A stretch of DNA of 64,000 bases from Mesocentrotus franciscanus (lineage: Eukaryota; Echinodermata; Echinoidea; Camarodonta; Strongylocentrotidae): positions 2,120,390 to 2,184,389 of the forward strand of contig CP137667.1 in NCBI GenBank assembly GCA_037976565.1. Direction: 5' to 3'. Both the position numbers and the translations under genes were made by a program. Of the stretch, positions 1 through 64,000 are shown one piece after another. The first letter of the stretch is position 1. Each line of letters begins with the position of its first letter. The notes beneath the pieces are model-generated. The model did not search any database. It worked only from the letters and a program-made list of their open reading frames with translations, and was not told the origin of the DNA.

Positions 1-456
1 ATGCTATTATTGCTATATGATCATTGTCATTATTATTACTATAATTATTGTTATTATTATTAATAATATTATTATCAATAATACTTTTACAATACTACTA
101 TTGTACTACTCCCACATCATTTTATTCCTCCCCCCTTCAATTTAGTATCCAGTTCAGCATCCCTAATATATTTGTCAGAACTTGAATTAAGATTAAATAT
201 CCAAAAGCTATGTTAGATGTACACGCCTTTAAAAGAGCAAATAGATACTTTCATGATCCTCGATATATCTTCTCTTCTTCTTCTTCTTCTTCTTCTTCTT
301 CTGGTAATCTTCAAACGGCTATGTAGCTTATCACGAAGATGAACTAGTCAGTAATAAAGATTTCAAGTGGTGTGAGGAAGACAGAATATATTTTTTTTTT
401 AGTAGGATAAGGGCATTAGATGCCTCAGGAGTAGTCACTGGCAGTTCTCTGGACTG
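1..456. other. AT-rich non-coding start of window with ATT and CTT microsatellites
   Basis: No gene is visible. The first ~100 bases are interrupted ATT/TAT repeats, and a clean CTT run lies at about 268-301. The part after about 360 adjoins the 3' side of the LINE relic read on the minus strand. Confidence 0.6.
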
Positions 457-1401
457 TCAGCATGCACTACATTTCCTGGAAGTCAGTTCCATTAACTTTG
501 GGACATAGGGTTGGGCAAATATAAACTTTTCTATGTCGCTTCTGGATTGGTGCAACTGGAGGGTCATGTCATGGTTCTTCCATGATCGTGATTTGTTGAA
601 GGAAAATAGGGCTTTCAAGGGAAAGGTAGAGAGACCATTGGCTTTCTTGTGCACCATTCCCAGTCTACTTGCAGAGTGCCTTGTAGATAGAGTAGGCCAC
701 TAAAACGTCATCATCTCAAGCCCCGTCTTAATAGAACTTTTTCGTTCTTACCCGAGCGATATGTGGATGAGAAACAGTAGGGGTGTCTGATCGTAAAACA
801 CGGGTAGAGCTTTTGGACACCGTCTTAATCGGCCATCCGCAAAAACCTTACCCGGGTAGGTTACCATAACAACCGCGCTGTCTCATCTCGATCAGCTGGC
901 GCGCTGTGTACGTACCTTAGCGCGGGAATTCAGCGCAATACATTTTTCACGGCGATGACGTAATTTACCCGGGTAACATTCCGCGAGCGTCTTAACAGGC
1001 CATTTATCAAAAAGTCGTCCGGACAACGTCCGCACGTCACCCTCCTATCACCCTAGCTCGTCTAGGGTGAGATTTACCTCGATATCGTCCGGACGTTACC
1101 ACGATTGACGCGTCTTAATTGGAAGTGGGTAAATAGTCGTCCGGACGACGTCCGGACATCACCGCGACTTTATTTTCCAATTAAGACGGGGTTTCAGTCA
1201 CGCTGCTGGTTCTCTTGTAGTCCCCATTGTGACGTAGCATGTGCCCCGGCGCTGGATCTTGTCAAGATCCTGGACATCTGAGATGTTGTAGAGATCCCAG
1301 ACGCTGGAACAGTTTTCAAGATGAGGGTGGACTAGGGACTTGTACGAAAGAAGCCTGGGTATCAAACCTTCTGCATTGGACACCCTGCATAATAAAAACA
1401 A
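457..1401 (-). pseudogene. LINE (non-LTR retrotransposon) ORF2 C-terminal relic, split by a MITE
   Basis: Read on the minus strand, 1401 down to 1197 gives the end of a reverse-transcriptase ORF2: YKSLVHPHLE, SSVW, QRR, then after a one-base frameshift NGDYKRTSSVTE. Reading resumes from 718 down to 457 with WPTLSTRHSASRLGMVHK, NGL, SRS, NHDMTLQ and QSRSD, the usual order at the C-terminal end of CR1/L2/Jockey-type LINE ORF2 proteins. The two halves are separated by the inverted-repeat element at 719-1193; dropping that element and one TCA copy rejoins them in frame. A TAG stop shortly after the junction, the frameshift and loss of the 5' part make it dead. The upstream limit near 1401 looks like ordinary 5' truncation. 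Clade assignment rests only on motif style. Confidence 0.75.
719..1193. mobile_element. 475-bp MITE-like DNA element with 3-bp TCA target duplication
   Basis: Both ends carry the inverted terminal word AGCCCCGTCTTAAT / ATTAAGACGGGGTT, flanked by TCA at 716-718 and TCA at 1194-1196. The TIR core GTCTTAA recurs inside near 825, 985 and 1110, and a CGTCCGGAC palindromic motif recurs near 1017-1170. It is more GC-rich than its surroundings and has no coding potential. The insertion site is inside a LINE reading frame that becomes continuous when the element is removed, which confirms the boundaries. A 3-bp duplication is typical of PIF/Harbinger-like elements, but TCA is not the classic TWA, so the superfamily is unassigned. 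Confidence 0.8.
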
Positions 1402-2682
1402 AAAGAGAGGAGAAAACTAATAAAATTAAAACTAGCCGCACTACATTAGATTTTAAAAAAATAGTACCTCCCCACTTTTAGGTCTTACATTTTATTTTTA
1501 TTATGTCTATTTGATAGGACCTTTTTGAACAGTAGAGTCATTAAAGGTTAATATTTATTTCCAATTCTTTTACAAGTAACTTTCAAAATTGTTTTTTCTT
1601 AAATTATTATTATTTTTCAACATTTGCTACATACAATAACAGGCAGTACATGTAGAGGTAGAAGTCTATTAATTATAAGTTGTTTATAAAGATAGGTGTA
1701 TCTACTGTTCAGTTGCTAAATTTTGTGAGAACAAATTTGATAGATATAATGTAATATTGAGGGGGGAAATGCCTTTGAGTACGCCTACGTCTTTTAATAT
1801 CATGCTGAGTGAATATACTGATTTTTTTTATTTAGTAACACCATAGTTTGTCACCTAAATAAATCTAGAGAATACCGGTAAATGAGAATTACAAGATTTA
1901 ATGCAACATAAGATGACAGTTCCCCCAAATTATCATTAGTCCAAGATGAGTGCGATGTTCACATGGGCTTAGATTATAAATACCACGTACCAATTCAGTG
2001 ATCAGTCTGAACCAAAGACGTTTAAATATAATTACGGTCTGAACCAAGAGATCACATTATATCAATCATAAAGAATCTATCAATTTTTGTTTCTTATAAG
2101 CTTTTCAATATAAAAGATAAATAATCATGTGAAAATATGATAAACAACTGACGGCTAAAACTTCGCAAATATTAAAATCAAATAACATTGCGATTGCATA
2201 AGCATTCGTTGCAAGTGTATATATGCGTAATCAAAATTGGTAACAGATTACTGAGTACTTCGTGACCCCAAACAAAGCACTTATATTCATAAAAAGGGCC
2301 AGAATTCTATACAGCCAGTATGAAGGACGAATAGATAGGTCAAACAATGTACTCGTACTCTTCTATTGGACATTTCCACTGGTTCATTTCCGCCACAAGA
2401 AACACTTCTAACCAATCAACAAAAAACACCTTGTCATTGTGGTTCGACATCTTTCCCCATGGACATACGCGTAATTTGGGGCTTTCTGATTTTGTGTGAA
2501 AAGAAAACTAGGGTGTTTTAAAACAAAAATGGATATAAATTGTGTGGACAATATTTTACACGTTTATTCAATATTTACATTCTTTTTCCTCTGGCTCGAT
2601 AAGTTGATCAGTGTAAAAGATATGGGTGATTATAAAAGTAGAAATTCAACGTTTTTGTAATTAATGTACACAGGTACTAGGT
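1402..2682. other. AT-rich stretch without recognised genes
   Basis: No coding-like frame, RNA gene or clear repeat boundary is visible. The sequence is AT-rich with short poly-A and poly-T runs. Confidence 0.5.
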
Positions 2683-2826
2683 CTATGGAGAAGGTTTGGC
2701 TCGCACTCGCGGATAGGCAGACGCGCAAAATGCAACAAACTTTTCGGTAAGCCTATGCACAGATATATTTTCAAAATGATTGTTAATTCCATGTGTATTA
2801 ATTCTCTTTTTTTCTTCAATATTTAG

Positions 2827-2939
2827 GAGGACCACCACCCACTCCCATTGATTTGGTGAGTGAGCAGGTGATGGAGGCGATTGCCCCAGAATTAGAAGTG
2901 AGGGAGGGACTGGCAAGCTCCCGAAATGAAGCTGGTTAG
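2827..2939 (+). CDS. Candidate exon with GGPPPTP motif (Myb/SANT-like protein remnant?)
   Basis: A long polypyrimidine tract ending in TTTAG at 2826 precedes a frame reading GGPPPTPIDLVSEQVMEAI, then a run rich in E and R, ending at a TAG at 2937-2939. The G-G-P-P-P-x-P turn followed by an acidic segment resembles the linker after Myb/SANT-like DNA-binding domains in Harbinger-associated and related animal proteins. A possible preceding exon ends at a GTAAG donor at about 2751. The DNA-binding domain itself was not found, so this may be a decayed fragment or chance. Low confidence. Confidence 0.28.
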
Positions 2940-3275
2940 CGTAGGTTCAATATATATTTTGTTCTTAAGATATCTAAGTGATTTTGTTTCCTTTTTTTTT
3001 AGGACACTTCTTTTGATAACGAAATAATCACTTCGACATTTATGTACTTCTCACAACAGACTGGTAGAAAAATTGTGCTTTGTGATGGAGAAACCAATTT
3101 GCCTAGTTTACGAATTCTCTTATTGGGTTCAATTTCGGATCGATCTCGGAACGCAAGATGATAAAATTCAGATTTATTCAGACTAGATTGATGAAAACAA
3201 AAATGGGGATAAATTACACTGAGCCCAATCATGAGGATGCATACCATTATTATTATTTTTAAAAGCACACAGTAG

Positions 3276-3280
<5 letters not shown>

Positions 3281-3308
<28 letters not shown>
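3281..3308. repeat. (GT)n microsatellite
   Basis: About 14 uninterrupted GT units. Confidence 0.9.
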
Positions 3309-3314
<6 letters not shown>

Positions 3315-3550
3315 GGAAGGGAGGGGTAGGGGGCACTTAGGGTCTATTGGCAATACATAAAAGTATGTGTAACTGTCAATTCTGAGCAGCTCTCTAGGAT
3401 CTACTTGAGCTTATAGCTGTTATATAGACCCATGATTAACCTGTACATCTCCTGTACAGTACGGTCACACGTTCTGAAGTCTAGTTCCTGCTCCTTTGAT
3501 AGTGCTTCTTTCATAATGAAAACTTTTGGCCCTAAACGCGCATAAGGTCC

Positions 3551-3580
3551 GTGTGTGTGTGTGTGTGCGCGCGCGCGCGC
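3551..3580. repeat. (GT)n(GC)n alternating purine-pyrimidine tract
   Basis: About eight GT units run directly into about seven GC units, 30 bp of strict alternation. Such tracts favour Z-DNA. Confidence 0.85.
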
Positions 3581-4309
3581 CACGGAACAGACCTAACAAT
3601 TTAATAGCGTACCACACACAGCACAGGCCGCGTGGCCACATACCGGGTGACCTTTGTAACAATTCTGCTTATTATACGAAAACTTTAAAGAAAAAATTAT
3701 CACTGGATATCTAACCAATCACCATGGATCTTATATGAGTGGACGGGGAATTTCATCTTCTTTCCAAAACCGTTCACCCCTCTGCGACATGACATCGACT
3801 TATCCTGTCACGTCCGGATAAACAACGCGGGGTAGCAAATTTAGGGTCAAATTTCTGTTCTCTCCATAGAGTACAATTGCCATCGAATGCCCAAGTTTGA
3901 AGAAACAAAATGATCACTGGTTTTGTGGCTTTACTTAGTAAAACATACATGAACATGAAGCTAGAATAATGAACGTTGAGAATCTGTTCACCCCTTTTAA
4001 TTACCCGTTCTAAAGATACATGTGTTTTAGTGGGAAAAACGTGCTAAAAACATGATGATTTACGTGTTAAAGCCTCTGTGGACGTTTACGGGCGAGCAGA
4101 TGCGCGCTAGTTTTCATTATGTGTGGAATGTCTTTTCCCAAAACCCTATTTCCTCCACTTATCCTATCCCAAGAGAAAAAAAAAATCCCATTTGGGGACA
4201 CATGTTTACTGAAAAAATGATGTCATACTTCTCATGATAACTTACTTGTTTTTGATGGGTAGAGTACGTGACTCTCATTCTTTTATTTGGTTTAATCCAT
4301 TCTTATCAG

Positions 4310-4564
4310 GAGTGCACGAATTCCCAGAAGTCAGAAAATGACATGAACACAAATAGGCCTACCAGTAGCAATGATGAAGGAGAGGGAACGGGGATGGAGA
4401 ATTTGGATAATGTGATTCAGGCCTTCGAAAACCTGAACACAGTGACTCAAATTGTAGCTTGCCCACCTGACCTCATCCACAGTGATCTGTTGAGGATAAG
4501 TGCTCAGTTGGATACCATCACTGAGCTCCTGAGGATGTGTGTGAAGAGAAGCAAGGAGCAATAA
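4310..4564 (+). CDS. Candidate terminal exon, acidic then amphipathic C-terminus
   Basis: A TTATCAG acceptor at 4309 opens an 84-codon frame ending in TAA. It begins with a polar, Asn/Ser/Glu-rich stretch and ends with a Leu-rich amphipathic segment (DLLRISAQLDTITELLRM) and a basic tail, as in the C-terminal coiled coil of many Myb/SANT-like or Harbinger accessory proteins. No upstream exons could be joined with confidence. It could be part of the same lost gene as the 2.8-kb exon. Function is unassigned. Confidence 0.28.
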   Translation, partial: ECTNSQKSENDMNTNRPTSSNDEGEGTGMENLDNVIQAFENLNTVTQIVACPPDLIHSDLLRISAQLDTITELLRMCVKRSKEQ

Positions 4565-4628
4565 GAGTCACTGTGTTCAGGTTCTCCAAATTTGTATTAT
4601 GTTTATAATTATTGTATTAGTCCATTAT

Positions 4629-5033
4629 TTAAAGATACTATGTCCCTTTTGCAGCCAACATCAAATTCTGTAGAACCTTGCAGGAATTATGAATATGTCA
4701 TGTTTGTCCTATCTGTGAAATTTAAACGTTAGCAGTGTCCTAATATTCAAATCTAGACGACTGACTGACATTTTTTTTTTCTTTAGTAATATTTTTGTGC
4801 AGCACAAAACGTTCATCCATTCTGTACAAGGGTCTGAAAATCAGACTAGTTTCTTTGGTGATTGCAATCACTTAAGTCGATTCAACAACTAATGGTCGTT
4901 ATTTTCCCACAAGAAGCCATTTTCAAGCCCTTTTGTTTTGAGGGAAGTTCTAAATTAGTATTGTCTTTCAAATGCCGTTGGAAATTAACCTTTTCATTTT
5001 TGGGGGCCTGCAAACGGGACATAGTACCTTTAA
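4629..5033. mobile_element. TTAA MITE, family 3, copy 1
   Basis: TTAA at 4629-4632 is followed by AGATACTATGTCCC, and the other end reads GGGACATAGTACC before TTAA at 5030-5033. This is an inverted-repeat, non-coding element with TTAA target duplication, matching copies at 18573-19106 and 51481-52010 in inverse orientation. It is shorter than those copies (~405 vs ~530 bp) because of internal deletion. TTAA duplication points to the Kolobok or piggyBac superfamilies. Confidence 0.8.
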
Positions 5034-6817
5034 AGGCAGTCAATCAGTGGTTGTAGTAGAGCAAAATCAGTGTTTACTGGTGTTGTGAAACAAATGTAAT
5101 TTAAATGTGCTCTAAAGTATATTGAGGGTCTACCTCAGACCTCTTTCTTTTCCAAAGAAGTGGAGGAGAGTAAAGCAGCAAGCTTTGGAAGAGCTGGCAA
5201 TCAGTCACAGGAGCCAGGGAGAATTTACTGAATGTGTGTGGAGAGATGACAAGAAGAAATGGCAAGAACGGAAGAGTCTAAATCTGAGAATCTTTGTAGC
5301 GTATCAGCTGGTAAACTTTGATTTTCCAGGTGATTATGGAAATCTCCAAACATGCAATTGCATGGGACAGCACATAAACACACACACAATTCCCTGATGG
5401 ACTGCCATTATATGGAAGATGTTTCCTTCATCATTGTTATTCAATACAATAATAAAATCAAGCCTCCATTTAGTTACCAATTTCCATACTATTCATTCCC
5501 TTTGAAAACACATTCGCAATACAACTCGTGTAAAATGTTGAATTCAATTGTATTTATTTACTTAATGAATTAAATGGTATTTATTCATTCAAAAACTATT
5601 ATAAAAAATATATACATATATATTAATTATATATATATATATATATATATATTTGTATATATTTATCATTGTTATATTCAACATTTTAAATATACTTATC
5701 ACATCCAATTGTAATAAAAACTAATTCAAACTTCTTATTTCCTTTTCAAACAAAAATCGTATTATTGATATTGCATATATTAACTTATATTTTTGTTCTT
5801 TTCAACATTTTAAATAATAATTACCTTCGTTGGATATATATTTACAATAAAACCTGTGTTAACTTTTGAATTCGGTTTCCAAAATGTATTTATTTATTAT
5901 GGTTGTATTAAGATTTTGGAAAGAATAATTCATTTTACAAATGATCTTTCACATCTATGTGTTGCATTCTGCAGTATATAAGGTGCTCCAAAATACAAAG
6001 AGCAAAGATGGATGAGCATACTTGGTGCCGAACATCGGCTAAAAATAGAGAAACTATTATGGAATGTTGGGTATAAAACTTCATCACTTTACCACAAACA
6101 GTGTCACAGCCTGTTTATAGTTATTCTGACAATTGAAACTTAAAGTGGCCACAGTTTCTCATTTGAGATGGAACAAAAAAGAAAAGTTCCCATTTTTTTT
6201 GTTGGTTCTTATTTTGCATTCTAATTATTTTGTATAGGTCCTTATTCCGTGAATTTCATTAATCTAGCAAATATATGATGGAAGGTATTTTCTTCACTTT
6301 TTGTACAAATTCTTGCATTCATTGATTTCAATGAAATAATATTATACCTGAAATGTTGTTAAATCACTAATCTTCAATTTCTTCAAAGAAAGTGTGGTTC
6401 TTCCTTTTTCAAAGTTTTGTGTACAAGAAATTGGCTGTTTGCGATTTCTACTTCGATAACAAGCAATCAATGTATACACGCTCTGACAACATAGGTTGTG
6501 ATGTATATAAGCTGCATTTTAATTAGAGCTAATTAATGTAGCCTATCATCTCAAAACAAATGTATTTATTGAGATACCCTGTTGAACATACACACATCTG
6601 TCAGTAAAGTGACTAAGGCTTTGCCTGTACTCACTGACCTACATCTACTGACCAAATCATAACATCCACAATGATATGACAATGCATCTATCATGAGTTA
6701 TTCCCCCAAGAACCTCCACATTACCCCCAACATTCCATGAAGACCACATGTTTAGAAAACTGGATTCTCACAAGACATACATAACTACAATGACTTATCC
6801 TCCCCATTCCAACCGGT
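5034..6817. other. AT-rich stretch without a supported gene; (AT)n tract at 5608-5661
   Basis: A 70-codon frame around 5140-5330 (KKWRRVKQQALEEL, then WRDDKKKWQERK) has a SANT-like flavour but no clear start or splice structure, so it is not called. An (AT)n microsatellite lies at 5608-5661. The rest is AT-rich without recognisable features. Confidence 0.45.
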
Positions 6818-9428
6818 ATGCCTTGCAAACACTACATCCAGCAATCTGATGGGGATCAAGATACCAAGCAAATCCCTGCAAAAAGAGCAAGACGATCTGA
6901 GCCCCCAATTCAACTTTATTCAGAATTGCGTCTTCTGTGGTGAGGTGTGTAATCCTGAAAAGGATCCCAAAAACCCGACAAGATGGAGACCAGCATTTGT
7001 TTGCAGACAAGTTAAAAGGGGAGGACACATACAGTCTTTGGAAAAGGAGATCATTGATGAATGCGACGAATGAAATGACACATGGGCTTCCGAGGTAAGG
7101 GTCAGGCTAGCTGGCGTTTTAAGTGACTTGCATGCCGCAGGCGCTCGTTATCATAGAGACTGCCGCACTAGGTTCATGTTTTCCAAGAACACGTATGCTG
7201 CTGAAAGGGAAAGAAATACAACACAAGAGAGGGATGCAGCTTTGGAGCTCGTCATCAAGATCTTAGAGGATGACTTGTCGAAAATATGGAACTCTGTAGA
7301 ACTGCACACTCTATATGAAGAGAATGGTGGGCATTTAATGTCTCGAAGGACTCTTGTCACTAAACTATCTGAACACTTTAACGATGACCCTTTGATTCTT
7401 TCATCCCCAGGCATAGCGACAATCCTGGCTTTCAAAAGCAGGGCGAGCAAAGCCCTTCGCGTTATTCCAGATTTTGAGGATGATGATTGTGATATTGCAG
7501 TTACAAGGGTGACAAACAAGATTACTCAAGAGGTCAGAGATATGTGTTTTTACAGGAGCAGGTACAACACTCGTCTTAATCATGAAGAAATCACAGAGAA
7601 TGTAAGCTCTACCGTTCTGAACCTCCTCGCATGCTTATCATCCAAGTTATATAACACGCTACCTACTTATCTTGTTGGTAATATCATCACATATGTACTG
7701 CATGGCCAATTATCCAACCTAGCTACATATCAGCTTAGGTGTACCTCTGCGAGATTCCAAATACAATGAACGATTTTGGAGTGACCTGCACGTATGATGA
7801 ACTGCTACGATTCAAGAAGTCTGCAGCTGTAGAGGCAGCGAAAAACACTGAACTGACAGCAATATCAAATGCTGAAGATGGTCTTGTTCAGATTGTAGTT
7901 GACATCTTTGGTGCAGATATTTCATCTCAGAACGGTAAATTGTCAACACATTCCCTTGTAGTTCTCATGACCCAGCAAGATACAAGCATGCACCATGATG
8001 ATCAGCAAGAGATTTCACGACTGAAGAAGTCTGAGATGTCTAGAGATATTGACTACAAGCTTGACATCATGAGATACAATGGTCAAAAGAAACCAGATAT
8101 GCCACCTGTCAAGAACCAAGTTCCATCCCTTAGTGTTCTCACTCATATGGTTGTTTCTCGACAGAGAGCTAATGAGTGTGACCTCAGGTTCTTGACAGAT
8201 GTTGTGCAGCGTGATAACAGAAACTGTCTTAAATTCAATGGATATAATACGCAGTTCTGTCGCAATCAAGGAGAAGCCACACAACCCAAAACTAAAGCAG
8301 TGTATCTACGATTGATTGATATGCCACCAGCACATCCAGACACAATTATGACAGCCATAAGCAAATCACAGCAGTTAACAGAGAAAAAAGGTTTCACTGT
8401 CTTCACTGCAGATCAACAACTGTACAGGGTTGCAGTAGAGGTACAATGGGCATATCCAAACCTGTTTCCTCAGGTCATTCCCAGATTAGGGGGTATGCAT
8501 ATGCTGATGAGTTTTATCGGTGCAGTCGGAACATTGATGAGTGACTCGGGCCTTGCAGATGTTCTGGCATCTACATTTGCAGGTGTGGGCAAAATTCTGA
8601 CAGGAAAGAAATTTCCTATGAACATGAGAGCCATGCGCATGGTAGCTGAGGAGCTGCTGAGAGATATTGTTGTGCAGGGACACCTGAAGTCTCACAACGA
8701 TCTCATGACAACTCTTGAGGACCTTGCAAAGAGAAGTCGCACAACAAATATGTGGGTCGACAACCTGATTAAACCAGTACTGATAATGATGCTCTATGTA
8801 CGGGCTGAACGAGAAGGTGATTGGCCACTACACCAGGAAGCAGTGAAGCTCATGGTGCCCTACTTCTTTGTGTCGGGACATGTAAACTACGCGCGATATG
8901 GGTTATCCTACCTTCGACGCATGGAAGCCCTACCAGGAGATGCACTCCAGCATTTCATGAAAGGGTCTCATGTGATGAGACACACTCAAGACTTATGGAA
9001 TGGCATATGGAGCGACATAGTTCATCGAGACAACATTCATGCGATATGGGCATGGTAAAGCTGGTGTGATTGGCATCACTCTAAAGCCAGAAGCTCTCAA
9101 GACCTGGGCCCTTGGCTTGCACATTATGTAGGAGACTTGTGGAAGACGTTTCAACTCTGAGAGACAAGTCGGCTAGTTCTAAAACAGCGCACAAAGAAGA
9201 GGCTCCAGCAAGGATATCTGCAGACCAAGGTGACAGAGACGGGTTGCGCAGACAACTGGATGTGAGCATCAATCCAATAGACCCAGAGAAGCAATGTGGT
9301 CAATGGACGGATCGCCACTGAATGAGTGAATGGTGACAGAGCAGTTGAAATTGGTGCTCAGCAAATGAGTGAGTTTGAACGGAAATTGCCTGGAGGTTTT
9401 TACGACACAATTACGAAGAAAGTTCAAA
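6818..9428 (+). pseudogene. Decayed gene of an uncharacterised invertebrate family, segment 1
   Basis: A plausible start is the ATG at 6818. The reading continues with CVFCGEVC, then a TGA at 7071-7073 (likely a decayed CGA Arg codon, since the same frame resumes immediately), then DLHAAGARYHRDC, which resembles a Cys/His metal-binding N-terminal region. The long middle (7739-9020) is open for over 400 codons and includes TADQQLY, RLGGMHMLMSFIGAVG, LTGKKFPMN and YARYGLSYLRR. After a frameshift near 9019 it continues FIETTFMRYGHGK, GVIGITLKPE and WALGLH. Lesions: frameshifts in the C-run at ~6902-6906, near 7735 and 7765, near 9019 and ~9122; stops TAG 9129-9131 and TGA 9323-9325. The motif set resembles a family I recall as multicopy in cnidarian, mollusc and echinoderm genomes; I cannot name it. 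A distant tie to DUF6589-like proteins or a transposase is possible. No introns are seen, which fits a retrocopy or transposon-borne gene. Confidence 0.72.
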
Positions 9429-10697
9429 CCCAGGTCGAAATTCCAATAGGATCCGATAGCCTATTGGACCATCAGAAACCATTAGAGCTATTGGTGTCTA
9501 ATGGTTTCAATAGGGAAAGTGAAATATTGGACCCACAGAAACCAATAGAAAATATCTATTGGACCAACACCAACCCACAGAAAAAAATGCTGATGGACCA
9601 ACAGAAAGCTTCTATTGGACCAACATCCACCCACGTCTTCTATGGGTTTCTGTTGGTCCATTAGATATTTTCTTCTATGATGGGTTTCTGTTGGTCCATT
9701 AGATATTTTCTATGGGTTCCTGTTGGTCCATTAGAGACCTTTCTTTGGGTTTCTACTTTCTAATAGTCCCATATTCTGAATTCCCTATTGAAACCAATAG
9801 TCCAATGGCTTCTATTGGTTATTCAATAATGATAATGATAATGATAAATCAAAAATCGATTTTATCAACTGTCCACCAAAAAGGTATATTCTAATTCTAA
9901 TCTCAATTGCATTAACTTCATCACAAAGATCACTTGAAGTGAGTTTCGGAATATCCTTTAATTAACGAAAGGCTTGTACTATTCTATAAAATTAACATAC
10001 ATGAATTATTTCTTGGTTAGTAATCATTATAATCAATATATCTATTGCTAAAACGTGAATGTAATAGTAACATGATCAGACAAATAATCTATTGGTCATT
10101 AATTGCCGAAAGAAAATAAAAATCACAAAATTGATGTGCATTGTCATAAGTTGCTTAACAAATTATGATAAATGTATTTTTCTGTGAAGACGTGTAAAGT
10201 AATCATGAATATGCATGAGATAGATTTAGCTGTTGGTTTCTATTGGTTTCTATGTTTCTTAATTCTATTGGTCATATTGGTTTCTATTGGTCCCTTTGGG
10301 TTCTATTGGTCTCATTGGTCCTATTGGTCCTATTGGTCCTATTGGTCCTATTGGTCCTATTGGTCCTATCGGTTCTATTAGTTTCTATTGGTCTTATCGG
10401 TTTCTATTGGTCCTATTGGTTTCTATTGGTCCTATCGGTCCTATTGGTCCTATTGGTTTTATTGGTCTTATTGGTTTCTATTGGTCCTATTGGTTTCTAT
10501 TGGTCCTATTGGTTTCTATTTCTATTGGTTTCTATGGGTGCTATTGGTTTCTATTGGTTTCTGATGGTTTGAATGGTCTCTATTGGATTCAATTATATGG
10601 GTCCAACAGAAACCAATAGACTCCAACAGAAACCATTAGAGACCAATAGAATTTTTCTAATGGTCTCTATTGGTCTCTATGGGATTTTCGACCTGGG
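9429..10697. mobile_element. Foldback element 1: 1.27 kb, TATTGGT-minisatellite arms, inserted in the pseudogene
   Basis: The ends are inverted repeats: CCCAGGTCGAAATTCC on the left, and the complement of CCCAGGTCGAAAATCC on the right. The left arm is built of imperfect ACCAATAG / ACAGAAACC units. The right arm is the inverted set, including a run of about nine GGTCCTATT repeats near 10315-10375. An AT-rich core lies at about 9800-10210. It is flanked by AA on both sides, and removing it with one AA restores the pseudogene frame from KKVQT to MAVMKK. It has no coding potential. The architecture matches foldback (TU-like) elements described from sea urchins. Confidence 0.82.
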
Positions 10698-10943
10698 AAC
10701 CATGGCTGTCATGAAGAAATCAATTGACGTATGCGATTCCAAGGTATACGATACCAAGTTGATATACTCTCGCGTGATAGGTCTACAAGCTAGTTCCAGA
10801 GATGTTGACTTTCATGATGTAATGTCATGCGAGCTGTCGCCAGTTCCTACACCTCTGTTTGATGAGTCTGGAGATATGCGTATCTCGAAATCCAAGGCCG
10901 CTTTGAAGAACCAGACAAAGGTTGAAGTATCAGCTAGACACGC
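10698..10943 (+). pseudogene. Uncharacterised-family pseudogene, segment 2
   Basis: This continues segment 1 in frame after the foldback insertion: MAVMKKSIDVCDSKVYDTKL, YSRVIGLQ, DVMSCELSPVPTPLFDESGDMR and SKAALKNQTKVEVSARH. It has no internal stop over about 80 codons. The frame is then cut at ACACGC (10938-10943) by the insertion 10944-12482, and resumes at 12489. Confidence 0.72.
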
Positions 10944-11125
10944 AGCAGGTTACACTTTAGCAGCAGGTTACACTTTAAGTTACACTTTAGCAGCATGCAG
11001 GTTACACTTTAGCAGCTGCAGGTTACACTTTAGCAGCAGGTTACTCTATAGCAGCAGGTTACACTTTAGCAGCAGGTTACACTTTAGCAGCAGGTTACTC
11101 TATAGCAGCAGGTTACACTTTAGTG
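10941..11125 (+). repeat. 18-bp minisatellite, unit GCAGCAGGTTACACTTTA
   Basis: About ten tandem units, some changed to GGTTACTCTATA, form the left end of the insertion. A lone unit at about 12462-12477 forms its right end. Confidence 0.85.
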
Positions 11126-11395
11126 GCCCTTATATGTACCAATAGATAACAATTTGAAGATAAAGCCTTCAAACTCCCAATTTGGCCAAACATGTATTGC
11201 AATATTTCACTTAAAGGCCGTCCGTACTAGTGTTGACAGAAGGGATTCCACCCAGCGAGGTCACTGACAGGTGGCTATCTCATAAAGTCAGCTCTCAATT
11301 AACATAAGAAAAAGAGGATCATGGGGACCAACAGGCGCCGATTAGGCATTGTTTTCTGTATAGAGGGAGCAAGTAGCTACAAGTAATACAGTGGG

Positions 11396-11728
11396 GCTTT
11401 AAATTGTTTAACGATGTGAAAGAGGATGTCATTTAACACACACCTCTGCAACAGGGCCGTTGTTGATGTTGGGGGCACATACATGTAATTGATCGACGTC
11501 CTGGGGAGGGGTCTATGAGGAGGGGTGTATGATCTTGGAAAAATTGGGGGCACGTGCCCCGTGGCTACGGGCCTGTTCTGCAAGGATTTAAAAAAAAATG
11601 TGTTTGAAGAGGAACATTGATGAAAGAAAGCAAAGTTTATATGTTTCTGTTGTACACATACTTGAATAATTTAAATGAACTTTTGCCATGAAATTTGTAG
11701 GGCTCCCAAAACTTTAGAGGGGCTTTAA
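11396..11728. mobile_element. TTAA MITE, family 1 (palindromic), interrupted copy
   Basis: The arm words match the other family-1 copies: GATGTGAAAGAGGATGTC, ATTTAACACAC, CTGCAAGGATTT, GTGTTTGAAGA, then the right end GGGCTCCC...GGGGCTTTAA. The left terminus is truncated and the centre is shortened. A 124-bp hAT-like MITE sits in the left arm (11452-11575). Confidence 0.75.
11452..11575. mobile_element. 124-bp hAT-like MITE nested in a TTAA MITE
   Basis: The ends are CAGGGCCGTTG and CTACGGGCCTG. The flanks are 8-bp near-duplicates, CTCTGCAA (11444-11451) and TTCTGCAA (11576-11583). Intact family-1 MITE copies elsewhere carry the uninterrupted TTCTGCAAGG sequence, which confirms the insertion. 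Confidence 0.8.
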
Positions 11729-11849
11729 ACACCCGACATTTTCACAGACATTATTCTTTCACCATGAAACAATCATGTGGCCATGTGGGTGTTTGGAACC
11801 AAAGATGTTTGAATTTATACTACGTTTAGAACGGTCAGAGTGTCCAATA

Positions 11850-11955
11850 ATTTATTTATGTTTTGTGTTGTACGCAGAAAACCCTAATTTTTTAATTTTC
11901 ATCACAATATTCGTCTTCAAACTCATGTTTTGAAAATCATTTAGTGTGTCCATCA
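11850..11955. mobile_element. TTAA MITE family 1, right-arm fragment
   Basis: It carries TTGTGTTGTACGCAGAAAAC and then CGTCTTCAAAC, the central and right-arm words of family 1. The ends are missing. Confidence 0.6.
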
Positions 11956-12004
11956 AATTGTTGGGCCTGAATGTAAAAAAGCTTGGCTATAGCAAAACAG
12001 CAAT

Positions 12005-12215
12005 TAGTAGATAGAAAGAGAAAGGAAGGAGGTGAGAGAGGAAAACAGAAAGGGCGGAGGCAGATAAAGAGAAAGAGAAAGAGAAAGAGAGAGAAGGAGG
12101 TGAGAGATAGACAGAGGGAGAGATGAGAGAGAGAGAGAGGGGGTTATAGAAGTGAGAGGTATTAAGAAAGAGAGGGAGAAAGAGAAAGAAAGCAGAGATA
12201 AAGGAAATAGAAGAT
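12005..12215. repeat. Purine-rich (GA)n-like tract
   Basis: About 200 bp of almost pure A/G on the plus strand, with GAGAGA and GAAAGA runs. Confidence 0.8.
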
Positions 12216-12482
12216 AACTAAATTAATTAAAAAATTCGCGACAAAATATGCGATTTGTCGCATATTATCATCACGAATTTCACTTCAAAGTTTGTGATTC
12301 GCGATGTCCCTTCAGAGCCACTATATGGTTCGCGGGTGTTGCCCCACAAATTACGGTTAGCTTGTGCTCCTCAATAACAGTTGTGTATCAGTTTGTATAG
12401 CGTATCCGCTGAAGTGAACTTTTTTCAGTTACTTAGGCGTTAGGTTGCGTTATAGCGTGAAGTTACACTTTAGCAGCTTCAC

Positions 12483-12603
12483 ACACGCGACACTTGGAGA
12501 AACGTGCACAGTGCTCGATAGCTGTCCTCTCCTTTGGATTCCTACTTGGCATTCATCATCACCAACACGACAACCAACAGTGATGGACTTTGTATCGAAA
12601 TTT
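12483..12603 (+). pseudogene. Uncharacterised-family pseudogene, segment 3
   Basis: Starting in the duplicated ACACGC, the frame reads ATLGETCTVLDSCPLLWIP and then PTVMDFVSKF. This is the continuation expected after segment 2. It stops abruptly where the LINE begins at about 12600, and I did not find the rest on the far side of the LINE, so the 3' end of the gene is lost or too decayed to see. Confidence 0.65.
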
Positions 12604-14611
12604 ATGATATTTGTATACCATTCACAGGACAAATCAGTAACTATAAAAAGATACCTAGATCCCCCTGGGTAACAAAGTCCATTTTAAGATCAATAAACCG
12701 GAAAAACAACCTCTATTATAAATACAAAACTAATCCAACAAAAAAAACCCGTGACAAATACACTCGATATAAAAATGTTTTGACAAAAGTACTACGTCAA
12801 GCAAAACAACATCATTATACTACGCAATTTGAACTTAGCAAGAATAACCCTAAAAACACATGGAAAATAATAAATACAACCTTAAACAGAAACAATAAGA
12901 CACAAAAAATAACGAAAATTAAATCTGACACTGACACTTTGATCGAAGACCCTCAAGCAATGGCTGAAACCTTCAACTCGTACTTCTCACAGATAGGACA
13001 AAAATTAGCAGAAAACATCCCAACAACCGAAAGAAAATTTGATAACTTTCTAAGTAACAAAAATCCATCTTCTTTGTTTTTCGTCCCAACCAACCGCGAG
13101 GAAATAATTAGTATAGTAAATAAATAGGAAAGCAAAAGAAGTTCAGGGCATGACGAGATCGACAATCTTCTACTCAAATCAAATATCTTATCGATTGCAA
13201 ATCCTCTGGTCCATATTTTTAACTTATCAATAACAACGGGTATAGTACCTAATAGCGTTAAAATAGCAAAAGTCATCCCAATATTTAAGAAAGGTGATGC
13301 TTCTGAAACAAATAGTTATAGGCCAATTTCACTATTACCATCCTTACCCAAAGTCTTGGAAAGAATTGTCTTTATTAGAGTTACAGATTTTTCAAACAAA
13401 CATAATATCTTTTGCGAATCTCAATTTGGCTTTCGACCAAACCGCAACACAACTCAAGCAATATTGAAATGCGTAGATGCTATATCCCAAGCGATTGATC
13501 ATCACTTACATACTATAGCAATATTCCTGGACTTTTCCAGGCTTTTGACACAATAAACCATAATATTCTCTTACATAAATTGTCGCACTATGGTGTTCGA
13601 GGGAAAGCCTTGGAATGGTTCAGGAATTATTTAACAAATAGAAAACAATTTGTAGAAATAAATAATTTAAGGTCATCGCTACAATCCATTAGTTGTGGTG
13701 TTCCACAGGGAAGCATCCTAGGTCCCTTATGGTTTATCAAATACATTAATGGCTTTTATAAGTCTTCAGATGTATTATCTTTCACTTTATTTGCTGACGA
13801 TTCAAACTTATTTTATTCTCATTCTAATCCAACTAACCTTCTTCCAACAACATAGAACTTAAACGTGTATAGTAGAATGGGTTAAAGCTAACAAGTTATC
13901 GTTAAACTTTCTGAAGACTAATTTCATGTTGTTTAGTAACACCTTGCAAAATTTACCTGGAAATATCTTTTTGGAAGACACGCCCCTTGTTAGGGTAACA
14001 TCAACCAGATTCTTAGGGCTCACGATCGACGATAAATTGAAATGGAACATACACATTCAAAATATATCCAAAATTGTCTCCCGAAATACTGGAATCATGA
14101 ATAAACTTAAATATTTATTCCCAAAGTCTACACTATTCACATTATACTTATCACTAATTTTACCCTACCTTAATTATGGAATAATGGCATGGGGAAATGC
14201 TAGTAAATACCTTACTGATAAATTTTACCTTACAAAAGAAAAGCATAAGAATTATACATAATGCTCCTACTCGTTCACGTACTGATCCTTTGTTTTATGA
14301 GTCAAAAATTCTGAAATTATCTTTTTCAAACAGGACAGTTTATGTATAAATTGAATAAAAACGAACTGCAACACACATTCATCAACATGTTCACAAAAAA
14401 CAGCGCCATTCATAATTACCCAACCAGGCAATCCAACCGTTTCAACCTTTCCCGTACCCGCACTCTTTTTGCACATAAAACAATCTCTTTCTACGGTCCG
14501 AAATACTGGAACTCACTTAGCAACGATATAATTAATTCTTTAAGCTTAAACTACTTCAAAATCAAGTTGAAAAAAAATATTCTCGAAACATATAAAGAAA
14601 ATTCAAATTGA
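12600..14611 (+). pseudogene. Decayed LINE ORF2 (reverse transcriptase), 5' truncated
   Basis: The order of motifs is that of a non-LTR retrotransposon ORF2: PWVTKSILRSINRKNNLYYK upstream of the RT, then SGHDEI, IPIFKKGD, SYRPISLLP, FGFR, FLDF, CGVPQGSILGPLWF, FADDSNLF (catalytic ADD), FLGLTID and, near the end, PTRQSNRF and GPKYWNSLSNDI. It lacks the endonuclease half. Lesions include a TAG at 13125-13127, a one-base deletion in the DFSKAF motif near 13538, frameshifts near 13850-13875, and further breaks around 14255-14345. It inserted into the uncharacterised pseudogene, cutting it after FVSKF. It looks like the CR1/L2/Jockey group; the exact clade is not set. Confidence 0.85.
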
Positions 14612-14718
14612 GCGATCGGGACCCCACTCTCTTTCTTTCTCTCCCTCTCTCTCTCTCTCTCCCTTTCTCTCTCCCTCTCCGTCTTTCTTTCTCTTTCTTT
14701 CCGTCTCTCTCTTTCTTC

Positions 14719-14749
<31 letters not shown>

Positions 14750-15080
14750 TTTTTTTTACTTTTATTTTCTCCTTTCCTTCCCACACAGACGCGCCAGCTT
14801 TCTCCTCTCACTCTTCTTCCATCTTAAACTTAAAGCATCATAATATTTACTTTCCATGTTAATTCTGTATTTTTTTAATAATCAAAATTATGAATAATGT
14901 TTTAGTCATTGATTTGTATTTTCGTCACGCTTGATTTGATTCTTTTGCATTGCTTACTGTATATTGATTTGTATATTCATGTTGTATACTGTAACGAATT
15001 TAGATATGTCTGTATCATGTGCATAGTGCATTATTTCGGTATATATTGTTGCTTGTTGTGCATGTCAAACTCTATAGTCC
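14612..15080 (+). repeat. LINE 3' UTR with long (CT)n tract
   Basis: The ORF2 stop is followed by about 130 bp of CT/CTTT repeats (about 14622-14755) and an AT-rich tail. The true end of the LINE cannot be placed; no clean poly-A or target duplication is visible. Confidence 0.5.
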
Positions 15081-16487
15081 TTGACACTACGAACATATCG
15101 TACCTGAAATACCCTTGGAAAACTCGTTGAAAATGGTTGACTTTCTAGGTAATTTCCCGTGAATTCAGGGTTACAAAGTCGTGAAAACCTCGTGGAATGT
15201 AGTTGAAAAAGTCCTACCATCAGATGTGGGAGGAGTTTGGTTGCTAAGAACAGTCATAAAAGAAATTTCAAGACATTTTCAACCATCATTAATACAGTTT
15301 TCACTTTTACGATCGCCATTACCTGTCAAGTCGTTAACCCATCAAAGGGTTGAAACATGGTTGAAAATGAGATGAAAACTACCTGAATTTGTGTTATTGC
15401 CCGTTCGCCCTTGGAGCGCTGGCCCGATAGGCAAACCGTAAATAGTCGTTAGGCAGCATAGCTGAAGGAGCTTCCACACTAAAATAAGCTTCAGCAGCAT
15501 AGTTTGGTACATAGGTAGAATACAGTGAATGCTGTACATCACAATGTAGTAAATAGTCATTTTGTGAATAGATAATATTAATATAAGTTCTTATGTTGTA
15601 CGTTTCACTGACGATATGATCGGGTGAAAAACAATTGAGGTCCTGTAGACTTTAAAACAAGTATTTATTAATTTATTTTCAGGGGATATGATCCCCAATT
15701 TTGATGACATTTCGTTAGAAGAAGCTCTTAGCAGGGTAAAAAATACTTATATTTCTACGGTAGCTCTTTAAAAAACATGTGGTCAAAACGGCTACCGTAA
15801 AAAAAATATATAATCGGTAGCTATTTCAGGACTCACACTGAGAAGATATTTTTGCAACATTTTTGTTAAACATTACCAGCAGTCATTGCCGGTGGCGGTA
15901 GTTGCCAGTATACAATAATACAACCTACTAAGGCGAGGGTAGTCATTCGACGGGGAAGGGGGGAGGGGGGCTGGTCAAGCGTCATTTCGGGAGTGCCTCC
16001 CTAATTGCGCAGATAATATGGAAATGTTTGCTCATCCACATTTAAAAAAAAATCTACATACAAAGTTGAATTAAAACAATAAATAAACAAATCAATCATG
16101 AATTGAAAAGTTTTGTGGATTATTCCAGATGATCAGAAACGAGTAAGAGACAACAAGGGGAACGAGAGGAATATTTGAAGAAAATGGGCAAAAAAGGAGA
16201 GAAAAATGAGGAAGAATAAGAATAACTGACTGTCAAGCCCCAAAATAAGATCAATGAAAAATATATTCTTTATATAAAGTTGTTGAAAAGGGTTTTGTAA
16301 TTGTATGCACATTATTTTGAATTATGTGATTGTTCAATATAAATATTACCCTAATGAGGTTTGAGGGAAGGAAAAAAGCAAAAAGAATTAAAGAAGGGCA
16401 TTTTTTTTAAATGAAGACAATGAATAAGGAAATGAAAATAATTAAAGGAAGTGACGTTATGAATGAGAAAAGTCCCTTGTTTTTTCA

Positions 16488-16489
<2 letters not shown>
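15081..16489. other. Stretch without recognised genes
   Basis: No coding-like frames, RNA genes or boundaried repeats are recognised. A short G-run lies near 15955-15975. Confidence 0.5.

Positions 16490-16526
<37 letters not shown>
16490..16526. repeat. (ATT)n microsatellite
   Basis: About 12 uninterrupted TTA units. Confidence 0.9.
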
Positions 16527-16527
<1 letters not shown>

Positions 16528-17064
16528 ATACTAATTATAAGATTATTAGGCCTATTATTATTCTTCTTTTTTTAAAGGAAAATTTAAACAATGGAGGGAG
16601 TCAAATGGAAGCAGACAAAAAAGAGCATCGCAGAGGAACGAAAATAAGAAAAATAGGGCCATATCTTGACGGTTAGAAAAAATTGATAGAAATGCTTAAG
16701 TGAAAAGAGGAAAAAAATAAGAAGATAAAAATGCGAAGAAATTTAAAGGAAAACTGAGCAGAAGGTATAGAGCTTGTCATTATTTTTTTCAGGCAGTCAA
16801 AATGAAGTTGTTTAGCCAAGCGTTTGGTAATTTGGAAACTCCTATGAGAAAATTTGAATTGTTGACAGACCATCGCGTATCACACTCCCCACGATCAGGA
16901 GGTCCACAGCGCAGGCAAGGCTCTTCGAGTCCGACGACGAGCTGCTTTGCCCACAAATACTGCAAACGAGAGGAAACACTAGAATGTGCCGACAATTTTG
17001 TAGCCTCTTTTGACACACAAAAAGACCGTCAATAATTATTACAAATCAACTTTTACCATGGGAT
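16527..17064. other. No supported gene
   Basis: A 70-codon frame from 16802 follows a TTTTTTTCAG acceptor-like site, but its composition is not clearly coding and nothing joins it, so it is not called. Confidence 0.4.
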
Positions 17065-17406
17065 TTAAATGTAGTAGCCCTCATTTGCACGCCCTCCAGA
17101 ATTTCGATGAAATTCCATGGATAAACTCTGAGGCGTGATGATAACCCTCTCCAGAATTTTAGAGCAAATGGACCAGTAGTTTTGAAATGAAAGGTGAAAA
17201 GATTTCTTTATTTTCTTTGAAGTGAACAATTCTTGGCTCGTGAAGGGTTAGTAATTAAACTTCAAAGAAAATAAAAGAAATCTAGTCATTTCTCATTAGA
17301 AAACTACTGGTCCGTTTGCTCTAAAATTATCATGCCTAAGAGCTTCTACCCATGGAAATTCTTTGAAGTTGAGGTGGGTGCGCAAAATGAGGGCTACTAC
17401 CTTTAA
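17065..17406. mobile_element. TTAA MITE, family 2 (palindromic), full copy
   Basis: TTAA at 17065 is followed by ATGTAGTAGCCCTCATTTGC, and the right end reads GAGGGCTACTACC before TTAA at 17403-17406. The whole 342 bp is one long imperfect palindrome, with the words ACCAGTAG and CTACTGGT on opposite arms. Confidence 0.85.
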
Positions 17407-17929
17407 TGATAGTTTCGGTATCGCACGAAGACCGAAAATCATTGTTCTATTTGTATTCCACATAGAATGAACTGATACAGGGTGCTATACAAGAATGTTT
17501 CATTGTGACGACGTACGGACAAGTAATATCTGCCCCAAACTCGAAATCTCGGCAGTTTCCATCGAGAACGTAAACCTTCACAAGCTGAAGATTTCGGGTG
17601 CGACGCGCACATATGCCGCAATTTTAATACAATTATGATCCACCTCGTAGCATTATATCAAGATAGTGTTCGTCAAATATGTCGATGTCATGAATGTTTG
17701 TAAATGTTTCCAAATGTTTATTAGTTTATTGGGAATCGATTAAGTTTGTTCTTTGAGCGCGAATGTGTGAAAAAAATGAGGACACAGAAAACCACAAGAG
17801 CGATTTTTAAATATTTTCCTCTTTTTTCGCTCCCGTTATTTGGTTTACGGTAGCGATTCTGTCGACTTGAGGAGCGAATCGCTCGTCGCTCCCGTGTATT
17901 TTATTTTTACCCTGGCAGTTAGGCATGAT
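17407..17929. other. Non-coding; short GAGCG/CGCTC hairpins near 17750-17910
   Basis: No gene is seen. Repeated GAGCG and CGCTC words could fold locally. Confidence 0.4.
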
Positions 17930-18127
17930 AACCCTCTACAGAGCAAACGAATCAGTAATTTGGAAAAGAGCAGGTAATAGATTTTTATTTTTTTTAAAGT
18001 TTGATTAGTAATCCGCATCGACAAAATTGTTCACTCTATTCACTTCTCATTTCAAAATTACTGGTCCAATATTGCTCTAAATTATTAAGAGGGTCTAAGA
18101 GATGTCTAAGAAGGCTACTACCTTATA
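17930..18127. mobile_element. TTAA MITE family 2, left-truncated copy
   Basis: It contains GATAACCCTCTACAGAGCAA, TTACTGGTCC and the right end GGCTACTACCTTATAA. The left terminus is missing. Confidence 0.65.
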
Positions 18128-18389
18128 AGTTACTGGATAGTTTGGGAAATTCTGGAGGTGATGTCGGCCTCCATGATTCTGTTAAATCGGGAGGATAAAG
18201 TATATTGTGGTTGAAGTTCAACCTCCCTGGTCGAATGATCATCAATATTTACTGAACACCATAATTCGGTAAATCTGTGCCTGATTTTCCGCGGTATGTC
18301 GTTTCTAGTTTCTAGCTGGAGAGACCGGGGCTGAGACAATTCATCAGTGATTCACCTTCTCGAGAAAAACAAGGTAGTGATTGCACGAG

Positions 18390-18576
18390 TTAAAGGTAAT
18401 AGCCCTCATTTGCACACCCTCCCAAATTTCGATGAAATTCTAGTGCGTAGGAGCTCTTAGCCATGATAATAAACGGACCAGTAGTTTTCAAATGATGAAT
18501 GAATAGATTCCTTTTGTTTTCTTTGAATTGAACATATTTATGGTTCGTGGAGGATTCGTTATCAAACTACCTTTAA
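18390..18576. mobile_element. TTAA MITE family 2, internally deleted copy
   Basis: TTAA at 18390 is followed by AGGTAATAGCCCTCATTTGC and the left half of the palindrome. It jumps at ACTACC directly to the right end, consistent with a deletion at ACTACC microhomology. Its right TTAA (18573-18576) is shared with the next MITE. Confidence 0.7.
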
Positions 18577-19106
18577 AGGTACTATGTCCTATTTGCAGGC
18601 CCAAAAATGAAAAGGTTAAATTCCAACGGCATTTGAAAGATAGTACTAATTTAGAACTTCCCTAAAAAAGGGGGCTTGAAAATGTCTTTAAGTGGGAAAA
18701 TAACGAATATTAGTTGTCGAATCGACTTAAGTGCTACCAAGACAGTAAGTAATAGTCTAATTTTCAGACCATTGTACCGAATGGTCATACGTTTTGTGCT
18801 GCGCAAAGATTCAATCAGTTTAATTTTGACCATTACAAGAAGTGGGTTATTGGTGTAGACAAATGCTCATGTACTCTTTACAGCTTATTATATGTATGTT
18901 ATTACCAAAAAAAAAAAAGGCCAGTCAGTCACTCAATAGTGTCTGACAGTGAAGTCTAGCAAGTAAACGGGTTTCCTTGCATAATTTGAATATTAGGACA
19001 CTGCTAACGTTTAAATTTAACAGATAGGACATACATGACATATTCATAATTCCTGCAAAGTTCTACGGAATTTGATGTTGGCTGCAAAGGGACAAAGTAT
19101 CTTTAA
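18573..19106. mobile_element. TTAA MITE, family 3, copy 2
   Basis: The left end is TTAA AGGTACTATGTCC, and the right end is GGGACAAAGTATC TTAA. It is about 530 bp and non-coding, and closely matches the copy at 51481-52010 throughout, including ATTCCAACGGCATTTGAAAG and GGACACTGCTAACGTTTA. Both terminal TTAA sites are shared with neighbouring MITEs of other families. Confidence 0.85.
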
Positions 19107-19395
19107 AGCGTCCCCAAAATTTGATGGCAAAATTTAACCTACCGGTAACTTGTTTAATGTAATAAAGAGGATGTCATTTAACACACGCTTCTGCAAGGAT
19201 TTAAAGAAAAATGTGTTTGAAAACGTATACAAAATGTGGGTTTTCTGCCATCAATGCTCGTCTTCAAAAACATTTGTTGTTAAAATAATTGCAGAAGTGT
19301 GTGTTGAATGACACTCTCTTTCACATCATTAAACAATTTAAGGAAAATTTTGCCATTACCTTTTTGGCAAAAATTGGGCTCCCAGCACTTAAAAT
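19103..19395. mobile_element. TTAA MITE, family 1, copy with shortened centre
   Basis: TTAA AGCGTCCCCAAAATTTGATG begins it. GAGGATGTCATTTAACACAC on the left arm and the complementary GTGTGTGTTGAATGACA on the right arm show the palindrome. The right terminus is eroded after GGGCTCCCAGCAC. Confidence 0.75.
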
Positions 19396-20156
19396 TTCAC
19401 ACACAATTTCTTTTACACGAGTTTGAAGAAAATCAAAGCTCATTGCAACTAGCTGAGATGACACTAATTTGTAATTAGCATGATTGTTGAAGGGCGGCCC
19501 ATCCTACTACTTACAATATTCCTAAGCTACTGATATCATTCACGCCTATCGATGGCAAGAAAATACGCCTGAACCATCACAATTTATCCGATGCCATAAA
19601 CATTTACCGCGATCAGCATGAACAGGTAGATTCGTTTTGAGCTTTCGACAACTCGATCTGTAAATTTAACAAGTCACAAACAAATTAACCAGCTAGGATT
19701 TTAATCTGCATCTACTGTTTTTAGGGCAGCGACACTACCATCAGGCTATCACTGGTTGTCAATTTGTTGTTGTGGCTAAACCCACATGGATCATAATTAT
19801 TATAATATAATATATTGAGAATTCACTTTTGCAGTCGGCTACCTCGGCTACGCCAAACATTAGCAACCTACTCCAGTAAAAACATTGGGCTGAGACATAT
19901 GACCCTCAGTACCAGCTCCCACCTGCAATAATATTATAATGGACAATAACTAGGTCAACCTGGGTCTGGCCTTTATTAGAGTCGTCATGTGCACAAGAGT
20001 TTGTTCATATTCCGAATTTGGATGTAAAAAGAATAAGGTATGTACATGTCACAGTTGACCTAAACTAATTTTCCTGGTGAATAGATTACAACCTGGAGAA
20101 AAAATAAGAAAAAATGATAAAACATGTGAAGAGCTAAATAAAGAATGTCAAGAACC
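19396..20156. other. Stretch without recognised genes
   Basis: Nothing coding or repeated is recognised by eye in this interval. Confidence 0.45.
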
Positions 20157-20533
20157 TATCAAAGCCTCTCTAGAGTGTTGGGAACCAAATATTCGCCAAA
20201 ATTTGATGACAAAATGTCGCTTAAATGTTATGATGATGTGAACGAGGATGTCATTTAACACACGATATCGAAAGATTCTCAAAAGTAATTGTGTTTGCAG
20301 ACGGATATTACGGGAAGAATACAAAATTTAGGTTTTGTGTTGTACTCAGAAAACCCATATTTTGTATTCTTTCATCAATAATTGTCTTCACACACATTTG
20401 CTTTGAAAATCCGTGCAGAAGAGACTGTTAAATTGTATCCTTTTTCACATGATTATTTCACGTTATTATACAAGTTAAGTGAAATTGTTCCATCAAATAT
20501 TTGGGGCTCTCAACACTTTTACAGAGGCTTTAA
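20157..20533. mobile_element. TTAA MITE, family 1, near full-length copy
   Basis: It starts AAAGCCTCTCTAGAGTGTTG. The arms carry GAGGATGTCATTTAACACAC and, in the centre, GTTTTGTGTTGTACTCAGAAAAC. It ends GAGGCTTTAA at 20533. It can fold into one long hairpin and has no coding content. Confidence 0.8.
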
Positions 20534-20819
20534 AGGTATAGACCAGTTTTGGAAACGCCCCTCTCTCAAAAAAATGAAATGGAAGCTCTCATTACCAATC
20601 ATGTGAAAGAATATGTTTTGAATAATACGTGATGATACAAATTTTGCCGGGAAAGTCGGGAAACCGCCTACGAATTGATATATTTGGTAAATTATTATAT
20701 CTATTGGGACCAAATAGATATCGCGCACGTGGTCGCGTAGTCCCATATACATCTTTCTGTGTACAGTGCTTGTAACTTTACCAAGACTGGGCCAAATTTC
20801 TTATCATTTTGACGATTCC

Positions 20820-20930
20820 AGAACCTTGCAGTACACACCAATACTTATATGCTAGATGATCAACCTTTTCTGATCGATTCCACAACGTTTCTTTCACGAT
20901 GCAATCGCATGACCAGAACTGGTCTTTCTC
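20820..20930. repeat. ~110-bp dispersed repeat, inverted copy at the window end
   Basis: AACCTTGCAGTACACACCAA through CACGATGCAATCGCATGACC matches the reverse complement of about 63885-64000 with few differences. Its nature is unknown. Confidence 0.75.
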
Positions 20931-20976
20931 TTTAAGCTTAAAAGTTAACGCCCATCTAATTTGTTGGATGCCCCCC

Positions 20977-23301
20977 TGTTACACCCACAAATGTAATAAC
21001 GCCCACAAATGTAACAACGCCCACAAATGTAATAACACTTTACCCACAAATGTAATAACACCCACAAATGTAATAACACTTTACCCACAAATGTAATAAT
21101 TTCACCCACAAATGTAATAATTTTGAATCACCCACAAATGTAATATTGACTTTAAACACAAATGTAATAAATTTGAAGGGATATTTTGTCGAATTTGTTC
21201 AAAACTAAAACCCTGTAATAAAGCATGGGTATAGCGCGCAGTCTTTACTCCAGACCCGGTTATTTCAAAAATTTAAAAATCTTCAAAACTAAGACCCCAT
21301 AATCCTTTTCCTGTGGAATAACATGACAATCGAGCGTAGTCTTTCCTCCAGACCCGGTCATTTCAAAAATAAAAACAATAAAAACAAAACCAAAAAAATC
21401 AAATCTAAGACCCAACAATCCTCCAAACTAAGACCCTGTAATAAAGCATGGGTTTAGAGCGTTGTCTTTACTCCACACCCGGTTATTTCAAAAATAAAAC
21501 AAAACAAAACAAAAACCTTTTAAACTAAGACCCTCCATCTTCCAAATTAAGACCCGGTAATAAAGCATGGGTTTAGAGCGTAGTCTTTACTCCAGACCCG
21601 TTTAATTTTTTTAAATCTTCAAAACTAAGACCCCATCATCTTAGTCATGTGGAATAACATGAGTATTGAACGTAGTCTTTCCTCCAGACCCGGTCATTTC
21701 AAAAATAAAACAATAAAAAACAAAACAAAAAATTCAAATCTAACACCCAACAATCCTCCAAACTAAGACCCGGTAATAAAGCATGGGTTTAGAGCGTTGT
21801 CTTTACTCATCACCCTGTTATTTCAAAAATAAAACAAAACAAAACAAAAACCTTTTAAACTAAGACCCCTCCATCTTCCAAATTAAGACCCAGTAATAAA
21901 GCATGGGTTTAGAGCGTAGTCTTTACTCCAGACCCGTTTAATTTTTTTAATCTTCAAAACTAAGACCCCATCATCTTATTCATGTGGAATAACATGAGTA
22001 TTGAACGTAGTCTTTCCTCTAGACTCGGTTATTTCAAAAACAAAACAAAACAAAAACAAAAACTTTAAAATTAAGACCCACCATCTTCCAAACTAAGATC
22101 CTGTAATAAAGCATGGGTTTAGAGCATAGTTGTTCTTCCAGACCCGGTCATTTAAAAAAATGATATAATATATACCATATTTAAATACATTTAAGGTCAC
22201 TTATTCGATTACTTTTTTTCTACGAACATTGAATTCCAGGATATTTGTGGGCGTTAGAATTTTTACATATTAACAAATCGTCGACGGTCAACGAACCATC
22301 GAATCGGTCCCTCCTCTGTGTGTTATATATATGGACCATTTTGACTGATTTGTCAGTTCGTGTGACCGCCGACCAATCATTTATTTGTGACGTGTTGTAT
22401 CCACATATGTTATAATGTAATTTATTTTTAAATGAAAAAAAAAGAGGAATAAAATGGTGGGACTTAGTTTCGAAGATTTGTTTAAATTTCTTTTTCTTTT
22501 GAAATAACCGGGTCTGGAGGAAAAACTACGCTCTATACCCATGTTATTCCACTGGAAAAGAATAGGGAGGTCTTAGTTTGAAGATTTTTTTTTTTTTTTA
22601 AATAACCGAGTCTGAAGTAAAGACTACGCTCTAATCCCATACTTTATTACCGGGTCTTAATTTGGAGGATTGTTGGGTCTTAGATTTGAATTTTTGTTTT
22701 TTTTTGTTTTTTTATTTTTGAAATGTCCGGGTCTGGAGGAAAGACTACGCTCGATTGTTATGTTATTCCACAGGAAAATGATTATGGGGTCTGTTTTTAA
22801 ATTTTGAAATAACCGGGTCTGGAGTAAAGACTGCGCGCTATACCCATGCTTTATTACAGGGTTTTAGTTTTGAACAAATTCGACAAAATATCCCTTCAAA
22901 TTTATTACATTTGTGGGTAAAGTCATTATTACATTTGTGGGTGATTCAAAATTATTACATTTGTGGGTAAAGTGGTTATTACATTTGTGGGTGAAATTAT
23001 TACATTTGTGGGTAAAGTGTTATTACATTTGTGGGTGTTATTACATTTGTGGGTAAAGTGTTATTACATTTGTGGGCGTTGTTACATTTGTGGGCGTTAT
23101 TACATTTGTGGGTGTAACAACCACTTACCAAAATTATTACATTTGTGGGTAAAGTGGTTATTACATTTGTGGGTGAAATTATTACATTTGTGGGTAAAGT
23201 GTTATTACATTTGTGGGTGTTATTACATTTGTGGGTAAAGTGTTATTACATTTGTGGGCGTTGTTACATTTGTGGGCGTTATTACATTTGTGGGTGTAAC
23301 A
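20977..23301. mobile_element. Foldback element 2: 2.3 kb, CCCACAAATGTAATAA arrays as inverted ends
   Basis: The left end is TGTTACACCCACAAATG plus about nine CCCACAAATGTAATAA-type units. The right end is the exact inverse, with about 16 units. Inside each arm are repeats of a longer unit (AAACTAAGACCC, GGGTTTAGAGCGTAGTCTTT, CCAGACCCGG) in left (21190-22160) and inverted (22480-22880) orientation. The core is about 22160-22480. It is flanked by C-runs on both sides (six left, five right), so a target duplication cannot be proved. Within the right arm a ~170-bp block is duplicated (about 22948-23113 and 23130-23297). It has no coding content; long open frames over the arrays are artefacts of the repeat. 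Confidence 0.85.
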
Positions 23302-23374
23302 CCCCCAAAAAAAAAAAAAAAAAAATGATTGAAAACATCACTTAGAATGTACAATAGTGTCAAAGATGATTATG

Positions 23375-23552
23375 TCGAGGCTCGTTACTAGTCAAACTTC
23401 AAAGAAATCAACTGTTATTCACTTCTCATTTCGAAACTACTGGTCCATCTGTTCTAAAATCATACGAGGGATTATCACGCCACCAATCTTCTCTACCCAT
23501 GGAATTTCATCGGACTCGGGAGCGTGTGCAAATGATGCTACTACATTAAATA
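23375..23552. mobile_element. TTAA MITE family 2, right-half fragment
   Basis: ACTACTGGTCCATCTGTTC and the end GATGCTACTACATTAA match the right arm of family 2. The left arm is missing. Confidence 0.65.
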
Positions 23553-23785
23553 TACTCTTTGCAAGGATTTAAAAAAAAATTGTTTGAAGGGAATCTTGCT
23601 GAAAAAATACTTTTTCTGCGTACAAAACAAAACCCAAATTATGTACTTTTGTCTTTATTATTCGTCTTCAAACACGTTTGTTTTGAAATTCCTTTAAAAT
23701 GTGTGTGTTAAATGACATCCTCTTACACATCAATCAACAGTTTAGGAGATATTTTGCCATCATATATTTGGTACTCCCAGCAAAA
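23553..23785. mobile_element. TTAA MITE family 1, left-truncated copy
   Basis: TTTGCAAGGATTT, then CGTCTTCAAACACGTTTG, GTGTGTGTTAAATGACATCC and TACTCCCAGC follow the family-1 order. The outer left arm is missing. Confidence 0.65.
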
Positions 23786-24130
23786 GGTTTTGGGAGCCAA
23801 AGAACTTTGGTGGGGAAAATTCACTTAAAGTGTATAATGACGTGAAAGTGGATGCTACATAACACTCATCTCTTCACGCATTTTCAAAATAATTGTGTAA
23901 CAAGACTAATATTGATGACAGAATACTAAATTTGAATATACAGCGTACAGCACAAAATGAGAATGTTGTATTCTTTTATCAATATTCATCTTCAAACAAC
24001 TAAATTACATTGTTAAATCCTTCCAGAAGCGTGTGTCTAATGACACCTTCTTCCACGTCGACATAATACTATTCAAATGATATTTTTGACCATAAAATAT
24101 TTGGGGCTCCCATCACTTTAAAGGTGCTTA
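23786..24130. mobile_element. TTAA MITE family 1, diverged copy
   Basis: From GGGAGCCAAAG to GGGGCTCCCATCAC with GCTTAA at 24130. Both arms are recognisable but more diverged than the 20.2-kb copy. Confidence 0.65.
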
Positions 24131-24404
24131 ACGTCAACGTGTATGTCAGGATTTCTTGTTGAGATCGAGCTACATAACGACCAGGAGTCATGAGACATTT
24201 TCGGAACCCAGTCATTCATGGAAACCATTTTGGTCGACGTCGAGCAGCTGTTTTTCAAGTTATTTTCATTTTTCTCGTCGAGGGTCGGGGAGTGGGGGAA
24301 GAATCATACCTTCATGCATATTATATAATTTAACCTGATCAGTGTGAGCAGCATAATGCATTGGGGAAAAAATCTTCTTAGACAGACTGTTGTTATACTT
24401 GGAC

Positions 24405-24620
24405 AGGTGCTCACTTTCAAGGAATTTCAAAACAAATGTGTTTGAAAACAAATAGTAATGAAAGAATACACAATTTTAATATTCTGATGCTCCGGTATTC
24501 AAATTTCGTTTTCTATCATTAATATTTTTCTAACCCGTTTGTTTTGAAAATACTCGCAGATATGATATCCTCTTTCCTGTCATCAAATAACATATGTAGA
24601 TATTGCCATCATTTTTTCAA
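24405..24620. mobile_element. TTAA MITE family 1, partial diverged copy
   Basis: TTTCAAAACAAATGTGTTTG, AATGAAAGAATACA and the inverted GTTTTGAAAATACTCGCAG are present. The outer ends are missing. Confidence 0.55.
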
Positions 24621-27062
24621 AGAGGCATTAGGCTAATGCGACCATGATTTTGTAAGCCTCCGTAAAAATGTATAGGAAAGTTAAAATGTCTTGATTTGGT
24701 CATATATTCGTGATTAAAGGGGGTGTTGAGTTCTGGGAAGGGTCGGGGACGTGTCCGAAAGTGTCAGGAAAATGATGAAACGATTAAAGAGATTAAACAC
24801 AAACAAAATCGATAGGTTATGGACTGAATAGACAATTGAGAATTTTAAAAACAGATTAGATTATTGTAGATGAACATGAATTCGTGCCAAACACAACTCA
24901 CCGAGACAAACTTAGGCTGTGGTGATGGTGTTCCTCCGTCGAATGGGCATGATCTGAAGAGTAACCATAATTATGCGTATACATATGTCGCGACATTTGT
25001 ATCACCTTATTCCATATCCTTGGTTGTGTTCATCCTTTATCAAAACATGTATCCATTATTCCACCGTTTTCCATTAAAAGCGGCTGATAGCTACAAAACA
25101 TAACACAGAATGACCTGAGAAACGACGTGAATAGGATAGGGCGCGCCTTTTCCACAGAAACCGCGCGAAACATTTTGGAAACCATTCAGGAATGAAGATG
25201 TGAGAAAATAAGTGATTGATTTATTATGTTTGCAGCTACATAGGTGGTTTGACCTATTTGACCAAGAGGATCGTAGTTGTGTGACAAAACACAATTTTGT
25301 CAAAGCAAACGACTGACACTATAGGTATGGAGCTATGTCCATAGCTCCATGCCTATAATATATATAATATATAGGGGTCTTTATAGGTCTTTTTGTATAA
25401 ATTCTTGCATGTACTTACATTATAATGTGTGATACAGTTAAATGCATTTTAATTATACCATAGAGCATGTATATGTGTATAATACATAGGACATGCCTTA
25501 ATACATAGACTAACGCACATTCCACAGAAGGGAAATGAGCCATAAACTACGCTGGTCAAGCAGTGGAGGCATGGACATCCCTTTAGACCATTCACTCTCG
25601 CTGAGATAAGATTATGTTATATTGCATAGACTTTGTAGACTTACGAGATGCAGTAGGTTAAGAAATGTGGTATGCGGCGAGGATAAGACCTTGCGTCGTG
25701 TAATTTATGTTGCCTGACCGAAGCAAATCGAACATGTTCCCTGCATGTGGACGTGATATACTTCTTGTATGTGGATTTATAATTTCCAAAAACGTAAGCT
25801 GTAGTTGCGTTTACGAAGTAATCGTCTTGATGTGCATACTTCTAATGCCATCTCTTTCATACACATATCAATATTACATCTCTTCACTAAGTTCACTTAT
25901 ATATTCTTTCCTACTCGCATAAAATGAAAACATCTGTATATTTTGGCCTTGGTTGCCTGTTATTGTAAAAAGTAATAATTATGTAATTAGAATGCATATA
26001 GTGAATTGCATTTTGCCATCAAAAATGTTGTATTGTTAATTAAATGTGTTGGTGACCCAACTTTCTAGATAGGATTCCATCCATAATTATATGACAGACG
26101 TCATCCGACAACATTAATGTGATAGGTCTACTAGCCTAAGTGATGAGATTCGTAAATTTAATGTGTATAAACAAAATGACATAAATGTTAATAACGTTTA
26201 GAGAAGGTTCAATTAATATTTAATTAATCCGAATTCATATATTTCAGGCTTGACATATGTCAAAATTTGTGACAATAACAAGTAGTATGTGCAAGAAACT
26301 CTGATTTACGATAATGTAATAATACTAATAATTTTAGTTGCATAATGAATGAAGAGAAGCAAATGACTAGATTTGATCTGTATTATGATATTTAAGATTT
26401 CTTTTTACTTCATTTCCCTTCTATATTTCATTCATTCTTCCTTTCTTTGATCCTTTTTCTATTTGTTTTATGGATTTTAGTACTCATCTATCCATTTGTT
26501 TATGTAAGGTTATTCCAGCAATAATCGCACATGGTTATATTTTGGGGCCTATCACAGAAACAAACAAAATAATGTTGTTTGCTTTGCATTTCAATACAGA
26601 TGAGGTATATAGTACAGCCTTCACATTTCTTCAGGACACAGAAATAGATAGAATGTGTATCAATTTAGTGAGCAACCTATTCAAGATTAATTTTAAATAC
26701 CCTCACCTCTTTCTTTGGCCTTGTTTATTGTCTTTGTTTGTTTGTTGTTGATTTTTTTTTTTTCATTTCATATCATTATCTCTTCCAACTTTTGCATGAA
26801 TTTTTTCCCATTTCACTTTTATTCAGTTTGCCTCTTTTCTCCACCTACCGTTATGGAAATAAGTCGGGTATACCGGCCTACGTATATATTATTGTTCGAA
26901 ATTTCGGGTTTATATCATTTCCACCTTCAGGTTATTCACCAATAAACCATTTTCAAGCTCGGAAAATGCAAAATATCAACTATCTTATCTAATCTAGTCA
27001 CTAATCTATATAGTTTGACAATTCTCAGCTGGCCAACAGAGGGCGATCTCCCTTCAGTCCCC
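24621..27062. other. 2.4 kb without recognised genes; one 36-bp palindrome
   Basis: Short open frames are scattered and none has coding character or splice context. A near-perfect palindrome lies at 25321-25356 (arms ATAGGTATGGAGCTATG and CATAGCTCCATGCCTAT). Confidence 0.5.
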
Positions 27063-28273
27063 CAGGAGCGGCGCCACAGGGGGCAGGGGCGGCCGCCCCT
27101 ATCATTTTCAACAAAAGGAAGAGGAAGAGAAGGAAAAAGAGGAAAAGGAGAAGGAAAAGGAAAGGAAAAGAAGGAGAAGAAAAGAAAAGGAAGGGAAGAG
27201 AAGGAGGAAGAGAACTATAAAATGTAAATATGTATGACGTAAGGGAGGGCGGGGAGAGGAAAAGAAAAAAAATAAAAATAAAGAAAAGGAGAGAAAAAAG
27301 CAGGCCGAATCAGGCGATCAGCTTATTAGCAGTTATTATATAGGCCTACTGAGTGACTGAACACAGTCCTTTGCCCGCCGATGTCATTGAGAACTCATTT
27401 AGTGAACTTCGATTACTGAAAACGTACTTGAGATCAACAATGACCCCCAAAACGTTTGTCTTCACTTCTGGTCATCAATTTAAACAGAGATAGTGATATA
27501 GATATAAACAAAGTGATTGACGCATTTGCCCCAAAACATCCCCGTAATTTGGAGTTCCTTTTGACAGAAGAAAATCAAAAGAAGTGCATGTTCGTGATGC
27601 TGTAATTAGCATTTCAGGTAAACCAGCCTACATTTGATTTGAGCTTGTTCTTGTTAATTGAACTTAAGACTTTCTTTTTAATTTGGCAAAAAGTATGTCA
27701 CAAATCGAGCCATTATGCATCAATTAAAAAAAAAATCTTCAACTTCTGAGAGGGGACATCCCTGCGTCGTGCAAGCGCGACGATGGCGCTGGCGATTCGC
27801 CCCAAGGCGCGTAGCCAGGGGGCGATGGGGCGCTCGCCCCCAAACATGCAACGCCTGCCCCCAAAAAAAAAAAGAGAGAGAGAGAGAAAAAAAAAAAGGA
27901 AGAGGACGTAAGAAGAAAAAGGAGCAGACAAAGAAAATTTTTTGAAAATTCAGAAGAGGATTAAAAGTCGAGAACGGTGCAACAAATCGTCTTCTTTCTC
28001 TAATAATTTAATGAAACCTCAAAGCTTTCGCGCTTCGCGCGGGAGGTGGAAAACTGAATTCATACAAGGATTAAGAGTCGAGAACTGTACAACTATTTGG
28101 ACTTCTTTCTCTAATAGTTTAATGAAACGTCAAAGCTGCCGCGCTTAGCGCAGGAAACTCCCCTTCCTGCACCCACCCCTAGAGCGCGCTTCGCGTGCTC
28201 ACCACCGCCCCTAAAATAAAATCCTAGCTACGCACCTGTTCGCCCCCTAACAAAATAACCTGGCGCCGCCCTG
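27063..28273. mobile_element. Outer hAT-like element with CAGGRGCGGCGCCA-type ends
   Basis: The left end CAGGAGCGGCGCCA and the right end TGGCGCCGCCCTG are inverted repeats. The 8-bp flanks agree only in the last four bases, so the boundary is uncertain. It contains an A/G-rich tract (27113-27215) and a nested hAT MITE (27804-28238). No transposase frame is visible. Confidence 0.5.
27804..28238. mobile_element. Inner 435-bp hAT MITE, 8-bp duplication TTCGCCCC
   Basis: TTCGCCCC at 27796-27803 is repeated exactly at 28239-28246. The ends AAGGCGCGTAGCCAGG and CCTAGCTACGCACCTG are imperfect inverted repeats. Inside, a ~110-bp block starting near AGGATTAA is tandemly duplicated (about 27955-28062 and 28068-28150). 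A related diverged fragment lies at 31709-31915 in reverse orientation. Confidence 0.82.
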
Positions 28274-28800
28274 GTTGCCCCTATCTCTCAATGCGTTGGA
28301 TTCAGTAACTGTTCTAATCCTATTTGTAAGCACAATTATAACAAATAGAATAAATAAAGATGTATATTTGACACATCAATACTTATAAACAGTGAAAATA
28401 CTAACTAAAAATTAAAAAGAGTAAAATAGAAAGGTCATGGACTCGTTTTGAAATAAACCTACGTCCGTTCAATTTCTGTAGAATCGTGATGAGAAAGCAA
28501 ACAAAATGTTATTATAACCCACAACATGTATGAGTTTATAAGCATATCAAAGTGAATGTCATAGTCACTTCATATGAAATGGCATCTTTCCAACCATATT
28601 ATATAGTTTTTTTTCTATTCAGGAAAGGAAAATTACCCCCACCAAAACACTGATTTGAAGAAGAACAAAAATATGTTGTTGGACACAATTTAAAAGATGA
28701 GCGAAATAGGCCTACATTACCACGGCATTTTAGTAAAGGTGATACGGATAACATATAATATAGCTTAGTGAATAAGTTTGGAGTGTTTGATATTATGATT
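28274..28800. other. No recognised features
   Basis: AT-rich sequence with no coding or repeat signal recognised. Confidence 0.45.
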
Positions 28801-28995
28801 TTAAAGCCCCTCTATAGTGTTGGGAACCCAAAATTTGTCAAAAATTTGATAGCAAAATTTCATTAAAATTGTTTAATGATGTGAAATATAATGTCAATTC
28901 TACAGAGATTTTCAAAACAAATGTGATCGACACAATTTAGGTTTTCTGTTGTACGCAGAAAACCCAAATTTTGTACCCTTGCAGAATCATAGCAA
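28801..28995. mobile_element. TTAA MITE family 1, left half
   Basis: It starts exactly TTAAAGCCCCTCTATAGTG, giving the best view of the family-1 left terminus, and runs through the centre GTTTTCTGTTGTACGCAGAAAAC-type palindrome. The right arm is lost after CAAATTTTGTACC. Confidence 0.75.
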
Positions 28996-29056
28996 GGAAA
29001 ATATTTAATTTGAGATAGTCGAAACACGAGTTATACAGGAATGGAAAGTCATAATT

Positions 29057-30900
29057 AAATTTCACTCAAAAATATCAAAGTCATTCTAAAATGTCTCAGG
29101 CCTTGTGTAGACCCTAAGCTGGATTTCTAGGGAACCTCTGCTCATGAGTGCATGGAGTGGTCCCCGGAGTTTGGGGAGAATGCAACCCAGTTTTTGTATC
29201 AAAATTTGTACTTTTACAATGTCAAATTCGCTTTTATTGTACTCACTAATATTGTACAGTCTATTTCTATCGGTAATATATATATAAAGCATATACAATA
29301 AATTTCACTCAAAAATATCAAAGTCATTCTAAAATGTCTCAGGCCTTGTGTAGGCCCTAAGCTGGATTTCTAGGGAACCTCTGCTCATGATCGAGTGCAT
29401 GGAGTGGTCCCCGGAGTTTGGGGAGAATGCAACCCAGTTTTTGTATCAACATTTGTACTTTTACAATGTCAAATTCGCTTTTATTGTACTCACTAATATT
29501 GTACAGTCTATTTCTATCGGTAATATATATATAAAGCATATACAATAAATTTCACTCAAAAATATCAAAGTCATTCTAAAATGTCTCAGGCCTTGTGTAG
29601 GCCCTAAGCTGGATTTCTAGGGAACCTCTGCTCATGATCGAGTGCATGGAGTGGTCCCCGGAGTTTGGGGAGAATGCAACCCAGTTTTTGTATCAACATT
29701 TGTACTTTTACAATGTCAAATTCGCTTTTATTGTACTCACTAATATTGTACAGTCTATTTCTATCGGTAATATATATATAAAGCATATACAATAAATTTC
29801 ACTCAAAAATATCAAAGTCATTCTAAAATGTCTCAGGCCTTGTGTAGGCCCTAAGCTGGATTTCTAGGGGAACCTCTGATCATGAGTGCATGGAGTGGTC
29901 CCCCGGAGTTTGGGGGAGAATGCAACCCAGTTTTTGTATCAACATTTGTACTTTTACAATGTCAAATTCACTTTTTATTGTACTCACTAATATTGTACAG
30001 TCTATTTCTACCTGTAATATATATATAAAGCATATACAATAAATTTCACTCAAAAATATCAAAGTCATTCTAAAATGTCTCAGGCCTTGTGTAGGCCCTA
30101 AGCTGGATTTCTAGGGAACCTCTGCTCATGATCGAGTGCATGGAGTGGTCCCCGGAGTTTGGGGAGAATGCAACCCAGTTTTTGTATCAACATTTGTACT
30201 TTTACAATGTCAAATTCGCTTTTATTGTACTCACTAATATTGTACAGTCTATTTCTATCGGTAATATATATATAAAGCATATACAATAAATTTCACTCAA
30301 AAATATCAAAGTCATTCTAAAATGTCTCAGGCCTTGTGTAGGCCCTAAGCTGGATTTCTAGGGAACCTCTGATCATGAGTGCATGAAGTGGTCCCCCGGA
30401 GTTTGGGGGAGAATGCAACCCAGTTTTGTATCAAAATTTGTACTTTTACAATGTCAAATTCGCTTTTATTGCTCTCACTAATATTGTACAGTCTATTTCT
30501 ATCAGTAATATATATATAAAGCATATACAATAAATTTCACTCAAAAATATCAAAGTCATTCTAAAATGTCTCAGGCCTTGTGTAGGCCCTAAGCTTGATT
30601 TCTAGGGGAACCTCTGATCATGAGTGCATGGAGTGGTCCCCTGGAGTTTGGGGGAGAATGCAAACCAGTTTTTGTATCGAAATTTGTACTTTTACAAAAT
30701 CAAATTCGCTTTTATTGCTCTCACTAATATTGTACAGTCTATTTCTATCTGTAATATATATATAAAGCATATACAATAAATTTCACTCAAAAATATCAAA
30801 GTCATTCTAAAATGCTTCAGGGCTTGTGTAGGCCCTAAGCTGGATCTCTTCAGGATCCTGTGAGCGGTCCCCATGAGTTTTGGGAGAACGCCACGCAGAT
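29057..30900. repeat. 247-bp satellite, about seven full units plus a degenerate last one
   Basis: The unit starts AATTTCACTCAAAAATATC and includes CAGGCCTTGTGTAGGCCC, GGAGTTTGGGGAGAATGC and the (TA)n word ATATATATATAAAGC. Units start near 29058, 29301, 29548, 29796, 30044, 30290, 30534 and 30778. The first five are nearly identical; the last two have small indels and the final one diverges after about 30840. The period is not a multiple of three, so open minus-strand frames of ~62 codons in each unit are not evidence of a gene. Confidence 0.92.
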
Positions 30901-31708
30901 TTTGTATCGACCCTGCTGGTAACATTAAGATTATAATTTGATGTTTTTCATTCCAGATTTGCTTTCCCATGATATGATGAAATTCGTTATTTACATCATT
31001 CGGACATCAATTGAAAAGCCACTTTGGGAATACTTCAACAAATGCCGTATCAAAAGTTTACCATCGCCATGAAAATGAGTTTGTCTTGCAAACCTTTCAT
31101 GAAAGAGAGCCTTTGATGCCTTTATAACAAACTACTTTTAATTGATAAGCCCTAATCCTATCGTGCTGAAATTTAATGATCTGAATCCTGATAAGTATTA
31201 AAACATTACTGTAACATTTTCATAAAATTTAACATTGTTATTATATTTTTTTATTGATTCATTTTATTTTTGCTACGCCCTCTATGATTAATTTACTCTT
31301 CTAACCATGTATTTTTTTGTCAAAGGACCATATAATTTGTTTTAATTTAGTTTTTAAAGTCAACGTGTCTTATCTGCTCCGTCTTATATTCCATTTATTA
31401 GTATAGGTAACTCCAGCGAGACAGAATAGACATCCAATCCTCATATTTTTTTATGGATTTACTCTTTAATTTTAAAAGATTTTATATTGATGTATAGTTT
31501 ATTTTGCGGAAAGTTTTCCCTAAAGTGCAAACACTAAAATTTTCTGTTTTGAAAACCTATGATATAATGTATTGGGGCAGGGCTCCCCGCTCAGTGTCTT
31601 GTGATACTTGTTGATTTCACTCTCCTTAATGGCTCATCTTTTAATTTTCTTTTGTAACTATGCGGGTATTATTTATTATTTGTCAGTGCTTTCATGGACC
31701 CTAAACAA
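30901..31708. other. No recognised features
   Basis: AT-rich, with no gene or boundaried repeat recognised. Confidence 0.45.
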
Positions 31709-31915
31709 GCGCGTAGCTAGATTTTTATTTTAGGGGGTCGAATCACTTACAGAGCGCATGCGCTCCTATAAAGGGGTGCAGGGGGAAGTTTTTCCTCCCG
31801 CGCGAAGCGCTGAAGCTTTGACGTTTCATTAAATTATTAGAGAAACTGAAGACGATTGGTTGTACCGTTCTCTACTCTTAATCCTTGTCTGAATTTTCAA
31901 AAATAATGTTTGATT
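31709..31915. mobile_element. hAT MITE fragment, inverse of the 28-kb element
   Basis: AAGCGCGTAGCTAGATTTTT, GAAGCTTTGACGTTTCATTA and ACTCTTAATCCTTG match the reverse complement of 27955-28235. The far end is not found; a G/C-rich stretch with repeated GGTCxGATGAGCAT words continues to about 32260. Confidence 0.6.
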
Positions 31916-32273
31916 CATTGTTATGCCGTGGCGTAATGAGCAAAAACTTTTTTTTTTTTTGGGGGCAGAAAAAATTCGCATCACCATCCGACTCTTACAT
32001 GTTACATGCCTGCAGGCCCCGCGGAACGCTTTTCAAAGTGGGAGGGGAGGGGCTAAAGTATTTACGATCAGGTAGAGTGGAGCGTAAATTGGCTTGGGGT
32101 CCAGGGGCATTACGGTCAGATGAGCATTAAAGCTAGGGATTAAGGCATTTAATAACGGTCGGATGAGCATCCAGGGGCCCGCCTTAGGCCCTTGGTGGGG
32201 TCCAGGGTGCAGCACGGGGTGATACAAGATTTCGATTTTTTTGGGGGGCGCTGGGCTGGGCTGGTGGCTATAG

Positions 32274-32463
32274 AATTCAAAGCTCATTTCACAACTACAT
32301 TTTTAAATAAAGGATAATATATGATGCATATCTGTTTAATATTTTTATCTGTCTGTCATCTCTTTATTAATCTTTATCAGCTGATCATTTGTCTGTTCTA
32401 TAAATTCAAAGCTCATTTCACAACTATTTTAAATAAAGGATAATATATGATGCATATCTGTTG
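32274..32463 (+). repeat. Direct duplication of a ~62-bp block
   Basis: ATTCAAAGCTCATTTCACAA through ATGATGCATATCTGTT occurs at about 32274-32336 and again at about 32404-32463, differing by small indels. Confidence 0.8.
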
Positions 32464-33665
32464 TTTCTTTATTAATATTTTTATCACAGTCTTTGTCATC
32501 TCTTCTTCTCTCTCTCTCTCTCTCTTTGGCCGGCGTTTTGTCGCCCCCCTGGCCCTAACACCGTCCATCTGGATAGGGGGCGAAAAACTGAGCGTGACAG
32601 ACGGTACAAGCAATGTGTGCAGGCATTGAGATAATGACATAATACAAATATTAATAAACAACAACATTTAAAGCATCAAATATCTTTCTCTGGTGTGAAA
32701 TGGTCACTTATCATGATAATTAAAGTTTTTGGGCAAGAGAAGTTTAATCTTTAATCTTCGATCAAAGCATTGGAAATATAAAACGATACTGATTATGTTC
32801 ATGATATCAAATTCCAAAAAGTACGTTGCAGAACAAGCCATCAGAAAGCATAAAGTCTGCAAAATTGTATTTGAAGTCATTTGTATATATACAACTGAAA
32901 AACAAATACAAGTACCTACAAAAGCGTGACGGAAGGGATACAATTTTGTTTTACCTTTGACCTGCTATGAAATGTTATATATTTGTGCATTTACATAGAC
33001 AAGACAGATATTATGGACTACACATGTCTTTTTACCATAAATATGTTGTTTAATTTATGGCTTTAAAAGGGAATTTGGAGTAAAAATATCGAGAAATTAT
33101 AGACGAAACAATTTCATAGAATTAGTCACATTTATATAGTTTTTCAACAGATTTGAAATTGGCGATTGTTAACTTGATATAATGTCTGCGCCTTTCGTCT
33201 CACAAAAGCAGAAGAGCTTTTGTCAGTAATCTACCCATCTTTTTCTAACCTTGTACTGATACTTACTAAAAATAAGTATAATTTGTAATAATTATTGCTT
33301 TGCTGGGGCAAAAATTTAAAAAGAATATTTGACCAGAGAAAACAAGAGGGAGGGGACACGTGTAAATTTGTGTAGTGAAGGTATACGGGTACTTTGATTT
33401 TGCCAGCGGGGTGAGGGGACCCTCTCAGATCCTTAACCGAATGCACCACTGTAAATATACCGCTTACATTGTTATTTACCAAATGAATGATTAACAATTT
33501 CGATAAATTGGTCGTTGATGATTCGAGTCCTGCTCTAAGCTTAATGCATTATACATGTATATTACATAATTTCGGTTGTAGAAATGGATACAATGTACTT
33601 GAACAAAGCAATATACATTATACCTTATTATTTTATACTACTGATAAGAAGAAGCAGCAGCTGTA
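32464..33665. other. No recognised genes; short (CT)n at 32503-32525
   Basis: AT-rich, with a CT microsatellite and no supported gene. Confidence 0.45.
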
Positions 33666-34068
<403 letters not shown>

Positions 34069-34143
34069 TACAGGCAAAGTATTACTAATAGCATCTTTAG
34101 CAACAAGACACGTATCGCATCTCCGCTTTATCTACGTATCTAT

Positions 34144-34816
34144 ACCGGACCCCGTGCAATGCAATGATTGATATGGCGATCATGCCTTTTTGCCTTTCCC
34201 CATGTTCTCCAACGCTTTGTAAAGCAAGGGGAAGGATTTAGCAATAGTTGGATATTGAGCACTCTGAAGTTGAGATTAAACGATATTTCAAAACAAGATG
34301 TGATGGCAACAATTTGGTCAAACAGTGTGTGCCTAAATTATAGGATCTTTAAAAATGATTGTCTCTTTGAAAGGTATTTAGTTTTGCTGAGTAAAAAAGA
34401 TAGAATAACATTGAGCCGTTTTAGATGTAGGTCGCACCGTTTACCAATTAATAATAACAGATTCAAAGAAGCTTTTAATGAAATTAGTATTGAATGCCCA
34501 TGTTGTGATATGCATGAGTCTGGTGATGAATTCCATTACATTTTGTATGCCCTTTTTCAGAAAGGAAAGAGAGTTATATTTAGGTCGTAAAGTAATAGTT
34601 AAACGCCCTTGCACATTACACATGTTTAATTTATTTTTATATTCCGGTATAAGACAGCTGAAGAAATTAGTACTCTTCTTAAGGATAATAATGTCATATT
34701 TTGCTGGTCTATATACATGTAAATCTGAACAATCCAATCATATGTCACCCATAAAAAGAAATGTTACAACTCGAAGTGGTAGGTTAATTAAGCAACCAAC
34801 AATTCTTGATCTGTAG
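34144..34816 (+). pseudogene. LINE ORF2 C-terminal relic with Cys/His motif
   Basis: The frame reads ITLSRFRCRSHRLPI, then CPCCDMHESGDEFHYILYALF, which is the CxxC...GDEFHY...(C) knuckle found near the end of ORF2 in several LINE groups; the last Cys is replaced by Ala. A frameshift near 34550-34560 is needed to continue into FFRKERELYLG, FNLFLYSGIRQLKKLVLFL and a basic end that stops at TAG 34814-34816. The upstream RT is absent, and the relic starts just after the (TAG)n tract. Confidence 0.75.
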
Positions 34817-34878
34817 TACAGTCTTTCTTTAGGTAAAGTATAGTTTTGATGGTTTGTTTGTTCTTTTGTTTATTTATT

Positions 34879-35185
34879 AGGTGATCTGTCATTGACAGAT
34901 CACCTATTGATTTTGTCAGAATTTTCTTTCTTTATTAGGTGGTCTGTCATTGACAGATCACCTATTGATTTCGTCAGAATTTTCTTTCTTTATTTATTCT
35001 TTATTCTTTATTCTTTATTAGGTGATCTGTCATTGACAGATCACCTATTGATTTTGTCAGAATTTTCTTTCTTTATTATTTATTATTAGGTGATCTGTCA
35101 TTGACAGATCACCTATTGATTTCGTCAGAATTTTCTTTCTTTATTATTATTATTTATTAGGTGATCTGTCATTGACAGATCACCT
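34879..35185 (+). repeat. Five tandem copies of the Helentron-like 5' terminus
   Basis: Each copy has a perfect or near-perfect hairpin with 13-nt arms AGGTGATCTGTCA and TGACAGATCACCT around one base, then TATTGATTTYGTCAGAATTT. Copies start at 34879, 34937, 35020, 35088 and 35159, separated by TTTATT-rich spacers. They have no 3' ends between them, so they are multiplied 5' termini attached to unit 1. Confidence 0.85.
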
Positions 35186-37690
35186 ATTGATTTCGTCAGA
35201 ATTTTCTTTCTTTATTCTTTATTCTTTATTCTTTATTCTTTATTTATTTTTATTTCATCCGTACACTTTTTTGTGTAAACGTTTACTCGAAATCGACATG
35301 GTCAATTTCCTTAAAATTTCTGTCAGTCATCAGGCCCTATAATATCAAGTTCTAGTAACTTTCTCAAGGTCATGGGGTCATCGTGACGTCATCCAGGCGC
35401 CATTTTGTAAACATCAGGTCATTATCTTATCTCGATAACGAGTCATCAAAAATCAACCATATTTGGTATACATCAATTTTAGGTCAAAGGTCAACAAAAA
35501 TGTCGACAAAATCCGCGTGCGCACCTCGACGCGCGCGTACGCGCGCATCAAAATTTCAAAATGCTCCAATTCGTCCCAAATTTTGTTTGCACACGTTTCA
35601 GGCCATTTTAAGCATTTTCAAAATTTGCGCGCGCACTTATGCGCGCGCGTTTTCGCGTATTGGCATTTTGCAACATCAAATCACCGAATTTTTTCTGCAT
35701 CATATTTGGCACATTTTTCCAAGCATTTTGATACCTTGTTCTCTTTTTCTGACCAGTAATAACGCAATGAGCGTCCGTCAAAGTATAACAGCACCCGCGG
35801 CGCTATCTCTATCCACAATACATAGGCAAAAACATGCCTATACAAAACTCATTGTAACTCTTCAGAATGGATGGATACCCCCAATTTTTTTCATATTTGG
35901 ATAGATTATGAGTCGGAGATATGATTTCATGTCTCATTTGACCCTCAATCAACTCATGACGTCATCATATGGCCTCCGAACTCAAAATTTCAATTTGCAT
36001 ATTATGACGTCAGCATATTTTTGGAAAATTGATTGTATCTCTGTAAATATTGATCGATTTTCTTCCAAATTTTGATATGTTCTAGCTGAGACAATTCTCT
36101 ACAAATGCAGTCACCACGATTTTTCATTTTGACAAAGGCATCATGGCGTATTTTTGGGATTAAAGGAGGCATGTCAATTTTTCACATTTTACGTGTATTC
36201 TCTATGGGACATCACTTTTTCCTAAACTGGATTCTACATTCCCGTCTTTCGCGAGCAATATCTCCGTCGTTTTAGTTTTGTTTTTGCTGAGCTTTGAGTA
36301 TGTTGTAGCTGAGACAATAAGCTATCACAAGTGTGCCCTTTATTTTTCGATCAGATGCCGGGATCATGCTCATATTTCACTTGCAAAGTGGGATTTGAGA
36401 ATTCCATTTTCCGTTCACGTGTAATGTCTATGTGGATTATTTTGGTATAGTGGTCATAGCACTTGCCTCCCATTCCGGCGACCCAAGTTCGATTCCTGGT
36501 GGGTCATTTTTTTTTTTTTTTTGCCGTCGTTTTAAATTTGATTTTATGATCTTCTTCGACTATTATAACATATTATCATATACAATCACAAACAATGTAA
36601 TAAAATGCCTAATTTTGCGTGTTATATCTATGGGGAAGAATGTCAATCGTTTGAGTACAACCCTATGGGAAATCTGATTCCTTGTCGTGTATTAAACCTA
36701 TAGGGTTAATCTCCCAAGTCTGTTGGAATATATCAAATCATCCCATTTTCATGATGTTTAGTCTCCTTCCCAGACGTTTATACTTTCCAGTAATTCAGCC
36801 TAGGTATATGCAATCTTTACGTCTCTCCCGCGGACATAGAATTGTTTACATGTCTATAACTTCTCTCTTTCTCTATAATATAGTAAATATTCAATTCTAT
36901 TTATGCTGGAAATATTAAAAGCATCGTTCTCCATTGCATCTCTTTCTCTTGCTCTGTCTCTCCTCTCTCTCTTGCTCTGTTTCCCTTCTCTCTTGATCTG
37001 CCCTCTATCCTTCTCTTGCTCTCTCATTGCATCTCTCTCTCTACTCTTTCACTCTCTCCCTATCTCAGTCTCCCTCTCTTGCTCTGCCTAGCTCCCTCTG
37101 TCTCTGCCTCTCATTGTATTATCTCTCACCCTCCCTTTCCCGGCCTCTGGTTCTCGTTCTCCCTCCGATATCTATTGTAATTTTCTTTAATTTCCACTAG
37201 CTCTTCATTTTGCCCTTTGTATTCTTATTTCACCCCTACCATGTTTCCTTATACTATCCTCTCTACTTCAAAGTGTATGCATTCTGATTCCTCTTTCTTT
37301 CCTCGGTCCAGCTCATGTATTTTTACATGTCAATAACTCGTCTCCCTCTCTCCTTCTCTATATCTATATTTTCATTAAATTTCATTATGATCATGATTTT
37401 GATCATAATCATTTCTCAATATTTTGTTCATCAGTTAAGTTATCACTTCAGTTCAGGTCACAGTTCAATCTATCAGTTCATTCATCAGTTCATCAGTTTA
37501 GCTCATCAATTCAGTTCATTTCACATCAGTTCAATATATCAGTTCATCAGTACTTCATTCATCAGTTCATATCTTAATACATCATTTTACATTAACATCA
37601 TTAAATTGGATCATTGAATTGAAGATTAGCATGATCATAAAATTGAAGACAGATCACCTAATTCGTCCTGATGACGAATTACTTTTCTAG
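35159..37690 (+). mobile_element. Helentron/Helitron-like non-autonomous unit 1
   Basis: The 5' hairpin word AGGTGATCTGTC at the start is mirrored near the 3' end by GACAGATCACCTA (37648-37660). This is followed by a hairpin, AATTCGTC-CTGAT-GACGAATT, and then ACTTTTCTAG ending at 37690 before T. Asymmetric inverted repeats, a 5' subterminal palindrome, internal CT and ATCAGTTC simple repeats, and a 3' hairpin before CTAG are features of Helitron2/Helentron elements. Inside are a tRNA-like gene (36433-36506) and three TGACGTCA palindromes. No Rep/helicase frame is visible; the open frames present shift between units. Confidence 0.8.
36433..36506 (+). tRNA. tRNA-like Pol III unit (unit 1), probable pseudo-tRNA
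   Basis: TGGTATAGTGG is a good A box and AGTTCGATTCC a good B box, with a GCCTCCCAT anticodon-arm region most like tRNA-Gly(CCC), and 16 T residues directly after. The T arm has one mismatch and the acceptor ends do not pair, so it is unlikely to be a working tRNA. Confidence 0.6.
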
Positions 37691-40129
37691 TTTATTTATT
37701 TATTTTTATTTCATCCGTACACTTTTTGTGTAAACGTTTACTCGAAATCGACATGGTCAATTTCCTTCAATTTCTGTCAGTCATCAGGCCCTATAATATC
37801 AAGTTCTAGTAACTTTCTCAAGGTCATGGGGTCATCGTGACGTCATCCAGGCGCCATTTTGTAAACATCAGGTCATTATCTTATCTCGATAACGAGTCAT
37901 CAAAAATCAACCATATTTGGTATACATCAATTTTAGGTCAAGGTCAACAAAAATGTCGACAAAATCCGCGTGCGCACCTCGACGCGCGTACGCGCGCATC
38001 AAAATTTCAAAATGCTCCAATTCGTCCCAAATTTTGTTTGCACACGTTTCAGGCCATTTTAAGCATTTTCAAAATTTGCGCGCGCGCACTTATGCGCGCG
38101 TTTTCGCGCGTATTGGCATTTTGCAACATCAAATCACCAAATTTTTTCTGCATCATATTTGGCACATTTTTCCAAGCATTTTGATACCTTGTTCACTTTT
38201 TCTGACCAGTAATAACGCAATGAGCGTCCGTCAAAGTATAACAGCACCCGCGGACCGCGCTATCTCTATCCACAATACATAGGCAAAAACATGCCTATAC
38301 AAAACTCATTGTAACTCTTCAGAATGGATGGATACCCCCAATTTTTTTCATATTTGGATAGATTATGAGTCGGAGATATGATTTCATGTCTCATTTGACC
38401 CTCAATCAACTCATGACGTCATCATAATGGCCTCCGAACTCAAAATTTCAATTTGCATATTATGACGTCAGCATATTTTGGAAAATTGATTGTATCTCTG
38501 TAAATATTGATCGATTTTCTTCCAAATTTTGATATGTTCTAGCTGAGACAATTCTCTACAAATGCAGTCACCACGATTTTTCATTTTGACAAAGGCATCA
38601 TGGCGTATTTTTGCGATTAAAGGAGGCATGTCAATTTTTCACATTTTGCGTGTATTCTCTATGGGACATGACTTTTTCCTAAACTGGATTCTACATTCCC
38701 GTCTTTCGCGAGCAATATCTCCGTCGTTTTAGCTTTGTTTTCGCTGAGCTTCGAGTATGTTGTAGCTGAGACAATAAGCTATCACAAGTGTGCCCTTTAT
38801 TTTTCGATCAGATGCCGGGATCATGCTCATATTTCACTTGCAAAGTGGGATTTGAGAATTCCATTTTCCGTTCACGTGTAATGTCTATGTGGATTATTTT
38901 GGTATAGTGGTCATAGCACTTGCCTCCCATTCCGGCGACCCAAGTTCGATTCCTGGTGGGTCATTTTTTTTTTTTTTTTTGCCGTCGTTTTAAATTTGAT
39001 TTTATGATCTTCTTCGACTATTATAACATATTATCATATACAATCACAAACAATGTAATAAAATGCCTAATTTTGCGTGTTATATCTATGGGAGAAGAAT
39101 GTCAATCGTTTGAGTACAACCCTATGGGAAATCTGATTCCTTGTCGTGTATTAAACCTATAGGGTTAATCTCCCAAGTCTGTTGGAATATATCAAATCAT
39201 CCCATTTTCATGATGTTTAGTCTCCTTCCCAGACGTTTATACTTTCCAGTAATTCAGCCCAGGTATATGCAATCTTTACGTCTCTCCCGCGGACATAGAA
39301 TTGTTTACATGTCTATAACTTCTCTCTTTCTCTATAATATAGTAAATATTCAATTCTATTTATGCTGGAAATATTAAAAGCATCGTTCTCCATTGCATCT
39401 CTTTCTCTTGCTCTCTCTTGCTCTGTTTCCCTTCCCCTCTCTTGATCTGCCCTCTATCCTTCTCTTGCTCTCTCATTGCATCTCTCTCTCTACTCTTTCA
39501 CTCTCTCCCTATCTCTGTCTCCCTCTCTTGCTCTGCCTAGCTCCCTCTGTCTCTGCCTCTCATTGTATACTCTCTCACCCTCTCCCTTTCCCGGCCTCTG
39601 GTTCTCGTTCTCCCTCCGATATCTATTGTAATTTTCTTTAATTTCCTCTAGCTCTTCATTTTGCCCTTTGTATTCTTATTTCACCCCTACCATGTCCTCT
39701 CTCCTTCAAAGTGTATGCATTCTGATTCCTCTTTCTTCCCTCGGTCCAGCTCATGTATTTTTACATGTCAATAACTCGTCTCCCTCTCTCCTTCTCTATA
39801 TCTATATTTTCATTAAATTTCATTATGATCATGATTTTGATCATAATCATTTCTCAATATTTTGTTCATCAGTTAAGTTATCACTTCAGTTCAGGTCACA
39901 GTTCAATCTATCAGTTCATTCATCAGTTCATCAGTTTAGCTCATCAATTCAGTTCATTTCACATCAGTTCAATCTATCAGTTCATCAGTACTTCATTCAT
40001 CAGTTCATATCTTAATACATCATTTTACATTAACATCATTAAATTGGATCATTGAATTGAAGATTAGCATGATCATAAGAATTGAAGACAGATCACCTAA
40101 TTCGTCCTGATGACGAATTACTTTTCTAG
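37691..40129 (+). mobile_element. Helentron/Helitron-like unit 2
   Basis: It begins immediately after the CTAG of unit 1 with TTTATTTATTT and lacks the 5' hairpin. It ends with the same GACAGATCACCTA, hairpin and CTAG (40126-40129). The second half is nearly identical to unit 3. It contains a tRNA-like unit. Confidence 0.8.
38890..38963 (+). tRNA. tRNA-like Pol III unit (unit 2)
   Basis: Identical to the unit 1 copy across the A box, B box and anticodon arm, followed by a T-run of about 17. Confidence 0.6.
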
Positions 40130-42627
40130 TTAGGTGATCTGTCATTGACAGATCACCTATTGATTTTGTCAGAATTTTCTTTCTTTATTTATTTATTTAT
40201 TATTTATTTATTTTTATTTCATCCGTACACTTTTTGTGTAAACGTTTACTCGAAATCGACATGGTCAATTTCCTTCAATTTCTGTCAGTCATCAGGCCCT
40301 ATAATATCAAGTTCTAGTAACTTTCTCAAGGTCATGGGGTCATCGTGACGTCATCCAGGCGCCATTTTGTAAACATCAGGTCATTATCTTATCTCGATAA
40401 CGAGTCATCAAAAATCAACCATATTTGGTATACATCAATTTTAGGTCAAAGGTCAACAAAAATGTCGACAAAATCCGCGTGCGCACCTCGACGCGCGTAC
40501 GCGCGCATCAAAATTTCAAAATGCTCCAATTCGTCCCAAATTTTGTTTGCACACGTTTCAGGCCATTTTAAGCATTTTCAAAATTTGCGCGCGCGCACTT
40601 ATGCGCGCGTTTTCGCGCGTTTGGCATTTTGCAACATAAATCACCAAATTTTTCTGCATCATATTTGGCACATTTTTCCAAGCATTTTGATACCTTGTTC
40701 ACTTTTTCTGACCAGTAATAACGCAATGAGCGTCCGTCAAAGTATAACAGCACCCGCGGACCGCGCTATCTCTATCCACAATACATAGGCAAAAACATGC
40801 CTATACAAAACTCATTGTAACTCTTCAGAATGGATGGATACCCCAATTTTTTTCATATTTGGATAGATTATGAGTCGGAGATATGATTTCATGTCTCATT
40901 TGACCCTCAATTAACTCATGACGTCATCATAATGGCCTCCGAACTCAAAATTTCAATTTGCATATTATGACGTCAGCATATTTTTGGAAAATTGATTGTA
41001 TCTCTGTAAATATTGATCGATTTTCTTCCAAATTTTGATATGTTCTAGCTGAGACAATTCTCTACAAATGCAGTCACCACGATTTTCATTTTGACAAAGG
41101 CATCATGGCGTATTTTTGCGATTAAAGGAGGCATGTCAATTTTTCACATTTTGCGTGTATTCTCTATGGGACATGACTTTTTCAAAACTGGATTCTACAT
41201 TCCCGTCTTTCGCGAGCAATATCTCCGTCGTTTTAGCTTTGTTTTCGCTGAGCTTCGAGTATGTTGTAGCTGAGACAATAAGCTATCACAAGTGTGCCCT
41301 TTATTTTTCGATCAGATGCCGGGATCATGCTCATATTTCACTTGCAAAGTGGGATTTGAGAATTCCATTTTCCGTTCACGTGTAATGTCTATGTGGATTA
41401 TTTTGGTATAGTGGTCATAGCACTTGCCTCCCATTCCGGCGACCCAAGTTCGATTCCTGGTGGGTCATTTTTTTTTTTTTGCCGTCGTTTTAAATTTGAT
41501 TTTATGATCTTCTTCGACTATTATAACATATTATCATATACAATCACAAACAATGTAATAAAATGCCTAATTTTGCGTGTTATATCTATGGGAGAAGAAT
41601 GTCAATCGTTTGAGTACAACCCTATGGGAAATCTGATTCCTTGTCGTGTATTAAACCTATAGGGTTAATCTCCCAAGTCTGTTGGAATATATCAAATCAT
41701 CCCATTTTCATGATGTTTAGTCTCCTTCCCAGACGTTTATACTTTCCAGTTATTCAGCCCAGGTATATGCAATGTTTACGTCTCTCCCGCGGACATAGAA
41801 TTGTTTACATGTCTATAACTTCTCTCTTTCTCTATAATATAGTAAATATTCAATTCTATTTATGCTGGAAATATTAAAAGCATCGTTCTCCATTGCATCT
41901 CTTTCTCTTGCTCTCTCTTGCTCTGTTTCCCTTCCCCTCTCTTGATCTGCCCTCTATCCTTCTCTTGCTCTCTCATTGCATCTCTCTCTCTACTCTTTCA
42001 CTCTCTCCCTATCTCTGTCTCCCTCTCTTGCTCTGCCTAGCTCCCTCTGTCTCTGCCTCTCATTGTATACTCTCTCACCCTCTCCCTTTCCCGGCCTCTG
42101 GTTCTCGTTCTCCCTCCGATATCTATTGTAATTTTCTTTAATTTCCTCTAGCTCTTCATTTTGCCCTTTGTATTCTTATTTCACCCCTACCATGTCCTCT
42201 CTCCTTCAAAGTGTATGCATTCTGATTCCTCTTTCTTCCCTCGGTCCAGCTCATGTATTTTTACATGTCAATAACTCGTCTCCCTCTCTCCTTCTCTATA
42301 TCTATATTTTCATTAAATTTCATTATGATCATGATTTTGATCATAATCATTTCTCAATATTTTGTTCATCAGTTAAGTTATCACTTCAGTTCAGGTCACA
42401 GTTCAATCTATCAGTTCATTCATCAGTTCATCAGTTTAGCTCATCAATTCAGTTCATTTCACATCAGTTCAATCTATCAGTTCATCAGTACTTCATTCAT
42501 CAGTTCATATCTTAATACATCATTTTACATTAACATCATTAAATTGGATCATTGAATTGAAGATTAGCATGATCATAAATTGAAGACAGATCACCTAATT
42601 CGTCCTGATGACGAATTACTTTTCTAG
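40130..42627 (+). mobile_element. Helentron/Helitron-like unit 3 (with 5' hairpin)
   Basis: It starts right after the unit 2 CTAG with TTAGGTGATCTGTC and the complete 5' palindrome (40132-40158). The 3' hairpin and CTAG are at 42624-42627. It is nearly identical to unit 2 in the CT-rich and ATCAGTTC-rich second half. Confidence 0.82.
41394..41467 (+). tRNA. tRNA-like Pol III unit (unit 3)
   Basis: Same sequence as the unit 1 copy; the T-run after it is shorter (about 13). Confidence 0.6.
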
Positions 42628-44401
42628 TTTATTATTTATTTATTTATTTATTTTTATTTCATCCGTACTTTTTTGTGTAGCGTTTACTCGAAATCGACAT
42701 GGTCAATTTCCTTCAATTTCTGTCAGTCATCAGGCCCTATAATATCAAGTTCTAGTAACTTTCTCAAGGTCATGGGGTCATCGTGACGTCATCCAGGCGC
42801 CATTTTGTAAACATCAGGTCATTATCTTATCTCGATAACGAGTCATCAAAAATCAACCATATTTGGTATACATCAATTTTAGGTCAAGGTCAACAAAAAT
42901 GTCGACAAAATCCGCGTGCGCACCTCGACGCGCGTACGCGCATCAAAATTTCAAAATGCTCCAATTCGTCCCAAATTTTGTTTGCACACGTTTCAGGCCA
43001 TTTTAAGCATTTTCAAAATTTGCGCGCGCACTTATGCGCGCGTTTTTGCGCGTTTTGGCATTTTGCAACATCAAATCACCAATTTTTTCTGCATCATATT
43101 TGGCACATTTTCCAAGCATTTTGATACCTTGTTCATCTTTTTCTGACCAGTAATAACGCAATGAGCGTCCGTCAAAGTATAACAGCACCCGCGGTTCGCG
43201 CTATCTCTATCCACAATACATAGGCAAAAACATGCCTATACAAAACTCATTGTAACTCTTCAGAATGGATGGATACCCCAATTTTTTTCATATTTGGATA
43301 GATTATGAGTCGGAGATATGATTTCATGTCTCATTTGACCCTCAATCAACTCATGACGTCATCATATGGCCTCCGAACTCAAAATTTCAATTTGCATATT
43401 ATGACGTCAGCATATTTTGGAAAATTGATTGTATCTCTGTAAATATTGATCGATTTTCTTCCAAATTTTGATATGTTCTAGCTGAGACAATTCTCTACAA
43501 ATGCAGTCACCACGATTTTCATTTTGACAAAGGCATCATGGCGTATTTTTGCGATTAAAGGAGGCATGTCAATTTTTCACATTTTGCGTGTATTCTCTAT
43601 GGGACATGACTTTTTCCTAAACTGGATTCTACATTCCCGTCTTTCGCGAGCAATATCTCCGTCGTTTTAGTTTTGTTTTGCTGAGCTTTGAGTATGTTGT
43701 AGCTGAGACAATAAGCTATCACAAGTGTGCCCTTTATTTTTCGATCAGATGCCGGGATCATGCTCATATTTCACTTGCAAAGTGGGATTTGAGAATTCCA
43801 TTTTCCGTTCACGTGTAATGTCTATGTGGATTATTTTGGTATAGTGGTCATAGCACTTGCCTCCCATTCCGGCGACCCAAGTTCGATTCCTGGTGGGTCA
43901 TTTTTTTTTTTTTTGCCGTCGTTTTAAATTTGATTTTATGATCTTCTTCGACTATTATAACATATTATCATATACAATCACAAACAATGTAATAAAATGC
44001 CTAATTTTGCGTGTTATATCTATGGGAGAAGAATGTCAATCGTTTGAGTACAACCCTATGGAAATCTGATTCCTTGTCGTGTATTAAACCTATAGGGTTA
44101 ATCTCCCAAGTCTGTTGGAATATATCAAATCATCCCATTTTTATGATGTTTAGTCTCCTTCCCAGACGTTTATACTTTCCAGTAATTCAGCCCAGGTATA
44201 TGCAATCTTTACGTCTCCCCGCGGACATAGAATTGTTTACATGTCTATAACCTCTCTTTCTCTATAATATAGTAAATATTCAATTCTATTTATGCTGGAA
44301 ATATTAAAGCATCGTTCTCCATTGCATCTCTTTCTCTTGCTCTGTCTCTCTTCTCTCTCTTGCTCTGTTATCCCTTCCCCTCTCTTGATCTGCCCTCTAT
44401 T
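42628..44401 (+). mobile_element. Helentron/Helitron-like unit 4, cut by the assembly gap
   Basis: It starts after the unit 3 CTAG with TTTATTATTTATT and lacks the 5' hairpin. It aligns with the others until the CT-rich part, where the N gap begins. Its 3' end is not seen after the gap. Confidence 0.8.
43827..43900 (+). tRNA. tRNA-like Pol III unit (unit 4)
   Basis: Same sequence as the other three, followed by about 14 T. Confidence 0.6.
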
Positions 44402-44901
44402 NNNNNNNNNNNNNNNNNNNNNNNNNNNNNNNNNNNNNNNNNNNNNNNNNNNNNNNNNNNNNNNNNNNNNNNNNNNNNNNNNNNNNNNNNNNNNNNNNNN
44501 NNNNNNNNNNNNNNNNNNNNNNNNNNNNNNNNNNNNNNNNNNNNNNNNNNNNNNNNNNNNNNNNNNNNNNNNNNNNNNNNNNNNNNNNNNNNNNNNNNNN
44601 NNNNNNNNNNNNNNNNNNNNNNNNNNNNNNNNNNNNNNNNNNNNNNNNNNNNNNNNNNNNNNNNNNNNNNNNNNNNNNNNNNNNNNNNNNNNNNNNNNNN
44701 NNNNNNNNNNNNNNNNNNNNNNNNNNNNNNNNNNNNNNNNNNNNNNNNNNNNNNNNNNNNNNNNNNNNNNNNNNNNNNNNNNNNNNNNNNNNNNNNNNNN
44801 NNNNNNNNNNNNNNNNNNNNNNNNNNNNNNNNNNNNNNNNNNNNNNNNNNNNNNNNNNNNNNNNNNNNNNNNNNNNNNNNNNNNNNNNNNNNNNNNNNNN
44901 N
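44402..44901. other. Assembly gap, exactly 500 N
   Basis: A round number of Ns implies a placeholder of unknown true size. It lies inside the tandem Helentron-like array, so further units may be missing. Confidence 0.98.
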
Positions 44902-44975
44902 TGGCAGGAAACCTTTGATCATTCAAACTGATCTGGCCATGGCATACCGACAGTTTGGAAGATGGGCATACATTC

Positions 44976-45119
44976 ATGTCGAGCTTCCGCAGACATGTCT
45001 ACATGGAGGAACTAGTACGGATACATCGCCTACCTCCAGGGATGGGGGAGCGAATAACGTGCCACACAAAGTCTGCTATGGGGACCACAGCCCAGAGCCA
45101 CCAATGGGCTAAACTCTGA
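44976..45119 (+). CDS. 47-codon open frame after the gap, possible exon remnant
   Basis: The frame ATG (44976) to TGA (45117) reads MSSFRRHVYMEELVRIHRL, then PPGMGERITCHTKSAMG, ending HQWAKL. The composition is protein-like and GC content rises locally, but it is short and its upstream context is in the gap. No family is recognised. Confidence 0.25.
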   Translation: MSSFRRHVYMEELVRIHRLPPGMGERITCHTKSAMGTTAQSHQWAKL

Positions 45120-45141
45120 AAGGAAAATAATGATATGTTTC

Positions 45142-45223
45142 TTCAATACATGCCTAAGTCTACTTTTTTGTCGTTGTTATGTATTGAATGTAGACATTGT
45201 ATTGTTAAAACTACCCCTTATCT

Positions 45224-45254
<31 letters not shown>

Positions 45255-45915
45255 TCTTTCGTTCTTCATCGCGCTCTCTCTCTCTCTCTTCACTCTCTCT
45301 CTCTCCTCTTTCTCTTCTCTCTCCCTTTCTTTCTTTCTCTTCCTGTCTCTTTTCTCTGTCTCTCTCACACTCCAACAACCAAAATAATATCGACCGTAAT
45401 ATTTTGTTTACTGTTGTATGTTTTACTGATAATTTCATCATTTATTTTCCTCTGTACACCTCTCTTTTTAGTTTTAAAAGAGTAACATCTGTCTTTTTAA
45501 TCAAGTTGATTTGTTAGTTTTAATATGTCCTTCAATCCATGCCTAGGTCACTTGTTGTCGTTATTATGTATTGAATGTAGACATTGTATTGTTAAAACTT
45601 CCTCTTCTCTCTCCCTTTGATGCATGATATAAATAGCGCCCTCTACAATTCTGAAATGGCCTCTTTCTGTAGCCGTTACCCATTGTGTCTGGCTATACCA
45701 GAAATGTATTTTACAGTTCTCTGCTAAACCCGTACCCTCTTTTTGGATTTAGATACTTGAAGATATGTCTTTGTCGTTATGATGTATTGAATGTAGACAT
45801 TGTATTGTTAAAACTTCCTCTTTCTCTCTATCTCCCTTGATGCATGATATAAATAGCGCCCTACAATTCTGAAAACGGCCTTTCTTTCTGTAGCCGTTGC
45901 TCCATTATGCCTGGC
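45142..45915 (+). repeat. ~365-bp satellite, left part (truncated units)
   Basis: Three incomplete units share TTATGTATTGAATGTAGACA, TTGTATTGTTAAAACT, a CT-rich tract, TGATGCATGATATAAATAGC and TTTCTGTAGCCGTTG. The last unit is cut at TGCCTGGC (45908-45915) by the MULE element, and the array resumes in the same orientation at 58964. Confidence 0.88.
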
Positions 45916-45921
45916 GGTTCT

Positions 45922-46402
45922 AGGACAATTACCCTGGGCAATCACCCCGGAAAATTACCCCGGAAAGCTACCCCCAAGGACAATTACCCCGGAAAATTAC
46001 CCCGGAGAATTACCCCCGAGGACAATAACCCCTAAGGACAATTACCCCGGAAATTTACCCCCGGAGAATTACCCCCGAGGACAATTACCCCCAAGGACAA
46101 TTACCCCCGAAATTTACCCCCGGAAAACTACCCCGAGGACAACTACCCCCGAGGACAATTACCCCGAGGACAATTACCCCCGAGGACAATTACCCCCAAG
46201 GACAATTACCCCCGGAAAACTACCCCCGAGGACAACTACCCCCGAGGACAATTACCCCCGAGGACAATTACCCCCAAGGACACCCCCGGAAAACAACCCC
46301 CGAGGACAATTACCCCCGGAAAACTACCCCTGAGGAATTACCCCCGAGGACAATTACCCGCCCCATGGATAACTACGCCTGAGGACAACTACCCCGAAGA
46401 CA
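45922..46402 (+). repeat. Left terminal minisatellite arm, GGACAATTACCCCCGA units
   Basis: About 25-30 imperfect units of 15-16 bp, alternating GAGGACAATTACCCCC, GGAAAATTACCCC and GGAAAACTACCCC variants. The unit length and style match the arm repeats of TU-type foldback elements. Confidence 0.88.
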
Positions 46403-47282
46403 ATCAGGATTCAATAGCAAAGACGATTTGACACATTGAGAGATGTTGTGAAGGCTACGAGCCCATAAAATCCCGTGCATGAACCCACATTCGTTCAAAT
46501 ACTTGCGCGTGATGTTCCTCTCATTACTACACATTTTTCTTTAACTATAATGTATGCAACACCACTGTGGTTGCTGTTTTCTACGAAGGATTTCTCTTGA
46601 GCAGCGTTATTTCAAATTTTTGTTAGACACAGTGCCCTCTTAAGAAATGAAAAGTTTCGCCCAATCTTAAATTCTTCACAAACTATTTATTTTGCATCAC
46701 TCTGGCATTCGTCAAGAGCTATGTACACACGTATGGGCACATTTGTTTCTTGATTTAGTGAACGAGCAAGAAAAAAGGACAAGACATACTTATTTTCTTT
46801 TAATATGGCACCGTACATACCATATATTTAACTTGAAGGCAATTTTTATTTCAAAATAAATTACAGTACAAGAAAACATATTTGAGTTCACCATGACAAC
46901 AGAAATATATATATATATATAAATATATATATTACATTACATTTATAAACATGAAGAGAACCTTTAGTTTGGAATAGATCGTGGATGAGGGCCTATTATG
47001 CATACAAAGACAAATATACTATCAGCTGATTAGAAAAGTTACAGAGGATGCATAAATAATGAAATCTTACATCCTAATTTCTTTGTTGGGCCATTTTGGG
47101 AGACTAGCTGTAACGCGTACTCATCTGCGCGCAATGTATTGTTAAATTTCTAAGAAATGTAAATTCCGTACTTTGATTTGATACATGCGTCTTCTGGCAA
47201 TTGAATTCGATTTGATACATGCGTCTTCTGGCAATTGAATTTGATTCAATACTCGTGGCATATTAAGTCAAACTTCACAAAG
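46403..47282. other. Inner MULE sequence before exon 1
   Basis: AT-rich, with an (AT)n tract near 46903-46932. A 38-bp block containing TTGATACATGCGTCTTCTGG is duplicated in tandem at about 47173-47245, just upstream of the transposase start. No promoter motif is certain. Confidence 0.5.
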
Positions 47283-48021
47283 ATGGAATGGATACAGAGC
47301 GAGAGGGGTGGGCGAAAGCTCCTCCTGGGAGGATACATGTACGTCAAGCAAAAAGATTTGGCAGATGGGTACGAGGGCTTTGAATGTGAGCTACGAAGGA
47401 ACACACGACAATGCAGAGCAAAAATTAAGGTAAGCATCAAACGTACCAACATATTGTGGAGTGAATGACTTGTACCAACCGTTTATTACAATACATAAGT
47501 CCCAGAGCCTATTGGTTCTACGCCACAGCCCATTGTCTAATATATTACCAATATGAAAATGATTAAGGTTGAACAGAGCCTAACAATTCATATAATAATT
47601 TCAAATTTTTTAAATGGACACTAGCATAGCATAAATTTAAGTTAAAACTTTAGACGCACGGCTTCCTAGGACCAGTGATCTCTTTGGTCAATATAATTAA
47701 TGGACAGTCGGCTCAAAAGGGTTGTTCCCCTAAACAGCTCCTTATAAATTCTTAACTGCAAACTTTTAAACGAATTCACCGAGACACAACTGTGTCCGTT
47801 TTTCTTACGTAACGTTTCCATAAAAATCAGAGGTCGCCATTGAGTCATAATTGACTCAACACACCTTAACCCTAATAAGGCCGGGGCAGAGGCACGTCCC
47901 CCGGCCGCTCAAAAATATGTTAAAATCAGCCCTAAATTCGCCAAAATGTACTGAAAAACAGGGACGTGCCCCACGGGCCCCAAAATTCAATAATTGTTTG
48001 TAATAAAAAAAATATAAATTA

Positions 48022-48055
<34 letters not shown>

Positions 48056-49909
48056 AATGCCTGACCTAAAAGTTGACTCCAACGAAACAAAATGTCAAAT
48101 TTACAATTTTCGTGACCAAAAAAAGTGTCCGCTTACCAAACCCCCGCTTTTTCTGCGATTTTTATGGGACCAAAAAAGTGGGGTCCGCTTACACCCCCCG
48201 CTTATTCAGCAATTTTTATGGGACCCAAAAAAAAGTTATCTCCGCTTACCCTCCCCCGTTTATTCAGCGGCTGGCTGAGCCGTTGCGTTTTGGGGGACTA
48301 AAACAAAAATATTTATATGTTCTCTTACCCCCGTGTGCCCCCATATACGCACCGGGAAGAAATTCCTGGATCCGCCCCTGGGCATTATGCCCCCCTCCAC
48401 GATTTTCTAATTGTTCGGGAACGCATATGGATGGCGCCCCGACGCTCGCTGACCTTTTCTTTCGAGTCTTGCGCATCTTTAAAAGAATGTTTTTGAAAAT
48501 CGGATGCTTAAATATGAATAATATATGATTTATGGGTAAAATGTGATTTATGACCTTATTTGCATAAATTACCATAAATATGCAAATAAGTGAATTTTTC
48601 AAAAATTGAAATTATCATAGTATTGTATAATACACTTCACTTGACATGCGTGCAAATTTACGCGGAGATCGGCCGTTTCACGGCAGCGATCTTAAGGGGG
48701 CATAATCACCCCGGCCGTATTAAGAACTCAAAAAGTGATTCGGTAACATTGTTGAAGGTTGATTAAAAACGGTGTAATTTTTGTATGAAATCTTACTTAT
48801 TATATTCCTTTTACTGTACTTACAGGCAAAAATCCTGAGAAAATTCTTAAACCACAAATAAATGCACGGTTTTCTTTGAAGCGGACACTGAGTAACACCC
48901 TTTAACAGTGATTAACAGTAAATTCTCCCAACCATTTTTGAATTTTCCAAACCGTTTTTCCATGAAAATAAGACATAAGACAGGCTTTTAAAATCTTTCA
49001 ACACTAAAATGTCTGGAATGTTATGAAGAGCCAGTTTGTTGCAATCGTCACAAGACGATGTACTTTCACCTGAAATGTAATTAAATTGTGATAATATAGT
49101 TGGGAGAATTAAGGAATCGATCAGTGAGATCAGTTTTTCCCAATGGTTATCATTAATAATGGTCCGTTTTCACTCAAACTTTCAGATTATCTTTAATTGT
49201 ACATCTAGCAATGAAGTCACTGCCTTAGCACCATTTTCTCTCATATAAACAATGTTACCAAGTCCCTTTAAAGACCGAAAAATAAATGATTCGCAAGATC
49301 AATGTCATTGCTGTAGCTAAGGACAGCCAAATTGATGATTTTCCGCACTATATGCAAACATCACACTCGGAGAGGACCTCCTTGCAGTGGTATTTTCAGA
49401 GGAGGGGAGGGGGTGGGCTGGCATTGCCTACCATAAGCACAAGGTAAAGGGGATAAAATAAGAATCACAGTTTAAACTTCATGAAATTAGTGTCGTTGCT
49501 TCAGTTCATAGAGGAACCGTAAGCTTATTAATGATCTACTGAGATCGTAATCAATTACTTAACGGTTATAGCTGAGCACAAGATTAAACAAATAACCACA
49601 TTAAAATATTACTTAAAATTTGGAGACCGGCCTAAAACGCAAACATTTTCCGTAATATGCGTTGCCACCCCACTTTTCAGTGACGATGTTTCCATCATTT
49701 CATGGTTGACTGAGCACAAACAGAGGAAAAAATTATTAAGTCATAAAGGTATTTTTTACTTCTTGTTGTTGAAAGAAACTAAAGACGGCAAGCTAGTCAG
49801 TTACTTTCCCCCACATCGTATTTATTAGGTTATGCTTGAGTGAGCACAAATTAAAGATAGAATACAAAAATGCAATGTCATATTAAACAATAAAGGACAT
49901 CAATTTGTT

Positions 49910-50085
49910 TATGAATAGCGACCCTGATTTCGTATTATGAATAGCGGTCCTTAAGAGTAATGACCCCTAGATATGAATTATGAATAGCGACCCTTATCTC
50001 ACTTTATGAATAGCGGTCCTCAAGAATAACAGTCCTCACGCTTTTGTGAATAGTGGCCTCTTTCCGTTTTATGAATAGCGGTTCT
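49910..50085 (+). repeat. Degenerate tandem repeat, unit TTATGAATAGCGGTCC
   Basis: About seven copies separated by variable spacers, alternating GCGGTCCT and GCGACCCT forms. Confidence 0.75.
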
Positions 50086-50254
50086 TCACGTATCGGAAGT
50101 TCCACGTAATAAATCGCGGTCCTTATGACTAGTGAGGTTACACTGAGCCAGCATGTTTATTAAGGAAAAACATACAATCACACAAACACACAAACAAGAG
50201 AGGAATAGTCACATTTCAAAGGTGATGTAAATGAGTACCTGGTAGGAATTAATT

Positions 50255-50385
50255 CGTTGAAATGCTAGAGCGCCGCAGTGGCCGCCTTGCTAAAGCAAGG
50301 GTAATAATCGGGGCAGCGCCAGGAGCGTCACAACGTGACAGACATGTCCGCTATATAAGAAGCCACCATTATTAATATTATTATG
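50255..50385 (+). mobile_element. SINE tail fragment
   Basis: CGCTATATAAGAAGCCACCA followed by a (TTA)n tail is a common SINE 3' end. The tRNA-derived head is not recognisable. Confidence 0.45.
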
Positions 50386-51480
50386 AAGTAATGGATGGAG
50401 GTCAACGACCTTCTGAAAAACATTGTTCTACAATAAAGGAAGCAATGACATACATTTTAGGAATAAACATGGTTATTTTGTCTTTAATTTGTGCACAGTC
50501 AAACATGACATATAGGTCCAATATGATAAAAGTAACTGACAAGATATACCAAGTTTAATTTCTGTCAATATTAAATGAAATAGAGATATTAAGATTTGTT
50601 TTTGTTGTTAATGTTTTTTTGTTCATTTTCGCTGACCTGAAGTTAGAATTGTGATTATTTTGTTCTTTAACTTGTGATCAGTCATACATGAACTAACGGA
50701 TGTTAAGCAGGGTAACAGGAGGTCATCGATGGGTGTGCATGGTGTTCGCATTCAGAGCTGACAAATCATCAATTTGACAGTCTCACTACAATTAAGCAAA
50801 GGCATTAATGTAGCTAATTTTCCAAATTTTGTCTTTAAAGATAGTATCACACATTTGTAAGCCCTCAAAATCTCGATGAGATTTTTTCTGCAGATGGCTT
50901 GTGATATGCAATACAATTTTTGAACAATACTCTGAAAGATTTAGAGCTCAACCCCTTCCAGTTATGAAGTAGGAAACAAAAATGTAATCAATTATTTTCT
51001 TTTATTTTCCTCATTTTCTATTACGGCGTCTACCAGACGCTTTAAGAAGGAAAATATTAAAATTGTCATTAATAATATTTTCAGTAATAATAATGACATT
51101 ACATTATCGATAACATTGTGGCGTATCCGCACTCCTCTCCAATTTGCTCAGAAAATGTAATCAACTTAATTCTCTTCGTTGTTGATGACGGAATAGATTT
51201 CTTCCATACAAGGATTGGATAGGAAAACACATTTGAAATAGTATATTTAGGGTGCATGTATAACTGAAAATTTTGTCTAAGGAAAATAAAGATTTCTGAT
51301 TTTTAGTACAGAGTAGAAGGGAGGGAGTTTGCAACTTAAACAAAATAAAATCTTATCTTTAATCGGAATTCATTTAAACTTTCACCGACCCATTCCTCTC
51401 ATTTACCTGCTTGATTAAGTATGACTGGCTACTTCTGGTTTCCACACAAATATTTCTGTAAAAGCACAGATACAATCCTG

Positions 51481-52010
51481 TTAAAAGTACTATTCCCATT
51501 TGCAGGCCAAAAATGAAAAGGTTAAATTCCAACGGCATTTGAAAGATAATACTAATTTAGAACTCTCCTAAAAACGGGGTTTGAAAATGTCTTTAAGTGG
51601 GAAAATAACAAATATTAGTTGTCGAATCGACTTAAGAGCTATAGAGCCAGTAAGTAACAGTCTGATTTTCAGACCATTGTACCGAATGGTCCGAACGTTT
51701 TAAGCTGCGCAGTGATTCAATCAGTTTAATTTGGCCATTACAAGAAGTGGGTTATTGATGTAGGCAAATGCTTATGTACCCTTTACAGCTCATTTTATAT
51801 ATGTTATTACCAAAGAAGAAAAGGCCAGTCAGTCACTCAATAGTGTCTGACGGTGAAGTCTAGCAAGTAAACGGGTTTCCTTGCATAATTTGAATATTAG
51901 GACACTGCTAACGTTTATATTTCACAGATAGGACATACATGACATATTCATAATTCCTACAAAGTTCGACAGCATTAGATGTTTGCTGCAAAGGGACATA
52001 GTATCTTTAC
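51481..52010. mobile_element. TTAA MITE, family 3, copy 3
   Basis: The left end is TTAA AAGTACTATTCCC and the right end GGGACATAGTATC, with the last TTAA decayed to TTAC. It is nearly collinear with the 18.6-kb copy over ~530 bp. Confidence 0.82.
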
Positions 52011-52376
52011 GGTTCAAAGGAAATCCAACCCTTGTAACAATTCCATTGCTTTTAAGGAATGAAAGCAGATACATCAGAGAAACAGAATGGCAAAAGTTTG
52101 GAATAAATCGGACCAATGATAAGAAAATAATGAATGTTTGATATATGAGATCACTATATACATCCATGCAAATCTCAAATTGGCAATTCTCTCATTGGAT
52201 TGTGCCGTAGTGACAAATAACCCTTCGTTTGTCTTGTACACAAATATGAAGATTTTTTTTTCTTCTCCCAAGCGCCTTCACCCTTGGGGCACTACTTAAA
52301 ATATAATATGGAGAGTATATTATTACAGGTTCTCTAGAAATAATTTTTTGTGTGTAGGAACAAACGGGAAAGGGAG

Positions 52377-52735
52377 TGTCGTGGTCGAGTGGTTTAAGGC
52401 GCTTGACTTGGAGATTCGAAGGTCGAGGGTTCGAATCCCGACACGGCACTAATATCCTTTGGCAAGATATTAACCTGCACTTGCTACTCTCCACCCAGGT
52501 GTTAAATGGGTACCCGGTAGGATGCGACCGTCATTGTTGGTCAAACAGTTTTTGAGCGTCATGTAACGCCTGGCTGGAATGCTCCCCAGGGAGTGGAGAT
52601 TGTGCACACATTGTGTGCGGGTAAGCACTGAATCCAATGACCGGGGTAATAATATATTTGTAAAGCGCTTAGAGACATTTGTATTTAGCGCTATATAAAT
52701 TAAATTTATTATATTATTATATTATAAAGTTGTCT
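52377..52735 (+). mobile_element. tRNA-derived SINE, about 360 bp
   Basis: The head carries A box GTGGTCGAGTGGTTTAAGG and B box GGTTCGAATCC, resembling a Leu/Ser-type tRNA. The body includes GGTACCCGGTAGGATGCGAC, and the tail reads GTAAAGCGCTTAGAGACATT then GCGCTATATAAAT with a (TTA)n end. This head-body-tail order is that of tRNA SINEs that share a LINE-type 3' tail. It looks complete. Confidence 0.85.
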
Positions 52736-53254
52736 GCCGCTACTTTATACAGAAAATACCGATTCGGCTAATTCGAAGAGCCCTACCTATATATATTTTT
52801 TTTTTTATTTATTCATGGTTAAAAACAAATACAACTTGTGCCCGCATTCAGCAAAAGCTGTTTTTTCAGCGAGGCAGTGATTACATAAAATTCGAATAAA
52901 ATTTAAAACAATGAAAATATAATTCACAAACAAATATGAAAGTTATAATAAATGAACATATTTACAGAAATTTAACTACAAAATCAAATCATAGTGACAA
53001 GGGGAAAAAACCCAAAACAAACACAAAACAATCAAATAAACAATTAAGTTTGTATCTACGGGATGAAAGTGATTCTAACTTTCAAAAATTCAAACTTTGT
53101 TCAACACGCTTCACTAATTTTTCAGGTTTAGTCTTGAGAAGTTAACTATCAATGTTGGACTCCCCGTTAACAAAAAATCACAAGGAGTTGCTTTTAGGAA
53201 ACTTAATTCGTTGTGTTGAGATCAACGTACATGTAGCTATTTAGGGTGAATTGC

Positions 53255-53465
53255 CGTTTGGTTAACAACCAGCCAGTCTACTATCCACTTTGTCCCATAA
53301 TAGTTTCGTCTACTTATCGTTAGATCTAGCGGCCATCTAGGACGACAGTCATTCGGTCTAATCCCCAATTAATCTATTACCATTTGGTCTATTATTCATT
53401 TTGTCTGATTCCTAGTTTTCTAAATGCCCATTTCGTCTACCATCCATAATGCCTAATAATTAGTG
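53255..53465 (+). repeat. Degenerate minisatellite with CCATTTxGTCTA words
   Basis: Repeated ATTxGTCTAxT and CATTTCGTCTACC words about 20-30 bp apart. It lies just upstream of the CT-rich tract (53505-53562) that leads into exon 2. Confidence 0.6.
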
Positions 53466-55745
53466 GATGATTAATAGCCTATATATATGGGAATAATGTT
53501 TTATCTCTCTCAATCTCTCTCTCTCTCCCCACACTTCCTCTCTCTCTCTTTTTCTTTTTCTCTAATAGGTCATGGGTGATAACCAATTCCGCGATAGAAC
53601 GGAGCATAACCATCCGCCTAACCATGGTAGAAGCAATGCTACGAAGGTTAAAGCAGCAACGAAGAGAAGGGCCACTGAGTCCAATGAAAGACCACAACAG
53701 GTGCTTATGGCGACACTATGCGAGGTAACAGAGGAAGGGCGGGCAGCGCTACCATCACTAAACAACATGAGGAGGAATATCCGGAGACAGCGCCAAGAGA
53801 ACCCAAACGCCCTCCCCATTCCCATGACTGTGGAAGATCTGGAAATCCCTGTAGATCAACGATTGACGCTGGGTGGAGAGCTTTTCCTTTATCACGACTC
53901 TGGAAGAAACGACCCTCGCCGGATTTTAGTGTTTACTACGGAAAGGAACCTTCAGGTAAGAACAAGTGTTGGGGTTCATTGCCATTTGGCCTTCTACGGT
54001 TCCGCAATTTTAGGAAGTGCTGCAAAAGCATACGTATTGAGTAAAAAGATTTCAGGATTCATTAGAATGAATTGAAATTGTGAGGTCATCATAAAGATAT
54101 CCAAATACTTCCTATAAAATTGAAATTGAAATTAAATTAAAATTGGTTATTATTCTCGACAAAGTACAGGATCGGTTCTAGAACAATTCTGAGGGGGTAT
54201 TGTTCTGATACGACATGATCTCCTATTTCGATTATGTTTTTTAATTATCATGCTATGATAATTAAAAACAGTAAGTAAGTAAATAAAATAGCTTGGAAAT
54301 AATACATACAATTTTGCAAGTGAAACAGTTTGTTTGTTTGAAATATATAATATTCGATGCAAATGTATTCATTCTGTTTTGCTACTAGTTGCTGTCAACG
54401 TCTGAAAGTTGGTTCGCTGATGGCACGTTCAAGGTAGTGCCGACCATCTTCTTCCAGTTGTGGACAATCCACGCCACATATGAGGGACATGTGGTGCCTT
54501 TGGTTTATTGCCTCATGCTAAATAAGGACCAGGCGTCATATGCAAGGGTACTAGCAGCACTACAGGAGGGAAGGGCGTTCTACCCAACCAGAATCATGAT
54601 CGACTACGAATTTGCAGCGAAGAACGCATTTTCCCAGGCATTTCCAAATGCTCACGTTCAAGGATGTCTTTTTCATCTCTGTCAGAGGATACATGAACGG
54701 GTATGGTGATATTTATATATTGACAGTTGATCCCTTTTTTTTACCCGCCATTTATTGATCAAATAGTACATTCAAGGCTCATGGCTAAAAAAAAAGAATA
54801 GTGATACAAATATTAGGTAGAGTTTGAAATTTGAGTAAGTGGACTTGCAAGCCATGATAAATGCTGAGGAGAGAGGGGGAGGACTCTAATAAATATTTTT
54901 TCTTTTAATCATCCTTTCAAGCCCAGTAACAAAAGCTTTATATGATGATTAGAGGGTAGGGGCTAGGGGCTATATCTCTTTTCGATTGTGCCTAAAACTG
55001 ACCTGAAAAAACACGGACCTCTAATCGCCAGGGGAGGGGGAATATAATCGATAGTTATACTGAAAATTGGTAGGCCACAAGGAAGCTGAGTAGGATACAA
55101 GCATGTTATTTTCTCCTATAGGAAACGCTCATTGCGTATAGTCAGGCAAGGGAGAAAATTTCGGGCAGCCCTGGCGGATTCGGGCGAAAAATAGGGGACA
55201 GCGGTTTGTTCCTCCCCTCCCCACACTAAATGAACAGTTACCAATATCTATGCATTTTGCTCAATGGGTAGACAACAAACAATATTTCTGAAGTGTGAAA
55301 GGGCTGGTACATGTACTGTTATGAGTTTTATATTATTATTTTTAGATCAAGCAAGAAGGGCTGCAGGTGCTCTACAACGAGGATGAGGAGATCCGGACAC
55401 AGGCGAGAATGATAGGAGCGATTGCATTTGTGCCAGTGGAAGACACCGTGGAGGCGTTTGAAGCCTTGGCAGGCATTGCAAGGGCAGAGCTGCAACCTGT
55501 CCTCAATTATTTTGAGGATACTTATGTGGGTCGACCTCAAAGAGCCGCGGGACATGGTCGCCAGGCAGCGAGGTTCCCGCCCATAATGTGGAACATGTTC
55601 AATGCGACACTGCAGGGGAATTTCGCACGAACAATCATGTGGAGGGCTGGCACCGAAGGTTCCAGATCGGCGTCGGTGCCGACCACCCTCGTTTTGGCAG
55701 TTTTTGACCTGCCTAAAACGGGAACATGCCATGAACGAAGTAACG

Positions 55746-56565
55746 ATCGGACAAGCGCAAGCTGGAATGGCGCCTCCCGCACGTAGGAGAGTGTACCAAG
55801 ATACCAATCTCCGGCTCATCAGGCTCGTTACTAATTACCATGGGAGAGACATTGTAGATTTTTGAGGGGCGTGTCCCATAATCTTCACTAACGATCAGTC
55901 ACCTATGCTATTGTACAGTTTTTGATCAGTCCAGTTGAATTGTTTTAACATGCAGGACCTCCCATTTACTTGGCATTACATTATATGGGATGTTTTGTTT
56001 TACATTAAGAGATGCGTATATACATTGTTGAATACAGAATGATATCATTTGATATCTTCTTTTTGTATGCATTTGATCGTTTTCAGGATAAAAGTTTCTA
56101 TTTTTTTTAATTCTCTTTTTTACTGTTTCATGTTTATATGATAAGCATGATTAGCATCGGGCAGCGCAAGCTGGAATGGCGCCTCCCGCACGTAGGAGAG
56201 TGTACCAAGATACCAATCTCCGGCTCATCAGGCTCGTTACTAATTACCATGGGAGAGACATTGTAGATTTTTAAGGGCGTGTCCCATAATCTTCACTAAC
56301 GATCAGTCACCTATGCTATTGTACAGTTTTTGATCAGTCCAGGTGAATTGTTTTAACATGCAGGACCTCCCATTTACTTGGCATTACATTATATGGGATT
56401 TTTGTTTTACATTAAGAGATGTGTTACGTATATACATTGTTGAATACAGAATGATATCATTTGATATCTTCTTTTTATGCATTTGATTGTTTTCAGGATA
56501 AAAGTTTCTAGTTTTTTTAATTCTCTTTTTTTACTGTTTCATGTTTATATGATAAGCATGATTGT
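55746..56565 (+). repeat. 409-bp tandem duplication of the MULE gene 3' end
   Basis: AGCGCAAGCTGGAATGGCGC and all following sequence, including the final ~35 codons, stop region and 3' UTR, occurs at about 55746-56154 and again at about 56155-56565. In the second copy the stop is TAA rather than TGA. The copies differ at few positions, so the duplication is recent relative to the exon 4 frameshifts. Confidence 0.88.
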
Positions 56566-56714
56566 GATGATCTTTGCCTCTGAGTTTTACTTTGGGATGT
56601 CAGAACTCTGTTTTTAGTACATGACTTTGATAAGTCTCCTCCTTTGGCTTCCTTCAAGACAGCAGGAAGGTGTTTTATTTGTGTTAATGTATCATTAATA
56701 TTTATCATGTTTAT

Positions 56715-57592
56715 CCTCTTCAAATATGGTTTTGGGCAATACGCGCCAAAATTTGCTGGACAGAAGTTTTATCGTTGCAGAAAAAGCTCTTCGTATTAAT
56801 CGCAACTCTCAGTCGCGTTCCCTTACAAATCCTATATTCTTTGAAAATAGCATGTTAATAATTAATGACCTCTATCTCTTCCAGTTAGGCCAGTTTTTGT
56901 AAACTAACAGTAATGACATGCTCTCAATTTTATTCATGATGTGTTCCTCCCCCCCCCCTACAAAAAAATTACATTGTGGTGACTTTCATTTACCTCTTCT
57001 AAATACATTTATCTATGCCGGTCTCAAATTTTGGAACTTTTCACGTATTTGTACTAAACTTGCCCCATCACTCCATTCTTTTAAGCGAAAAGCGAACTCG
57101 TTTCTTTTACAATCTTATAAAACATATTAAATCTTCGCGTAGTCAACTCGTGTTTTACTCCCCCACAGATTGCGTTTGTGACCTTTCATATAATGTCAGT
57201 CTTCGTCCTATGTCTCTGTTGGATCATGTTCACCCAGACGTAGGAAAAGCATGTTGTTATACATTTTTAAATTATGAATTTATAATTCATAAGTTCTCAT
57301 TTCACAATTTCAGATTAATCTGTTTTGTCTCCAAATGTATATGTATTTATTCCATATGTTTATTACTACCGTCTTTTGAGGGATCCACATTCTACAAATC
57401 CCGCTTCTCAGTAGATCCCTCCATTTTCACAGTTTTTTACTTTTAAACAAACGAAACATCACTTACAGCACATGTATACATTCTTTTGTAATTTAATTAA
57501 TGATTTTCAAAATGATTTATGTAATTGATTTCTTGTCATAATTGTTTATATTGATAGTTCTGTTGGAAGTGAAAATAAAACTGAAAATTGAA
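56715..57592 (+). pseudogene. LINE 3' fragment: ORF2 C-terminus and 3' UTR
   Basis: The frame reads EKALRI, NPIF, LYLFQLGQFL (stop) then, after a frameshift, FHLPLLNTFI, LKFWNF and LAPSLHSFKRKANSFLLQSY, ending at TAA 57128-57130. The UTR ends with GTGAAAATAAAACTGAAAAT, a typical LINE tail. It is 5' truncated and lies between the MULE gene end and the right arm. Confidence 0.7.
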
Positions 57593-58447
57593 ACACTGTT
57601 TGAAATGCTATTAAAGTTATTCACTTGTGATAGAGAATGTAAATAGTTAAAATATTGCATCTTGTATGTCAATTTACCTCCGCAACATTTTAAGTTCAAT
57701 ACCTTTTCTTTTATATAAAGAATGATGACAAAACAAGAATAGGATTTTCACCACATTAACTCGTACACTAGAGAACCATAAACAGCTAAACAAAAAATAA
57801 ATTTTAAGCACAGTCTAAGTAGACATATTCCTTTGCTTCCAGAATTCATGAAAAGTCAAAGTTTTAGGAGACTTGGAGGCCACACTGAATAACGTCAAAC
57901 AAAGCTGGCGAGAAGCGAACATCGTCACTAATGCTTAAGCGTCCCTTCGATTTTTAATCTCTGTTAAACTCGTTAAGAACAAAAGCTTGTCAATTTCATA
58001 TGGTTCATAGAATTACCATGACCACGTTTCAGGGGGAAAATAAAGTAAAAATGCCTGCTTTAACCTTTTCTGAGATGGAGGTAGTGGATGTTTCTATCTT
58101 TCATATGGCCTAGAGTTTGAAAAAGTTTCACCAATTAAAAATTAGAAAATTATGATTTGTTGAAGGTGCAAACACAAATATGCAACTCCGTGACGTGTCT
58201 TGTGAGCTCCCGCCTATTTGCCCTGTGCTAGAAAACTTTAAAAAATCTGTATTCTTCCTTAACAAATTTTCCACATACATTCACCCAAAATATAATTAAA
58301 TATAATTATTGCAAATATGTTTATACACAACCCCTGTACGAAACAAATCTATGCCGTCATAAATAACTAAGAAAATGAAAGTTCATGACATTTTCTCTAA
58401 ATAGCAATTTGAAGCGGAGCTCGCATTATACGTCACAGTGTTGCAAA
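57593..58447. other. Inner MULE sequence before the right arm, no gene
   Basis: AT-rich sequence with no supported coding or RNA feature. Confidence 0.5.
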
Positions 58448-58957
58448 TTCCTGGGTGTGATTGTCCTCGGAGGTAATGGTGTTTCGAGGGGGTAATTGTC
58501 CTCGGGGGTAGTTGTCCTCGGGGGTAGTTTTCCGGGGGTAGTTGTCCTCGGGGGTAATTGTCCTCGGGGGTAGTTGTCCATGGGGGTAATTGTCCTGGGG
58601 GTAGTTGTCCTCGGGGGTAGTTGTCCTCGGGGGTAGTTGTCCTCGGGGGTAATTGTCCTGGGGGTAGTTGTCCTCGGGGGTAGTTTTCCGGGGTAGTTGT
58701 CCTCGGGGGTAATTGTCCTCGGGGTAGTTGTCCTCGGGGGTAGTTTTCCGGGGGTAAATTTCCGGGGTAATTGTCCTTGGGGGTAATTGTCCTCGGGGGT
58801 AATTCTCCGGGGTAATTTTCCGGGGTAATTGTCCATGGGGGTAATTGTCCTCGGGGGTAATTCTCCGGGGTAATTTTCCAGGGGTAATTGTCCTTGGGGG
58901 GTAGTTTTCCGGGGGGTAATTTTCCGGGGGGTGATTGCCCAGGGGGTAATTGTCCTG
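58448..58957 (-). repeat. Right terminal minisatellite arm, GGGGGTAATTGTCCTC units
   Basis: Inverted counterpart of the left arm. The outermost ~100 bp show the same order of variant units as the left arm read from the other end. The long open frame on the minus strand with PRTTTPRT repeats is an artefact of the array. Confidence 0.88.
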
Positions 58958-58963
58958 ATACGG

Positions 58964-59698
58964 TGTCTGGCTATACCACAGAAATGTATTTTACAGTTCT
59001 CTGGGTTAAACCCGTACCCTCTTTTGGATTTAGATACTTGAAGATATGCCCTTTGTCGTTATTATGTATTGAATGTAGACATTGTATTGTTAAAACTTCC
59101 TTTTTCTCTCTCTCTCATTCTTGCATTGCTCTATCTCTCTCCCCCTCTCTCTCTTTCTCTCTCCCTCACTCTTTCATCGCTCTCTCGCTGATTGGGAGAG
59201 GGTGGCAGATTAAAACGCCCACAAGCTGGTCTAATCCAGAAGCGGAATTGAGCCCCTTTGATGCATGATATAAATAGCGCCCTCTTAAATTCTGAAAATG
59301 GCCTTCTTTCTGTAGCCGTTGCTCCATTGTGCCTGGCTAAACCACAGAAATGTATTTTACAGTTCTCTGGGTTAAACCCGTACCTTCTTTTGGATTTAGA
59401 TACTTGAAGATATGCCCTTTGTCGTTATTATGTATTGAATGTAGACATTGTATTGTTAAAACTTCCTCTTTCTCTCACTCTCTCTCATTCTTGCATTGCT
59501 CTCTCTCTCTCTTTCTCTCTCCCTCCCCCCTCTCTCTCGCCCTCACTCTTTCATCGCTCTCTCGCTGATTGGGAGAGGGTGACAGATTAAAACGACCACA
59601 AGCTGGTCTAATGCAGAAGCGGAGTTGAGCCCCTTTGATGCATGATATAAATAGCGCCCTCTTAAATTCTGAAAATCACCTTCTTTCTGTGGCCTTAG
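58964..59698 (+). repeat. ~365-bp satellite, two units right of the MULE element
   Basis: The unit runs GTGCCTGGCTAAACCACAG, CCCGTACCCTCTTTTGGATT, TAGACATTGTATTGTTAAAA, (CT)n, CGCTGATTGGGAGAGGG, TGATGCATGATATAAATAGC, TTTCTGTAGCCGTTG. The second unit is cut at TAG (59696-59698) by foldback element 4. Confidence 0.9.
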
Positions 59699-60976
59699 TA
59701 GTCAGGTGGCTTAGTGAAATTATCGTTACTTGCCGGATAAAAGCACCATTTTTGGTACAGGGCTCCCTTAGGACCTACTAAACGATATTAGGCTAGGAGC
59801 CCCCAGCAAAAATTTCAATTTAAGGGTGTGGGGGCGGGGGCGTCTTTTGGAGCCCCCAAATAATTTTATAACATTGATTTGTTGTTGTACAAATGCCATT
59901 TTTAGTACAGGGCTCCCTTAGGAACTACTAAACGATATTAGGCTAGGAGGCTCCGGCAAAATATCATATAAGGGTGTAGGGCGGGGGCGTGGCCTCGTAG
60001 CCCCCAACAAATTTAGAAGGTAATATAACATTTATTTGTTGTTGTAAATATTTTGGTACAGGGCTTCCTTAGGACCTACTGAACGATATTGGGGTAGGAG
60101 CCCCCGGCAAGAATATCATATAAGGGTGTGGGACAGGGGCGTCGCTTCGTAGACCCCAAATAATTTAGAAGGTAATATAACATTTATTGTTGTTGTACAA
60201 ATGCCATTTTTGGTACAGGGCTTCCTTAGGACCTACTGAACGATATTAGGGTAGGAGCCCCCGGCAAGAATATCATATAAGGGTGTGGGACAGGGGCGTC
60301 GCCTCGTAGTTTACAAATAATTTGTAAGATAATAAAACATCGATTTGTTGTTGTACAAACGCCATTTTTGGTACAGGGCTTCATTAGGTCCTGCTGAATG
60401 ATGGTAGGGTAGGAGCCCCCGGCATACATATTCATATATGTGTGATTGGGGGCCCCATGGCGTTTGTACAACAACAAATCAATGCTATATTATCTTACAA
60501 ATTATTTGTGGACTACGAGGCGACGCCCCTGTCCCACACCCTTATATGATATTCTTGCCGGGGCTCCTACCCTAATATCGTTCAGTAGGTCCTAAGGAAG
60601 CCCTGTACCAAAATGGCATTTGTACAACAACAAATAAATGTTATATTACCTTCTAATTTATTTAGGGGCTACGAGGCCACGCCCCCGCCCTACACCCTTA
60701 TATGATATTTTTTGCCGGGGGCTCCTGCCCTAATATCGTTCAGTAGGTCTTAAGGAATCCTTGTTCCAAAAATGGCATTTGTACAACAAATCAATGTTAT
60801 AAAATTATTTGGGGGCTTTAAAAAGACGCTCCCGCCCACCCTTAAATTGAATTTTTTGCCGGGGGCTCCTAGCCTTATATCGTTTAGTAAGTCCTAAGGA
60901 AGCCCTGTACCAAAAATGGTGCTTTTATCCAGCAAGTAACGATAATCGATAAATTTGACGCTAAGCCACCTGACTA
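59699..60976. mobile_element. Foldback element 4: 1.28 kb, ~155-bp units in opposed arrays
   Basis: The ends TAGTCAGGTGGCTTAG and CTAAGCCACCTGACTA are perfect inverted repeats, flanked by TAG at 59696-59698 and 60977-60979. The left arm has about five units (TTTTTGGTACAGGGCT, ACGATATTAGGCTAGGAGCC, GGGTGTGGGGCGG). The right arm has about three inverted units, and the centre is near 60450. A complete satellite unit at 61267-61295 shows the uninterrupted site CTGTGGCCGTAGCTCC. No coding capacity. Confidence 0.88.
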
Positions 60977-61345
60977 TAGCTCCATTGTGCCTGGCTAAAC
61001 CACAGAAATGTATTTTACAGTTATCTGGGTTAAACCCGTACCCTCTTTTGGATTTAGATACTTGAAGATATGCCCTTTGTCGTTATTATGTATTGAATGT
61101 AGACATTTTATTGTTAAAACTTCCTCTTTCTCTCTCTCTCTCTCTCATTCTTGCATTGCTCTCTCTCTCTCTCTCTCCCTCCCCCTCTCTTTCTCTCTCC
61201 CCTCACTCTTTCATCGCTCTCTCGCTGATTGGGAGAGGGTGGCAGATTAAAACGCTCACAAATGACCTTCTTTCTGTGGCCGTAGCTCCATTGTGCCTGG
61301 CTAAACCACAGAAATGTATTTTACAGTTATGTGGATTTAGATACT
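60977..61345 (+). repeat. ~365-bp satellite, final unit and partial unit
   Basis: It resumes at TAGCTCCATTGTGCC and goes through the (CT)n tract and TTTCTGTGGCCGTAGCTCC. The next unit is truncated after AGATACTTGAAGATATGCCC. Confidence 0.88.
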
Positions 61346-61789
61346 TGAAGATATGCCCTTTCCAGCCAAATACAAAAAAATTATACCCTCTCATTGAACG
61401 GCTATGCGAATATTGCCTTCATAATTTGCACTTTTCAAGAAAATTGCGAAATAACTTCAATTACCTTGCTCTAAAATAGTAATCTTTATACATATGTCCA
61501 ATGAAACTTGGCAGACATTATGGATCCATACACGTGACAACTGTCTGTCAAGTTCGGAAGAATTTGATGACTTTATCAAAGTTATCGCCCAAAATGATGA
61601 ATTTACTATGCATTACGTAACGGCCCGTTTAATGCTTGAAATACATTGCGCACAGATGACCATGGTGTCAAACTGACCTCATTGCAATGCCCTTTCGAAT
61701 GATACCAAATACAGTATATGTTATCACAGAAAATGTTGAGTAAATAGCATTTGAACAAGGGTCACTATACGAATTCCGCTGAGTTTCCG
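61346..61789. other. No recognised features
   Basis: Short frames such as the one at 61494-61676 have no supporting context. Confidence 0.4.
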
Positions 61790-62750
61790 CCTAAGTATAA
61801 CACGTAGTGCCTATGACGTCATTTTATCAGACCCTGTTTCGCCCCTTGTTCAACCTTTTCTTTCCTTGAAATTTTGCAAGCGCAGTCTGGGTTGCCAAAC
61901 GCAGGTCATCTCGAAGCTGGATCTTTAAAATCTGTCAAGGGGGGAATTTTAGACGCCATTTAATGCCCGGGGTTATTATATTAGTATTGACTGTCATTTG
62001 TGCCACACGCACGCTTCAAGTCGTGTTCTAGCTTCATTCACCAAAATCCCATTCGTTTTGCACGCAGGGCTTGTAAGCCCTATTCATGTGCCTTCCATTA
62101 TCCCGATTCCAAGCAGTAACAAATTGATATTTCAGGACTCATGATAAATTTGTTTAACAGTTGATTCCGCTCGGTTGAATCTATTGTCGGATTTTTTAGC
62201 AGAGAGAGATAGAAGTGAATATAATACAATGCTATTTGAACAATATTTGGTGACAAAAGACGGCACTCTAGCTGGTACCATTTGTATGTAGTGTCACATA
62301 TATAATACATCTGACTGGGTGCCATAAGGTAGGTGATGGACGTGAACGCTGCATGGGCCGTTATAATGAAAACGAATCAAGAAATAATGGAATTTTAGGG
62401 AATATTACGATTTTTCAACAAATAGTAAACATCTGATAACTTCAGATGTCTGTTTTATTATGATTACAATTTAAGTCATTTCAAGTAACAAAATATGTTT
62501 TAGTATTTTTGCATTACCTCAAAATGCTGCCAAAGGTAACACAAAATTGTACTTCTGGGTTCCCGCACAATTATAATACGTATGGGCTATGACGTCAATT
62601 TTCCGAACGCCATCCATTCGCCCCCTTTTGCTCCTTTATTTCTTTAAAATTTTGAAGGCATATTCTGGGTGGCCAAACGCAGTGCATCTCAAAGCCGGAT
62701 TTTATTGACGCTATTTAATACCCAATCTATAAGTATTAAAGCTACTTTTC
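61790..62750 (+). repeat. Pair of diverged direct repeats (61790-61990 and 62560-62745)
   Basis: Shared order: CTATGACGTCA, CGCCCCTTGTTC / CGCCCCCTTTTGCTCC, TTCTGGGTGGCCAAACGCAG (or TCTGGGTTGCCAAACGCAGG), CATCTC, AAGC, GGAT, then GACGC-ATTTAAT. Identity is clearly reduced, so the duplication is old. Confidence 0.6.
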
Positions 62751-63884
62751 TGTGATTTAAATAAGCTTTATTATGGACAATGGTAACAGTTGCTTTGTCA
62801 TTAGTTTGAATATATTTTTTTAATATCAAACATAAGAGGATGTGAAAACCTGTTACTAATGCCCAATGAATAACCCCTAAGAATGGGGTCAGTCTAGATG
62901 CACTCCAAATCTACAACGTGTCACAAAACAACGACTTGTTAACCACTACAGTCAGGATCCTGGATACATTTGTATAGTACATGTAAGCAATTGTATAACT
63001 TTAAACCAAAATTCCACGATTCTGAATTTAAAAAAGCTCCAAATAGTCGTCAATAACTACGTGTATTCTCACTTGTAAAAGGAACTTACATTTACAATCT
63101 CGTCATACGGTACATGTAAGAAGATCTACTCTACATGTAAATGTACAGGAATTTCAGCTGAGGGTCTGTATTACGTACATACCCGAGACTAACTCATTTT
63201 TTGGGGTCAAGCCGTACTATTGGATCCTTCCAAAAGGAAACTGATTTAGGCTTGACTTTAAGACAGGACTGCAGTAGACTTATAATAAAATAAAACCAAA
63301 GTAGCCCAGGGAGGTGGGAGGGACCTTCCTGAGCAGTCTAAGTAGACACACGAACCATTGTCAGTCAATGCACCTGTCACAGTGTCTGATCTACATAGAC
63401 TAACATTAGTTTAAACAGGCTTTACTTCAGAAGAAGTGAAAATCTCTTTTGCATCAAAATATGAAGTCTGTATAACTAGACTACAGACTCTCAACTGAAG
63501 CATTCATGTGCGCTATGGTTTGGAAATAGTCTATTATTCAAACAGAATGTAATTAAAGTTATTTTCCTCCTGATAAGATGCAAACACAGTGTTTAAGATG
63601 GTCATGATAGCCCAGATTTCTCGCTAGGATGCTGTTCTTCATTTTGGACTATTAATTTCAAGCGTAATATTTTTAAAATAACAAGTCTTAAAACCATATG
63701 TTCATTCAAATTTGACCTATTTTTTTAACGTGTTAAGCCCATATACAGTACATGTACAGTGTCAATTTACACAATGTCTGGTTGCAGTTTTAAAACTCTT
63801 GTGTTGGAGCCATTGTGGTTCCAAACAGACAATGTACATGTACATGTAAGCCTATGTACATGACATATACATGACAGGTTTTTA
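62751..63884. other. Non-coding, rich in TACATGTA palindromes
   Basis: TACATGTA or GTACATGTAC words recur near 62978, 63111, 63132, 63749 and 63835-63850. No gene is seen. Confidence 0.5.
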
Positions 63885-64000
63885 TGATTTAAAGATAAAG
63901 TTGAGTTCTGGTCATGCGATTGCATCGTGAAAGAAACGGTGTGGAATCGATCGGAAAGTTGATTATGTAGCATATACGTATTGGTGTGTACTGCAAGGTT
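63885..64000. repeat. Inverted copy of the 20.8-kb dispersed repeat, cut by the window end
   Basis: GGTCATGCGATTGCATCGTG through GTATTGGTGTGTACTGCAAG is the reverse complement of 20820-20930. Confidence 0.75.

Follow-up and report, generated by a model that had tools for sequence, protein, structure and literature searches.

Within the window, a stretch of 64,000 nucleotides from Mesocentrotus franciscanus, we identify what is very likely (probability roughly 0.9) a cut-and-paste DNA transposon of the Mutator superfamily, of the FLYWCH (Phantom/Muta) type, whose ends are foldback-like and whose transposase gene has four exons. The sequence basis for this reading covers the arms, the outer tips, the gene and its domains, the flanking repeat, a set of empty sites and a miniature copy (Table 1), while the binding of arm units, the cutting step and the mobility of the element are what we infer.

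Table 1. Coordinates of the element, its parts and the sites compared with it, numbered from the first base of the window (TRF, Tandem Repeats Finder)
Feature	Position	Strand	Basis and remarks
Transposon	45916..58962	+	13,047 bp; joined flanks minus 9 bp align across the junction; tips recur in the miniature
Left target-site duplication, ATGCCTGGC	45907..45915	+	7/9 identical to the right flank GTGTCTGGC; inner 8 bp 7/8
Right target-site duplication, GTGTCTGGC	58963..58971	+	Comparison with the left flank
Left outer tip, GGTTCTA, then GGA	45916..45922	+	Sequence; outside the inverted repeat; recurs at 54174
Right outer tip, reading inward CGTATCA, then GGA	58956..58962	-	Sequence; unlike the left tip; recurs at 54206-54212
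Left arm, array of ~16-bp units (AGGACAATTACCCCCG and variants)	45922..46404	+	TRF; arm alignment
Right arm, the left-arm array inverted	58449..58957	-	TRF; arm alignment
Exon 1, FLYWCH domain	47283..47429	+	PF04500 E 9.6e-7 on frame 47205-47468; P0001 residues 1-50 at 47283-47432, 100%; GT donor
Exon 2, His pair completing the zinc finger	53569..53955	+	P0001 residues 50-179; acceptor and donor; H62, H64 nearly invariant
Exon 3, MULE domain with DGTF, DYE, GCLFH	54389..54700	+	PF10551 E 8.1e-15; P0001 residues 179-283
Exon 4, coding part, third catalytic residue in TNNHVEGWH	55346..55865	+	More than one frame; P0001 residues 283-375, 373-402, 397-455 in frames 2, 1, 3
Tandem duplication of exon 4 end and downstream DNA, two ~410-bp copies	55746..56563	+	96.1% identical
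Miniature, 39 bp, with the two outer tips and a degenerate arm unit at either end	54174..54212	+	Tip scan, flanks
Dispersed repeat inside intron 1	51481..52009	+	91.2% to 18573-19105 over 534 columns; also matches 4630-5033
Empty-site match	59255-59457		95.1%, unbroken at the junction
Empty-site match	45606-45809		90.1%, unbroken at the junction
Empty-site match	60979-61115		97.1%, unbroken at the junction
Empty-site match	61268-61361		75.2%, gap elsewhere than at the junction

Tandem Repeats Finder gave both arm arrays a period of 16 and opposite orientations, and the spacing between unit starts is 16 bp in 12 of 25 cases in the left arm and 15 of 29 in the right. When the left arm is aligned with the reverse complement of the right, 466 of 495 ungapped columns are identical. 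The order of the variant units was compared with a null in which the right-arm units were shuffled 300 times and the best alignment score was kept: the real order scores 372.5, against a shuffled mean of 292.0 and a maximum of 328, and the order is therefore shared between the arms. The opposed minisatellite arms with one common order of variant units, as described in the initial annotation, thus hold up both in the alignment and against the shuffles. The inverted part starts with AGGACAATTACCC at either side, and outside it the tips are unlike. Long inverted arms built of short tandem repeats are ends of the foldback type.

A scan of 8–10 bp pairs near the element ends returned only one pair with at most one mismatch, TGCCTGGC and TGTCTGGC, identical at seven of eight positions. 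Because both flanks are satellite DNA, a flanking repeat alone is weak evidence, and the junction was therefore examined by joining the flanks with 0–12 bp removed and comparing them with other satellite units, the chunks around the insertion itself being excluded. The best fit came with 9 bp removed, at which the joined flanks have nine matches in the window: two are the flanks themselves, three stop short and four span the junction. These four show the satellite to be continuous except for the 13-kb segment and one short duplication. The near-identity of the 8-bp flanks that had been noticed from the letters (7/8) stands, and the length of the duplication is now put at 8 or 9 bp, the removal of 9 bp fitting best; if it is 8 bp, the last base of the transposon could instead be 58963. 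An 8–10 bp target-site duplication, as in Mutator elements, is present in imperfect form (9 bp at 7/9 or 8 bp at 7/8), and we count this imperfection, together with that of the 7/8 repeat flanking the miniature, against the reading.

Apart from the element itself, a tip scan of the window found one site with both outer tips, at 54173–54212 in intron 2, where the left 16-mer has one mismatch and the right 15-mer two. Among 60 length-matched Markov sequences there were no tip pairs and no left tips, and the right tip alone occurred 0.2 times per sequence. The site is flanked by ACAGGATC and ACATGATC, identical at seven of eight positions. We read it as a deletion derivative inserted into its relative; it could possibly be a remnant that never transposed, in keeping with its imperfect flanking repeat.

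Since both arm arrays adjoin satellite DNA and the window is rich in tandem arrays (83 TRF rows), one might suppose that two independent minisatellites lie opposite each other by chance around an unrelated MULE gene. We give this explanation very little credence: the arms share their unit order far beyond the shuffles, the satellite runs on in other units without the 13-kb segment and 9 bp, and the two outer tips occur jointly in the miniature. These three results largely refute two solo minisatellites and therefore argue for one transposon. The FLYWCH-MULE transposon with foldback-style array ends that had been proposed is upheld in its boundaries by the empty-site comparison and the tips of the miniature.

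The transposase gene has three introns with GT donors and AG acceptors, and the database protein P0001, whose cluster has 20 member sequences, covers exons 1–3 unbroken when aligned to the window. A domain search recovered two domains, PF04500 (FLYWCH) in the exon-1 frame and PF10551 (MULE) in the exon-3 frame, while the exon 2 and exon 4 frames, tested likewise, gave no significant Pfam domain. Across the 18 rows of an alignment of relatives the catalytic D, D and E are invariant, as are C271, H274, the D and E of DYE, DGTF and TNN..E..H, and the G and W of the EGW motif are nearly so. The MULE DDE domain is that of the Mutator superfamily, and the N-terminal FLYWCH finger, in which C35, H62 and H64 are nearly invariant, is that of the Phantom/Muta type.

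Exon 4 shows two frame changes and then a stop after residue 455, 9 residues short of the end of the database protein, and from this stop we infer a further break, making three in all. The end of the exon is also tandemly duplicated (55746–56152 and 56156–56563); the two copies differ at several positions, chiefly by short indels that could stem from assembly error. Of the four-exon gene annotated initially, the exons, GT–AG introns and motifs were thus recovered and an intact exon 4 was not, and the suggestion that the element is autonomous is not supported by this copy, whose exon-4 frame is broken. The disruption could reflect either a decaying copy or assembly errors, and this copy may therefore depend on other copies now.

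We searched the database with the joined protein and obtained 59 matches among 8000 scored candidates sharing most words with it. The Strongylocentrotus purpuratus protein LOC115920726 (464 aa) is 99% identical over the whole query, followed by proteins of Lytechinus pictus (65%), Diadema setosum (62%) and the crinoid Antedon (65% over 61% of the query). The near-identity with LOC115920726 suggests either one and the same locus or a copy made very recently. A FastTree phylogeny was built from 84 of 141 fetched proteins, namely those of 400–520 aa with numbers up to P0112 plus the named ones, five FLYWCH-only proteins being dropped. In this tree, which has no outgroup, the four echinoderm proteins group with a support of 1.0, and the element shares its branch with further echinoderm proteins; the tree includes insect, mite, rotifer and ichnovirus relatives and is without a named reference Phantom, Muta1 or Tm1-A. 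Three further proteins from S. purpuratus and L. pictus (P0045, P0052 and P0056) have in common with the transposase the part encoded by exons 1–2, the FLYWCH domain and the next stretch, at 55–60% identity and with no MULE domain match, and are possibly host genes derived from such a transposase. Pattern stretches in viral contigs (46) and genome contigs (19) yielded none confirmed as a relative, as expected for an animal element.

The gene lies deep inside the arms, further repeats have entered the interior and the window contains more foldback-like elements that lack a recognised gene, all of which would suit a non-autonomous foldback element, with arms from another family, into which an unrelated MULE was inserted as a passenger. 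We consider this improbable, since a search around the gene turned up no second MULE-type end pair, the long inverted repeats found at 45.8–59.1 kb being the arms themselves, and since an 8–9 bp flanking repeat, a FLYWCH-MULE transposase and short-repeat arms also occur together in Muta1 and Tm1.

The dispersed repeat in intron 1 occurs at three places in the window and is probably a nested insertion here. We also checked the window's further foldback-like elements for shared arms or an 8–10 bp flanking repeat, and two came closest. At 20977–23301, opposed arrays of ∼18–23 bp units (ACCCACAAATGTAATA) have inner parts that are inverted too, at 85.4% over 656 columns, and the right arm includes an exact 182-bp tandem duplication. 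At 59699–60976, within the satellite that flanks the transposon, a third structure has inverted arms of ∼157-bp tandem units (88.1% over 528 columns). The arms of both differ from those of the transposon, and neither is flanked by an 8–10 bp repeat with one mismatch or none. An Rfam scan of 45000–60000 found no family at gathering score.

How a single transposon of this kind might work can be outlined from its parts. FLYWCH is taken to be the DNA-binding part and MULE the nuclease of such transposases. The N-terminal FLYWCH finger would probably bind the arm units, such that each arm would act as an array of binding sites with a period of ∼15–16 bp, and the RNase-H-like MULE domain (D, D, E) would cut beside the two unlike outer tips, which would be the cleavage sites. 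The element would insert with a duplication of 8–9 bp. This copy landed in one unit of the local satellite, after which intron 1 probably took up other repeats and intron 2 a 39-bp miniature of the element's own kind.

The TU elements of sea urchins were among the first animal foldback elements described, reportedly in S. purpuratus by Liebermann in 1983. Their arms consist of ∼15-bp repeats and their duplications are 8 bp. By this description they would resemble the present element in the ∼15-bp arm repeats and perhaps in the duplications, which are 8 or 9 bp here. None of the matches listed concerned a transposase that moves foldback elements in sea urchins, in a search without the original TU and Phantom papers, and this does not mean that none has been published. 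It is conceivable, though we think it unlikely, that this family is the transposase source of the S. purpuratus TU elements, its arms being either the arm repeat of TU or a sister repeat, with the FLYWCH finger reading the ∼15-bp unit, and more widely that a period of ∼15–16 bp beside unlike tips followed by GGA is an end design ancestral to the FLYWCH MULEs of animals, kept from nematodes to echinoderms. The presence of other foldback-like families, at 20977–23301 and 59699–60976, lowers the odds that this element is TU. If the TU arms do match, the old question of what moves TU becomes testable, and in either case the window offers a well-delimited, transposase-bearing sea urchin foldback element whose ends are exactly placed and whose arms supply a candidate binding unit.

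The Phantom family is said to go back to Marquez and Pritham in 2010. In the available parts of two sources, Phantom combines FLYWCH and MULE domains with target-site duplications of 8–10 bp, and some members are said to have foldback-like ends or sub-terminal inverted repeats (PMC3169594, PMC6446971), all of which resembles the present element. The Phantom host row in the portion available of the second names no echinoderms (PMC6446971), whereas several echinoderms have genes of this kind, seen as unnamed database proteins. Galileo, of the P superfamily, and FARE, a MULE, are described in the excerpted text as foldback elements with long, internally repeated inverted arms (PMC3169594); they are like the element in these arms, and Galileo differs in its P-type transposase. 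More than one superfamily has given rise to foldback ends.

One of the closest known parallels is Muta1 of Aedes aegypti, a FLYWCH MULE ending in tandem repeats; its authors, in the sections available, call it a type 2 foldback element, and it transposes in yeast (PMC5225508). According to the same sections, FLYWCH is found in 13 of 14 Muta families and short subterminal tandem repeats in ten, with units of 12 bp plus 3–4 bp spacers in Muta1 and of 15 bp in Muta5 (PMC5225508). Muta1 thus resembles our element in its FLYWCH and DDE transposase, its ends of short tandem repeats with a unit period of ∼15–16 bp (12 bp plus spacers), its 8 or 9 bp duplications and its derivatives that keep the ends only. 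It differs in being 3.2 kb long, with 145-bp ends, a 10-bp palindromic outer motif and two exons, whereas the element has ∼500-bp arms, unlike outer tips, four exons and a length of 13 kb.

Tm1 of the root-knot nematodes Meloidogyne pairs a Phantom-type FLYWCH-MULE transposase with foldback-like arms and, in the parts of the paper at hand, has 8–10 bp duplications, tiny derivatives and arm units of mostly 14 bp (PMC3169594). Its two 7-bp tips are unlike, CGGTTAA at A1 and CCTACCC at A2, each followed by GGA and then by tandem units (PMC3169594), as in the element with (C)GGTTCTA and CGTATCA. Counting the preceding C, the left tip of the element becomes CGGTTCTA-GGA, a likeness that is striking but short, the C also lying in the duplicated flank. 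Tm1 differs in the sequence of its arm unit and in having 1–9 units per arm, against roughly 26–32 in the element, and Tm1-A is without the last His of the finger, whereas the element has both (PMC3169594). With Tm1 (PMC3169594) and Muta1 (PMC5225508) already in print, the pairing of foldback ends with a FLYWCH-MULE transposase is not new in kind; what is new, as far as the literature searched shows, is a sea urchin family with exact ends. Even without a match to TU, the likeness to Tm1 in unlike tips, GGA and ∼15-bp units suggests that these ends are a conserved working layout, not a by-product of repeat expansion.
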